From contig JABJKS010000105.1 in the NCBI GenBank assembly GCA_018660265.1, forward strand, positions 1 to 45,885: a stretch of DNA of 45,885 bases, written 5' to 3'. Below are positions 1-45,885 of this stretch, in pieces. The notes beneath the pieces were generated by a model. It searched no databases and was not told the origin of the DNA. It saw only the letters and a program-made list of their open reading frames with translations. Both the position numbers and the translations under genes were made by a program. This DNA comes from Rhodospirillaceae bacterium (GTDB lineage Bacteria; Pseudomonadota; Alphaproteobacteria; GCA-2731375). Each line of letters starts with the position of its first letter. Position 1 is the stretch's first letter.

Positions 1-327
1 AACAAGCATGTGTTGATTGCAACGAGTGATGGAATGGCCAACCTGGATATCAGTGACTTTGACCAGTATCTCCTTCAGGCAAACATACCGAATGACGGTA
101 CACTCGGTGCCGAGTTGGTCGGCTTACCGCTATTGACCCTGACTGCGAGCACGTTCGTTCACATCATGTACGATGACCAGCAGATTTATCTCGCTGGCTT
201 GGAAACTTATCCGGTACCCGTTCCTGCTGCGCTGCCCTTATTCGGTAGTGGCTTGGCGCTGATGGGTTTTGCCGGCTGGCGCAAGAAACGCAAAAACGTC
301 CAAACGAAGGCTGAATTGGCCGCGTAG
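1..327 (+). CDS. PEP-CTERM/VPLPA-type sorting-signal protein, C-terminal part
   Basis: The reading frame is open from the first base, so this is the 3' part of a longer gene whose start lies outside the window. The last 30 or so residues form the tripartite PEP-CTERM/VPLPA tail: a V-P-V-P-A motif, a hydrophobic stretch (LPLFGSGLALMGFAGW) and a basic cluster (RKKRK). In known family members this tail directs exported proteins to an exosortase-type sorting system and is cleaved there; no exosortase gene is present in the window. The visible part before the tail has no recognisable domain. A strong hairpin terminator follows the stop. A second protein with the same VPVPA tail is encoded at 14882-15568. 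Confidence 0.75.
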   Translation, partial: NKHVLIATSDGMANLDISDFDQYLLQANIPNDGTLGAELVGLPLLTLTASTFVHIMYDDQQIYLAGLETYPVPVPAALPLFGSGLALMGFAGWRKKRKNVQTKAELAA

Positions 328-373
328 TTGTTTAGTCCTAGGGCCTCGCCGGATTTATCCTTTCGACACAATT

Positions 374-409
374 GATGCCCGCCATTGTATAGTGGCGGGC
401 ATCTTTGAT
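374..409 (+). terminator. Rho-independent terminator after the PEP-CTERM gene
   Basis: A perfect 11-bp stem (GATGCCCGCCA at 374-384 and its complement at 393-403) with an 8-base loop is followed by a short T-rich run. It lies 46 bases after the PEP-CTERM stop and before the next gene, so it separates the two transcripts. Confidence 0.8.
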
Positions 410-465
410 TCTGTGGTTGCCGCCTGTGCCATGGACCAACCATCCGCATAGGAAGATATCCCCAA

Positions 466-1287
466 ATGCGCCAAACACCCGATGTTGCCACGGTGGCCGA
501 GGTGATCCGGGAGGTTTCGCGGGCGGAGGCGCTAAGCCGCTTTCAAAGCCTGCAAGCGCATGAAATATCAGAGAAATCACCTGGTGATCTGGTCACCATC
601 GCGGATCTGGAGACGGAACGCGCCCTGAACGCTGCGCTGGAGGCCCTCTTGCCCGGTTCCGTTATGGTGGGGGAGGAGGCGGTTGCGGACAATCCCGGGC
701 TTCTCGACGCTTTACAGAGCGTTGAAGATACCTGTTGGATCATCGATCCCATCGACGGCACCATCAACTATGCCCATGGGGTACCTCTGTTTGCCACCAT
801 GGTCGCCTTGGTGGTCCGTGGCGAGGTCGTGGGCGGTTGGATCTATGATCCGGTGCATGACGCAATGGCGATGGCGGAGAAGGGCGGGGGGGCCTATCTG
901 GACCAGGCACAGGTCAGGTTTGATCAGTCGAAAGAACTATCGGCCCTATCAGGTGTTCTGCATCTGGGCGGAACGGACAGGGAATTGGTGGCGACGGCAG
1001 CCCGGAATTTCGACCAGGTAGGCCCGTTGTTGGTTCTCCATTGCGCCGGCCTGGAATATCAAACCATGTTGCGCGGGCGTCTCCATTATGCCCTTTATCA
1101 ATCCACCAACCCTTGGGACCACGCGCCGGGTTTGTTGATTTTGGAGGAGGCGGGCGGATATACGGCGCGCCTTGATGGCAGCCCATATAATGTTAATATA
1201 ATCAATCACTCATCACCCTTACTTGCGACGATAGGTAAGGAGTCTTGGCAGGGACTGCATGAGCGACTATTTGAGTTTAGATATTAA
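466..1287 (+). CDS. Inositol monophosphatase family protein
   Basis: 273 residues, the normal length for the IMPase/FBPase/CysQ superfamily of Mg2+-dependent phosphomonoesterases. The metal-binding signature is complete: GEEAV at residues 69-73, DPIDGT at 94-99 and the WDHAPG motif with Asp218. The substrate (inositol phosphate, 3'-phosphoadenosine phosphate or another sugar phosphate) cannot be fixed from these motifs. The ATG at 466 has a GGAAG-type ribosome site a few bases upstream. The gene ends two bases before the stop of the convergent mazG gene, so no terminator fits between them and the transcripts may overlap. Confidence 0.85.
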   Translation: MRQTPDVATVAEVIREVSRAEALSRFQSLQAHEISEKSPGDLVTIADLETERALNAALEALLPGSVMVGEEAVADNPGLLDALQSVEDTCWIIDPIDGTINYAHGVPLFATMVALVVRGEVVGGWIYDPVHDAMAMAEKGGGAYLDQAQVRFDQSKELSALSGVLHLGGTDRELVATAARNFDQVGPLLVLHCAGLEYQTMLRGRLHYALYQSTNPWDHAPGLLILEEAGGYTARLDGSPYNVNIINHSSPLLATIGKESWQGLHERLFEFRY

Positions 1288-1289
1288 GT

Positions 1290-2114
1290 CTAATCTGTTG
1301 AATTATCGTGTGTTTTAGAATTTTTCCACGCCGCCTCCAAGGCCGTGATGTCAAGGTCTTTGGGATCGAGGCCCTGATCGGCCAGATCGGCTTCCAAATG
1401 GCGAAAACGGCGTTCGAATTTGGCGTTGCCGGCGCGTAATGCGGCCTCGGGATCAATATCCAGATGACGGGCCAGATTGACCACGCTGAACAATAGGTCG
1501 CCTAACTCATCAACCATGCCCGGGCCATTGCCGGCATCCATTTCCACCTGTAATTCTGCGGTTTCTTCGCGAATCTTGTCCATCACGGGTGCTGCATCAG
1601 GCCAGTCAAAACCAATCCGTGCCGCACGTTTCTGTAATTTCAGGGCGCGGGTTAAAGCGGGCAGGGCGCTTGCCACCCCATCCAGGGCGGATACCGCGCG
1701 CGATTCTTTTGCTGCCAGTTCAGCTCTTTCAATCGCCTTTTGTTCTTCCCAGGCAATGGTTTGCGTCTTGGCGTTACGATATTGGCTCGTGTCAAATATG
1801 TGGGGATGCCGTTTGATCATCTTGTCAGAAATGGCATCTGCCACCGCATTGAAGTCAAAAGCATCCTGTTCCGATGCCATCTGGGCATGGAACACCACTT
1901 GCAACAACAGATCGCCAAGCTCATCACGCAGATGGTTGAGATCATTTTTCTCAATCGCATCAGCGACTTCGTAGGCTTCTTCTATTGTATAGGGTGCGAT
2001 CGACGCAAAGTCCTGGGCCAGGTCCCACGGGCAACCGTCATCGGGATCTCTTAAGCGGGCCATGATGGCCAGTAGTTTATCCATCGGAGGGAGGGATTCG
2101 AGGTCTTTTGACAT
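1290..2114 (-). CDS. mazG: Nucleoside triphosphate pyrophosphohydrolase MazG
   Basis: 274 residues, full length. MazG hydrolyses (d)NTPs to the monophosphate and pyrophosphate, cleaning the nucleotide pool and modulating stress responses. Two MazG domains are visible. The first (about residues 12-120) carries the EE-x2-E and E-x2-D metal ligands (Glu45, Glu46, Glu49; Glu65, Asp68). The second (about 165-245) repeats the pattern in IREETAELQ and VDELGDLL. The early motif DPDDGCPWD is typical. The start codon has no clear ribosome site; an internal ATG at residue 11 is possible but also lacks one. The stop abuts the convergent phosphatase gene. Confidence 0.93.
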   Translation of the reverse strand: MSKDLESLPPMDKLLAIMARLRDPDDGCPWDLAQDFASIAPYTIEEAYEVADAIEKNDLNHLRDELGDLLLQVVFHAQMASEQDAFDFNAVADAISDKMIKRHPHIFDTSQYRNAKTQTIAWEEQKAIERAELAAKESRAVSALDGVASALPALTRALKLQKRAARIGFDWPDAAPVMDKIREETAELQVEMDAGNGPGMVDELGDLLFSVVNLARHLDIDPEAALRAGNAKFERRFRHLEADLADQGLDPKDLDITALEAAWKNSKTHDNSTD

Positions 2115-2259
2115 AGGGTTATTGTAACCGGTTTCGGTGGCTGCCGCGCACTGTAATTCTATATGCTAAATCCGATAATGTATATTATGACAAATAATAT
2201 ACTGATTTATCGGTACAATTACAGCGCCTAAGACATTGCATTAATGCAGAGTTGGGGTT

Positions 2260-2335
2260 TGGTGGGCGGTGACGGGATCGAACCGCCGACATCCTCGGTG
2301 TAAACGAGACGCTCTACCATCTGAGCTAACCGCCC
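2260..2335 (-). tRNA. tRNA-Val (anticodon UAC)
   Basis: A complete 76-base cloverleaf including encoded CCA. The acceptor stem pairs GGGCGGT with ACCGCCC, the D arm contains TAGCTCAG, the anticodon loop is TTTACAC with TAC at 2300-2302, and the T arm has the GTTCGATCC pattern. No introns or mismatches are evident. It stands alone between mazG and the cyclase gene. Confidence 0.95.
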
Positions 2336-2461
2336 CCAGGTCGTCCCAGGGTATTATGCTGTGAATACGGGCCGTGTAAGAAACCTGTACTCAACGTGGG
2401 CAACATGGCGCACGATGTTATGAATGGCAACAGTCCATTGCAGTCTGCTGACCATTATTTC

Positions 2462-3682
2462 CTATTTCCGTCCGATTAATTCGAAAACTGTCATGGGCCC
2501 GTGGCCGGAAATTTCCACCGGGTCGTGGGGCCTGCAATCATATTCCGGGCCGAGGTGGGCTCTGGTCTGCTCCGTGATCAGGATATGCCCGGCACGACCG
2601 CATTGTTCAAGCTTGGCCGCGACATTTACCGTATCGCCCCAAACGTCATAGGAATATTTCCGTTTTCCGATCACGCCGGCGACAACCGGTCCGGAATGGA
2701 TACCAATTCTCATACTGACATCATGGATGTTTTCGCGACGCAATTTGGCCAGATAAACCATCAAATCGAGGGAGAAATCGGCCATTCGGCTGGCATGATC
2801 GGGATCAGCGGTTGGCATACCGGCTGCGGCCATATAGGCATCACCCACGGTTTTGATCTTTTCCACGCCGTGACGACCCGTCAAATCATCCAGGGCTGAA
2901 AAAACTTCATCCAACAGAGAGACAACCTTTTCCGGACTGCGGCGATTGGCGAATTCCGTGAAGCCTACAATATCGGCGAACATGATGGTGACGTCGTCCA
3001 GGCCATCAGCGATGGGCCGATCGTTAGATTTCAGCCGTCGGGCAATGCTATCGGGTAAAATATTGGCCAATACCATATCTGATTTTTGCCGCTCCTCAGC
3101 CACCAGTTCCATTGCGGCATCCTTCTGGCCGACGAAATAGTACATCAAAACAAATGAGACACTGCCTAAGCCCATGATATTGAGGGCAAAAAATACCCTG
3201 ATAATATCAGGCGGTAAATTGGACGTGCCGACAACACCTTGGCTTTCCAAAAATGCCGCCAGGATCAACAGGCAGACCAAACCCACCATCCAGGCCATGG
3301 ACTGACGCCTGTCGGCAAATAATAGGGCCGTGAACGGTGCCACTACGGACCAGATGATAACACCGGAGGATGGGATAAACCCACCCAGCACAAGCATCAG
3401 GAAAAACGGCAGAAGAATGCTAAAAGTGAATTGGCTGAAGCGGAATATTCGGTAGACGCGAATTCTGGCAAACAACAGCACGGATATTATCGAAGCCATT
3501 GAATAACCAATTGGAATGGCTGCCGCCCATGGTTCCTCGTAATAGAGATAAATGCCGCCCCAAAAGACCGCCGCAATGGCCATCATAATGGTCGATTGCA
3601 CGAGCAGGTTTTTGCGCAGGCGCAGGCCTTTATCGTCTTCAGCCAGGACGCCTATTCTATTGACTGTCGTGAGCAGAAACAT
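2462..3682 (-). CDS. Membrane-anchored class III adenylate cyclase
   Basis: 406 residues. The N-terminal half (about 28-185) has five or six hydrophobic segments, and residues 225-405 are a class III nucleotide cyclase domain that makes cAMP. Metal-binding aspartates sit in MFADIVGFT (Asp237) and VGDAYM (Asp281); Lys278 and Asp346 fit ATP specificity. The position usually held by the transition-state arginine (N-x3-R) reads Asn353-x3-Lys357, which is unusual. The gene starts 27 bases after the methyl-H4folate methyltransferase stop on the same strand, so it may be the last gene of the corrinoid operon, or it may only follow it. The upstream AAGG supports this start. Activity is inferred, not shown. 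Confidence 0.88.
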   Translation of the reverse strand: MFLLTTVNRIGVLAEDDKGLRLRKNLLVQSTIMMAIAAVFWGGIYLYYEEPWAAAIPIGYSMASIISVLLFARIRVYRIFRFSQFTFSILLPFFLMLVLGGFIPSSGVIIWSVVAPFTALLFADRRQSMAWMVGLVCLLILAAFLESQGVVGTSNLPPDIIRVFFALNIMGLGSVSFVLMYYFVGQKDAAMELVAEERQKSDMVLANILPDSIARRLKSNDRPIADGLDDVTIMFADIVGFTEFANRRSPEKVVSLLDEVFSALDDLTGRHGVEKIKTVGDAYMAAAGMPTADPDHASRMADFSLDLMVYLAKLRRENIHDVSMRIGIHSGPVVAGVIGKRKYSYDVWGDTVNVAAKLEQCGRAGHILITEQTRAHLGPEYDCRPHDPVEISGHGPMTVFELIGRK

Positions 3683-3709
3683 CTCCCCGAGCCTTGATAT
3701 TACGAAGAC

Positions 3710-4756
3710 TTATCGTATGACTTTCTTGCGCCAGGCTTTGATGTAGGCGGCGCAGTCCTTATCCTGCCCTAAAACCACCTCCATAGCCATTGCAACACCC
3801 TGTGAGGGGGCGCCCGGTGCTATGGGTGCCAGGGCGGCTGCCGGATCATTTTGCACCGGATCCATGATGCCGCTGTCGCCCCCCGCCTCCACTGCCAGGC
3901 GCAGGAAGGCTTCGTTGATGAATTTTCGCCCCGGCACGCCGAACGAGGCATTGGATATGCCGCCTGTAATGTGAATTTCAGGGCCAAAGCGCTCTCTGAT
4001 CTGGCGTATGGCGTTCAAGCAGTCGCGGCCATATTCGGGATCCACGGCAACGGGAAAGACCAGCGGGTCAAGGTATATGTCATTGGCGGCTATACCTTTT
4101 TCCATGGCTGCCTCAATCATCGTGGTGGCGTTTTTGACCCGGCCTTCGGTGCCATCAGGCATCGCACTCTCGCCGGCCGCTGTAACGATCACGGCAGCCT
4201 TGCAGTCGGCTGCCAGATCAAGGGCCGATGGCCGCTCCATGGAGGCTGAGTTCAACATGGGCGGGCCGTTGCACCCGTCATAGACTGCCAAACCGGCGGC
4301 AATGACGTCAATATCGGAGGAATCGATAGACAACGGCCGCGTCGCCATGCCCTGGACCTTATCCGTCAACCATTGCATGGCCTCTATTTGTTCTTCTTTC
4401 TTCAAAGAGACTTCATCCACGTTGATGTCCAGGAAATCTGCGCCCGCATCCTCCTGATGTTCGACAATGGCGCGGATATAGTTCAGGCCAATGTCGGCCA
4501 GATCACCGGCCCCATGCATGGCCTGATGCAGGGCGGCCTTCACATGTTTGACCCGGCCTTCCTGGAAATCCTGGGTCGCGGTGATGTTTTCGGGAATGGG
4601 CAATTGCCCATCCGTTCCGTCACGGCTGACATAAGAAATTGTCCCACCGCCATTTTCGTCCAGATTTACCCGTTTGTTGCGCTTGATGAGCGCCCGGGTG
4701 GTATGCACGTTCTCGCCAATGACCATGAAAGCCCGGTCCATGCCGTTGATTTTCAT
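3710..4756 (-). CDS. Methyltetrahydrofolate:corrinoid methyltransferase (AcsE/CmuB-like)
   Basis: 348 residues of the pterin-binding (dihydropteroate-synthase-fold) family that moves a methyl group between a corrinoid protein and tetrahydrofolate. Family motifs seen: DFLDINVDE, the SIDSS strand, NSASME, the DPLVFPV segment, and the hallmark GGISNASFGVPGR loop followed by FINEAFL. It lacks the other MetH domains, so it is a stand-alone methyltransferase as in AcsE, MtgA or CmuB. It lies 24 bases downstream of the activase gene and close to a corrinoid protein and a UroD-type methyltransferase, which supports a role in passing substrate methyl groups into the folate C1 pool. Direction and substrate are inferred. 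Confidence 0.88.
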   Translation of the reverse strand: MKINGMDRAFMVIGENVHTTRALIKRNKRVNLDENGGGTISYVSRDGTDGQLPIPENITATQDFQEGRVKHVKAALHQAMHGAGDLADIGLNYIRAIVEHQEDAGADFLDINVDEVSLKKEEQIEAMQWLTDKVQGMATRPLSIDSSDIDVIAAGLAVYDGCNGPPMLNSASMERPSALDLAADCKAAVIVTAAGESAMPDGTEGRVKNATTMIEAAMEKGIAANDIYLDPLVFPVAVDPEYGRDCLNAIRQIRERFGPEIHITGGISNASFGVPGRKFINEAFLRLAVEAGGDSGIMDPVQNDPAAALAPIAPGAPSQGVAMAMEVVLGQDKDCAAYIKAWRKKVIR

Positions 4757-4780
4757 CTCGTTTCCTCTAGTTCACCGGAT

Positions 4781-6787
4781 TTAGTTCACTGGCATTGGTT
4801 TAAAAAAGCAGGCCTCAACAAAAATATTGAAGAAATTCGCTTCGCTTTCCAATTCCACATGTTCGGCACGTCTTACCAATTGCTCCAGATGGGCCCGGCG
4901 ATCCAGGTTTAATAAAGCCTCCGCCGCGCCCAATAAGGACGTATTCCCCGCCTTGACCATCCGTTCTTCAGGGACCGCGGCCAACAGGCCAATATCGACC
5001 GCGTTGGTAAAGTTCACGTGGGAGGCAAAACCGCCAGCTAAATATAGCTTTTGAATGTCTTTTACACCGACGCCAAAGCGTTCCATAAGTATGGTTTGCC
5101 CGGCATTTGAGGCCGCCTTTGCTTGTGCTAAGTGACTGATATCAAGCCCGGAAAGGCAAATATCAGAACCCGGCACTACCGGTATGACCTTGATCCGCGC
5201 ACCATCAACACGGGCCAGGGCACCTTTTTCATTGATGCGGTCGTTCCGGCGCAGCACCGCCAGCAGATCGATCAGACCGGAACCGCATAAACCGAGGGGG
5301 CTGGTATCGCCAATCGTGCGAATTTCAAAGGTATCCCCCTCACCTTCGCTGACCGCCTCAATCGCACCGTCATAACTGGCCATGCCGTAGTCTACCAGGC
5401 CACCTTCGAAGGCAGGTCCGGCGGGGCAGGAGGCGACCATCAGACGTCCCTGCCCGGCCAGCACAATCTCCGTATTCGTGCCCATGTCCACCAGCATAAT
5501 GACGTCGTCGTCGTCGGGAGAAACACCCAGGGCCAATAGCGAGGCCGCAGCATCACCCCCGACATGAGAGGCGATCAGAGGCAAGCCGATAACCTGGCAT
5601 TTCGGATGCGCCCGCAGGCCCAGCTTGCGCGCCTCCACCTCTAACGTGGTGCTGTCCCGTTTGCCGTCCAAAACCGCCAGTTCGAAAGGGCTTTTGTAGG
5701 GGCGCTGGCCAATGGGCTGGACATCGCCCTTAAAGAACAGATCCCGCATGGTGGCATTGCCCGCCACCACGATTTCGTAGATTTCCCGGCGTTTGAAGTT
5801 AAACTGGGTGCAAAGTGCCTCAATCTCCCTGTTCAGGGCATTGATAATCACCTTGTGCAATTCTCCCTGATTGACCCCACCGTCGTAGGAGATCCGATGC
5901 ATGACGTCGCTACCACCAAAGCGTTGCGGATTTTCAAAGGATGCGATGGCAATCGACTTTCCCGTTTCCAGATCAAACAGATTGGCGGCAACGGTTGTTG
6001 TTCCCAGATCGATTGCCAGGCCATAGATATGGCCGCGATATTTATCGATGACATCGCCGTTGCGCAGAACATCGCCATCAACCCTTGTGATGGAAGGTAC
6101 AAGGGCTATTTGTTTTTCCAGGGGTGTTTCAAGGATACGCGGCGCCCGGATCAAGGGTTCAAAAGAAATCTCCACGCCTTCATCTAAAATTTCAGCCTGG
6201 CAGGCTAAGCGATAGTTATCGTTTAGGAATTCTTCAAATTCAGTACGTGGAATTAGGGCGTCCATGGCCCCGGTCGTATTATCAACGGTAACGATGCATT
6301 CGTGGCAATCACCATAGCGCCCGCAGGAACTGGCCAGGCGTATCCCCCGATCATCAGCCAGGTCGAACAGGGTTCTCGCCTCCGCCGTGTGCCCCGCCAT
6401 GCCGGCGCGACGATCTGGGCGATCTGGGCGTTCTGGGCGTTCTGCGCGCTTACCGGCAGCGTTTTTTCGCACTTTTTGTATCTTCTCTTTGGTTTTTTGA
6501 TAGCTTTCGGGCTTGCTTTCCCAGGCACCGCGGAAATCGAGGGTGCCGTCGTGGGCACAGATGGGTTCGCCTTCCTTTGTGCCCAGATCTTTTGAACCGG
6601 GATCTTTTGAGCCAGGATCGGCCCGATTGGCGCAGCCAAATTTCGCCGTGCAAATATCTTTTGCGCTGCGATAGGGGCAACGGCCCTGATCCTGGATCTT
6701 ATCTTGGGCGTTGGACAGAATATCGGCAAAGATATCCGTCATCTTGTCCAGGCTTTGTTGATAGTCTTTTTTACTGGGACCACTCAC
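4781..6787 (-). CDS. Corrinoid protein reductive activase ([2Fe-2S] + ASKHA, RamA/RACo-like)
   Basis: 668 residues. RACo-type proteins use ATP and a low-potential electron to re-reduce Co(II) corrinoid to Co(I). Residues 135-210 form a plant-type [2Fe-2S] ferredoxin domain with Cys155, Cys161, Cys164 and Cys196 (C-x5-C-x2-C...C). From about residue 250 comes the ASKHA ATPase part, with IDLGTTTVAANL, VAGNATM and VDMGTNTEIVL. The first 130 residues are unusual: they hold four more cysteines (37, 46, 52, 77), a KDPGS-type repeat near 57-71 and a RPERPDRPDRR linker at 117-127. The DNA behind the linkers is tandemly repeated. The gene sits between the corrinoid protein and the methyl-H4folate methyltransferase, as expected for a partner. 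Confidence 0.88.
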   Translation of the reverse strand: MSGPSKKDYQQSLDKMTDIFADILSNAQDKIQDQGRCPYRSAKDICTAKFGCANRADPGSKDPGSKDLGTKEGEPICAHDGTLDFRGAWESKPESYQKTKEKIQKVRKNAAGKRAERPERPDRPDRRAGMAGHTAEARTLFDLADDRGIRLASSCGRYGDCHECIVTVDNTTGAMDALIPRTEFEEFLNDNYRLACQAEILDEGVEISFEPLIRAPRILETPLEKQIALVPSITRVDGDVLRNGDVIDKYRGHIYGLAIDLGTTTVAANLFDLETGKSIAIASFENPQRFGGSDVMHRISYDGGVNQGELHKVIINALNREIEALCTQFNFKRREIYEIVVAGNATMRDLFFKGDVQPIGQRPYKSPFELAVLDGKRDSTTLEVEARKLGLRAHPKCQVIGLPLIASHVGGDAAASLLALGVSPDDDDVIMLVDMGTNTEIVLAGQGRLMVASCPAGPAFEGGLVDYGMASYDGAIEAVSEGEGDTFEIRTIGDTSPLGLCGSGLIDLLAVLRRNDRINEKGALARVDGARIKVIPVVPGSDICLSGLDISHLAQAKAASNAGQTILMERFGVGVKDIQKLYLAGGFASHVNFTNAVDIGLLAAVPEERMVKAGNTSLLGAAEALLNLDRRAHLEQLVRRAEHVELESEANFFNIFVEACFFKPMPVN
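6411..6446. repeat. Four tandem 9-bp units inside the activase gene
   Basis: Two copies of CGATCTGGG are followed by CGTTCTGGG and CGTTCTGCG. They encode the Arg-Pro-Asp/Glu linker between the Cys-rich N-terminus and the ferredoxin domain. The unit length is a multiple of three, so copy-number change would alter linker length without breaking the frame. Confidence 0.8.
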
Positions 6788-6817
6788 AGATAGGAATTCC
6801 TGTTCATAACCAAAACG

Positions 6818-7567
6818 TTAGGCCGCAGAGGCAATTAATTCCTTGGCCATGGCCACACAACTCAAGGCATCGGCACCATAGCCATCCGCCCCCATATCGT
6901 CGGAGAATTCCTGGGTAACAGGCGCACCACCCACCATGATCAGGACATCATCGCGTACATCGGCATCAATGAATGCCTCGATGGTTCTGCCCATGTTGGG
7001 CATGGTCGTGGTCAACAGGGCAGACATGCCCAAGACTTTGGCCCCGCTTTCCTCAACCGCATCAATGAACGTGTCCTCGGCCACATCAACGCCCAGGTCG
7101 ATGACCTCAAAGCCGGAACCGCGTAGCATCATAATGCAGAGGTTCTTGCCGATATCGTGCAAATCACCCTTGACCGTGCCCATGATCACCTTGCCCTGGC
7201 TTTCAATACCGGAGGCGGACAAAATCGGTTCAATATGCGCCATACCCGCCCGCATGGCACGGGCACAACTTAGCACTTCCGGGACAAAGACGAAGTTTTC
7301 GCGAAATTTGATGCCAACGATACCCATGCCGGCGATCAGACCATCATCCATGATTTCAATCGCATCGATGCCGTTCTCCAGGGCCTTGGCGGTCAGCGCG
7401 TCGACCTCATCATCATCGCCCTCGATAATAGCGGCGGCAATGTCCTGCATGGCCGGTTTGACCCGGGCAAAAAGCTCTGTAAAGCGTTCAATCTCGTCCG
7501 CACGCTCAAGATATTCCTCAATCTCGTCCTGAATGGTTTGGTTCTGGATATCACTCAATTCGGCCAT
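6818..7567 (-). CDS. Corrinoid (methylcobalamin-binding) protein, MtbC/MtaC-like
   Basis: 249 residues from the ATG at 7567; a TTG 15 bases upstream would add five residues but is less likely. Residues 1-105 form the helical cap domain found before B12 domains. Residues 125-249 are the cobalamin-binding Rossmann domain with the base-off/His-on motif DLHDIG (His137 as lower cobalt ligand), SALLTTTM and the GGAPVT loop. This is the shuttle protein that carries the methyl-corrinoid between the substrate-side and the folate-side methyltransferase. It lies between the UroD-type methyltransferase and the activase in one operon. Family assignment is secure; the substrate is unknown. Confidence 0.92.
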   Translation of the reverse strand: MAELSDIQNQTIQDEIEEYLERADEIERFTELFARVKPAMQDIAAAIIEGDDDEVDALTAKALENGIDAIEIMDDGLIAGMGIVGIKFRENFVFVPEVLSCARAMRAGMAHIEPILSASGIESQGKVIMGTVKGDLHDIGKNLCIMMLRGSGFEVIDLGVDVAEDTFIDAVEESGAKVLGMSALLTTTMPNMGRTIEAFIDADVRDDVLIMVGGAPVTQEFSDDMGADGYGADALSCVAMAKELIASAA

Positions 7568-7617
7568 GACGTCGAATACCAATCTATGAATAAAATGAAG
7601 CTGTTAGTGGCTAATAA

Positions 7618-8649
7618 TTAATGTGCTGCATGCCATTCACGCACGGCCTCTGGTATGGCGCGCAGATTGGCGATGGAGGTCTGCAGGGGCACGGCGCATT
7701 CGGGCCCGATCATCTGCACCCCTGCATCCAGATTGGCAAAAACCTCTGCCTTCACATCCTCAGGGCCCTTGGAGAACAGGGTTTCCGGGTTATTGATATT
7801 GCCGACCAGGGCAATGCGCCCTTCAACCGTCTGCATGGATTCCTCCGGGGCGTTTTTGGAGTCGTAATGAAAGGCCGCCATGCCGGTTTCAGAGATAAAG
7901 CCCATGCGGTCCACCGTTCGCCCGCAAATATGCAGGATCAGGGGGCAGGGAATTCGCTCGGCGAATTCGATATGCAAATCCCGCAGGTAACGTTGATAAT
8001 ATTCGCCGCTGACCAGATCTCCCGTGGCGTGATCCGGCAGGGTCAGGGCATCGACGCCGGCTTCGACCTGGGCAATGCCGAAATCTATAGTGACCTTTTT
8101 CAGTTTTTCCAGGATAGCTTTCGTAGCCTCTGGATCATCGAGGGAGAGGAGGAGGAATTTCTCAACCCCGAAACAATGATAGGCCAGGGACCAGGGCCCC
8201 ATGGTTTTGCCGATAATCGCCACATCAGGGCCAAGTTCCTCCCGCAACAGCTTGATCGCATCAAGAACACATTGGGTATCGGGATGTGAGGTTAAATCGT
8301 TGGGAATATAAATATCATCGACGCTGTCCCAGATCGGCTCACTCATGCGGACGGTGGGCCAGTTATCCTTGCCCTCCCACTGCATTTTGCAGCCCAGGGC
8401 GGAGGATTCCTGAATGATGGAGAAAACCGGCATCACACTGTCAAAACCAAGGATCGTGTGCGCCGTGGCTGCCAGGCGCGCCATGGGGGCGGCCTGTCGA
8501 TTGGCGTCAGGAAAGGGCGCATCCACCAAATCCATCAATTCCACGGTCGCGACCGATGTGGGGCAGCAAACCGGGGTTCTGTCCACTGGTTGACCGGCCA
8601 ATGCGGCCATAACCCGCTCTCTACTGGTCATGCTTTGAACTTCAGACAT
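7618..8649 (-). CDS. UroD-superfamily corrinoid methyltransferase (MtaA/MtbA/CmuA type)
   Basis: 343 residues, one uroporphyrinogen-decarboxylase-fold domain. It carries the zinc site of methyl-transferring members, His240-x-Cys242 (LILHICG) with Cys318 (GPECAVP), which true HemE lacks, so annotation as a haem enzyme would be wrong. In methanogens this fold moves methyl from corrinoid to coenzyme M; in CmuA it takes methyl from chloromethane to corrinoid. In this bacterium, next to a corrinoid protein and a methyl-H4folate methyltransferase, the second role is more likely, making this the best candidate for the substrate-demethylating enzyme. An AG-rich ribosome site lies about 10 bases upstream of the ATG. 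Confidence 0.85.
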   Translation of the reverse strand: MSEVQSMTSRERVMAALAGQPVDRTPVCCPTSVATVELMDLVDAPFPDANRQAAPMARLAATAHTILGFDSVMPVFSIIQESSALGCKMQWEGKDNWPTVRMSEPIWDSVDDIYIPNDLTSHPDTQCVLDAIKLLREELGPDVAIIGKTMGPWSLAYHCFGVEKFLLLSLDDPEATKAILEKLKKVTIDFGIAQVEAGVDALTLPDHATGDLVSGEYYQRYLRDLHIEFAERIPCPLILHICGRTVDRMGFISETGMAAFHYDSKNAPEESMQTVEGRIALVGNINNPETLFSKGPEDVKAEVFANLDAGVQMIGPECAVPLQTSIANLRAIPEAVREWHAAH

Positions 8650-8669
8650 GATATTCGTCCCCTCTTTCC

Positions 8670-9317
8670 CTATTCCCGGGCGCCGGGTGCGGCAAGAACG
8701 CCGCGGGCTGCATTCATTTCGTATTCCCGCATAACCGCGCGCACATTAGGTGCTGCCTGAAGCAACAGTCCCACCAGCGGGTCATGGTCGTGGCCGCAGT
8801 CAAAGCAAAACCGCACCGCCACCGCTTCATCCGCCTTGGCATCCGCCAGTTTCACCATGGCATTGCGCAAAGCCCCGAGACGACGGTCGTTTTCGCCGTT
8901 TTCTAAGGCTAGATCATAGACCCCCTGCCCCGCGTTGACGGCATTGATGGTCAGTTCGGACTTTTTGTCCCACATGGACAGTGTTCGTGCGGTCGGCGTT
9001 GCATCCGGTTTTTCCTTGCAAGCCTGCAGGAACAGCCGGCGCACGGCCACAAGATGTTCCCCGCCGCAGACAAATTGCACGCTGTCTTCGACAGAACCAG
9101 GCACCATACCACCCAGCTTTACCATCGCGTCCAATAGGTAGGTGATGCGATCGGCTATGCCGTCGTATTTGGCAAAACTGCGGATGCGATAGCACCATAT
9201 GCCGTCACTTTCAGTGGCATAAAGGCCAATAGATACGTCACGGAAATACTTGTCGGTTGAGACCAACTCCACACGGACACCCAAATCTGCGAAAGGATCT
9301 GAAAAGGGGTCTGCCAT
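8670..9317 (-). CDS. Uncharacterised protein, first gene of the corrinoid operon
   Basis: 215 residues from the ATG at 9317, chosen because AGGAGG (9324-9329 on the complement) stands six bases upstream; an in-frame extension to 9377 has no such site. I do not recognise the family. No signal peptide or membrane segment is seen. Near residue 180 there is a compact Cys/His cluster, FCFDCGHDHDP (C-x2-C-x-H-x-H), which could bind a metal. The stop lies about 20 bases before the UroD-type methyltransferase start, so it is co-transcribed and probably works with the corrinoid system, for example as a substrate-side or assembly subunit. That role is inference from position alone. Confidence 0.7.
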   Translation of the reverse strand: MADPFSDPFADLGVRVELVSTDKYFRDVSIGLYATESDGIWCYRIRSFAKYDGIADRITYLLDAMVKLGGMVPGSVEDSVQFVCGGEHLVAVRRLFLQACKEKPDATPTARTLSMWDKKSELTINAVNAGQGVYDLALENGENDRRLGALRNAMVKLADAKADEAVAVRFCFDCGHDHDPLVGLLLQAAPNVRAVMREYEMNAARGVLAAPGARE

Positions 9318-9393
9318 GAACGTCCTCCTGCAAAAAAACATGGCCTCCGGAATGGAAGCTTGACGCAAAGGGGCCAAAAGAACAGAATTGGCC

Positions 9394-9410
9394 AGCTGGT
9401 CAGACCAATT
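9394..9410. promoter_or_regulatory. Predicted FadR-type GntR operator
   Basis: The sequence AGCTGGTCAGACCAATT contains the inverted repeat TGGT-N3-ACCA centred on 9402, close to the known FadR/PdhR operator pattern (TTGGT-N3-ACCAA). It lies between the divergent corrinoid operon (start 9317) and the GntR-family gene (start 9466), so the regulator could control both. Confidence 0.65.
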
Positions 9411-9465
9411 TTAAGCTAACTTGTTCGGCCCTGTAAACATGAAATAGAAGCCCTGAGCAAAAATC

Positions 9466-10212
9466 ATGGTCCAAAATGCTTTCCCATCCGGTCCCTATCA
9501 GCAGGTCAAACGGGCCACGGTGAGTGACGCCATCGTCGATCAATTACTGCACCTGATCACAACAGATGTTTTGAAGCCAGGCGAACGACTGCCCTCTGAG
9601 CGTGATTTGTGCAAACGGTTCGGGGTTGGCCGCACATCTGTGCGGGAGGCGCTGAAGCCTTTGATTGCCATGGGGGTTTTGGAAGGCCGGGTCGGTAGTG
9701 GCACCTATGTAGCGGCAGAGGCGGCGCAATTCAAAAAATCCCTTGAATGGGGCCTGTTGTCGAACCTGCACGGCCAGGACGATCTGGTGGAAACCCGGGC
9801 TATGTTGGAAACCAATGCCGCTCTGTGGGCAGCACTTCGGGCACAACCGGAAAACCTGGGCGCGATTGAAGCAACGGTCCACGGCATGGCGGAATTCATC
9901 GATGATCCGGCCCGTTTTCAGGAATTTGACGCCAATTTCCATTTTGAGATCGCCCGCGCCACCCAGAACAAGATCCTGTTTCGCCTGATTAATGTCATTC
10001 GCGGCCAGATCCAAACCTGGATCGGTGAACGCATGGCCTTGGCACCGAACCGGGTTGAGGCTCTGTCCCAGATTTCCCTTACCCAGCATCGGGCCATATT
10101 TGACGCTATAGCACGGAAAGACGGCGAAGCCGCACAAGCCGCCATGACCCATCACATCCAGACCGCGACAGATGATTTACGGGTTTCAGAGATAAGTAAA
10201 CTGTCACCGTAA
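9466..10212 (+). CDS. GntR-family transcriptional regulator, FadR/FCD subfamily
   Basis: 248 residues. The winged helix-turn-helix occupies about residues 15-83, with the diagnostic RLPSERDLCKRFGVGRTSVR stretch and the wing GRVGSGTYV. Residues 100-235 are an all-helical FCD ligand-binding domain. FadR-type regulators usually repress catabolic operons and are released by a small acid or pathway intermediate. It is divergent from the corrinoid methyl-transfer operon, and a matching TGGT-N3-ACCA palindrome lies between them, so it most likely controls that operon and itself. The effector cannot be read from the sequence. Its 3' end overlaps a decayed minus-strand frame by about 107 bases. Confidence 0.9.
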   Translation: MVQNAFPSGPYQQVKRATVSDAIVDQLLHLITTDVLKPGERLPSERDLCKRFGVGRTSVREALKPLIAMGVLEGRVGSGTYVAAEAAQFKKSLEWGLLSNLHGQDDLVETRAMLETNAALWAALRAQPENLGAIEATVHGMAEFIDDPARFQEFDANFHFEIARATQNKILFRLINVIRGQIQTWIGERMALAPNRVEALSQISLTQHRAIFDAIARKDGEAAQAAMTHHIQTATDDLRVSEISKLSP

Positions 10213-10477
10213 TCCCGTATTCGAACACTCCGTTACTGCCAGGAATTTCACGCTGATATACATTCGCATTCAACCCGGTCGCAGCGTCGTAATAACTGGA
10301 AAATTTGTAGGCTAAGCCCCTAACCGCTGGGTCCAGATCGTCGCCGGTAAGCGTCGTGGGATACTCCCAATCGGACAACTCTTCAATTTTCAATCTAGTG
10401 AATTCAGTTCCGTTATCCGCAAACTGATCATATGCATCTGCCGCCATCAAGGCGTAGTCTTGTAAGCTGATGGTCAT
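10106..10477 (-). pseudogene. Truncated N-terminus of a lipase/DUF2974-like protein
   Basis: A 123-codon frame. The first 88 or so residues look coding and resemble the N-terminus of large lipase-like proteins (MTISLQDYALMAADAYD, then SSYYDAATGLNANVYQ). The reading then runs into the antisense of the GntR gene and ends without any catalytic Gly-x-Ser-x-Gly motif. A good AGGAG ribosome site precedes the ATG, and it lies 20 bases after the lipoprotein gene on the same strand. I read it as a remnant cut at about 10214, where the GntR gene ends. It could instead be a short real protein; the family link is weak. Confidence 0.4.
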
Positions 10478-10496
10478 GGAACTGGTTCTCCTGTCC

Positions 10497-11912
10497 TTAG
10501 AACTTCATATCCGATTGATTGATGCGAAAGATGGTGCGACGCCTTTGGTCGTAGACGACGGAATGCCCCTTATCGACGAAAAAGAGCTCCCATTTCTTAC
10601 GCTCCTCCGTTAGCTTCCAGGCCTTCGGGCTAGCGTAAAAGGCGCGCGCTTTCGCAATTTTTTTCTCTTGGTTCTTGAACTGCACCAGGTAAGGTATGGT
10701 GCGGCCATCGAACACGAGGGTTCTGTTCCGGAAAAAGGACGGTTCGCGCCCATGGGCTTTGCGCGCCTTGTTGCGCGGGCGGAACAGAAACGAACCCTGT
10801 TGTTCAAACCGGGCGCTGCATACGCCAAATTTGCAATCCAGCGGAATCAAGTCGTCGGCCACCCTGAGCAACTTGGCACCAGGTCCGCCCAAGGTGGGGT
10901 CGCCTACGTCGGCCCGGTTTCTTTTAGTGTAAAGCAGCCCATGCCGCTCGCCTCGCTGGGGAATTCCCTTTCGGTAGGCGTTGAGCCATAATTGACTGCG
11001 CTGCCAAGTTCGGCCCTGCAGCTGTGTCATGGTTCTACGTGACCCTTTGGGTTTAAAGTCTTTTGGCGTAAATGTAGCCGCAGGAAGTTGCACCAATTCA
11101 TCGCCTGGGGGCAGGGCGTTGATGAAGGCGGCGATCAGGGGTGCTTGACGCCATTCCGCCTCATACATGGGGATCAAATAACGCCCATCATAGGCATGCT
11201 CGGCCCGTATTCTCCGGTATTCCAGACCCTGTGGATCAGTTTTTGGCTTCGGTATGGGGGGATAAAACTTGATCTTCCGATTGGCTTGAAAATCCCGTTC
11301 GATCCTCTGCTCGGCGGCAGCGTCCAGTGGATAGGGCCCCTGTTCGATAGCGAAGTTAAGGATCTTCAACCGCGCTTTAGGTTGGTCGTAATAGCCTTCC
11401 GAAGCGAAAATCTGCGCCACTTCAGGTCCTTGCCAATTATCTGTCCAGGCGACAAAGGGCAGGAAATTATCAGGTGGGCGGAGCATGTATTCGAAGTACC
11501 GCTCGCCATGAGGCTTCTTTGCGCCCTTAGGCAGTTCCCAAATATCCCGCCACAATTGGCAAGCTGACGGCACCCGAACGTGCAAGGCACCGCCACCTTT
11601 CAGTTTGCGGGAAATCCGGCTCAAACTAGGGCCGAAATTGATGCCGCGCCTTGGCCATGTACCGCGCGTGACCATGCGGGGACCGCACAATATCATATCG
11701 TCGAAGAGAACCCGTTCCCCCTCGAAGATCATTTCGCCCTTCAAAATGAAGGCGTGACGCCGCTTGTCGATCTCCGTCAACTGCTCTTTCGACAACGGCA
11801 CGGTCGACGGCGCTTGCGGGAAGGCACAGCCGCCAATCCCCAAAAGCAGCAACCCACAGACCATCCGCATGATACCGCGTGAAATTTCAGGGCCTGATAT
11901 GGCGATGCTCAT
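10497..11912 (-). CDS. Predicted lipoprotein of unknown function
   Basis: 471 residues. The start has a hydrophobic signal segment (VCGLLLLGIGGC) ending in a lipobox, so Cys29 should be lipid-modified and the protein anchored in a membrane, probably the outer one. ATG 11912 is kept because GAGGG lies about nine bases upstream; an ATG at residue 15 gives a shorter signal peptide but no ribosome site. The rest is rich in Arg, Lys, Pro and aromatic residues, with no recognised catalytic motif; the PPIPKPKTDPQG stretch suggests a surface loop. The gene is followed on the same strand by the truncated lipase-like fragment. I do not recognise the family. Confidence 0.7.
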   Translation of the reverse strand: MSIAISGPEISRGIMRMVCGLLLLGIGGCAFPQAPSTVPLSKEQLTEIDKRRHAFILKGEMIFEGERVLFDDMILCGPRMVTRGTWPRRGINFGPSLSRISRKLKGGGALHVRVPSACQLWRDIWELPKGAKKPHGERYFEYMLRPPDNFLPFVAWTDNWQGPEVAQIFASEGYYDQPKARLKILNFAIEQGPYPLDAAAEQRIERDFQANRKIKFYPPIPKPKTDPQGLEYRRIRAEHAYDGRYLIPMYEAEWRQAPLIAAFINALPPGDELVQLPAATFTPKDFKPKGSRRTMTQLQGRTWQRSQLWLNAYRKGIPQRGERHGLLYTKRNRADVGDPTLGGPGAKLLRVADDLIPLDCKFGVCSARFEQQGSFLFRPRNKARKAHGREPSFFRNRTLVFDGRTIPYLVQFKNQEKKIAKARAFYASPKAWKLTEERKKWELFFVDKGHSVVYDQRRRTIFRINQSDMKF

Positions 11913-12228
11913 CTATAACGCCCTCATCCCGTCCACACTTCGTCCCCATTCGCAACGCCAGTATTGTCAATTCCGATGCGGACCATCAGGCTTTCTCCAG
12001 CCTCATCCGACAGATGGGTCCAAGTCGCAAAGGCAGCGGGGCGGTTTTCATGACGCCACATTCATCTCACTCACCAATTAACATTCCAAACGCAGTCATG
12101 GTTGGTTAATTTGAGTTAGGCCGCAAGTAAAATCGTAAAAGTTGCTGCCAGATCCGCAGCTTATTGCGTTTAGCGTCCTGAAATGCGAGGTCGAACCCGG
12201 CGAAAACCGACCAGTTTCTGATATTTGG
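11913..12228. other. Intergenic region between aminopeptidase P and the lipoprotein gene
   Basis: 316 bases without a convincing gene; short open frames here have no ribosome site or recognisable protein. On the minus strand a weak hairpin (GCTGC/GCAGC, 12144-12160, 7-base loop) followed by AACTTTTACG could end the aminopeptidase transcript. The remainder should hold the promoter of the lipoprotein gene, but no clear -35/-10 pair stands out. Confidence 0.45.
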
Positions 12229-14037
12229 TCAAATTGGCCGGGTCGCCTCATCCAGCCATTCACGGGTGGGGTCGTCTACTTTCGGGGACAGGGCGTCATA
12301 GACCCGTTGATGATAGCCATTCAGCCAGGTCTTTTCCGGTTCCGTCAATAGTTCGATCATCATGGCATTGCGGTCTATGGGGGCGAGCGTCAGGGTTTCG
12401 AATTCCAGCATTTTGCGTTCGCCGCCCGGGATCTCCTCTCCCACCTCCCGCACCGCCAACAGATTTTCTATGCGAATGCCGTAGGCCCCGGTTTTGTAGT
12501 ATCCAGGCTCGTTCGAGACCACCATGCCAGGGCGAAGATCCTGGGTTTGCTGCCGTTTCGATATGGAATGAGGCCCCTCGTGGACGTTGAGGTAACTGCC
12601 CACCCCGTGGCCCGTACCATGATCGAAATCCAGCCCCGCCTGCCACAAAGCGTGGCGGGCCAGCACATCGAGCTGCGCCCCCGTGGTCCCGGTGGGAAAG
12701 CGCGTGGTGGCGATAGCGATATGGCCTTTCAGGACCCGGGTAAAGCGGTCCCGCATCTCGTCACTGGGCTGACCAATCGCAATTGTTCGGGTGACGTCAG
12801 TGGTACCATCGAGATATTGCGCACCTGAATCCACCAAATAGAACTCACCCGGCCGCAAGACCCGGTTACTGCTTTCCGTGACCCGGTAATGCACAATGGC
12901 GCCATTGGCCCCTGAACCGGTGATCGTGGGGAAGCTGAGATCCCGGAAATGATCGCCGTCGTGGCGGTATGCCTCCAACTGCGCCTCAGCCGCCATTTCG
13001 TCCAACTCTCCCTGGGGGGCGAAAACCTCCAACCAATGGAGGAATTTCGCCAGGGCGACGCCGTCACGGGCATGCGAGGTCCGCGCACCCGCCAGCTCAA
13101 CATCGTTCTTGATGGCTTTTGGCAGTTGGCAGGGGTCGGGCGCCGGGTTAATCGTTGCGCCCGCTGCGCCCAGACGTTCAAACACCCAGGCTGCTGTGCC
13201 GCCAGGGTCCACCTGGACCACCTTGTCGGACAGGGCATCCAGGGCGGATGCGAATTTGTCGGGGGGCTGAATGGAAACTTCATTGCCCAAATGGTCGCCC
13301 AACCCCCTGCCCCGCTTGGCGTCATCAAGGAACAGATCAACCCGGCCGTCCCCCTTAGTATCATTGTGCAGAATGGCCAAAGACAGCGGCAGGGGAGAAT
13401 GCGAGACATCGCCACCGCGAATATTCAACAGCCAGGCAATGGAATCAGGCGCGGTGATCACCACCGCATCGCGTCCGGCCTCTGTCAGATCACGCGACAG
13501 TTGAGCCCGTTTTTCTGCCGATGTTACACCCGCAAAGGCGATGTCATGGGGCACCACCAGGGCCATGGGTGCATCCGGTTGATCCTGCCATACCTTATCG
13601 AGGGGGTTTTCGCTTACGGCAACTAACTCAGCCCCCGCCGCCGCCGCCCCCTTGCGGAACCGGCCAACGCCGTCTTGGGTAAACAACCAGCTATCAAAGC
13701 CTAGTTTGTCCCCTGATTTCAGGTTTTTGGCAATCCAATCGGGGGGCGGTGTTTCGGCAATATGCAGGCAGTCATAAAGCTCTCCATCCACCTGTTCGGC
13801 AATCTGCAAGGTATAGCGACCATCTGTGAAGGCGGCGGCCCGGTCCGCCAAGACCACGACCATGCCGGCGGAGCCTGTAAAGCCCGTCAGCCAGGTAATA
13901 CGCTGGGCCTGGGGCGGGACATATTCGTTCTGATATTGGTCCGCCATGGGCACGACAAAACCATCCAGCCCTTGCGCCGCCATCTCTGCCCGCAAGCTGG
14001 CCAGACGTCCAGCCCAATTTTCACCACCACTTTGCAT
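12229..14037 (-). CDS. Aminopeptidase P family protein (Xaa-Pro aminopeptidase, M24B)
   Basis: 602 residues from the ATG at 14037 (a TTG nine codons upstream is possible). This is the long three-domain, cytosolic form of aminopeptidase P, which removes an N-terminal residue preceding proline. Two creatinase-like N-terminal domains (about 1-300) precede the M24 pita-bread domain. The dinuclear metal ligands are present: the two Asp of LVDSGAQYLDGTTDVTRTI, His in GTGHGVGSYLNVHEGP, Glu in NEPGYYKTGAYGIRIEN and the final Glu in that stretch. The C-terminal tail after IDRNAMMIELL is typical of the alphaproteobacterial and eukaryotic APP1 group. It stands alone and is probably a housekeeping peptidase. 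Confidence 0.93.
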   Translation of the reverse strand: MQSGGENWAGRLASLRAEMAAQGLDGFVVPMADQYQNEYVPPQAQRITWLTGFTGSAGMVVVLADRAAAFTDGRYTLQIAEQVDGELYDCLHIAETPPPDWIAKNLKSGDKLGFDSWLFTQDGVGRFRKGAAAAGAELVAVSENPLDKVWQDQPDAPMALVVPHDIAFAGVTSAEKRAQLSRDLTEAGRDAVVITAPDSIAWLLNIRGGDVSHSPLPLSLAILHNDTKGDGRVDLFLDDAKRGRGLGDHLGNEVSIQPPDKFASALDALSDKVVQVDPGGTAAWVFERLGAAGATINPAPDPCQLPKAIKNDVELAGARTSHARDGVALAKFLHWLEVFAPQGELDEMAAEAQLEAYRHDGDHFRDLSFPTITGSGANGAIVHYRVTESSNRVLRPGEFYLVDSGAQYLDGTTDVTRTIAIGQPSDEMRDRFTRVLKGHIAIATTRFPTGTTGAQLDVLARHALWQAGLDFDHGTGHGVGSYLNVHEGPHSISKRQQTQDLRPGMVVSNEPGYYKTGAYGIRIENLLAVREVGEEIPGGERKMLEFETLTLAPIDRNAMMIELLTEPEKTWLNGYHQRVYDALSPKVDDPTREWLDEATRPI

Positions 14038-14294
14038 CTTCACGCCCCAACTTTTGCGCCCCAAAACGAGACCCGATTATGCCGTGGCGGAGTAAGGCTT
14101 GGCAACGTGGCAATCGAAATCATGAGCCATGCCTTAAACGCAATGCTGCAATGCAATATTAACAATCAAATAATCCAAGCAAGATATTGGTTTTGTTAAT
14201 AAATAGGTTATATGCAGTGCACAATAAAAATATCAGTACGGGCACGGACATGGGGTTCCTGCAAGACCCGTGTAGACAAAAGTAAGGACATGAC

Positions 14295-14588
14295 ATGAGC
14301 TTTCACAAGCAAATCGAACAACAACTGGCCCAGGATTTCTCTACCAAAGGAGAGACCATCCTGGTCGACTATCAAGATGCCGTCTTTTATGGCCGGCGTC
14401 TGCAGGCTGCTGAAATGAGCCGCCTGTTCGGGCTGGCCTTTCACGGCATCGTCAATGGTGTGACGGGATTTTTCAAATCCTTCAATAACGCCCCGATCGC
14501 CACCGTGGATAACCATATCCGGCAGGACATCGGCCTGCGGCCAACCAATGTCGGTGCCGCCGGCACAGAGGGTCGCGGTTATATGTAA
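14295..14588 (+). CDS. Small conserved-looking hypothetical protein
   Basis: 97 residues. ATG 14295 is preceded by AAGGA at a fitting distance; a closer ATG at 14289 is out of frame and stops at once. The protein is soluble and mostly helical in character, with LQAAEMSRLFGLAFHGIVNGVTGFFKSF in its middle and a glycine-rich end; no signal peptide is seen. I do not recognise a named family. A strong terminator follows, so it forms a single-gene unit, which supports it being a real, independently expressed gene. The 230 bases before it, divergent from aminopeptidase P, must hold its promoter. Confidence 0.65.
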   Translation: MSFHKQIEQQLAQDFSTKGETILVDYQDAVFYGRRLQAAEMSRLFGLAFHGIVNGVTGFFKSFNNAPIATVDNHIRQDIGLRPTNVGAAGTEGRGYM

Positions 14589-14622
14589 CAGGCGTACCAA
14601 ACGTCCGAATTTCGAATGGAAG

Positions 14623-14654
14623 GGCCCGCGCCATCATTGGTGCGGGCCTTTTTT
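14623..14654 (+). terminator. Rho-independent terminator after the 97-residue protein gene
   Basis: An 11-bp stem (GGCCCGCGCCA at 14623-14633 pairing with 14638-14648, one G-T pair) with a TCAT loop is followed by six T. This is the clearest terminator in the window. Confidence 0.9.
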
Positions 14655-14678
14655 CTTGGTTAACCCATTCTTAAAGTG

Positions 14679-14709
14679 TTGACGGGTTTGTGCGGTTATG
14701 TGATACAAT
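14679..14709 (+). promoter_or_regulatory. Possible sigma-70-type promoter for the PEP-CTERM gene
   Basis: TTGACG at 14679-14684 and TACAAT at 14704-14709 match the -35 and -10 consensus well but with a long 19-base spacer. They lie just after a terminator and about 150-170 bases before the coding frame of the PEP-CTERM protein. Confidence 0.35.
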
Positions 14710-14881
14710 TGGATATACTGATTCCATGCCCAGTTTTTTACCATTACTTTGGTACAGATTGGATTGGCAGGAATGAATATGGCGTTGAGGGCACATCGAA
14801 TGACGTCACTGGATTAACGGCGATCTTATTATTGGATCGTCTGATTATAATAGTGAGGATAATACCATCAGTGCCCAGTTT

Positions 14882-15568
14882 TTGACGACGGTCGTCGCCA
14901 GCTTTGTATTCGGCTGCTTTAGCTTAACCAGCGCATCTGCAACAATCGTTAAGGTAGAGTTCGAATCTACCCTGGATATTATTGGGCAGGACGCGATATT
15001 TGGCGTTAATCCCGGAAGCAGTGGGACATTGCTTGTCTCATTCGATCTAGACACCGATGGCGCGACAATTCATACCGCCGGCACCTCAACATCATTGGGT
15101 AACCTTAGCAGCGATTTTTACGGTTTCTCAATCGCCTCAATATCGAATTTATCGGCGAATTTTGGCTCCAAATCCTGGGATATCGGCGACGTCACCTCAA
15201 TCAGCTATCGGCGCGGTCTCACGGCAGACGTATTTTTCGATACCGCACCTGTCGTCGGTGCAACGACGAATTTGCACATGTATCTGGCGGACGGCCTTCA
15301 CGAAGCCTATTTGGGCGGCGCGACGGCGACCGCGTCCGGCCTTGAACTAAAAAGCGAAGGCCAGGTTTTCGGCGATCCCTGGTACAGCTATGCCTTCGGC
15401 GCGCCAGCCCAAGTGACGATTTCAGACATATTGCCAACTGACGGGTCCCCCGGGCCGGGACTATTATCAGCCACTGTTCCAGTACCTGCCGGACTGCCGC
15501 TGTTCGTAACGGCCCTAGCCGGGTTAGGGTTTGCCCGTTATCGGAAGCGTCGGGTTTTAAACATCTGA
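14882..15568 (+). CDS. PEP-CTERM/VPLPA-type exported protein
   Basis: 228 residues as read from TTG 14882. It has a signal-peptide core (ASFVFGCFSLTSASA), a beta-rich Ser/Thr/Gly middle without known catalytic motifs, and a C-terminal VPVPAGLPLF motif, hydrophobic segment and RYRKRR basic end, as expected for exosortase-sorted surface proteins. The start is a problem. TTG 14882 has no ribosome site and gives a signal peptide without a basic N-region. A GTG at 14853 in another frame would add MRIIPSVPSF, a good N-region, if one more T stood in the T5 run at 14879-14883. A frameshift, natural or from sequencing, is therefore possible. A terminator follows. Confidence 0.7.
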   Translation: MTTVVASFVFGCFSLTSASATIVKVEFESTLDIIGQDAIFGVNPGSSGTLLVSFDLDTDGATIHTAGTSTSLGNLSSDFYGFSIASISNLSANFGSKSWDIGDVTSISYRRGLTADVFFDTAPVVGATTNLHMYLADGLHEAYLGGATATASGLELKSEGQVFGDPWYSYAFGAPAQVTISDILPTDGSPGPGLLSATVPVPAGLPLFVTALAGLGFARYRKRRVLNI

Positions 15569-15593
15569 GCAGGAAATGCGATACTGAAATTCC

Positions 15594-15625
15594 AAAACGG
15601 CGGTCACTCAAGACCGCCGTTTTTG
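15594..15625 (+). terminator. Rho-independent terminator after the PEP-CTERM gene
   Basis: A perfect 12-bp stem (AAAACGGCGGTC at 15594-15605 and its complement at 15612-15623) with a six-base loop, flanked by A and T runs. It lies 25 bases after the stop codon. Confidence 0.88.
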
Positions 15626-15712
15626 TATTGATTGAGCGCCACCAACCATAGACCCACCGACGTCAACGTCGTACCCTGTGGAAAATCTAGTTGTTCCTGG
15701 GAGGGGTAGGTC

Positions 15713-17305
15713 ATGGAATACGATTATATTATTGTGGGTGCGGGTTCTGCGGGCTGTGTCATGGCCAATCGGTTGAGTGCCGATGGCAAGCATAAGGTAT
15801 TGGTGCTCGAAGCCGGCAAGAAGAGTAATTTTTGGACGCAGTTTCCGATCTCCTTTGCCCTGCTGTTGGATGATCCCAAAGCCAATTGGCGCTTTCGCTC
15901 GGAGCCTGAAGAGGGCACCGCAAACCGCGTCATTCCAGTGCCGCGCGGCAAGGTTTTGGGCGGCTCGTCTGCCATCAACGGGCTGGTCTACGTGCGCGGG
16001 CAACCGCTGGATTATGATACCTGGGCCCAACAGGGCAACCGGGGCTGGGACTTTGACACGGTCAAAACCTACTTCCGCAAGCTGGAGGATTTCGAAGGTG
16101 GGGACGACGGCATCCGTGGTGAAGGCGGGCCGATCCATGTTTCTGAATGCAAGGATGAAAGCCCGCTGTATGACGCCTGGATAAAAGCCGGGGCCGAGAT
16201 TGGGGTGCCGTTTAATCCTGATTACAATGGTGCCACCCAGGAAGGCATGTGCAAGACCCAGACCACCATTCGTAACGGCAAGCGCGCCTCAGCTGCTGCC
16301 GGTTATTTGAAACCTGCCATGAGCCGCCCGAATTTACGGGTTGAGGCGGAAGTGCTGGTGGAGCGGGTTTTGCTGGAGGGCAAACGCGCGGTCGGTGTTG
16401 AATACAGCCAGGGCGGCCAGCGGCAACAGGCCAAGGCCCGGGCGGAGGTGATCCTGTGCGCCGGTTCCATAAAATCCCCCCAGATATTGGAGCTGTCGGG
16501 CATCGGCCAGGGCCAGCGCCTAAAGGACCTTGGGATAGAGGTGAAGCATGATCTGTGGGGCGTGGGTGAGAACCTGCGTGACCATGTGGCCCCCCGCATG
16601 AAATGGAAAGTGACCCAACAACAGGCGACCTATAATGGCAAGGTCAATGGCCTGGGGTTGGGCTGGCAGGCCTTGCGTTATGCGTTTAATCGGCAGGGGT
16701 TTTTGGGCATGCCGTCCGCGCCCATGCTGGCCTTTATGCGTACGCGGGAAGAATTGGAGAGCCCGGATATCCAGTTGCACCTGGTGCCCTTCCGCTATGA
16801 CGATCCCAACAAGCGCTACTTAGGCAAAGAACCGGGCATGATCGCCACGATTTATCAGTGCCGCCCCGACAGCATCGGCCATATTCACGCCAAAACCGCC
16901 AACCCGGAGGACTATCCAGCCATCAATTTCAACTTTCTGGACGCCGAAACCGATCAACGGTGCATCCTGGATGGCGCTCAAAAGGTTCGCGATCTGATGA
17001 ACGCCGCCGCCCTGGATGCCTATCGCGGGGTGGAGGAAGCGCCCGGCGAACAGGTCCAGGGTGATGATGCCATGCTGGATTGGATCCGACGCACGGCGGA
17101 AACCACCTATCACCCCACGGGCACCTGCCGCATGGGCACGCCGGATCGCAATGTGGTGGACGAACGATTGAAGGTCCACGGCATTGATGGCCTGCGGGTG
17201 GTCGATGGCTCCATCATGCCGACGCTAGTTTCTGGCAACACCAACGCGGCCTGCCTGATGATCGGCGAAAAAGGCGCCGCCATGATATTGGAGGATGCGG
17301 CCTAA
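15713..17305 (+). CDS. GMC-family FAD-dependent alcohol/choline dehydrogenase-like protein
   Basis: 530 residues, full length for glucose-methanol-choline oxidoreductases. The FAD-binding motif GAGSAGCV is at 9-16, the GMC signature [20 protein letters not shown] follows near 77-96, and the catalytic His467 ([10 protein letters not shown]) and Asn511 (VSGNTNA) are both present. The family oxidises primary alcohols, choline or polyols; the signature alone does not decide between BetA and AlkJ-type enzymes. No betaine aldehyde dehydrogenase or BetI-type regulator is adjacent, so a choline role is not supported by context. GGAGGGG stands seven bases before the ATG. The gene ends at a dispersed palindrome shared with the convergent methyltransferase gene. 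Confidence 0.9.
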
Positions 17306-17322
17306 AATCGATTATTCATGTC

Positions 17323-17345
17323 ATGCCCGTGCTTGACACGGGCAT
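17323..17345. repeat. Dispersed palindrome between convergent genes
   Basis: Inverted repeat ATGCCCGTG-CTTGA-CACGGGCAT. Read on the minus strand it has the form TGGAT, GC-rich arm, GTCAAG, arm, ATGAC, and it shares this layout with two palindromes at 35993-36094. It sits in the 56-base gap between two convergent stops and may act as a two-way terminator or mRNA end-stabiliser. Confidence 0.7.
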
Positions 17346-17361
17346 CCAGGGATAAGGGTCT

Positions 17362-18750
17362 TCAGGCCCTAGCCGTAAAGCGATAGAGCACCCGGTTGCC
17401 GCCCAGGACGACTTGGCTGGCGGTTATGGTTGCGTGTTCGGACAGGATTTCTTCAAACCTGGCTTGGGTATAGTCGGGGAATATGTCTTCCCGCAGGGCC
17501 AGCATGCGGGTGATCATGGGATCGTCCTTGGTGACGAATTCCATCACGCCGTTGGGGGCCAAAGAGACGATCCAGGGCACGGCTTGATCCAGGGGAATAT
17601 TGCGCCCGATCACCAGATGGTGAAGGACGGCGAGGCTCAGGCTCATATCCGATTTTGCCCGCGTGGTAAAGCTATCGCGCTCCACACCATTCCAGCCCTG
17701 GCTGGGCGTGGGATTGGCACCATCAAGATAAAGCGGCAGAAAATCAAGGTCTTCTGCCTGGGCGCGACTGAAGGCGCGTTCCAATGCCAGATGGTCGGCA
17801 TCCGCGCCCAGCACGCGACCGGCACCACTTTCCAGCGCCAGCACAGTGTAATCCCCCACATTGCAACCCAGATCCAGCAGGGTCGCTGGCGTCACATCTT
17901 TTACGGCAGCGGCTACGAAATCCCGTTTTTGACTTTCTGCGTCACTGTCATAGCTGTGGCTGTGGGCGTAGTCTCCCCAGGTGGAGATGCCGCTGGATTT
18001 TAAGCTTAGGCTCGCGATCCATTTACGCAGCTGTTTCAATATCGCGATTTTGCCTGCGCGCGCCACGTGGGGAATTTTGGGAACGGAATTTCCGCTCTGC
18101 GCCGTGGCTTTGTTTTGCAGGCTGGCCTGCATGAAGACATGCCAGAACATGTTCCATGACAGACGATGCTGCCATTTCAACATGGACGCCAGATCACCAG
18201 CGGTAATGCCTTCCAAGGCACCGCGATACCAGGCGTTCGGCGCGATGCCCAGCTTCGCCCCCAACAACAGGGGATTGATGAATTGTTCACAGAATTGCCG
18301 GTATCCCGCCCATGGCTCCCCCTCCCGATAGGGGCGCAGGGATAACAGATCGATGAAGACCGGGCGGGGGCCGATGAACTGGATGTTATAGGCGCTGCCG
18401 TCACACAGGGTAATGTTGTCGTCCATACAGCGGATATGCAGATCCAGATGCAACAACGCGGCAGATTTCAGGGCGGCAAAAGACCATTCATAGGGATAGC
18501 TGATAAAAGGTATGCGGCTATGTTCAATCGCCATTGTTTTGTCCGGCAGATCAAGGGGACAGTCTTCGGCGGACAGAATATTGCTGTCGATCAACCAGCC
18601 ATCATCTATCAGACTTTGAAAACAGGGTGCTGCCATGACCTGGCGGAAATCTTCCACCGCCTCAGGTGCAATGGTTCTGATGATGCGGCCATCAATATCG
18701 TAGACATGGCCTGCCGGGTCACGAAATGATCCGGCAACGGGGTTGTTCAT
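17362..18750 (-). CDS. NoeA-like class I SAM-dependent methyltransferase
   Basis: 462 residues in two parts. Residues 1-260 form a NoeA-type N-terminal region with the conserved run CDGSAYNIQFIGPRPVFIDLLS. Residues 265-462 are a class I SAM methyltransferase domain with motif I LLDLGCNVGD at 291-300 and an acidic post-I segment (VLGADADHL). NoeA-type proteins are linked to modification of surface or signalling glycans in rhizobia, but the substrate here is unknown. Its start overlaps the stop of the upstream YVDPG membrane protein gene (ATGA), so the two are translationally coupled. Divergent from them is a membrane sulfatase-fold protein, which suggests a shared cell-envelope role. Confidence 0.78.
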   Translation of the reverse strand: MNNPVAGSFRDPAGHVYDIDGRIIRTIAPEAVEDFRQVMAAPCFQSLIDDGWLIDSNILSAEDCPLDLPDKTMAIEHSRIPFISYPYEWSFAALKSAALLHLDLHIRCMDDNITLCDGSAYNIQFIGPRPVFIDLLSLRPYREGEPWAGYRQFCEQFINPLLLGAKLGIAPNAWYRGALEGITAGDLASMLKWQHRLSWNMFWHVFMQASLQNKATAQSGNSVPKIPHVARAGKIAILKQLRKWIASLSLKSSGISTWGDYAHSHSYDSDAESQKRDFVAAAVKDVTPATLLDLGCNVGDYTVLALESGAGRVLGADADHLALERAFSRAQAEDLDFLPLYLDGANPTPSQGWNGVERDSFTTRAKSDMSLSLAVLHHLVIGRNIPLDQAVPWIVSLAPNGVMEFVTKDDPMITRMLALREDIFPDYTQARFEEILSEHATITASQVVLGGNRVLYRFTARA

Positions 18751-19004
18751 TCGCCTGGGTCAACCTGTGATGCATCGGCTTTGCCGCCAAACAAGTTGTC
18801 GAATTTGGCCCTGACCTGCTGCCAAAACACGGCAATGGTAGCGGCACCTGCGGCAAGGGTTGCCAACAACGCCTGAATGGCCATGCCCGCAGTGCCCGGG
18901 TCAACGTATGCGTAGGCGCTATTGGCACCGACAACGAAATAAGTCAGTACAACGAGCTGTATGTACATTTTGCGTGGGGTGAGAAACCTTAAGCCGCGTT
19001 TCAT
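18747..19004 (-). CDS. Small membrane protein with YVDPG motif
   Basis: 85 residues from ATG 19004, preferred because GAGGGATA lies about nine bases upstream; a TTG at 19022 would add six residues. A first hydrophobic segment (VVLTYFVVGANSAYA) may be a signal peptide or anchor. It is followed by YVDPGTAG and a second hydrophobic segment (MAIQALLATLAAGAATIAVFW), then a short charged tail. Small proteins with an AYxYVDPG motif and one or two helices are often found next to membrane sulfatase-fold and surface-glycan genes; the function is not known. The stop overlaps the methyltransferase start by four bases. Confidence 0.75.
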   Translation of the reverse strand: MKRGLRFLTPRKMYIQLVVLTYFVVGANSAYAYVDPGTAGMAIQALLATLAAGAATIAVFWQQVRAKFDNLFGGKADASQVDPGE

Positions 19005-19165
19005 GACGTGAATATCCCTCAATCAAATAACTTACTAAGTAATAAGTGTCTGGCAGCAATTGCATTTACCATTGAAATAGCAATTAGGTATTTAAAATAT
19101 TAACGGCTTTGATAAATGCTAGCTTTATTCACCGAATTTGTGACCAAGCGCACTAAGGATAAGTC

Positions 19166-20815
19166 ATGCCTACTCGGATGTGGGAGATAATCAAGACGGT
19201 TGGGAAATATCCCCTTTATCCACTTTTGGTGAATGTCTATTTCGTCCTCTACATTTATCAATTGAATCTGTTTCAGGTACGCTTGGCGGATGCGGTGGAT
19301 TATCTACTGCTCTCGTCCGCCAGCATGGCCATACTGATCGCTGCCGCGCATGCCCTGCCCCGCCCGTTCGGTGCCGTGGTGTCTGCGGTTTGTTTCTTTG
19401 CCTTCGTATATCTGATCCTGCCTATTCAGATCATGTTTGAGCCAGGCGGCGAACCACGCCTGCTGTCGCATCTGATCTGGATCGGATTTTTCATCTATGT
19501 GACGGTTTTAGTGTTCGCCCGCAAGGGACGCTTTGCCAGTCGTTTTCACGTTGCCTATAACATTCTGACACTTGCAGCCATTATCTGGGCCTGTGGCAGC
19601 ATCCTTGTGGAAGACTGGCGCGCGGTGCCTCGCGATACCGCCCTCACTTTAAACGGCATCGCGGCAACAACACCCATTGCGGCCACAGAGCGAACCGAGC
19701 CGACAGCTCAAATTCGCCCCAACATCGTGCATATCGTGCTTGACGGTTATTCCCGCGCTGATGTGATGTTGAAAGCCTATGGCTATGATAATTCAAAGTT
19801 TCTAAAGGCTTTGCGTCAACGGGGCTTTGAAATCGCAAGTCAATCGACCGCACCTTACAATCAGACCCATCTCTCCCTGGGGGCAACATTTCAGGGTGGA
19901 TATTTCAATGCCGGGCAATTGGCTGGATTAAATGATGGCGACGCACAATTTCGCCGCCGCCTGCTCGATAATGTCACCCAAGGACCGGTGCATAATATTT
20001 TGGCGCAACGGGGCTATCGCTTTTTCGCCACCTCTATTGGGATGACCGGGTTCTATCAATATCCCGACGACACGATCCTGCTGTCCGATACGAAGCAGCG
20101 CAACCGCTGGACCTTTGAACAGACACTGATGAGCGATCGCTTCGCCAACGCCATTCCTGGTTTGGGCCGTTGGGTCGCCTGGAATAATTTTCAGCAGATG
20201 AACCGGGACTTACGGTACGGTTTCGATTTCAGCAATTTTCGCGATCAAATCAAGGCTGCGGCGGCAAGCGGCGCACCCATCCACCTTTATCAACATGCCC
20301 TGGCCCCGCATCCGCCCTTTGCGATCACTGCGAAAGGTAAAGATACCAAAGCATGGCTGCCATACACCCGCTTCATCGCCACCGGGAATGCGGTCATCCA
20401 TGGCGATGAGGCCCGGCGGCAGCATTACCTGGACGGCCATTTGGAGAAGGTGAAATATATCAACCGCGCGATCCTGGCCTATATTGATCAGGTCGTGGCA
20501 GAAATTCCTGAACCGCGGGTGATTATTCTGCAAAGTGATCATGGCGGCAGCGTCTTCTATCACCACAACAAGCTGGAACGCGGCTGCGCCTGGGAACGTT
20601 ATTCAAATTTGTTTGCCATTCAGACCAGGCCGGAAATTCCCGTCATCAAAAATGGCGTCTACAACACAGTGAATATCTATCGCGATCTGTTCAGCGCCTA
20701 TTTTAAATTGCCGACGCCCGCTTTGCCCGCGCAGTCATATTTCGCTGATTGGGATCAGATGCGTCAATTCCAGGCCGTGGACCTGAGCGCGCGCGAGGCC
20801 TGTGGCCCGAACTAA
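19166..20815 (+). CDS. Membrane-bound sulfatase/alkaline-phosphatase-fold protein
   Basis: 549 residues. Roughly residues 12-165 contain four or five hydrophobic helices, and the rest is an exported alkaline-phosphatase-superfamily domain. Metal-ligand motifs are visible: NIVHIVLDGYSR (Asp), and ILQSDHGG (Asp-His) near 452. There is no Cys-x-Pro-x-Arg sulfatase motif; a Thr in YNQTHLSL is the likely nucleophile, as in phosphoethanolamine and lipoteichoic-type transferases. It is therefore more likely an envelope phospho-transferase or hydrolase than a true sulfatase. AAGGATAAGTC precedes the ATG. It is divergent from the YVDPG/methyltransferase pair, and its last four bases overlap the convergent fusion gene. 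Confidence 0.82.
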   Translation: MPTRMWEIIKTVGKYPLYPLLVNVYFVLYIYQLNLFQVRLADAVDYLLLSSASMAILIAAAHALPRPFGAVVSAVCFFAFVYLILPIQIMFEPGGEPRLLSHLIWIGFFIYVTVLVFARKGRFASRFHVAYNILTLAAIIWACGSILVEDWRAVPRDTALTLNGIAATTPIAATERTEPTAQIRPNIVHIVLDGYSRADVMLKAYGYDNSKFLKALRQRGFEIASQSTAPYNQTHLSLGATFQGGYFNAGQLAGLNDGDAQFRRRLLDNVTQGPVHNILAQRGYRFFATSIGMTGFYQYPDDTILLSDTKQRNRWTFEQTLMSDRFANAIPGLGRWVAWNNFQQMNRDLRYGFDFSNFRDQIKAAAASGAPIHLYQHALAPHPPFAITAKGKDTKAWLPYTRFIATGNAVIHGDEARRQHYLDGHLEKVKYINRAILAYIDQVVAEIPEPRVIILQSDHGGSVFYHHNKLERGCAWERYSNLFAIQTRPEIPVIKNGVYNTVNIYRDLFSAYFKLPTPALPAQSYFADWDQMRQFQAVDLSAREACGPN

Positions 20816-22950
20816 AGCAACTCCGCCAACATAGCGGCGGCGCGCTGGGCACCATTGCTTTCCACATCGCGAAATGCCGCCGGTTTCGCCAGAACATCGA
20901 CCATCGCCGCAGCAATGCTATCAGGATCGGCAGTGGCATAGTCCATACGCCGCCCGGCATTGTAACTTTGCAGGCGCTGGTGGACATGAAAATTCTGTTC
21001 GAAGTGATTACGCAGGGGAAAATACAAAAACGGTGTCTTAGCTGCCGTCAGTTCCATACAAGTCGTCAGCCCGCCCTGGACAAGGGCGAGGTCGCAGGCC
21101 GCCAGATGGCGGTGCAGATCGGGGACGAAGGCGCGCGTTTCAACGCCTGGAGGCACGACGAGGCTGGCGGGATCAATACGCGGACCTGTCACGACGATCA
21201 TACGCAGTTCCGGGACCCGCGCCCTGGCGGCTGGATAGGCATCCATCACCCGGCGTAATAAATGACCACCGACGCCGGAGCCGCCAACCGTGACGATGCA
21301 GACCTTTTCACCCTCTCTGTAGCCAAACCGCTCTCGTAACTCAGCCCGCCGGGCAAATTCGTCCGGCTCAAAACCGGTGATATAACCACAGAAATCGAAA
21401 TGGCTTTCCGTCCAGGACCGCATATCAGGCAGATCGGGGCCAAAGGTGCCAGGCACGATGTCATCGGGATTGCCGACAAAGATCGCCCGGTCCCGCAAGT
21501 TGGGCGCGGCCTGAATATGTTCAATCATCTCGGCGTTATAATCCGCTGTTAGATATGCCTCATGGGGACCGCCATCAGGCATGGGAATGAAACCGACAAA
21601 GTCAGTGAACCAGGCCAGCTGGGTTTGCTTCAGCTCCGGATGCTCATGCCAGAAATGATCCACATCCCAGGCTTCATCAGCGATCACCAGATCGTATTTT
21701 TGTTGTTCCAGAACCTCCTGGAAGACCATGAAATTGGCGATCAGGATTTCATCCATATTGCGGATCGCCTGGAAAGCATTCAGATCATGTTCGCCGGCCT
21801 CCGCCTCAATATGGTTGGATTCGTTGGCCAGCAGGGCAGAGGCGGGATGCAGGGTTTCGTCCGCGGCATCCAGAAACCGGGTCACCGGATCCTGGGCCAG
21901 CCAATCCACCTGAATATCGGGATGGCCTTTTCGCAGCTCCTGCGCAATGGCCAGATCCCGTCGGGCATGACCAAGTCCGATGGGGGAAGATAGATACAGC
22001 ACCCGCTTGCCGCCGCCATTGGCGTTATATTTGATGCCATTCCTGTCGCCATTTTTGTCCGGCAGGGTTTGTCGGGGTCGGGCCAAGATTTTATCCAGAA
22101 AGTCCAGGATCAAGGCATTGGTTTTTGCTGGAAAACGGGCCTGGGGATTATGACCGGCGCCTTCGAAGGAAATGAATTCGGCCTGCATTAACGCGGCTAA
22201 GAATTTGCCACGATCATGCGCCTGTATCCGATCCTCCGTACCGTGAATAACCAATACGGGGCATTTGATATTGCGATACAAATCCTCGTTCACTGTGAAA
22301 TGGGGTGCCAGGGTCATGCGCGCTTCGACGGTTTTGCCCAAGGCCTGGCCGTCTGTCTCAAGGGACCAGCTAACCCCATCCTGAATTTGTTTGGTTGAGT
22401 GTGGCTCGGGAAAGATTTGGCCAATAAAAAAACGCGTAAAATCCTCATAGTCTTCATGCCAATATGATTGGCTGTATTTTTCCCAGCCTTCATGGTTTTC
22501 CGTCTGGCCAAAGAAACGATCCGGCGTCGCGTATCCAAGGTCAGGACCAATTGTCGAAGCGGGGCAGATCGCGACAAGGGCGCGGACCCGTTCGGGGTAA
22601 TGCGCCGCCAGAATGGGGGCTAAAAGGCCCCCCAGGGAGACGCCTAAAAGTGTCGCCTGTTTCGTGTTCGTCGCATCCAGCACTGCCAACGCATCGGCGA
22701 CATATTCATGGATAGCGTATTTCTCAACCTCTTCGGGGCGGTCGCTCTTGCCGTTGCCACGCGGATCAAAGGTAATACAGCGATAGTATTGGCTGAAATA
22801 GGGGATTTGCGCTTTCCACATGCGGGAATGAACGATGGCCCAGGCCGGCATAAACAGAAGGGTTTCCGCACCTTCCCCATAGACTTCGTAATGGATGTTG
22901 ACGCCATCTCGATCAATGCTGCCTTCTAAATCAGGATATTTTGCGCGCAT
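20812..22950 (-). CDS. Alpha/beta-hydrolase - glycosyltransferase fusion protein
   Basis: 712 residues with two complete-looking domains. Residues 1-290 are an alpha/beta hydrolase with nucleophile elbow GVSLG (Ser105), acid Asp240 (IHGTEDR) and His267 (GAGHNPQ). After a polar linker (291-314), residues 315-712 form a GT-B glycosyltransferase of the MurG/UGT type, with SSPIGLGHARRDLAIAQEL as the N-terminal loop, VTVGGSGVGGHLLRR and a C-terminal QGGLTTCMELTAAKTPFLYFP donor-binding region. No frameshift or internal start separates them, so this is a single polypeptide. Such a pair could glycosylate and de-esterify the same lipid or metabolite. A TetR-type gene lies just upstream on the same strand, so the two may form one regulated unit. 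Confidence 0.85.
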   Translation of the reverse strand: MRAKYPDLEGSIDRDGVNIHYEVYGEGAETLLFMPAWAIVHSRMWKAQIPYFSQYYRCITFDPRGNGKSDRPEEVEKYAIHEYVADALAVLDATNTKQATLLGVSLGGLLAPILAAHYPERVRALVAICPASTIGPDLGYATPDRFFGQTENHEGWEKYSQSYWHEDYEDFTRFFIGQIFPEPHSTKQIQDGVSWSLETDGQALGKTVEARMTLAPHFTVNEDLYRNIKCPVLVIHGTEDRIQAHDRGKFLAALMQAEFISFEGAGHNPQARFPAKTNALILDFLDKILARPRQTLPDKNGDRNGIKYNANGGGKRVLYLSSPIGLGHARRDLAIAQELRKGHPDIQVDWLAQDPVTRFLDAADETLHPASALLANESNHIEAEAGEHDLNAFQAIRNMDEILIANFMVFQEVLEQQKYDLVIADEAWDVDHFWHEHPELKQTQLAWFTDFVGFIPMPDGGPHEAYLTADYNAEMIEHIQAAPNLRDRAIFVGNPDDIVPGTFGPDLPDMRSWTESHFDFCGYITGFEPDEFARRAELRERFGYREGEKVCIVTVGGSGVGGHLLRRVMDAYPAARARVPELRMIVVTGPRIDPASLVVPPGVETRAFVPDLHRHLAACDLALVQGGLTTCMELTAAKTPFLYFPLRNHFEQNFHVHQRLQSYNAGRRMDYATADPDSIAAAMVDVLAKPAAFRDVESNGAQRAAAMLAELL

Positions 22951-22961
22951 GGCGGGTTTCC

Positions 22962-23597
22962 CTATTTATTGGCGTCTTCGAATGTCTTGATAAGCGAACC
23001 CACATCGCGGAGGCTGCGAAGGATTGTCTCTTTTTGACTATCCTGAGATAGCAATCGGCTTTCCACGCCAAGGAACAATGAGCCGACTAAATTGGCCAGA
23101 CCTTCCGGGGTGAAAGGGCTGATGTTGGTTTGGTTGGCAGCCCAGCGTCGCGCGACATCTGTCAGCAGATCAATCCAACCCTGGCTGTTAAGGCGTATGG
23201 CCGCGGCAATTGCCGGGTCCGACCAGCCCGCCGCCGTCAATTCCTGCAGCACACGAACGTAGCCAGAGGCGACGTCTTCATCCAGATAGTCGCAGGCTAG
23301 GTTCCACTGCTCCGACAAGGGCAGATCGCTTTCGAACATGGCTTTTTGCCGGTCAAGCAGGCTGGCATTGAGATACTCATAAAGCGCGAGAAGCAAACCT
23401 TGCTTGGAACCAAAATGATAGTGGATTTGACTAAGCGGCATCTCCGCCCTCTCGGCCACTCGTCGGGTTGAAAGGGCGGCGTAGCCATCGTGCTGCAGAC
23501 AGTGTTCGGCGGCCATCATGAGAGTGAGGCGGGCATCTTTGTTTTTGGCCTGCCGTTTTCCCTCGTTTAAGTGTTCGATCGTGGTGCTGTCCGGCAT
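22962..23597 (-). CDS. TetR/AcrR-family transcriptional regulator
   Basis: 211 residues from the ATG at 23597; ATGs at 23609 and 23606 and a GTG at 23627 are also in frame, and AAGGA is nearest to the first two, so the exact start is uncertain. Residues 15-70 form the TetR DNA-binding domain, with the recognition region STRRVAERAEMPLSQIHYHFGSKQGLL. The remainder is the helical ligand-binding domain. Its stop is 11 bases before the hydrolase-glycosyltransferase fusion gene on the same strand, so it probably controls that gene and itself, with a hydrophobic small molecule as the likely effector class. The effector is not known. Confidence 0.85.
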   Translation of the reverse strand: MPDSTTIEHLNEGKRQAKNKDARLTLMMAAEHCLQHDGYAALSTRRVAERAEMPLSQIHYHFGSKQGLLLALYEYLNASLLDRQKAMFESDLPLSEQWNLACDYLDEDVASGYVRVLQELTAAGWSDPAIAAAIRLNSQGWIDLLTDVARRWAANQTNISPFTPEGLANLVGSLFLGVESRLLSQDSQKETILRSLRDVGSLIKTFEDANK

Positions 23598-23771
23598 TTT
23601 AATCATCATTCCTTGAACTGAAGCCACATATCGACCAGGAGATCTCGAATATAGGATTATCCATTCGGTCGACCGACCTAATATTTAGATCGATTGCATT
23701 CAGATGTCAAGGTGCCTACCGGGGCCTCCCAACTATTTCATGGAGGCCGCAAATACCTGCGGCAACAAAAC

Positions 23772-23808
23772 GGCCCTGTCAGATGCAGCCGGCGTGATCA
23801 GACAGGCC
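23772..23808 (-). terminator. Probable terminator after the mipA-like gene
   Basis: On the minus strand GGCCTGTC (23808-23801) pairs with GACAGGGCC (23780-23772, one bulge). It is followed by GTTTTGTT. The loop is long (20 bases) and may form an inner hairpin. It lies about 25 bases after the stop of the outer-membrane protein gene. Confidence 0.5.
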
Positions 23809-23831
23809 CCGCAATAGAGGGCATCCAGACC

Positions 23832-24674
23832 CTATTCGTTGACGGTCTGGCTGGATTGATAAAAGGACCAGATCAGGCCGACGCCTGCACCATAGGTTAG
23901 ATCTTCCCGATAGAGCGGGCTGTCTTCGTTGGCGGCACCATGATGGGAATTCAGATCGGCAGCCATGAAAACCTTCATGGTTTTGCTCAAGGGGAGTTGT
24001 AGAAGTAATCGCAATTTGCTGCCCAGATAGCCCCCCTGCCCGTCATAAGCGGCCCGGGCGGAGGTCACAAACGGGGCATCCACCTGATAGAAATAATCCT
24101 GCAAATCCTCATCCGCAATCAGGGCGGAAATACCCAGCTTCAGCTTTGCGCCACTATCGAAAAAGTTGCCGTGCTGATAGGCGATTTGCGGTTCAATTAA
24201 AAAACCCCGATGCTCTACACTTGAGAAATCCGTTGAAAATACGGCGCGAATAGGTAGTTCCAGATCGATCTTGGCCCATTTCGCGGCCCGTGCCACTGTC
24301 CATTGGATACGCGGGCCCAATTCCGCCATATGGTCCAGGTCAGGCATGCCAAGGCGGGCATCGTTATCATCGGAATCGGTATCCAACGACCCTGCAAGCG
24401 AGATATCCAATTCAAAATCACGGCTGTGCACCAACCGCCCCCGTAACAAGCCCTTGCTGTCCGAGCGGAAAAAATCGCCGCGATAGATGGGAAACGGCAA
24501 GGCGATACCATTGAAATGGCTTTGCCCCGCAGCCGGATAATCCGGTATGTAACCGACACCGCCCGCCACGCCTAGCTCAAACAGTGGTTTTTCCTCTGCC
24601 AATGCCGGCGTCATATGCAGGCTTGCCGCCGCGATGAACACCAGGGCAGCTCGTCGGAAATTATGGTTCATCAT
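23832..24674 (-). CDS. MipA/OmpV-family outer-membrane protein
   Basis: 280 residues. A Sec signal peptide (RRAALVFIAAASLHMTPALA) ends at Ala-Leu-Ala, and the mature part begins EEKPLFELGVAGGVGYIPDYPAA, the usual family opening. The body consists of alternating beta strands and the protein ends with a strand closing on an aromatic-rich segment (GLIWSFYQSS), consistent with a small beta-barrel. MipA was described as a scaffold for murein enzymes in E. coli and OmpV as a porin or adhesin; the role here is unknown. It stands alone between the TetR unit and the SUF operon and has its own terminator. Confidence 0.88.
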   Translation of the reverse strand: MMNHNFRRAALVFIAAASLHMTPALAEEKPLFELGVAGGVGYIPDYPAAGQSHFNGIALPFPIYRGDFFRSDSKGLLRGRLVHSRDFELDISLAGSLDTDSDDNDARLGMPDLDHMAELGPRIQWTVARAAKWAKIDLELPIRAVFSTDFSSVEHRGFLIEPQIAYQHGNFFDSGAKLKLGISALIADEDLQDYFYQVDAPFVTSARAAYDGQGGYLGSKLRLLLQLPLSKTMKVFMAADLNSHHGAANEDSPLYREDLTYGAGVGLIWSFYQSSQTVNE

Positions 24675-24782
24675 GGCGCTTTCTGGAAATGGTTGAGGCG
24701 TTTCTGTTCTAGCAATAAAGCATGGGGAATAGCAAAGGGCAGACGGGATGTTAGCTAAATACGGGGTGCGACAGCTTGCCGC

Positions 24783-24834
24783 TTGACTTCATGGGACAAT
24801 CGGCTATTTAAACAGTACCAATTTAGTCCTGTTT
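24783..24834 (+). promoter_or_regulatory. SUF operon promoter with IscR-like operator
   Basis: TTGACT (24783-24788) and TATTTA (24805-24810), 16 bases apart, form a plausible promoter. Directly on its downstream edge is an imperfect palindrome, arms AAACAGTAC (24810-24818) and GTCCTGTTT (24826-24834), seven-base AT-rich spacer, 8 of 9 arm bases matching. The 25-bp size and the central AC...AGTC layout resemble type 1 sites of IscR/Rrf2 regulators. The adjacent Rrf2 gene is the obvious candidate to bind here and repress when holo-cluster is present. Confidence 0.55.
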
Positions 24835-24870
24835 GAGAAACTGCATAGAATTCCTGCTAGGTATTTACCA

Positions 24871-25377
24871 ATGATCCGCCTGAATAAAATGACCGATTAT
24901 GCCGTTGTTATGTTGAGCCATATGGCCGGCGACAGCGCATCCGTGACCACGGCGGTGCAGATGGCAGAAGATTCGGGCGTGCCCCTGCCCTCTGTCTCGA
25001 AATTGATGAAACAATTAAGCAAGGCGGGAATATTAGGCTCGCACCGCGGCGCCGGCGGCGGCTATAGCCTGGATCGTTCGCCTGGCGATATATCCGTGGC
25101 GGAAATCGTCACCGCATTGGAGGGCCCCATTGCCTTGACCGCCTGCATTGATGGTGCAGATACATCCTGCGGGTCCATGCCGCAATGCGCCATGAGCGGC
25201 AATTGGAACCAGGTCAATCAGGCTATTCAGGCAGCCTTGGATAGCGTCAGTCTTGCCGACATGATGCCACGGCCTTTCGCCTTTGTACCACCGTCCGAAA
25301 AATTAAAGTCAGACATCAGAAACGAACTTCAACATTCTGATAATGTTGGAGAAACCCATATCGAAAGTGCGTCGTAA
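24871..25377 (+). CDS. Rrf2-family SUF system regulator (IscR-like)
   Basis: 168 residues. The N-terminal winged helix (about 1-75) has the Rrf2 pattern, MTDYAVVMLSHMA, LPSVSKLMKQLSKAGIL and RGAGGGYSLDR. Three cysteines, Cys92, Cys100 and Cys106, lie where IscR binds its [2Fe-2S] cluster, with spacing C-x7-C-x5-C instead of the E. coli C-x5-C-x5-C. It should sense Fe-S cluster supply and adjust transcription of the operon it heads. The stop codon TAA is followed at once by the ATG of sufB, so the two are tightly coupled. A candidate operator covers the promoter upstream. Confidence 0.88.
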   Translation: MIRLNKMTDYAVVMLSHMAGDSASVTTAVQMAEDSGVPLPSVSKLMKQLSKAGILGSHRGAGGGYSLDRSPGDISVAEIVTALEGPIALTACIDGADTSCGSMPQCAMSGNWNQVNQAIQAALDSVSLADMMPRPFAFVPPSEKLKSDIRNELQHSDNVGETHIESAS

Positions 25378-26835
25378 ATGAGTTACACGACAGAAACGGC
25401 GGACCAGGTTTCCTCTATCGCGGGGGAGAAATACAAATACGGTTTCGTCACCGATATTGAGACCGAACTGGCCCCCATGGGCCTGAACGAAGACATCATC
25501 CGTTTTATCTCGGCCAAAAAGGACGAGCCCGATTGGATGCTGCAATGGCGACTGCGGGCCTATGAACGCTGGTTGACCATGGAAGAGCCGGAATGGGCCA
25601 AGGTTGAGTATCCGGAAATTGATTTTCAGGACGCCTACTATTACGCCGCGCCGAAATCCCAGAAAGACGGCCCGCAAAGCCTGGATGAGGTGGACCCGGA
25701 GCTCCTCCGCACTTACGAAAAACTGGGCATCCCGTTGCATGAACAACAAATGCTGGCCGGTGTCGCCGTGGATGCTGTCTTCGACAGTGTTTCCGTCGCG
25801 ACCACGTTCCGTAAAGAGCTTGCCAAGGCCGGGGTGATTTTCTGTCCGATCTCGGAAGCCGTGAAAGATTATCCGGAGCTGGTACAGAAATATCTCGGCT
25901 CCGTCGTGCCTTATTCGGATAATTTCTATGCGACCCTGAATTCTGCCGTGTTTACGGACGGATCCTTCGTCTACATTCCCAAGGGCGTGCGCTGCCCTAT
26001 GGAGCTGTCGACGTATTTTCGCATCAATCAGGCCAATACGGGCCAGTTCGAACGGACGTTGATCATTGCCGATGAAGGCAGCTATGTCTCCTACCTGGAA
26101 GGCTGCACAGCGCCACAACGGGATGAAAACCAGCTACATGCCGCCGTGGTCGAATTGGTCCTGATGGATGATGCGGAGATTAAATATTCCACTGTCCAGA
26201 ACTGGTATCCCGGCGATGCGGACGGCAAGGGCGGGATCTATAATTTCGTGACCAAGCGGGCCGCCTGCCGGGGCCGTAATTCCAAGGTGTCCTGGACCCA
26301 GGTTGAGACCGGCTCTGCCGTCACCTGGAAATACCCCAGCTGTATCCTGCAGGGCGACAATTCGGTCGGTGAATTCTATTCCGTCGCCATTACAAATAAC
26401 CTGCAACAGGCGGATACGGGCACGAAGATGATCCATATCGGGGAAAATACGTCTTCGACCATCATCGCCAAGGGTATCTCTGCCGGGCGCAGTCAAAGCA
26501 CCTATCGGGGCTTGGTGCGGATGCAGCCCGGCGCCAAGGGCGGGCGCAACTATACCCAATGTGACAGCCTATTGATCGGTGATAAATGCGGCGCGCATAC
26601 GGTGCCCTATATCGAAAACCGCAACCGCACAGCCCAGATCGAACATGAGGCGACAACGGCGAAAATCAGCGAGGATCAGCTGTTTTACTGCAGTCAGCGG
26701 GGCCTGACCGATGAAGAAGCGCTATCCATGATCGTCAATGGCTTTTGCAAACAGGTTTTGCAGGAATTGCCCATGGAATTCGCCGTTGAGGCGCAAAAAC
26801 TGGTTGGAATATCGTTAGAAGGCAGTGTGGGCTAA
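25378..26835 (+). CDS. sufB: Fe-S cluster scaffold protein SufB
   Basis: 485 residues, normal SufB length. SufB, with SufC and SufD, forms the SufBC2D scaffold on which [Fe-S] clusters are built in the cytosol. Family stretches are clear: the N-terminal [16 protein letters not shown]-like opening, [19 protein letters not shown], the long beta-helix core with [20 protein letters not shown] and the C-terminal LGLT-like [23 protein letters not shown]. It is the first structural gene, starting directly after the regulator stop and followed three bases later by sufC. No truncation or missing segment is seen. Confidence 0.97.
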
Positions 26836-26838
26836 GTC

Positions 26839-27612
26839 ATGACGAATATGTTGGAAATCAAGGACCTGCATGCCGAGGTCGGCGGCACGGAAATTCTCAA
26901 AGGTCTTAGCCTGACCATCGGTGAAGGTGAGGTGCATGCCATTATGGGCCCGAACGGGGCCGGTAAAAGCACCTTGTCTTATGTACTGTCAGGGCGGGAC
27001 GGCTATGAGGTGACGTCAGGGTCGATCACCTATCGCGGCCAGGACCTGTTCGAACTGGCGATCGAGGAACGGGCGGCGGCCGGTATCTTCCTGGGCTTTC
27101 AGTATCCGGTGGAGCTGCCCGGTGTTTCATCGACAACATTCCTGAAAACCGCCCTGAATGCGGTGTTGCGTCAACGGGGTGAGGATGAGTTGGACGCGGT
27201 GCAATTCATGAAGCGCCTGCGCGTGCACACAAAGTCCCTGAATATCAGCGACGATATGCTGCGCCGTGGCGTCAATGTGGGTTTCTCGGGCGGTGAGAAA
27301 AAGCGCAATGAGATCCTGCAAATGGCGCTTTTGGAGCCTTATTTGGCGGTCCTGGATGAAACCGATAGCGGCCTGGATATTGATGCCCTGAAGGTGGTCG
27401 CCGACGGCGTCAATGCTCTGCGCGGACCTACCCGTTCCATGCTGGTCATCACGCACTACCAACGTTTGTTGGACTACATCGTGCCTGATTTCGTCCATGT
27501 CCTGGCCCATGGCCGGATCGCGCGGACGGGGGGCAAGGAATTGGCGCTGGAGCTGGAAGAAAAAGGCTATGGCGAATTCGCCGATGCGCCGCACGGATCC
27601 GAGGCGGCCTAG
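26839..27612 (+). CDS. sufC: SUF system ATPase SufC
   Basis: 257 residues, an ABC-type ATPase that is cytosolic and drives conformational change of the SufB-SufD scaffold. Walker A GPNGAGKST is at 37-45, the ABC signature region FSGGEKKRNE at 149-158 and Walker B with the catalytic Glu in LAVLDETDSGLD at 169-180. The signature SGGEKKR is the SufC variant. The gene lies between sufB and sufD with three-base gaps on each side. Confidence 0.97.
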   Translation: MTNMLEIKDLHAEVGGTEILKGLSLTIGEGEVHAIMGPNGAGKSTLSYVLSGRDGYEVTSGSITYRGQDLFELAIEERAAAGIFLGFQYPVELPGVSSTTFLKTALNAVLRQRGEDELDAVQFMKRLRVHTKSLNISDDMLRRGVNVGFSGGEKKRNEILQMALLEPYLAVLDETDSGLDIDALKVVADGVNALRGPTRSMLVITHYQRLLDYIVPDFVHVLAHGRIARTGGKELALELEEKGYGEFADAPHGSEAA

Positions 27613-27615
27613 GCG

Positions 27616-28899
27616 ATGACGTTAGAAAATTATCAGGCGCAGTTGGCTCAAAACCTACCGCAGACGGATCTGCCGTGGCTGGCGGATTTGCGTCAGGGGG
27701 CGGCGGACCGTTTTGCCTCCATTGGATTGCCGGACCGTAAGGTTGAAGCCTGGCGCTATACCAACCTGAAGCCGATCCAGGCCCGTCTGTTCGAAGTTGG
27801 CCCATTCGAAGCTGATACATTCCAAGCTGATCGGGTCCGGGCCGGCGATACCACCCCTGCCCTGCTATCCGACAGTCATCGTATGGTATTTTCCGACGGT
27901 TTATTGATTGCCGGTGCGCAAGACTTGCCCGATGGCGTCAGCCTTAAAGGCATGGCACAGGTTTTGGCTGAAGACCCTGAAATTCTGACGGATCATAAGC
28001 AAGGCATCGGGGCAATCCGCGATCTGCCTTTGCCGACCCTGAACCGGGCCCTTAGCCGGGACGGCTATGTCCTGGTGCTGGAGCCCGGCGTCATCGTCGC
28101 CCAGGCAATTGAAATTCTGTTTCAATCAAGTACCGGTGCAGCCTATCCACGCAATTTGATCCTGGCCGGTGCGGGCGCGCAGGTAAGCGTGGTGGAGCAC
28201 TATCTGGGGACCAGTGAAGATGATTACCTGGTTAACGGCGTTACGGAAGTGCATGCCGCAACCGGGGCACATATCAAGCGCTACAAAATTCAACGGGACG
28301 GCCCTGGTGCCAGCCATATCGCGACCTTGGCGGGGCAGTTGGAAGCTGACGCCAGGTTCGAGAATTTCGACCTTAATCTGGGCGCGAAACTCGCCCGCAG
28401 TGAAATTCATATGGCTTTACAGGGTCATGGGGCGGACGCCTCCCTGAACGGTGTCTATCTGTTGCGGGACAAACAGCATTGCGACAATGCCATTCTGATG
28501 GACCATGTGGTCGGCGCTACCAACAGTCATCAGGACTACCGGGGCATACTGGATGACAAAGCCCACGGTGTCTTCCAGGGCAAAATCACCGTCCAGCCAG
28601 ATGCTCAAGGCATCGAAGGACACCAACTGAACAAAACCCTGCTGCTGTCGGATACGGCTGAAATCGATAGCAAGCCGGAGCTGGAAATCCGCGCCGACGA
28701 TGTGAAATGCAGCCATGGCGCAACGGCGGGAGAATTGGATGAGGCGGGGCTGTTTTATCTCCGGTCTCGCGGCATACCGGAGGCCGAGGCCCGGCAATTA
28801 CTGATGGCCGCCTTTATCGTCGAAACCCTGGGCCATATTGATGATGAGGCTATTCGTGACGTCATGGATGGCCTGGTCACCGATTGGATGGCGTCATGA
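27616..28899 (+). CDS. sufD: Fe-S cluster assembly protein SufD
   Basis: 427 residues, the SufB paralogue that completes the SufBC2D complex and helps iron entry. The conserved C-terminal block is present: AEIDSKPELEIRADDVKCSHGATAGELDEAGLFYLRSRGI, including the CSHG motif whose His is needed for cluster building in the E. coli complex. The N-terminal part has LPDRKVEAWRYTNLKPI, the usual opening for the family. The stop codon overlaps the sufS start (ATGA at 28896-28899). Confidence 0.96.
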   Translation: MTLENYQAQLAQNLPQTDLPWLADLRQGAADRFASIGLPDRKVEAWRYTNLKPIQARLFEVGPFEADTFQADRVRAGDTTPALLSDSHRMVFSDGLLIAGAQDLPDGVSLKGMAQVLAEDPEILTDHKQGIGAIRDLPLPTLNRALSRDGYVLVLEPGVIVAQAIEILFQSSTGAAYPRNLILAGAGAQVSVVEHYLGTSEDDYLVNGVTEVHAATGAHIKRYKIQRDGPGASHIATLAGQLEADARFENFDLNLGAKLARSEIHMALQGHGADASLNGVYLLRDKQHCDNAILMDHVVGATNSHQDYRGILDDKAHGVFQGKITVQPDAQGIEGHQLNKTLLLSDTAEIDSKPELEIRADDVKCSHGATAGELDEAGLFYLRSRGIPEAEARQLLMAAFIVETLGHIDDEAIRDVMDGLVTDWMAS

Positions 28900-30170
28900 C
28901 GGACTTGGCGCAAGATCTGGCACGGGCCGCGAAGCACCATAATCTCGAAGCCGGTTTCGATGTGGAACGCATTCGCCAGGATTTCCCGATTTTGAGCCGG
29001 GAAGTTCACGGCAAACCATTGGTTTATTTCGACAGCGGTGCTTCGGCGCAGAAACCCCGCGCCGTGATCGATGCAATGGTCGAGGTGATGGAGAATGAAT
29101 ATACCAACGTCCATCGCGGGGCCCATTATCTAAGCCAGACACTGACGGATCGCTATGAAGGCGTGCGCGAGACCATCGCCCGCTTCATCAATGCCGGTTC
29201 CGAAAACGAAATCGTCATCACCCGCAACACGACGGAGGCGATCAATCTGGTCGCCGCCACATATGGCCGGAAATTCCTCAGCAAAGGCGACGGCGTGGTG
29301 ATTTCCGATATGGAGCACCATGCCAATATCGTACCGTGGCAGATGCTGCGGGATGAAATCGGTATTGAGCTAAAGATCGCGCCTATCGATGATCGCGGCG
29401 TTCTGGATCTGGACGCTTATGGCGATCTGTTGGACCAGAACACCAAATTGGTTGCCATGACCCATTGTTCCAACGTTTTGGGCACAGTTGTCCCGGCAGC
29501 TGAAATCGTGCGTATGGCCCATGATCGCGGTATTCCGGTATTGCTGGATGGCAGCCAGGCCGTTGTTCATTCCAAGGTGGATGTGCAGGCCCTGGATGCG
29601 GATTTCTACGTCTTCACCGGGCATAAGCTATATGGCCCCACGGCCATAGGCGTATTGTACGGCAAGGCGGAATTGTTGGCGCAGATGCCGCCCTATCAGG
29701 GCGGCGGCGATATGATCGCCACGGTAACCTACGACAAGACCACTTATGCCGAGCCGCCCTATCGCTTTGAGGCCGGCACCCCGCCGATTATCGAAGCCAT
29801 TGGTTTGGGAGCCGCTATCGATTATGTCTCCGCCATTGGCATGGATGCCATTCAGACCCATGAAAGCGCGTTACTGGCCTACGGCATGGAACGCCTGGGC
29901 GAGATGCCGGATATAAAGTTGTTTGGCACGGCGCCTGAAAAGGCGGCCATATTCTCGTTCATCCAGGAAGGCATTCACCCCTTTGACACTGCCGCCACCC
30001 TGGACCGGGCCGGTGTTGCCACACGGGTTGGCCAGCATTGTGCCGAGCCTTTGATGGCGCGGCTGGGTGTTGACGGTACGGTGCGGGCATCGTTGGCGAT
30101 GTACAACACAACGGCGGAAATTGACGTCATGATCGCGGCCCTGGAACGGGCCCGGGCTTTGTTCGGATAA
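28896..30170 (+). CDS. sufS: Cysteine desulfurase SufS (group II)
   Basis: 424 residues from ATG 28896, whose ATGA overlap with sufD favours it over the ATG 12 bases upstream. SufS removes sulfur from cysteine with PLP and holds it as a persulfide for SufE. PLP-binding Lys244 lies in FTGHKLYGP, His140-region HHANIVPW stacks on PLP, and the persulfide-forming Cys382 is in RVGQHCAEPLM, in the short loop typical of group II enzymes that depend on SufE. The sufE gene follows after 19 bases, matching this need. Confidence 0.97.
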   Translation: MTDLAQDLARAAKHHNLEAGFDVERIRQDFPILSREVHGKPLVYFDSGASAQKPRAVIDAMVEVMENEYTNVHRGAHYLSQTLTDRYEGVRETIARFINAGSENEIVITRNTTEAINLVAATYGRKFLSKGDGVVISDMEHHANIVPWQMLRDEIGIELKIAPIDDRGVLDLDAYGDLLDQNTKLVAMTHCSNVLGTVVPAAEIVRMAHDRGIPVLLDGSQAVVHSKVDVQALDADFYVFTGHKLYGPTAIGVLYGKAELLAQMPPYQGGGDMIATVTYDKTTYAEPPYRFEAGTPPIIEAIGLGAAIDYVSAIGMDAIQTHESALLAYGMERLGEMPDIKLFGTAPEKAAIFSFIQEGIHPFDTAATLDRAGVATRVGQHCAEPLMARLGVDGTVRASLAMYNTTAEIDVMIAALERARALFG

Positions 30171-30189
30171 TAAGGGCACAGTTAAGCGT

Positions 30190-30642
30190 ATGAGCATCCC
30201 GGCAGAAAAATTGACCCAATATGACGAATATGTCGAAGCGTTGGATCTTCTTGATGAAGAGAGCCGCTTTGAATACATCATCGATATTGGCAAACGGGCT
30301 GATAAGACGCCGTTTCCTAGCGACTGTATGGATGATGTCCATTTGATGCATGGCTGCATGTCCAAAGTCTGGATCGTCCATGAGGTCGTGGACGGTGTCC
30401 ATGAATTTCGCGGCCAAAGTGACGCTATTATCGTCAAAGGTCTGGTTTCCATGATGACCGGGTCGTTCAGCGGTTTGACCAGCGATGAATTGGCGGCGGT
30501 GACGTTGGATCAGGTCCGCGGCCTGAACCTAGGTGCCCTGACAATGCAGCGTCAGGTGGGGATGATGGCAATGTTGAAGCATATGCAAAAGTTAAGCCAA
30601 AGAGCTGAAAACGGGGCCGATCGTTCGGCTGCGGCAGAGTAA
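30190..30642 (+). CDS. sufE: Sulfur acceptor protein SufE
   Basis: 150 residues. SufE accepts persulfide sulfur from SufS and hands it to SufB. The acceptor Cys56 is in the conserved HGCMSKVWIV loop (family GCxSxVW). The remaining motif, GRSDAIIVKGL-like QSDAIIVKGLVSMM and LTSQRxxGM-like LGALTMQRQVGM, is also present. It directly follows sufS, which confirms SufE rather than its paralogue CsdE. Confidence 0.95.
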   Translation: MSIPAEKLTQYDEYVEALDLLDEESRFEYIIDIGKRADKTPFPSDCMDDVHLMHGCMSKVWIVHEVVDGVHEFRGQSDAIIVKGLVSMMTGSFSGLTSDELAAVTLDQVRGLNLGALTMQRQVGMMAMLKHMQKLSQRAENGADRSAAAE

Positions 30643-30657
30643 AGGTAGGGGTAAATT

Positions 30658-31074
30658 ATGTCAGATATGGATTTTTATGGGATGCCCAATCCGTTCGGTC
30701 ATTTGCATGGACCGGAACTGGATGATGACGGCAAGGCACGTGCAGGTGCGCCGGTGGGGGATGGCGTTGCGGTCGCCTCGGAATCTACCGTGATCGATGC
30801 CATGCGAGAGGTTTATGACCCGGAAATTCCGGTCAATATCTTCGAATTGGGTCTGATCTATGACTATAAAATCGATCCTGCGGGCAGCGTTGATATTCAA
30901 ATGACCTTGACGGCACCGGGTTGTCCCGTGGCCGGTATTCTGCCCGGACATCTGGCCCGCACAGTGTCAGAGGCCGAAGGCGTGGGTGAAGTGGTGGTTG
31001 AACTGGTTTGGGATCCGCCGTGGAGTATGGATATGATGTCCGAGGCAGCCCGCGTTGAATTGGATATGTTTTAA
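30658..31074 (+). CDS. sufT: SUF system protein SufT (DUF59/MIP18 family)
   Basis: 138 residues. A 40-residue low-complexity N-terminus precedes the DUF59 domain, with VYDPEIPVNIFELGLIYDYKI and the reactive Cys89 in TLTAPGCPVAG; the end VWDPPWSMDMMSEAARVELDM is the usual one. SufT helps maturation or delivery of Fe-S clusters, shown to matter under high demand in other bacteria. The gene sits 15 bases after sufE, with a purine-rich ribosome site (AAGGTAGGGG) before its ATG. Confidence 0.94.
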   Translation: MSDMDFYGMPNPFGHLHGPELDDDGKARAGAPVGDGVAVASESTVIDAMREVYDPEIPVNIFELGLIYDYKIDPAGSVDIQMTLTAPGCPVAGILPGHLARTVSEAEGVGEVVVELVWDPPWSMDMMSEAARVELDMF

Positions 31075-31158
31075 TATTATGTCAATGTAGCCGCAGCTAA
31101 GCTGTTGCTACGTTAAGACTAATATGGGGAAATTGGGGAACCTAAGGGACGTAAGACA

Positions 31159-31500
31159 ATGGAAAGACCAGCAGTTTTAACAATGACGGATACAGCCGTG
31201 GCGCAAGCCAAGGCCTTGATGGCGCGCAGCGATGGCGACGTTTTGGCCCTGCGTGTTGGCGTCAAAACGGGCGGTTGTTCGGGTCTGATGTATGAAGTCG
31301 AATATGCTCGAGAGAAGAAACGTTTTGAGGAAGAGGTCGAAACCGACGGCGTGAAAATATTCATCGACCCCACCGCTATTATGTTTTTGATCGGGGCGGA
31401 GATGGATTACAAGACTGACAAATTTCAGTCCACCTTTGTTTTTAATAACCCCAATGAAGCCGACCGTTGCGGTTGTGGCGAAAGCTTCCGCGTCGCCTAA
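31159..31500 (+). CDS. A-type Fe-S carrier (SufA/IscA/ErpA family)
   Basis: 113 residues. The three conserved cysteines are present, Cys40 in KTGGCSGLMYEVEY and Cys104/Cys106 in RCGCGESF. A-type carriers accept clusters from SufBC2D and pass them to target enzymes. It is the last gene of the SUF operon, 84 bases after sufT; this longer gap could hold an extra promoter. The paralogues SufA, IscA and ErpA cannot be separated from this sequence alone; the position favours SufA. Confidence 0.92.
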   Translation: MERPAVLTMTDTAVAQAKALMARSDGDVLALRVGVKTGGCSGLMYEVEYAREKKRFEEEVETDGVKIFIDPTAIMFLIGAEMDYKTDKFQSTFVFNNPNEADRCGCGESFRVA

Positions 31501-31626
31501 GCCATTCATCAAACTTCAACTACATGGAACCATTGATAGCGGTATACGGCTTTCAGGTATACAATCGGGTTAAACGCGTCTATTCGTAAATATCGCAACC
31601 TGAAAACTGTACCGTGACAAACGACA

Positions 31627-32652
31627 ATGGCAACTGATGCATCCGCCGATATGCAGGCCCGCTGGCTGCCCGTATCCGACGCCGCTGTCGTATTGGGCAT
31701 CAGCGATGAAATGCTGCGCTTACGAATGTCTCGACGAACCATACGGACCCGGTTCGAAGCCGATGGCCAGGTGCTTGTTCGCGTCCCCTATGATCTAACC
31801 GACTATGTTCGGGCGGGTATAACGGTCGAGGCACCGGAAGAGCGTCGGGCCGACGAACGCCGCAGCAACGATAGACGGTCACAGGAACGCCGCACTGGAA
31901 GCCGGGAGACCCCCGACCGACGGGCCCGGGAACGTCGACTACATGGACGCCGGGCTGGCCAAAGCTGGGCTGCGAGACGCTGGGCGAATGATCGCCCCGA
32001 AACTAACGTCGAAACCGGAGCTAACGTCGATGTCGACGGCACGAATATACCCGACAATGGCCCGCCAAAAAGCGCCCTAGAGGCCTTGGCGAGATCACAT
32101 TCCGATACCCCGCTGCCTCATCCGGAAGTAGTCCGTGACCCTGCCTCCTATAGGGCCGCCCCTGCTCCGGAAACCATACCCGAACCAGTGGCCGTATCGG
32201 CACCAGAGCCGGAAATTGCTTTGCCCCCCACACCTGCACCAATCGTAGAGCCGAAAGCGGAGCCAAAAACGGAAACGTCTCCAGAACCGGCCCCGGAATT
32301 GGCGCCCGAACTGGCACCAAAACTAACTTTTGCGTCCACCCCGGCCCTGCCCAGTGAAGATCAAACGGGCCGGCAACATTTGTTGTATGAAGCCCGCATC
32401 GCGGACTTGAAGGAACTGTATGGGTCGCAAATCACCGATTTAAAATCGGTTATTGTTGAATTGGCGGACCGCCATAATGGTGAGATCGAACGGCTGATCA
32501 AAAGCCATCAGGCGGAAGTGCAACGCCTGGTCCAGCTGCACAATGCTAATCTGAGCAACCTGCACGCCCAGGCTGAACGCTCTGTCACCCTGGAGGCTAA
32601 AAGCAAGGCGGCCCTGATCGAGATCATCATCGCCCTAAACGCCCGGAAATGA
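31627..32652 (+). CDS. HTH - Arg-Arg pentad repeat - coiled-coil protein, unknown
   Basis: 341 residues in four visible parts. Residues 12-62 look like a small helix-turn-helix or excisionase-like domain (VSDAAVVLGISDEMLRLRMSRRTI). Residues 73-109 carry Arg-Arg pairs every five residues (73, 78, 83, 88, 98, 103, 108; a lone Arg at 93). Residues 160-245 are a Pro/Ala/Glu-rich linker with PEPxxE-type runs. Residues 250-341 are a predicted amphipathic coiled coil (YEARIADLKELYGSQITDLK). No signal peptide or membrane segment is seen. It could bind DNA or RNA through the Arg region and oligomerise through the coil. I do not recognise the family; the ribosome site is poor. Confidence 0.72.
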   Translation: MATDASADMQARWLPVSDAAVVLGISDEMLRLRMSRRTIRTRFEADGQVLVRVPYDLTDYVRAGITVEAPEERRADERRSNDRRSQERRTGSRETPDRRARERRLHGRRAGQSWAARRWANDRPETNVETGANVDVDGTNIPDNGPPKSALEALARSHSDTPLPHPEVVRDPASYRAAPAPETIPEPVAVSAPEPEIALPPTPAPIVEPKAEPKTETSPEPAPELAPELAPKLTFASTPALPSEDQTGRQHLLYEARIADLKELYGSQITDLKSVIVELADRHNGEIERLIKSHQAEVQRLVQLHNANLSNLHAQAERSVTLEAKSKAALIEIIIALNARK

Positions 32653-32757
32653 CCGGGCGAATTGATAGAGGTAAATAGAGCCGAGAGACTGGCTGTTTTT
32701 CCCTGTCCGCTCTACAATCAGTCGACATTTCAACCTTAGTTTTAAGGACAGCATTTA

Positions 32758-33645
32758 ATGGCGGATCTTGATGATATCAAGGAAGGCAAGGATTTCGGTT
32801 TGGATAATCCAGCCCGGAATGAACCGTTCTTCCTGAAAGGCTCCAACGCCCTGGATTGGGGTATGCAGAACCGCCTCTCCCGCATTTTTAACCCCGTATC
32901 GGGGCGCACAGTGATGCTTGCCTTTGACCATGGTTATTTTCAAGGGCCCACAACGGGTATTGAGCGGATGGATCTGGCCATTCCCCCCTTGATCCCCCAT
33001 GCCGATGTCTTGATGTGTACCCGCGGTGCCTTGCGCAGCTGTATTTCGCCTACTGCGAACAAGCCTGTGGTCCTGCGATCGTCGGCGGGGCAAAGCATCT
33101 TGACGGAGCTGTCGAACGAACTGGTTGCCGTGGATATTGAGGATGCCATCCGTCTGAACGCCGCCGCCATTACGGCGCAGGTCTACATCGGGGCGGAATA
33201 CGAACATAAATCCATCGCCAATGTGGTGAAGCTAATCGATACGGGCAGCCGGTACGGTATTCCCACCTTGGCGGTTACCGGCGTCGGGGCCGATATGGTC
33301 CGCGATGCCCGGTATTTCGGTCTGGCCACGCGGATCGCGGCCGAGATCGGTGCCCATTATGTGAAAAGCTATTTCATCGAGGATGGCTTTGAAAAAGTTG
33401 TCGCGGGCTGTCCCGTGCCCATCGTCATCGCGGGCGGTAAGAAATTGCCCGAGGCGGAGGCCCTGGACATGGCCTATCGGGCCATCGATCAGGGTGCCTC
33501 GGGTGTCGATATGGGCCGTAATATTTTCCAATCCGACAGCCCGGTTGCCATGATCCAGGCCGTCGGCGCGGTGGTGCACCGGGGTATGACTGCGGCGGAC
33601 GCCCTGCAAATGTATCAGGATCTAAAAAACGATTTAGGGGAGTAG
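32758..33645 (+). CDS. lsrF: LsrF-type aldolase/thiolase (class I aldolase fold)
   Basis: 295 residues, colinear with E. coli LsrF from the MADLDDIK opening through [21 protein letters not shown] and [16 protein letters not shown] to [15 protein letters not shown]. The Schiff-base lysine Lys203 (HYVKSYF) falls at the same residue number as in LsrF. LsrF acts on the last intermediate of phospho-autoinducer-2 breakdown, giving DHAP and acetyl-CoA. None of the other lsr genes (kinase, transporter, isomerase, LsrR) is in the window, so a different phospho-substrate is possible here. Six bases separate its stop from the molybdopterin enzyme gene, which suggests a shared pathway. Confidence 0.88.
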
Positions 33646-33651
33646 CAAACG

Positions 33652-35964
33652 ATGGCAGGGGAACAAACGGCCACATGGCAAAAAACCGCCTGTGTCCTAT
33701 GTGGCAGCAATTGCGGCGTCTTGGTGCAATTGGGCGGCAAGGATAATCGGGAAATTGTCCGTGTGCGCGGCGATAAGGAACATCCCGGTACTAAGGGTTA
33801 TACCTGTAATAAGGCCCTGCAATTGAACTATTACCAATCCGCCAAGGGACGCTTAACCTCGCCCCTGCGCCGCCGTGACGACGGCACGTTTGAGGAGATT
33901 GACTGGGACACGGCCATTGCCGAAATCGCCGGCAAATTCCTGGCCATTCGTGATGACCTGGGCGGCGACAAGATCGTCTATTACGGTGGCGGCGGACAGG
34001 GCAACCATTTAGGTGGCGGTTATTCACCGCCCTTCCGCCGGGCCATCGGCAGCCGCTATCGGGGCAACGCCCTGGCACAGGAAAAGACCGGCTTGTCCTG
34101 GGTCTTTGACCGTACGGTGGGCGGTTTCTACCACGGCGACTTCGAACATTGCGAGACCGCGTTGCTGGTGGGCAAGAACCCCTGGCAATCCAATGGTTTC
34201 CCCAGGGCGAGGGTCACGTTGCGGCAACTATCGAAAGACCCTAATCGCAAGCTAATCGTGATCGACCCACGGGTGACGGAGACGGCGGAGTTGGCGGATA
34301 TCCATCTGCGCGTCCAACCAGGCAGGGATGCCTGGCTGTTGTCGGCCATTCTGGGTCAATTGGTGCAACAGGATTTGATCGACCACGACTGGCTGGCTGA
34401 ACATGCCCAAAATCAGGATGGGGGCACGGAAGCGGTGGTCGCGGCCCTGGCCGAAATTCCCGTCGCCGAATACGCCGCCTTTGCAGGCATTGAGATGGCC
34501 CAGGTTGAAGACGTGGCACAGATTTTGGGCCGGACCAACAGCCTGTCCGTGCTTGAGGATCTTGGCATCGAGATGGCACCCAATTCCACAGTGAATAGTT
34601 ATCACTGTGTCCTGCTGTTTCTGCTGACCGGTAATTTCGGCAAGGCCGGCGCGGTAAATCTACCGGCGCAATTGGTCAGCATCTTCACGCCCGACCGGAT
34701 CAGTGAGGTGCGTGACGAGCGTGGCTATGAGGTGGGCTTTAAGACCACGCCCGTGACCCAGGCCCGGATCATCTCGGGCCTGATCCCGTGCAATCTGTTG
34801 CCTGATGAGATCCTGGGCGAACATCCGGATCGGTTCCGCGCCATGTTGATTGAAAGTGCCAACCCGGTGCATTCCCTGGCGGATGCGAAGAGGATGCGGG
34901 AGGCGCTCTCCGCCCTGGATCTGTTGGTGGTGATCGATGTGGCCATGACCGAAACGGCAAAGCTGGCGGACTATGTCCTGCCCGCATCATCACAATACGA
35001 AAAGCCGGAGATGGCGTTCTTCAATTTCGAATTTCCCGAGAACTGCGCCCAGTTGCGCGGCCCCCTCATGGCACCCCTGCCCGGCACCCTCTCGGAACCG
35101 GAGATCCATGCCCGCTTGTTGGAGGCGGTCGATCCTTTTGACGATGCGGAGCTTGAGCCCCTACGTGTCGCTGCTGAACAGGGGCTGGAAGCTTTCGGCG
35201 CGGCCTACAGCGCAGCCGCCAAGGCGAACCCAAAGATCAACCATTACGGTGCTTATGTGCTTTATCGTACCCTGGGTCCCAGCCTGCCTGCGGGCATGGC
35301 GGAAGGTGCGGCCCTATGGGGCGTGGCGCAGATGTTCGCGGCGACCGAAACCGCGTCGCTGGCCCGCGCGGGTATTGCTGGCCTGCCGCACGAGGCCGGG
35401 AACAAACTGTTTCAAGGTTTGTTGGAGGCGCAGTCGGGTATGGTATTCTCGGTCGATGATCCGGAAGAAAGCTTCCGACGCAACCGTCTGGCAGGCGGCA
35501 TGGTCAATCTTCACATCCCCGAAATGCTGGATAAGGTGCGCGAACTCGCCACGTTTGAGGCCCAGGAAACCACGGACGAATTCCCCCTGGTCCTGGCCGC
35601 AGGCGAACGGCGGTCGTACACCGCCAACACTGTTGTCCGCGACCCGGCCTGGGCAAAGTCCAATAATGCCCTGACCCTGTCCATTAATCCAGGCGATGCC
35701 GCCGACCTTGGCATCAACGACGGCGGCACGGCAAAATTGACCACGGCACGGGATAGTGTCGAAGTGGTGGTGGAGCTGGACAAACGCATGTTGCCCGGCA
35801 CCATTTCGTTGCCCAACGGTTTCGGCCTATCCTACCCCGACGCCAACGGCAACGAAGTCGTCACCGGCATCTCCCCGAACGAACTCACAGCGGTGGAGGA
35901 CCGAGACGATTTCGCCTACACGCCCTGGCACAAATTCGTCCTGGCCCGTCTGGAGGCGCGCTAA
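33652..35964 (+). CDS. Molybdopterin-dependent oxidoreductase, FdhF/DMSO-reductase superfamily
   Basis: 770 residues. A [4Fe-4S] site opens the protein (Cys14, Cys17, Cys21, Cys52; C-x2-C-x3-C), followed by bis-molybdopterin-binding domains and a C-terminal molydopterin dinucleotide-binding barrel (about 640-760, TVVRDPAWAKSN, LPNGFGLSYPD). There is no TAT signal, so it is cytosolic. In formate dehydrogenase the metal ligand is Cys or Sec about residue 140; here the matching stretch (AQEKTGLSWVFDR, 142-154) has no Cys, and none occurs between 52 and 167, so the ligand differs. No separate electron-transfer subunit follows. It is coupled to the LsrF-type gene. The substrate is unknown. Confidence 0.85.
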   Translation: MAGEQTATWQKTACVLCGSNCGVLVQLGGKDNREIVRVRGDKEHPGTKGYTCNKALQLNYYQSAKGRLTSPLRRRDDGTFEEIDWDTAIAEIAGKFLAIRDDLGGDKIVYYGGGGQGNHLGGGYSPPFRRAIGSRYRGNALAQEKTGLSWVFDRTVGGFYHGDFEHCETALLVGKNPWQSNGFPRARVTLRQLSKDPNRKLIVIDPRVTETAELADIHLRVQPGRDAWLLSAILGQLVQQDLIDHDWLAEHAQNQDGGTEAVVAALAEIPVAEYAAFAGIEMAQVEDVAQILGRTNSLSVLEDLGIEMAPNSTVNSYHCVLLFLLTGNFGKAGAVNLPAQLVSIFTPDRISEVRDERGYEVGFKTTPVTQARIISGLIPCNLLPDEILGEHPDRFRAMLIESANPVHSLADAKRMREALSALDLLVVIDVAMTETAKLADYVLPASSQYEKPEMAFFNFEFPENCAQLRGPLMAPLPGTLSEPEIHARLLEAVDPFDDAELEPLRVAAEQGLEAFGAAYSAAAKANPKINHYGAYVLYRTLGPSLPAGMAEGAALWGVAQMFAATETASLARAGIAGLPHEAGNKLFQGLLEAQSGMVFSVDDPEESFRRNRLAGGMVNLHIPEMLDKVRELATFEAQETTDEFPLVLAAGERRSYTANTVVRDPAWAKSNNALTLSINPGDAADLGINDGGTAKLTTARDSVEVVVELDKRMLPGTISLPNGFGLSYPDANGNEVVTGISPNELTAVEDRDDFAYTPWHKFVLARLEAR

Positions 35965-35992
35965 CGGAAGCCGAATTTGCGCCACCGAATGG

Positions 35993-36015
35993 ATTACCGG
36001 GTCACGCCCGGTAAT
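35993..36015. repeat. Dispersed palindrome, copy A
   Basis: Inverted repeat ATTACCGGG-TCACG-CCCGGTAAT, preceded by GG and followed by GACG, giving TGGAT-like layout with GTCA in the loop. It is in the gap between two convergent genes, with a related palindrome 57 bases further. Confidence 0.75.
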
Positions 36016-36071
36016 GACGAAGGGGCCGCTTATGCCGCGACAATTCCATCATCTGTCGCAACTATACCGTC

Positions 36072-36094
36072 ATCATCGGGCATGACCCGGTGAT
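36072..36094. repeat. Dispersed palindrome, copy B
   Basis: Inverted repeat ATCATCGGG-CATGA-CCCGGTGAT with one arm mismatch, in opposite orientation to copy A (35993-36015). The two together form a longer REP-like element between the convergent Mo-enzyme and cupin genes, where it may end transcription from both sides. Confidence 0.7.
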
Positions 36095-36127
36095 CAACGA
36101 TCAAAGCTGATCGCTAACGAATAGCGC

Positions 36128-36685
36128 CTACGCCTTATCCGGATGAGGCACGCCCTGGTCTTCGATGATTTCGGCGGTGCCGGCTTTTTCGTCGAAACGC
36201 AGGCGTTCAACGTGGTTTAGATCCGTGCCTGTAACGCGGACAAAGGATGCGCCTTTGGGGTGGTCGATCATGTGAATTTCGCCCACATCGAACAGACCGG
36301 CCTGGCCGGGATTAAGGCGGAATTCCTTGATCACTTCCAGTTTCGCCTCGCCCGCACCTTCGCCGCCGCCGACACGGTTATACATTTTCATATCCGTGTG
36401 TTTAGCGGCCTGGCCATAGATGGCCCAGGAATTGCCGTGGTCATGGGGTGGCGAGCTACGATCAGCACCTGCGATATAGGCCAGGACACAAAAATCCAGG
36501 TCCGGGTCTTCATAGATGGTGCGTACACCAGGTTTCTGATCATCACCTAATGTGGCAGCCACAAAATCCTGATCCAGCAACAACTCTTCCAATTTGCCCC
36601 GTGCTGCATCACGACCGGCACGTCCGGGCTGTGCAGTTAATGCCTCGCGGCAATCCTGACAAAACGCCTCTAATGTATAGCTCAT
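36128..36685 (-). CDS. Cysteine-dioxygenase-type cupin protein
   Basis: 185 residues, a small cupin. The iron site is visible: His81 and His83 in PPHDHGNSW and a third His in VGEIHMIDHP (138 or 142), a three-His arrangement as in thiol dioxygenases (cysteine or 3-mercaptopropionate dioxygenase), which oxidise a thiol to a sulfinate. The Cys-Tyr crosslink of the mammalian enzyme cannot be judged. GAGGAG stands seven bases before the ATG. It follows otnC after 15 bases on the same strand, so a thiol or another alpha-hetero acid may enter the same pathway; alternatively it is a cupin of other substrate. Moderate confidence in the subfamily. Confidence 0.72.
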   Translation of the reverse strand: MSYTLEAFCQDCREALTAQPGRAGRDAARGKLEELLLDQDFVAATLGDDQKPGVRTIYEDPDLDFCVLAYIAGADRSSPPHDHGNSWAIYGQAAKHTDMKMYNRVGGGEGAGEAKLEVIKEFRLNPGQAGLFDVGEIHMIDHPKGASFVRVTGTDLNHVERLRFDEKAGTAEIIEDQGVPHPDKA

Positions 36686-36700
36686 GATAATCTCCTCAAT

Positions 36701-37339
36701 TCAGGCCTTATTGGGAAAGGCCGTTCGCAACGTTTCTGTTTGTTCTTTCGTAAGGTAACGGGTTCGGTGCCCTTGTAAAGCCAGGAATAATCGGGCCGTC
36801 TCCTCCAATTCTTCCGTCGCATCCAAAGCCGCCGCCAAATTCGTGCCGGCGACAACCGGGCCATGGTTGGCCAGTAGCATAGCATGATGCTCCCGGGCCG
36901 TCTGCCGCACGGCCTCGGCCAGCTTGGCATCGCCTGGCGCATAGAACGGTACTAGGGGTAACTTGCCGATGCGCATGACGTAATAGGCTGTGATGGGCGG
37001 CAATAGATCCGCAGGGTCCAAATCTGCCAGAACGGAAACGGCGACGGAATGTGTCGCGTGCAGGTGGACGACGGCACCACTGCCCGGTCGCTGATCATAG
37101 ACTGCTAGATGCAGAAAATTTTCCTTAGTCGGTTTGTCACCGGCAATATGTTTGCCGCTCCCGTCCAGGCGGGACAGGCGGTCTGGATCAAGATTGCCCA
37201 GGTTCGATCCTGTAGGCGTCATCAACCAGCCATCGGCCAAACGCACGGAGATATTGCCCGTAGCGCCGTGTGTCAGGCCGCGACTGTGGATTGAGGCACC
37301 GACTGCGCAAATTTCCTGACGGAGCTGGGCTTCACTCAT
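36701..37339 (-). CDS. otnC: 3-oxo-tetronate 4-phosphate decarboxylase (class II aldolase family)
   Basis: 212 residues from ATG 37339, whose ATGA overlaps the kinase stop; a TTG nine bases upstream is less likely. The OtnC pattern is clear: THGATGNISVR, DGWLMTPTGSNLG, GDKPTKENFLHLAVY, with catalytic Glu73 and zinc ligands His92, His94 (VHLHATH) and His159 (ANHGPVV). OtnC decarboxylates 3-oxo-tetronate 4-phosphate to dihydroxyacetone phosphate in threonate or erythronate breakdown. The kinase making its substrate is encoded directly upstream. No tetronate dehydrogenase (LtnD) or isomerase (OtnI) is seen in the window. Confidence 0.88.
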   Translation of the reverse strand: MSEAQLRQEICAVGASIHSRGLTHGATGNISVRLADGWLMTPTGSNLGNLDPDRLSRLDGSGKHIAGDKPTKENFLHLAVYDQRPGSGAVVHLHATHSVAVSVLADLDPADLLPPITAYYVMRIGKLPLVPFYAPGDAKLAEAVRQTAREHHAMLLANHGPVVAGTNLAAALDATEELEETARLFLALQGHRTRYLTKEQTETLRTAFPNKA

Positions 37340-38634
37340 GGTGCGCAATCCAGTGCCTTGAGAAAGAAGTCCTCAACGCCGAAGTTGCCGGACTTGAGCG
37401 CCAGGGCTAGTTCCGTTCCACCCATCGTCGTTGAGCCCATCGTCGTCGTCCCCATCGTCGTCGTCCAGGGCACCCCCGGATCGATCTGCGGGCCGATACG
37501 AATACCGTCTACGCCCAGGGCCTGGACCACGGCACCCGATGTCTCACCACCGGCAACCACCAGGCGGCGCACGCCCGCCGCCACCAAACCATTGGCGATC
37601 TTGGCCATGGCTGCCTCCAGCAACGCGCCGGCGGCTTCCCGCCCCAGTTTGTCCTGGGCCGCGCGGACATCGTCGGGGGCGGCGGAGGCATAGATCAAGA
37701 CCGGGCCGTCCGCCAACAAGGGTACCGCCCAGGCCAGGGCTTCTGCCGCCTGATCCTCACCCGCCGCCAGCTTTGACGGATCCAGCTGAAAAGACGGCCG
37801 GGACCGTTGCATGGCGGCCACCTGACCCAGGGTTGCCTGCGAGCATGATCCCGATAAAACTGCGGATAGCCCCGGAACAGCGGGCAATTGATCGGCCACC
37901 GTACCGGCAAACAATTTTCCCGCCCGGCGAAAGTTTTCCGGCAGGCCCAGGGCAACGCCGGAGCCACCCGTGACCAATTTCAGGTGCGCGCAGGCCGTCC
38001 CGATTGTGAACAGATCATCATCGCTAAGGGCATCGACAATGGCATGACGATGGCCCTCGGATCGCAATGTGTCGAACCCTGCACGTACAGCCTCAGGCCC
38101 TGCAGCGACTGTGCGGTGATCGACCAAACCCACGGAGTATTTTGTCTGGGCATCGAGAACCCGCACCAGGGAGGCATCCGTCATGGGCGTCAGGGGATGG
38201 TTTTCCATACCTGATTCCGAGAGCAATTTATCGCCCACGAACAGATAGCCATAGCAAATGGTGCGGCCGTTTTCAGGAAAAGCAGGACAGGCAATGGTGA
38301 AGTCTTCTTTCAGGGCCGCCAACAAAGCCTCCGCCACGGGGCCGATATTACCTTTGGGTGTGGAATCGAAGGTCGAGCAATATTTAAAAAAGAACTGCGC
38401 TGCGCCCGCCTTTTGCAACCATTGCAAGGCGTCCAATGATTGCGTGATCGCTTCCTCCACAGGATTGGTCCGGGATTTCAGGGCGATGACGATAGCATCG
38501 GCCTCCGGCACCACAACATCGTTATCTGGTGGGCTAAAATACTGCACCGTTCGCATGCCTTGACGGACCAATGTATTGGCCAAATCGGTGGCACCGGTAA
38601 AATCATCGGCGATACAGCCGAGTAAAATCGTCAT
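37336..38634 (-). CDS. otnK: Four-carbon acid sugar kinase (3-oxo-tetronate kinase type)
   Basis: 432 residues from ATG 38634, chosen because the protein then begins MTILLGCIADDFTGATDLAN, the family start, with GGAAGG seven bases upstream; the frame is open further but that part has no sense. Substrate loop FFKYCSTFDSTPKGNIGP and the C-terminal ATP-site GGETSGAVVQALG and LKSGNFG are present. It phosphorylates 3-oxo-tetronate for OtnC. Unusual: before LKSGNFG a Thr-Thr-Met-Gly repeat occurs three times, coded by three 15-bp units, inserting residues near the ATP site. It starts 81 bases from the divergent DUF1028 gene. Confidence 0.88.
   Translation of the reverse strand: MTILLGCIADDFTGATDLANTLVRQGMRTVQYFSPPDNDVVVPEADAIVIALKSRTNPVEEAITQSLDALQWLQKAGAAQFFFKYCSTFDSTPKGNIGPVAEALLAALKEDFTIACPAFPENGRTICYGYLFVGDKLLSESGMENHPLTPMTDASLVRVLDAQTKYSVGLVDHRTVAAGPEAVRAGFDTLRSEGHRHAIVDALSDDDLFTIGTACAHLKLVTGGSGVALGLPENFRRAGKLFAGTVADQLPAVPGLSAVLSGSCSQATLGQVAAMQRSRPSFQLDPSKLAAGEDQAAEALAWAVPLLADGPVLIYASAAPDDVRAAQDKLGREAAGALLEAAMAKIANGLVAAGVRRLVVAGGETSGAVVQALGVDGIRIGPQIDPGVPWTTTMGTTTMGSTTMGGTELALALKSGNFGVEDFFLKALDCAP
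37421..37465. repeat. Three tandem 15-bp units inside otnK
   Basis: Units CCCATCGTCGTTGAG, CCCATCGTCGTCGTC and CCCATCGTCGTCGTC. They encode about residues 390-404, a Met-Gly-Thr/Ser-Thr-Thr repeat just before the conserved LKSGNFG segment. Fifteen-base steps keep the frame, so copy number may vary between strains. Confidence 0.85.
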
Positions 38635-38715
38635 CTCTCGCCTTCCATTTCTGGACCTTACGTGCATTTTGCATGACAGTAGCACGACGGCAACTGCTGG
38701 AAAGGGATGGATGAA

Positions 38716-39456
38716 ATGACGTGGTCGATTATTGCTCGCGATGTGGAGACTGGCGCGTTGGGGATCGCAGCCGCCTCCCGCTTTTTCGCCCTGGGTGCCG
38801 TCGTGCCCTGGATTAAAAGCGGCGTCGGTGCAGTGGCAACCCAGGCCATGGTTAACCCCATGCTGGGCCCGGCCGTGCTGGATCGCCTCGCAGCGGGAGA
38901 CACCGTTGATGCCGCCTTGGACGTTGCCTGGGGCGATGATGATGGCGACAACGTGCGACAGATTCACGTCCTGGATAAGGCCGGCAATCGGGCCGCGCAC
39001 ACGGGCAATGATTGTGTTGATTGGTGCGGTGACATAGGCGGGGTGAATATCTCGGTTGCGGGCAACATGCTTGTAGGCCCAAAGGTGCTGCAGGCCAGTC
39101 TGGTTGAATACAACGACAAAACCGCCCTGCCCTTCGCCGAACGTCTTCTGGCCGCCCTATTGGCAGGTGATCAAGCGGGAGGTGACAAACGGGGTCGGCA
39201 ATCAGCCGTGTTGAAGATTTATACCAGCGAAGTCTACCCCGACTGGGACATCCGCGTGGACGATCACCCCAATGCGCCGACGGAACTCGCCCGGATCTAT
39301 GCAGTGGGCCAGGAAGTTTATGCAGGCTTCAAGGATTTCATGCCAAGCAGTGCCAATCCTGCGGGGGTCACGGATCAGGAGAAACTGGCCGCAATGCGGG
39401 AAAAACCGCCTCAACAAAAGAAACTTGCGTGGAGAGACAGCCCGTGGGCAGAGTAA
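38716..39456 (+). CDS. DUF1028 protein (Ntn-hydrolase-like)
   Basis: 246 residues from ATG 38716, the usual family start (MTWSIIARDVETGALGIAAASRF), with AAAGGG about nine bases upstream; the ATG at 38707 would be too close to that site. Conserved parts: VPWIKSGVGAVATQAMVNPMLGP, the HVLDKAGNRAAHTGNDCVDWCGDIGG stretch, and VAGNMLVGPKVL. DUF1028 proteins resemble Ntn-hydrolases, but the activity is unproven. The gene is divergent from otnK and its end overlaps the sulfatase start (GTG 39444 lies inside it), so the two are translationally coupled. Confidence 0.85.
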   Translation: MTWSIIARDVETGALGIAAASRFFALGAVVPWIKSGVGAVATQAMVNPMLGPAVLDRLAAGDTVDAALDVAWGDDDGDNVRQIHVLDKAGNRAAHTGNDCVDWCGDIGGVNISVAGNMLVGPKVLQASLVEYNDKTALPFAERLLAALLAGDQAGGDKRGRQSAVLKIYTSEVYPDWDIRVDDHPNAPTELARIYAVGQEVYAGFKDFMPSSANPAGVTDQEKLAAMREKPPQQKKLAWRDSPWAE

Positions 39457-41021
39457 AAAACATCCTGTTTGTTATGTACGACCAATTGCGGGCGGATTAT
39501 CTCGGCTGTACCGGGCATCCGACCATTCAGACACCCCATATTGATGCCTTCGCCAAGACAGGGGTGTTGTTCAACCGGGCCTATTGCCAGGCACCTGTGT
39601 GCGGGCCGTCGCGGGTTTCGTTCTATACCGGGCGCTATATGTCCAGCCACGGGGCGGGCTATAACAACGTGCCGTTTTCCCTCGATCAATGGACCATGGG
39701 TGACTATCTGGCCGAGGTGGGCATGCGCTCCGTCCTGGTGGGTAAGACCCATATGGCACCGGATCGCGAAGGCATGCAGCGTTTACAGATCAATCCGGCC
39801 TCTGACCTGGGCGTCTGGATTTCTCAAAGCGGGTTTGAACCGTTTGAGCGTGATGACGGCCTGCATCCGGATCAGTCCCTGGATCCCAACCTGGCCTATA
39901 ACAATTACCTCCGCGCCCTGGGCTATGACAGTGATAACCCCTGGCATGATTTCGCCAATTCAGCAGAAGGTCCCAATGGCGAGATATTGAGCGGGTGGAG
40001 CATGCGTTATGCCCGCCTGCCGGCCCGCCTGCCTGATGAACATACTGAAACCCCCTATATGACCGACCGGGCCATGGACTTCATAAAGACTGCCGGCGAA
40101 CAACCATGGTGCCTGCATTTTTCCCTCATCAAGCCCCATTGGCCCTATGTGGCACCCGTTCCCTATAACGATATGTATGGCCCCAACCAAATTCTGGCGG
40201 TCAATAACAGTGCGGCGGAAATGGCCGATCCGCACCCCGTGATCGCCGCCTTTCAGGGGCATGAGGGCAGCGAGAATTTCCGCCGGGAAGAAGTCCGTCA
40301 AACGGTCATTCCCACCTATATGGGTCTGATCACCCAGTGCGATGACCAATTCGGTCGTCTGATGGCGTTCCTCAAGAATCAAGGCCGTCTGGAGGACACC
40401 ATGATCGTCTTGACATCGGACCATGGTGACTATCTGGGCGATCACGGACTGGGCGAAAAAGACCTTCTCCACGAAGAAGTCGCCCGCATCCCGATGATTA
40501 TCTATGACCCGGACGCGGCCGCCAACAGCCGTCGTGGCGTGGTCGAGGAGCGCCTGGTCGAAGCCATCGATCTGATCCCCACCTTCCTGGACAGCCAGGG
40601 CGGCGATTTACATCCTCATCGATTGGAGGGTCGTTCACTTTTGCCCCTGTTGCGCGGTACGGGGGAAGCCCCAGATTGGCGCGATGCGGTGTTCTCAGAG
40701 ACCGATTACGCCTTTCACCCGGCCCGCAACACCCTGGGCGTTGCCCCTGATCGGGCCCGGGCCTACATGGTGCGGACCGAGGATTGGAAATACATTTTCT
40801 ACGAAGGCTATCGCCCGCAGCTATTTCATCTGGCGGAGGACCCGAAGGAACAGAACGACCTGGGTACCGACCCCACCTATGCCGGGCAACGGGCGGACCT
40901 GCACGAAAAACTGTTCCACTGGCTCCGCAACCGTGCCATGCGCAGCACATTGTCAAACGATGCTGTGGCGCAACGCACCGGCAACGCCAAGGCGCGCGGC
41001 TATCTATTTGGCGTTTGGTGA
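39444..41021 (+). CDS. Type I sulfatase / phosphonate monoester hydrolase-like enzyme
   Basis: 525 residues from GTG 39444, preferred because GGAGAG stands seven bases upstream; a GTG at 39429 has none. The formylglycine motif C-x-P-S-R is intact, Cys53 in APVCGPSRVSFYTGRY, so a formylglycine-generating enzyme is needed. Metal ligands lie in FVMYDQLRADY and LTSDHGDYLGDHGLGEKD. No signal peptide is seen, so it acts in the cytosol, which fits small imported substrates such as choline sulfate, aryl sulfate or a phosphonate ester; the family split between sulfatase and PMH cannot be made here. It is coupled to DUF1028 and divergent from the otnK operon. Confidence 0.88.
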   Translation: MGRVKNILFVMYDQLRADYLGCTGHPTIQTPHIDAFAKTGVLFNRAYCQAPVCGPSRVSFYTGRYMSSHGAGYNNVPFSLDQWTMGDYLAEVGMRSVLVGKTHMAPDREGMQRLQINPASDLGVWISQSGFEPFERDDGLHPDQSLDPNLAYNNYLRALGYDSDNPWHDFANSAEGPNGEILSGWSMRYARLPARLPDEHTETPYMTDRAMDFIKTAGEQPWCLHFSLIKPHWPYVAPVPYNDMYGPNQILAVNNSAAEMADPHPVIAAFQGHEGSENFRREEVRQTVIPTYMGLITQCDDQFGRLMAFLKNQGRLEDTMIVLTSDHGDYLGDHGLGEKDLLHEEVARIPMIIYDPDAAANSRRGVVEERLVEAIDLIPTFLDSQGGDLHPHRLEGRSLLPLLRGTGEAPDWRDAVFSETDYAFHPARNTLGVAPDRARAYMVRTEDWKYIFYEGYRPQLFHLAEDPKEQNDLGTDPTYAGQRADLHEKLFHWLRNRAMRSTLSNDAVAQRTGNAKARGYLFGVW

Positions 41022-41037
41022 TAGCGTTCGTTGGAAC

Positions 41038-41088
41038 TGGTCGGGGAGAGAAGATTCGAACTTCCGACCCTCTGCTCCCAAAGCAGAT
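41038..41088 (-). tRNA. 3' half of tRNA-Pro (UGG), attachment-site remnant
   Basis: From the anticodon stem to CCA the tRNA is intact: stem TCTGC/GCAGA (41071-41087) around loop TTTGGGA with anticodon TGG, T arm with GTTCGAAT-type loop, acceptor strand CTCCCCG, discriminator A and CCA (complement of 41038-41040). The D arm and the 5' acceptor strand are missing; the DNA beyond 41088 is unrelated. This is the duplicated tRNA 3' end left at one border of an integrated element, not a working tRNA gene. Confidence 0.85.
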
Positions 41089-41187
41089 TTTGACTTAAAA
41101 CATAGGTCAACATAGCAGAGCATCGGCGCTATATTTTTTCGCAGTATACCTTGCATTTACGGCAATATAGCTTACATAGCTATACAC

Positions 41188-41223
41188 GGGGTCACACTGG
41201 TTAAAGTGACCCGATGTGACCCC
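41188..41223. promoter_or_regulatory. Cluster of three GTGACCC half-sites before the integrase
   Basis: GGGGTCACA (41188-41196), AGTGACCC (41205-41212) and TGTGACCCC (41215-41223) give an inverted pair and a direct repeat within 36 bases. The outer two form a 9-bp palindrome; GGGCCC follows twice within 25 bases. Position between the attachment site and integrase suits arm-type integrase or regulator binding. Confidence 0.45.
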
Positions 41224-41270
41224 AGTGGGCCCCAAATGGGCCCTCTGCCGGAATGGGAGAGATACAGGAA

Positions 41271-42593
41271 ATGGCCCGTAAAAACCTCACCGTTGCCTCT
41301 GTCGAACGAGTACGACCGCCCAAGTCAGGTCGCGTTGAAATGCTTGACGCCATCGTGCCCGGCCTGGCCCTTCGGGTGACTTCCAAGGGCGGCAAGACAT
41401 GGGCGGTGCGCTACCGTATAGACGGCAAGCAGCGCCGTATGACCCTGGGCCCCTTCCCCCGTATCGAGCTTGACCGCGCCCGTGAGAAGGCTCGTGACGC
41501 TCTGGAATTGGTGGACAAAGGTATCGACCCTGCCGAAGAGCTGAAGGTCGCCAAGGAACGCCAGACCGCCCAGCGCAGGGCATCCGTGACGGACCCCGAG
41601 GGCGACGCGTACGAAGCTGGCACATTCGGTGCCGTAGTGCTTCAGTTCATCAAACGGGTCCAATCAGACAAGCGCCGTGGATGGGAATTTGAGCGTATCG
41701 TGCGGCGTGAAATTCTGCCCGATTGGGGTCACCGACCAATCACGGAAATTACAAAGAGAGATATCAACACTGTCCTTGATGGTTTGGTGGATGCCGGAAA
41801 GCCTGCGGCAGCGAACAGGCTTCACGCCATCATCCGGCGAATATTCAACTGGGCCATCGGTCGCGGCGAAATATTGAACTCACCTTGTGTCGGCTTAGAA
41901 GCCCCTGCCCCGGCAGCAAAGAAATCCCGCGACCGTGTTTTGAGCGATGATGAGATCCGCGCCATGTGGGAAGCCTCGGGCAAAATGGGTTGGCCGTTTG
42001 GTCAGTTCTTCCGGTTGCTCTTGCTGACGGGCCAGCGGCGCGAAGAGGTCGCCGGCATGGAGCGGTCGGAATTGAATCTCGATGAGGCAAAATGGACCAT
42101 TCCAGCCGAACGGGTAAAGATGGACAGGGAGCATGATGTTCCCCTGTCGGCAACTGCGATTGAGATCCTGGACGATTTACCCGAGTTTGATAAGAAGCTT
42201 GTGTTCACTTCGGGGCCCAGGGGCAAGAAGAAGGCCAATCCAATAAGCGGTTGGTCCCGCTCGAAACGTCGGCTTGATGAATTGATGTTGGAGATTCTGC
42301 GCAAGGAAGCCGAGGATCGAGGCGACGACCCCGAGAATATCGAGATTGCCAATTGGCGCCTGCATGACCTGCGCCGCACCTTCGCGACCGGCTTAGCTAA
42401 GCTGAACGTCCCCCTGCACACCACGTCCGCCGCACTGAACCATGCCCCATCGACCTTGATGGGCGTCACAGCGATCTATAATCGCCACGCCTATTTTGAG
42501 GAACGGCGGCATGCGCACGACGCCTGGGACGCCTACCTGCGGCAACTGACCGGCGGCAAGCCTGACGATAAAGTGGTGGCGCTCCATGGCTGA
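41271..42593 (+). CDS. Tyrosine-type site-specific integrase (P4-like)
   Basis: 440 residues from ATG 41271, with GGGAGAG nine bases upstream; an ATG at 41253 has no such site. Residues 1-95 are the DUF4102-type arm-binding domain (GLALRVTSKGGKTWAVRYRIDGKQRRMTLG), 110-205 the core-binding domain, 220-420 the catalytic domain with Arg256 (LTGQRREEV), His365-x2-Arg368 (RLHDLRRTFAT) and the tyrosine nucleophile (Tyr403 or Tyr408, in IYNRHAYFEERR). Integrases of this type use tRNA 3' ends, and the tRNA-Pro fragment 180 bases upstream is such a site. The stop overlaps the next gene by eight bases. Confidence 0.93.
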   Translation: MARKNLTVASVERVRPPKSGRVEMLDAIVPGLALRVTSKGGKTWAVRYRIDGKQRRMTLGPFPRIELDRAREKARDALELVDKGIDPAEELKVAKERQTAQRRASVTDPEGDAYEAGTFGAVVLQFIKRVQSDKRRGWEFERIVRREILPDWGHRPITEITKRDINTVLDGLVDAGKPAAANRLHAIIRRIFNWAIGRGEILNSPCVGLEAPAPAAKKSRDRVLSDDEIRAMWEASGKMGWPFGQFFRLLLLTGQRREEVAGMERSELNLDEAKWTIPAERVKMDREHDVPLSATAIEILDDLPEFDKKLVFTSGPRGKKKANPISGWSRSKRRLDELMLEILRKEAEDRGDDPENIEIANWRLHDLRRTFATGLAKLNVPLHTTSAALNHAPSTLMGVTAIYNRHAYFEERRHAHDAWDAYLRQLTGGKPDDKVVALHG

Positions 42594-43128
42594 TGACAAT
42601 CCTATTATGGCGCTGTGCGAACAGTTGGAAGCGGCGGATACAGTATTCGAAGAGAACCAGCGCCAGGGCGCATCCGATGCGATGGTGGCCGTATTGGGTT
42701 ACCTCCGTGGTCTACCATCCCAACCCCCTCGGAGAGCGCTGCTTAGCTTGATGGGCGTTCTCGCGGATGCAGAGAGAGGCGTCGTAAGCCCTATTGTGAA
42801 GGTCCAGGAGCGAGAAGCCGGACGCACGCCCTTGCCCAGAGAGATGTTGCTCCAACGTGCGGAAGCCTGCGCGTGTGTCACGTTATTGATGGAAGAGGGC
42901 TACAGCAAAGGGGACGCGACGAAGGCGGTCGGGCGGCGCATAGGATGGTCAGCGAGCGCTCTGTCCGGCTGGAGAGATAAGCTCCGCTCAAACCGCATAG
43001 ATCAGGAAACCTCAGACTACTACCACACGTTCATGCAAGAAGCGCACAACGGCGATTATGAAGAGCCAGGCGCACATTTTCTTAATCATCTGAAAAAACA
43101 TTTCATCGAAAAAAAAGAAACTTCCTAA
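42586..43128 (+). CDS. Hypothetical protein of the integrated element
   Basis: 180 residues. The start overlaps the integrase stop by eight bases, so it is probably translated from the same mRNA. It is soluble and largely helical. Near residues 105-135 a stretch (YSKGDATKAVGRRIGWSASALSGWRDKL) has the layout of a helix-turn-helix, which would suit a regulator or excision-directionality role. The last 25 residues are charged (HLKKHFIEKKETS). I do not recognise the family. A short CCTAAA/TTTAGG inverted repeat just after the stop may be a weak terminator. Confidence 0.6.
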   Translation: MADDNPIMALCEQLEAADTVFEENQRQGASDAMVAVLGYLRGLPSQPPRRALLSLMGVLADAERGVVSPIVKVQEREAGRTPLPREMLLQRAEACACVTLLMEEGYSKGDATKAVGRRIGWSASALSGWRDKLRSNRIDQETSDYYHTFMQEAHNGDYEEPGAHFLNHLKKHFIEKKETS

Positions 43129-43200
43129 ACCCCCATTTTTAGGCAGGACGTTTCTGGCTACCACATATGCACACCCCACCGCACTTGGGGTAACCGCAAA

Positions 43201-43755
43201 TTGTTCGTCGTAGTCGCGGTTGCCTCATGTGCCCTACGCATGCGGTTCTCGGAACTCCTGGCCGGACGGCTGGCGGAAAAATTCCCGGACAATCGCCTCG
43301 TCAATATTTGGGGCGATCCTGCGGGCAGTCAGCGGGCACAAACTGATGAGCGGATCTGTTTGGAGATCGTCACCGAGTACGCCGGCATCAAGGCCAGGCC
43401 TGCACCATCAAATGACGTCACCATGCGCCGTGAGGCCGTTGGACAGGCTCTTTCACGTATGATCGATGGTCGGCCCGGTTTCCTGGTTTCGCCGTCCTGC
43501 ACGATGCTCCGCAAGGGCTTTGTCGGCGGCTTCCATTACAAGCGGGTCAAGGTAACGGGCGATGAGCGATATCACGATAAGCCATCCAAGAACAAATATT
43601 CGCATCCCCATGATGCCCTGCAATACCTGCTGCTGGGCGGCGGTGAAGGCAATGTGGTGTTGCGGAAGCAGGAACGCCGGCAACGTGGCCCGGAACGGCA
43701 TATGGACGCGGAAATGATGTCTAGCCCATACGATGCAAGGCCGGATTTCGGATAG
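43201..43755 (+). pseudogene. Phage terminase large subunit, C-terminal nuclease part only
   Basis: 184 codons; the frame opens at 43195 after an in-frame TAA, and the TTG start at 43201 has no ribosome site. The protein matches the end of terminase large subunits: NIWGDPAGSQRAQTDERICLEIV (RNase-H-like nuclease strand with Asp) and KYSHPHDALQYLLLGGGEG, the conserved DAxxY near the end. The N-terminal ATPase (Walker A/B, about 300 residues) is absent, and no related frame lies upstream, so this is a fragment joined to foreign sequence, most likely by deletion. It could not package DNA alone. Confidence 0.75.
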
Positions 43756-43765
43756 GAGAAAGATA

Positions 43766-45885
43766 ATGGTGATAGATGTAAGGCGCGCATTCGCCGGCCA
43801 AGGGCTGGAGGCAGGCAACGGTGTATTCGCGCCTAAGCCGCTGCCCAGCGGAGAGCTGGACGCCACCCAGGCGACCGGTGGGGCCGTCATGCGGCGGTTC
43901 GAGAGCGTGGGCCGTGCCATAGATGATGAAACCAGGGCACTGGTCGCACAGGGCGATGCCATACAAGACTTGGGCGGTTCGCTGTTGGCCAGCGGTAGTC
44001 GTATTGCCCAGACGTTTGGGGCCATTGAAGAGCGGCGCAATCAAGCGATGCATCGCCATCAGGCGGCGACGGCGCGCACCCAGTTCATGCGTAACGCCGA
44101 CAGCATCCTGCAGGAGGCCATAGAGGGGTCAGACCCAGCTGGCGGCAACATCGAGGCGACGGTTCGCGAGAAGTTGCAGGAGAGCCGAGACAAACTCCTG
44201 TCCGGCATTCAAAACGAACCTCTGCGCCTGGCCCTTGGCGACGATATGGACTTTGTCTCCGCCAAGACTGAGATCCTTGCCCGGAAACGTCAGGCAAAAA
44301 AAGAAGGCGATTTTCTACGCAGAGAGTTGAACAAGCGGGTCGGTAGCTACGGGGCCCAGGCGGCCAAATTCCGTGGTGCCGATCAGGAGCAAATGATCGG
44401 TGTGGCGGTCGATGATATCCGTGATGCTATCGACGAAGGAACGATAACGCCCCATGCCGGCGAAAAGGCCATCGCAGCGTTTCGCGCCAACCTGCTCACG
44501 TCCACGATAACCGTAGATGTGGCGAAGAATCCGGCGTTGGCGGCGCAGCGACTGGAGGGCGGCGTATATGACAACCTGATTGTCAGTGATCTTGATCGCG
44601 TCAACGTCCAATCAAAGATCAACCAAGGGCTGAAGGTTCATCGCGCCGTGGAAGCGGGTGTGCTGGATGATCTGATGAAGGACGATCTGGCCAGTCGTGA
44701 AGCCACGGGGCGCGGCGTGCCCGGATTGCGGCAACGGATAGCGAACTTGGGCGATGAAAGGGCCTTGGCTGATTACGATGAAAAGCGGGCGCAAGCCGAT
44801 GTCTTTTTTTCGACCATGCAGGATATCCGCTACACCGCTCCACAAGAGGCCCTGGCGTCTGTCATGGCAAGCAAGCCGGAAGCGGGCAGCGAAGGATTTG
44901 CCTTTAACCAGAAACTGCACCTGGCAGCCGTGAAGGCATTTCAGGCCAGACAGAAGGCCTTGGCTGATGATCCTGCCGGCTATGCCGCCACAAACCCGGC
45001 GATCAAAACCCGTGAACAGAATATTGCGCTGCAGCAAAGCATGGGCATCACCGATTACAGCCTGTTCACGAAAGCGGAAGCCGGCACCTGGGTGCAGAAA
45101 TACGAACAGGCCCCTGATGATGGCAAGATCGATCTGCTTTCAGCGCTGGTCACAGAGGCGGGCAAGCATGGCCGTGCTGGAATGGAAGATTTGATCGAGG
45201 CAAAACTACCGCCGTCCGCAACGGTGTTGATGATGCATGCCGGTGATAATCAAATGCGCCCGGTTCTGGCCCGCACCCTGGAAGCCGAACGGGTAGGCCG
45301 CACAGAATTGGAAAAGGGCTTAGAGGCGACGGCGATCACGGAATTGAAAAAATCAGTGATGAGTGCCCTGGCCGACTTTCGCGGCACGGCCCTGGCGGGT
45401 GGTTCGGGTGGGGCGTCTCTGGCCAATCAGGCACAGGACAGCGTCACGTTGCTGGCCCTGTCGTACATGGGCGGCGGCAACGGTAAGACCGGGGCCATGG
45501 ATGCGGTCAAGGCGGCGGAGACGGCAGCCAAGATGTTGTTCAACGATCATTTCAGCTATCAGTACGGTTACCGGGTGCCCTGGCAATATCACGCCAATTC
45601 GGTTGGTGCCTATGGGGATTGGCTGCTGGAAAACGGGCTTGAAAACGCCGATCCCGGACAGATTGATCCGCGCTTTCCGGCTGATCTGCAACACGAACAA
45701 TGGCTGGAAACTATCCGGGAACGCGGGCGTTGGATCAACACGGCAGACGGCGAAGGCCTGGTGCTGATGACAGAAGAAGGTGTGCCGGTGGTGAACATCA
45801 AAGGTGAGCCGCTACGGCTGGATTTCAAGATCGCAGAAGAACGTTGGCGGGCCCTGACCTCGTCCAAGCCGAGCGAAGGGTCAAC
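43766..45885 (+). CDS. Large phage-type protein of unknown function, 3' end outside the window
   Basis: An uninterrupted frame of 706 codons from ATG 43766 to the end of the window, with AGGAG ten bases before the start and overlapping the terminase stop region. The first 450 residues are Ala/Gln/Arg/Asp/Glu-rich and helical, with repeated EERRNQAMHRHQAATAR-like runs; a Gly-Gly-Ser patch (AGGSGGASLANQ) and a more globular part (SYQYGYRVPWQYHANSVGAYGDWLLENGLENAD) follow. Size, helical nature and place after terminase suit a podovirus internal-virion or DNA-ejection protein, but no named domain is recognised. Confidence 0.65.
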   Translation, partial: MVIDVRRAFAGQGLEAGNGVFAPKPLPSGELDATQATGGAVMRRFESVGRAIDDETRALVAQGDAIQDLGGSLLASGSRIAQTFGAIEERRNQAMHRHQAATARTQFMRNADSILQEAIEGSDPAGGNIEATVREKLQESRDKLLSGIQNEPLRLALGDDMDFVSAKTEILARKRQAKKEGDFLRRELNKRVGSYGAQAAKFRGADQEQMIGVAVDDIRDAIDEGTITPHAGEKAIAAFRANLLTSTITVDVAKNPALAAQRLEGGVYDNLIVSDLDRVNVQSKINQGLKVHRAVEAGVLDDLMKDDLASREATGRGVPGLRQRIANLGDERALADYDEKRAQADVFFSTMQDIRYTAPQEALASVMASKPEAGSEGFAFNQKLHLAAVKAFQARQKALADDPAGYAATNPAIKTREQNIALQQSMGITDYSLFTKAEAGTWVQKYEQAPDDGKIDLLSALVTEAGKHGRAGMEDLIEAKLPPSATVLMMHAGDNQMRPVLARTLEAERVGRTELEKGLEATAITELKKSVMSALADFRGTALAGGSGGASLANQAQDSVTLLALSYMGGGNGKTGAMDAVKAAETAAKMLFNDHFSYQYGYRVPWQYHANSVGAYGDWLLENGLENADPGQIDPRFPADLQHEQWLETIRERGRWINTADGEGLVLMTEEGVPVVNIKGEPLRLDFKIAEERWRALTSSKPSEGS

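Follow-up and report, generated by a model that had tools for sequence, protein, structure and literature searches.

The stretch of DNA analyzed here (the window) comprises 45,885 nucleotides of a Rhodospirillaceae bacterium (GenBank assembly GCA_018660265.1, contig JABJKS010000105.1) and contains an operon for corrinoid-dependent methyl transfer (Table 1).

Operon layout and regulation

As a previous sequence-only reading of this DNA had stated, the operon holds a UroD-type methyltransferase, a corrinoid protein, a RACo-type activase, and a methyl-H4folate methyltransferase, all with strong family matches. These four components are encoded on the minus strand as intact open reading frames spaced 20 to 35 bp apart, so that the combination of a UroD/MttB-type enzyme with a corrinoid protein, a pterin methyltransferase, and RACo is present. 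The top NCBIfam match of the corrinoid protein is of the MtgC type, under that model's cutoff, and the pterin methyltransferase matches PRK07535 (1.1e-57), likewise under the cutoff. The operon had been placed at 2462 to 9317. Its start has to be moved, as the first gene in that interval is a cyclase with no corrinoid role that is retained in some close relatives only. Its end coincides with the ATG of p235, a gene that had been overlooked and is the most diagnostic member of the operon. This ATG is preceded by AGGAGG; an upstream TTG at 9377 is likewise open.

Table 1. Coordinates and family matches of the operon and its neighbors in the window
Feature	Position	Strand	Remarks
Adenylate/guanylate cyclase	2462..3682	-	Downstream neighbor, not a corrinoid component
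Pterin-binding methyltransferase (methyl-H4folate:corrinoid), proposed acceptor side	3710..4756	-	Pterin_bind 1.8e-23
RACo-type ATP-dependent reductive activase with 2Fe-2S ferredoxin domain	4781..6787	-	RACo_C_ter 4.9e-66
Corrinoid-binding protein (B12-binding_2 + B12-binding)	6818..7582	-	B12-binding 2.3e-27
MtaA-like (UroD superfamily) methyltransferase, proposed MT1	7618..8649	-	URO-D 1.2e-65; triad H240, C242, C318
p235, orphan protein, 215 aa	8670..9317	-	Two half-repeats, F-x-C-x3-H in each
TGGTCAGACCA, putative GntR/FCD operator	9397..9407		Between divergent genes; operator role inferred
GntR-family regulator with FCD ligand domain	9466..10212	+	FCD 4.1e-25, GntR 8.4e-19; divergent from operon

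Ten proteins (466 to 11912) were scanned and include no member of the MttB or MtaB families; the family scan also found no homocysteine methyltransferase in the operon. A riboswitch search of the window and 7 related loci gave no match over threshold, a tRNA being the only hit. Among 385 searched genomes from the window's class, 11 hold p235, and the gene order is identical in all 11 (four of them, including the window's, belong to one genus). Recurrence of the arrangement exceeds chance by far.

A similar GntR/FCD regulator is present in 18 related loci and adjoins p235 in 17 of them. The palindrome GGTCNGACC lies upstream of p235 in 13 of the 18 regulator-bearing sequences, and all 12 of its occurrences in 249,349 bp of 17 loci fall in stretches upstream of p235. 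Both regulator and palindrome are conserved across phyla, and the palindrome is likely the operator of the regulator. The candidate target palindrome of the GntR protein is also written TTGGTCNGACCA.

The MtaA-like protein and p235

The UroD-type protein is most similar to the methyltransferase MtaA (4ay7; 181 bits, next UroD match 52), with 30% identity over 342 alignment columns, above the 25% threshold used. It passes the MtaA/CmuA subfamily model TIGR01463 mtaA_cmuA (247.5 versus 235.4 bits) and scores about level, 259.5, with the methylcobalamin:coenzyme M methyltransferase model. It is not HemE, as the earlier reading had held: it reaches 65 bits with the hemE model (cutoff, 303), and the only other PF01208 protein of this genome is the real HemE on contig C60. 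In the tree, its family forms a clade of its own (support, 99/98) whose deep joining point is not settled, the one CmuA-like row lying on a long branch. Conservation between phyla is high, with 73 to 92% identity for this protein in the 80 listed loci. His240, Cys242, and Cys318 are where the earlier reading had placed them, align with the same residues in MtaA, and are shared by each of the 12 clade members in the tree.

This His-Cys-Cys triad is, by alignment, that of MtaA-type thiol methyltransferases. A study of related gene clusters describes it as the mark of S-methyltransferases, one or both cysteines being replaced in O-methyltransferases of the superfamily (PMC10418091). The sequence-only reading had treated methyl halides, methylated amines, sulfur compounds, and aryl ethers as equally open donors; the match to MtaA-type thiol methyltransferases argues for narrowing these to sulfur or selenium, and the donated methyl group is thus probably bonded to one of the two.

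The same reading took CmuA as its main analogy, by which the UroD-type domain would demethylate chloromethane as in a CmuA/CmuB-like methyl halide dehalogenase. The CmuA/CmuB system resembles the operon in being bacterial and in its UroD-type donor enzyme, corrinoid, and folate acceptor; the mtaA_cmuA model is passed, and the roseobacter corrinoid protein MtgC is near CmuA in a published tree (PMC12478193). However, the one CmuA-like protein found (genome G343; cut by a contig end) has His/Pro/Ser where the window protein has His/Cys/Cys and so lacks both triad cysteines; it scores 103 with the coenzyme M methyltransferase model, against 259.5 for the window protein, and 350 with mtaA_cmuA, and its genome is without p235. 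CmuA is described as a single chain with both functions, methyltransferase and corrinoid protein (PMC13222342), whereas here they are encoded by separate open reading frames. The chloromethane system CdmBCA does have a separate UroD-type MT1, corrinoid protein, and pterin MT2, but it is reported from anaerobes, its dehalogenase CdmB works without zinc, and its nearest relatives are O-demethylases (PMC13222342). The analogy does not hold at the triad, and we consider a dehalogenase highly improbable.

The second candidate for the donor step, p235, is an orphan, nameless in the family libraries searched: the window's protein has no match in Pfam or NCBIfam, and its profile found no relative among PDB sequences (best E value, 0.19). 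It was aligned in 36 rows, L024 (wrong strand) being left out; the family numbers 69 in the loci. A Pfam scan of these rows gave Erythro-docking (0.00033) and DUF7071 (0.095) in one member each, which we regard as chance. Comparison of its halves with HHalign (96.4% probability over 55 columns) indicates an internal repeat. The AlphaFold2 model is of high confidence (pLDDT, 92), and fold searches with it reached at best an E value of 0.06 (Foldseek) and a Z score of 5.6 over 78 residues (VIA-align); the predicted fold is claimed as neither known nor new.

Homologous loci and exchangeable acceptors

Among the 80 related loci (L103 shares DNA with L008, and L104 with L006), 78 have p235 upstream of the MtaA-like gene at a distance of 1.5 kb or less, and in 69 the distance is at most 200 bp. 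Within the window's class, both genes occur in the same 11 of 385 genomes, and where the operon's genes are split, p235 stays by the MtaA-like gene, not by RACo. The host lineages are, as we take them from record titles and general knowledge, marine, sponge associated, or soil dwelling.

The acceptor genes vary: 17 loci have a pterin methyltransferase in reach, 14 a homocysteine methyltransferase (two partial), and 3 have both. The homocysteine methyltransferases of the six Latescibacteria loci were confirmed by Pfam. Of the 16 pair-bearing poribacterial genomes, 15 have no pterin domain outside MetH, each has one RACo, and 14 have a homocysteine methyltransferase domain about 2 kb or less from it. 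As a corrinoid gene is absent from reach of the pair in 42 of the 80 loci, the corrinoid partner there was assigned from the genome. MttB-family and DUF1638 proteins were found in none of the 80 loci with one-sequence profiles. Because the donor part is constant and the acceptor varies, p235 and the MtaA-like protein are, as a pair, the strongest candidate for taking methyl from the donor. The sequence-only reading's view that the UroD-type protein is the sole donor-step candidate in the operon stands once p235 is set aside. Nor, for the two families searched (MttB and MtaB), do homologs always carry an extra MT1 gene: MtaB is absent from all 27 genomes with the gene pair, and the MttB family from 8 of the 11 operon-bearing genomes of the class. 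That reading's statement that MttB is missing is correct for the operon and does not extend to the genome, which has one MttB-family gene in a separate operon (contig C11) that brings a corrinoid protein, a pterin methyltransferase, a RACo, and DUF1638 of its own. Matching parts of the two operons are 31 to 50% identical.

Could the MtaA-like protein instead serve the acceptor side (MT2), much as MtaA methylates coenzyme M? A thiol would then receive its methyl group from methyl-H4folate by way of the corrinoid protein, and a methylated thiol would be the product. Such a role is chemically possible because MtaA, the nearest solved relative, methylates a thiol, the reverse of the direction we propose; the triads are identical, and the pterin methyltransferase MtgD has been proposed to be bidirectional in Ruegeria (PMC12478193). 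The RACo-adjacent methyltransferase, however, is of the homocysteine type in 14 of the 16 poribacterial genomes and in the six Latescibacteria loci. Methyl transfer from methionine to a corrinoid is unfavorable, which also counts against an acceptor role. MTHFR genes, which 8 of the 80 loci have in reach (Pfam check of four), suggest folate-linked oxidation of methyl groups carried as methyl-H4folate. We consider an acceptor role unlikely.

A split methionine synthase (MetH) is a further alternative, with the MtaA-like protein and p235 as an auxiliary methionine-forming or reactivation module, a role likened to that thought to be played by DUF1638 in Phaeobacter. Split forms of MetH accompanied by a RamA-like protein are already known (PMC5764234, PMC12478193), and the 14 loci with a homocysteine methyltransferase in reach are consistent with it. 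The MtgBCDE/split methionine synthase systems of Ruegeria and Phaeobacter resemble the operon and its homologs as bacterial systems with a stand-alone corrinoid protein, a RamA-type activase, a pterin methyltransferase, a homocysteine methyltransferase, and a metF paralog; their donor enzyme is described as an MttB-family protein with DUF1638, in place of the MtaA-like protein with p235 (PMC12478193, PMC5764234). MetH nevertheless scores over the cutoff in 25 of the 27 pair-bearing genomes, which leaves no evident need for another methyl route to methionine, and the window operon lacks a homocysteine methyltransferase. Kinship of p235 with DUF1638 was also rejected, HHalign giving 0.1% probability against this genome's DUF1638 protein. 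Where the genes are split, p235 follows the MtaA-like gene rather than RACo. These points make a variant methionine synthase quite improbable.

Proposed demethylation and its significance

We give cautious preference to an inducible corrinoid demethylation operon in which the MtaA-like protein and p235 demethylate a small, probably S- or Se-methyl compound. The MtaA-like protein, with p235, would take the methyl group and transfer it to the corrinoid protein in its Co(I) state, while zinc on His240, Cys242, and Cys318 would carry the leaving thiolate. RACo would use its ferredoxin domain and ATP to re-reduce corrinoid that has lapsed to Co(II). In the window genome, the pterin enzyme would hand the methyl group to tetrahydrofolate; in other phyla, the donor module may feed homocysteine to form methionine. 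The GntR/FCD protein, a putative repressor that perhaps senses a small acid, would switch the operon at the conserved palindrome.

Precedents exist in methanogens, where MtsA with the corrinoid protein MtsB acts on dimethylsulfide and methylmercaptopropionate and mtpCAP acts on the latter (PMC7374477). Compared by description, these Methanosarcina systems are alike in joining coenzyme M methyltransferases to a corrinoid protein; their acceptor is coenzyme M (PMC7374477), whereas folate or homocysteine is proposed here, together with p235. The widespread type 1 mlp gene clusters (MGCs) also group a His-Cys-Cys MtaA-like protein, a corrinoid protein, and a RACo-type activase. As described, they are reported from obligate anaerobes, contain at least two MtaA-like proteins, and have no H4folate methylase within 20 kb (PMC10418091); the window operon has one MtaA-like protein, a pterin methyltransferase, and p235.

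No neighbor recurs often enough to name the substrate, and the annotated flanking genes (CobW, MTHFR, PF13769, amidohydrolase, oligopeptide ABC transporter, and others) vary by phylum. Cupin genes by the planctomycete loci L082 and L085 were considered as dimethylsulfoniopropionate (DMSP) lyases and rejected, with no NCBIfam model over its cutoff. A more specific and speculative reading, which we would not expect to hold as a whole, is that p235 and the MtaA-like protein form an undescribed two-protein donor module of a thioether-demethylating system of aerobic bacteria. Its donor would be a methylthio compound, e.g., 3-methylmercaptopropionate or dimethylsulfide, and its acceptor would be folate or homocysteine. 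The version producing methanethiol from dimethylsulfide is weakened because methanethiol oxidase shows no enrichment in operon-bearing genomes of the class (1 of 11, versus 28 of 374 others). A dimethylsulfide methyltransferase has been suggested for Methylophaga and was described as unidentified in 2019 (PMC6548844). Our literature search found no title or abstract opening describing the operon.

The range of methylated compounds open to a microbe depends on its corrinoid demethylases. Assigning the substrate would name a family now known only as relatives of UroD/coenzyme M methyltransferases and could fill a missing step in the use of dimethylsulfide or methylthio acids. If true, the thioether reading would identify genes with which aerobes demethylate thioethers by way of a corrinoid.

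Operon structure and the orphan partner p235

The operon comprises five minus-strand genes running from 9317 down to 3710, with intergenic gaps of 20-35 bp. The sequence-only reading rightly recognized a corrinoid methyl-transfer operon, and the UroD-type, corrinoid, RACo (ATP-dependent reductive activase), and pterin methyltransferase genes that it listed are all present; it omitted the most informative gene, that of the orphan protein p235. The adjacent adenylate cyclase gene was excluded from the system because it is retained next to the operon in only some close relatives.

Features of the operon and its flanks in the window
Feature	Position	Strand	Remark
p235	8670-9317	-	operon gene
MtaA-like UroD-superfamily protein	7618-8649	-	operon gene
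Corrinoid protein	6818-7582	-	operon gene
RACo activase with 2Fe-2S domain	4781-6787	-	operon gene
Pterin-binding methyltransferase	3710-4756	-	operon gene
GntR regulator with FCD domain	9466-10212		divergent from operon
Adenylate/guanylate cyclase, weak MASE6-like membrane part	2462-3682		27 bp downstream of operon

The window's p235 matched no Pfam or NCBIfam family. C84, H88, C174, and H178 are invariant in an alignment of 36 p235 sequences, selected from the 69 present in the loci. The halves of p235 are repeats of one another (HHalign probability 96.4%), and the predicted structure (mean pLDDT 92) has an identical order of strands and helices in both. Among 80 loci with a related MtaA-like gene, p235 precedes that gene by at most 1.5 kb on the same strand in 78 (77 by the script rule, plus L059, where the genes overlap by 4 bp), at gaps of ≤200 bp in 69 loci and 541-1456 bp in 9; L083 and L085 have no p235 upstream of the MtaA-like gene. 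Within the window's class, p235 was found in 11 of 385 genomes (ten fetched and the window's own; four, counting the window, share its genus, and two of the ten also belong to the 80 loci). The order p235, MtaA-like, corrinoid, RACo, pterin methyltransferase is kept in all 11, with RACo split in two in 6 of the 10 fetched genomes. The MtaA/CmuA model matches 12 of the 385, namely, these 11 and G343, which encodes a CmuA-like protein. Five poribacterial loci (L015, L020, L025, L026, and L080) hold an extra gene of one family (~160-210 amino acids) between p235 and the MtaA-like gene, and a cupin gene, also of one family, adjoins the MtaA-like gene in planctomycete loci L082 (7182-7967) and L085 (479-1408).

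Family, predicted zinc triad, and probable methyl donor

The MtaA-like protein passed the mtaA_cmuA subfamily model (247.5 bits; cut-off, 235.4) and the methylcobalamin:CoM methyltransferase model (259.5 bits; cut-off, 244). It failed the hemE model (65 bits; cut-off, 303) and is not HemE. Among solved structures, MtaA was the best match (181 bits), followed by UroD (52). Proteins in records labelled Alphaproteobacteria, Rhodospirillaceae, or Proteobacteria are 88-92% identical to it, and on this basis the window was assigned to the class Alphaproteobacteria. A 20-row tree with long branches places it inside a clade (support, 99/98) with members labelled Planctomycetota, Acidobacteriota, Poribacteria, Latescibacterota, Gemmatimonadota, and Verrucomicrobiota; that support extends to the clade itself but not to the deeper branches.

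The predicted zinc triad H240/C242/C318 is conserved in all 12 clade rows, MtaA, and three Acetoanaerobium relatives, and HemE has G/P/H at these positions. The CmuA-like protein has H/P/S versus H/C/C here, which leaves the CmuA role first proposed for the UroD-type protein unsupported. That CmuA-like protein (L143:2016-3647, in G343; 350 bits to mtaA_cmuA) is truncated by the contig end and has an LtrA gene nearby; its stretch gave no match to the p235 profile. Plasmids of Thiodictyon and Azoarcus (L144:3341-6674 and L146:3375-6842) encode a corrinoid protein, a UroD-type protein with Ala replacing Cys242, and an activase-like gene (annotated ASKHA and ATP-binding, respectively), and the p235 profile has no match in either plasmid stretch.

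His-Cys-Cys is taken as a hallmark of S- or Se-methyltransferases in PMC10418091. Judged from its residues, the triad points to a methyl donor that would be sulfur or selenium bound. In methanogens, MtsA and MtpA act together with corrinoid partners on methylmercaptopropionate and dimethylsulfide (PMC7374477). A methyltransferase for dimethylsulfide has been suggested in Methylophaga, a marine methylotroph, and as of 2019 it still lacked identification (PMC6548844). Methanethiol oxidase occurs in 1 of 11 operon-bearing genomes versus 28 of 374 others, a distribution without enrichment that counts against dimethylsulfide as the substrate. We therefore place the probable donor among methylthio and methylseleno compounds.

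Putative donor and acceptor sides: one constant, the other exchanged

Genes were counted as in reach when they lay on the same strand no more than 9 kb before or 8 kb after. By this rule, 38 of the 80 loci have a corrinoid gene in reach, 35 RACo, 17 pterin methyltransferase, and 8 MTHFR. Homocysteine methyltransferase is in reach in 14, although in L018 and L069 the end of the locus leaves it partial, and both methyltransferases are in reach in 3. All of these counts are lower bounds because many loci stop at contig edges. One-sequence profiles found MttB and DUF1638 in reach at none of the 80. Pfam searches confirm the homocysteine methyltransferase in L077, L078, L081, and each of the six Latescibacteria loci that carry it.

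The gene pair (p235 and MtaA-like) has no corrinoid gene in reach at 42 of the 80 loci, nearly all labelled Poribacteria, 16 of which were traced further in their genomes. One RACo lies elsewhere in all 16; a homocysteine-methyltransferase domain falls within about 2 kb of it in 14, and a pterin domain outside MetH is absent from 15. Eight of these RACo loci were fetched, the Pfam check covering two. Six have RACo and then homocysteine methyltransferase, with a corrinoid gene adjoining in five and 4 kb off in L141; L138 has pterin methyltransferase and MTHFR, and L142 has neither homocysteine methyltransferase nor pterin methyltransferase/MTHFR. The constant part is p235, MtaA-like, corrinoid, and RACo, and the enzyme removing the methyl varies. 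Such a fixed part with a varying acceptor is expected if the MtaA-like/p235 side is donor specific, and from this, our main argument, we infer donor specificity, short of proof.

No additional MT1 of the MttB or MtaB family accompanies all homologs, a possibility raised earlier: MttB is present in 3 of the 11 operon-bearing genomes of the class, and MtaB in none of the 27 genomes with the gene pair. MetH scored above the cut-off in 25 of the 27 (in four of these, the match does not take in the homocysteine part) and below it in G224 and G398. The genome containing the window (5.55 Mb, 121 contigs) encodes one full MetH, two further PF02574 proteins, and only two PF01208 proteins, HemE (contig C60) and the MtaA-like protein. 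The claimed lack of MttB holds for the operon and fails for the genome, which has an MttB-family protein on contig C11. It belongs to a second corrinoid operon (L088:8296-15341) with corrinoid protein, DUF1638, pterin methyltransferase, and RACo genes, the last followed by a creatinase-type M24 peptidase gene. This operon resembles the MtgBCD glycine betaine system of PMC12478193, and its corresponding parts are only 31-50% identical to the window's.

Regulation and place of the system

A GntR/FCD gene like the window's occurs in 18 other loci, beside and divergent from p235 in 17 and 5 kb distant in L073. Upstream of p235, GGTCNGACC was found in 13 of 18 sequences (the window and 12 of the 17 loci) and TTGTCNGACAA in four more; L055, with a partial p235 match, has neither. 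Seven of the upstream stretches were also aligned. Across the 249,349 bp of the 17 loci, GGTCNGACC occurs 12 times, always within a stretch upstream of p235, and 1 of the 61 other loci (L073) contains it. Small organic acids are frequent ligands of FCD regulators. A ligand-controlled operon would fit donor use better than constant biosynthesis.

The literature searched, some of it covered in part, yielded no description of the MtaA-like/p235 variant. The system is a known kind of machine, a corrinoid methyltransferase with its activase, and its hosts are mostly bacteria that also have MetH. Distinctive here are the MtaA-like protein as proposed donor enzyme, its orphan partner, which looks obligate, and the probable use of folate or homocysteine as acceptor.
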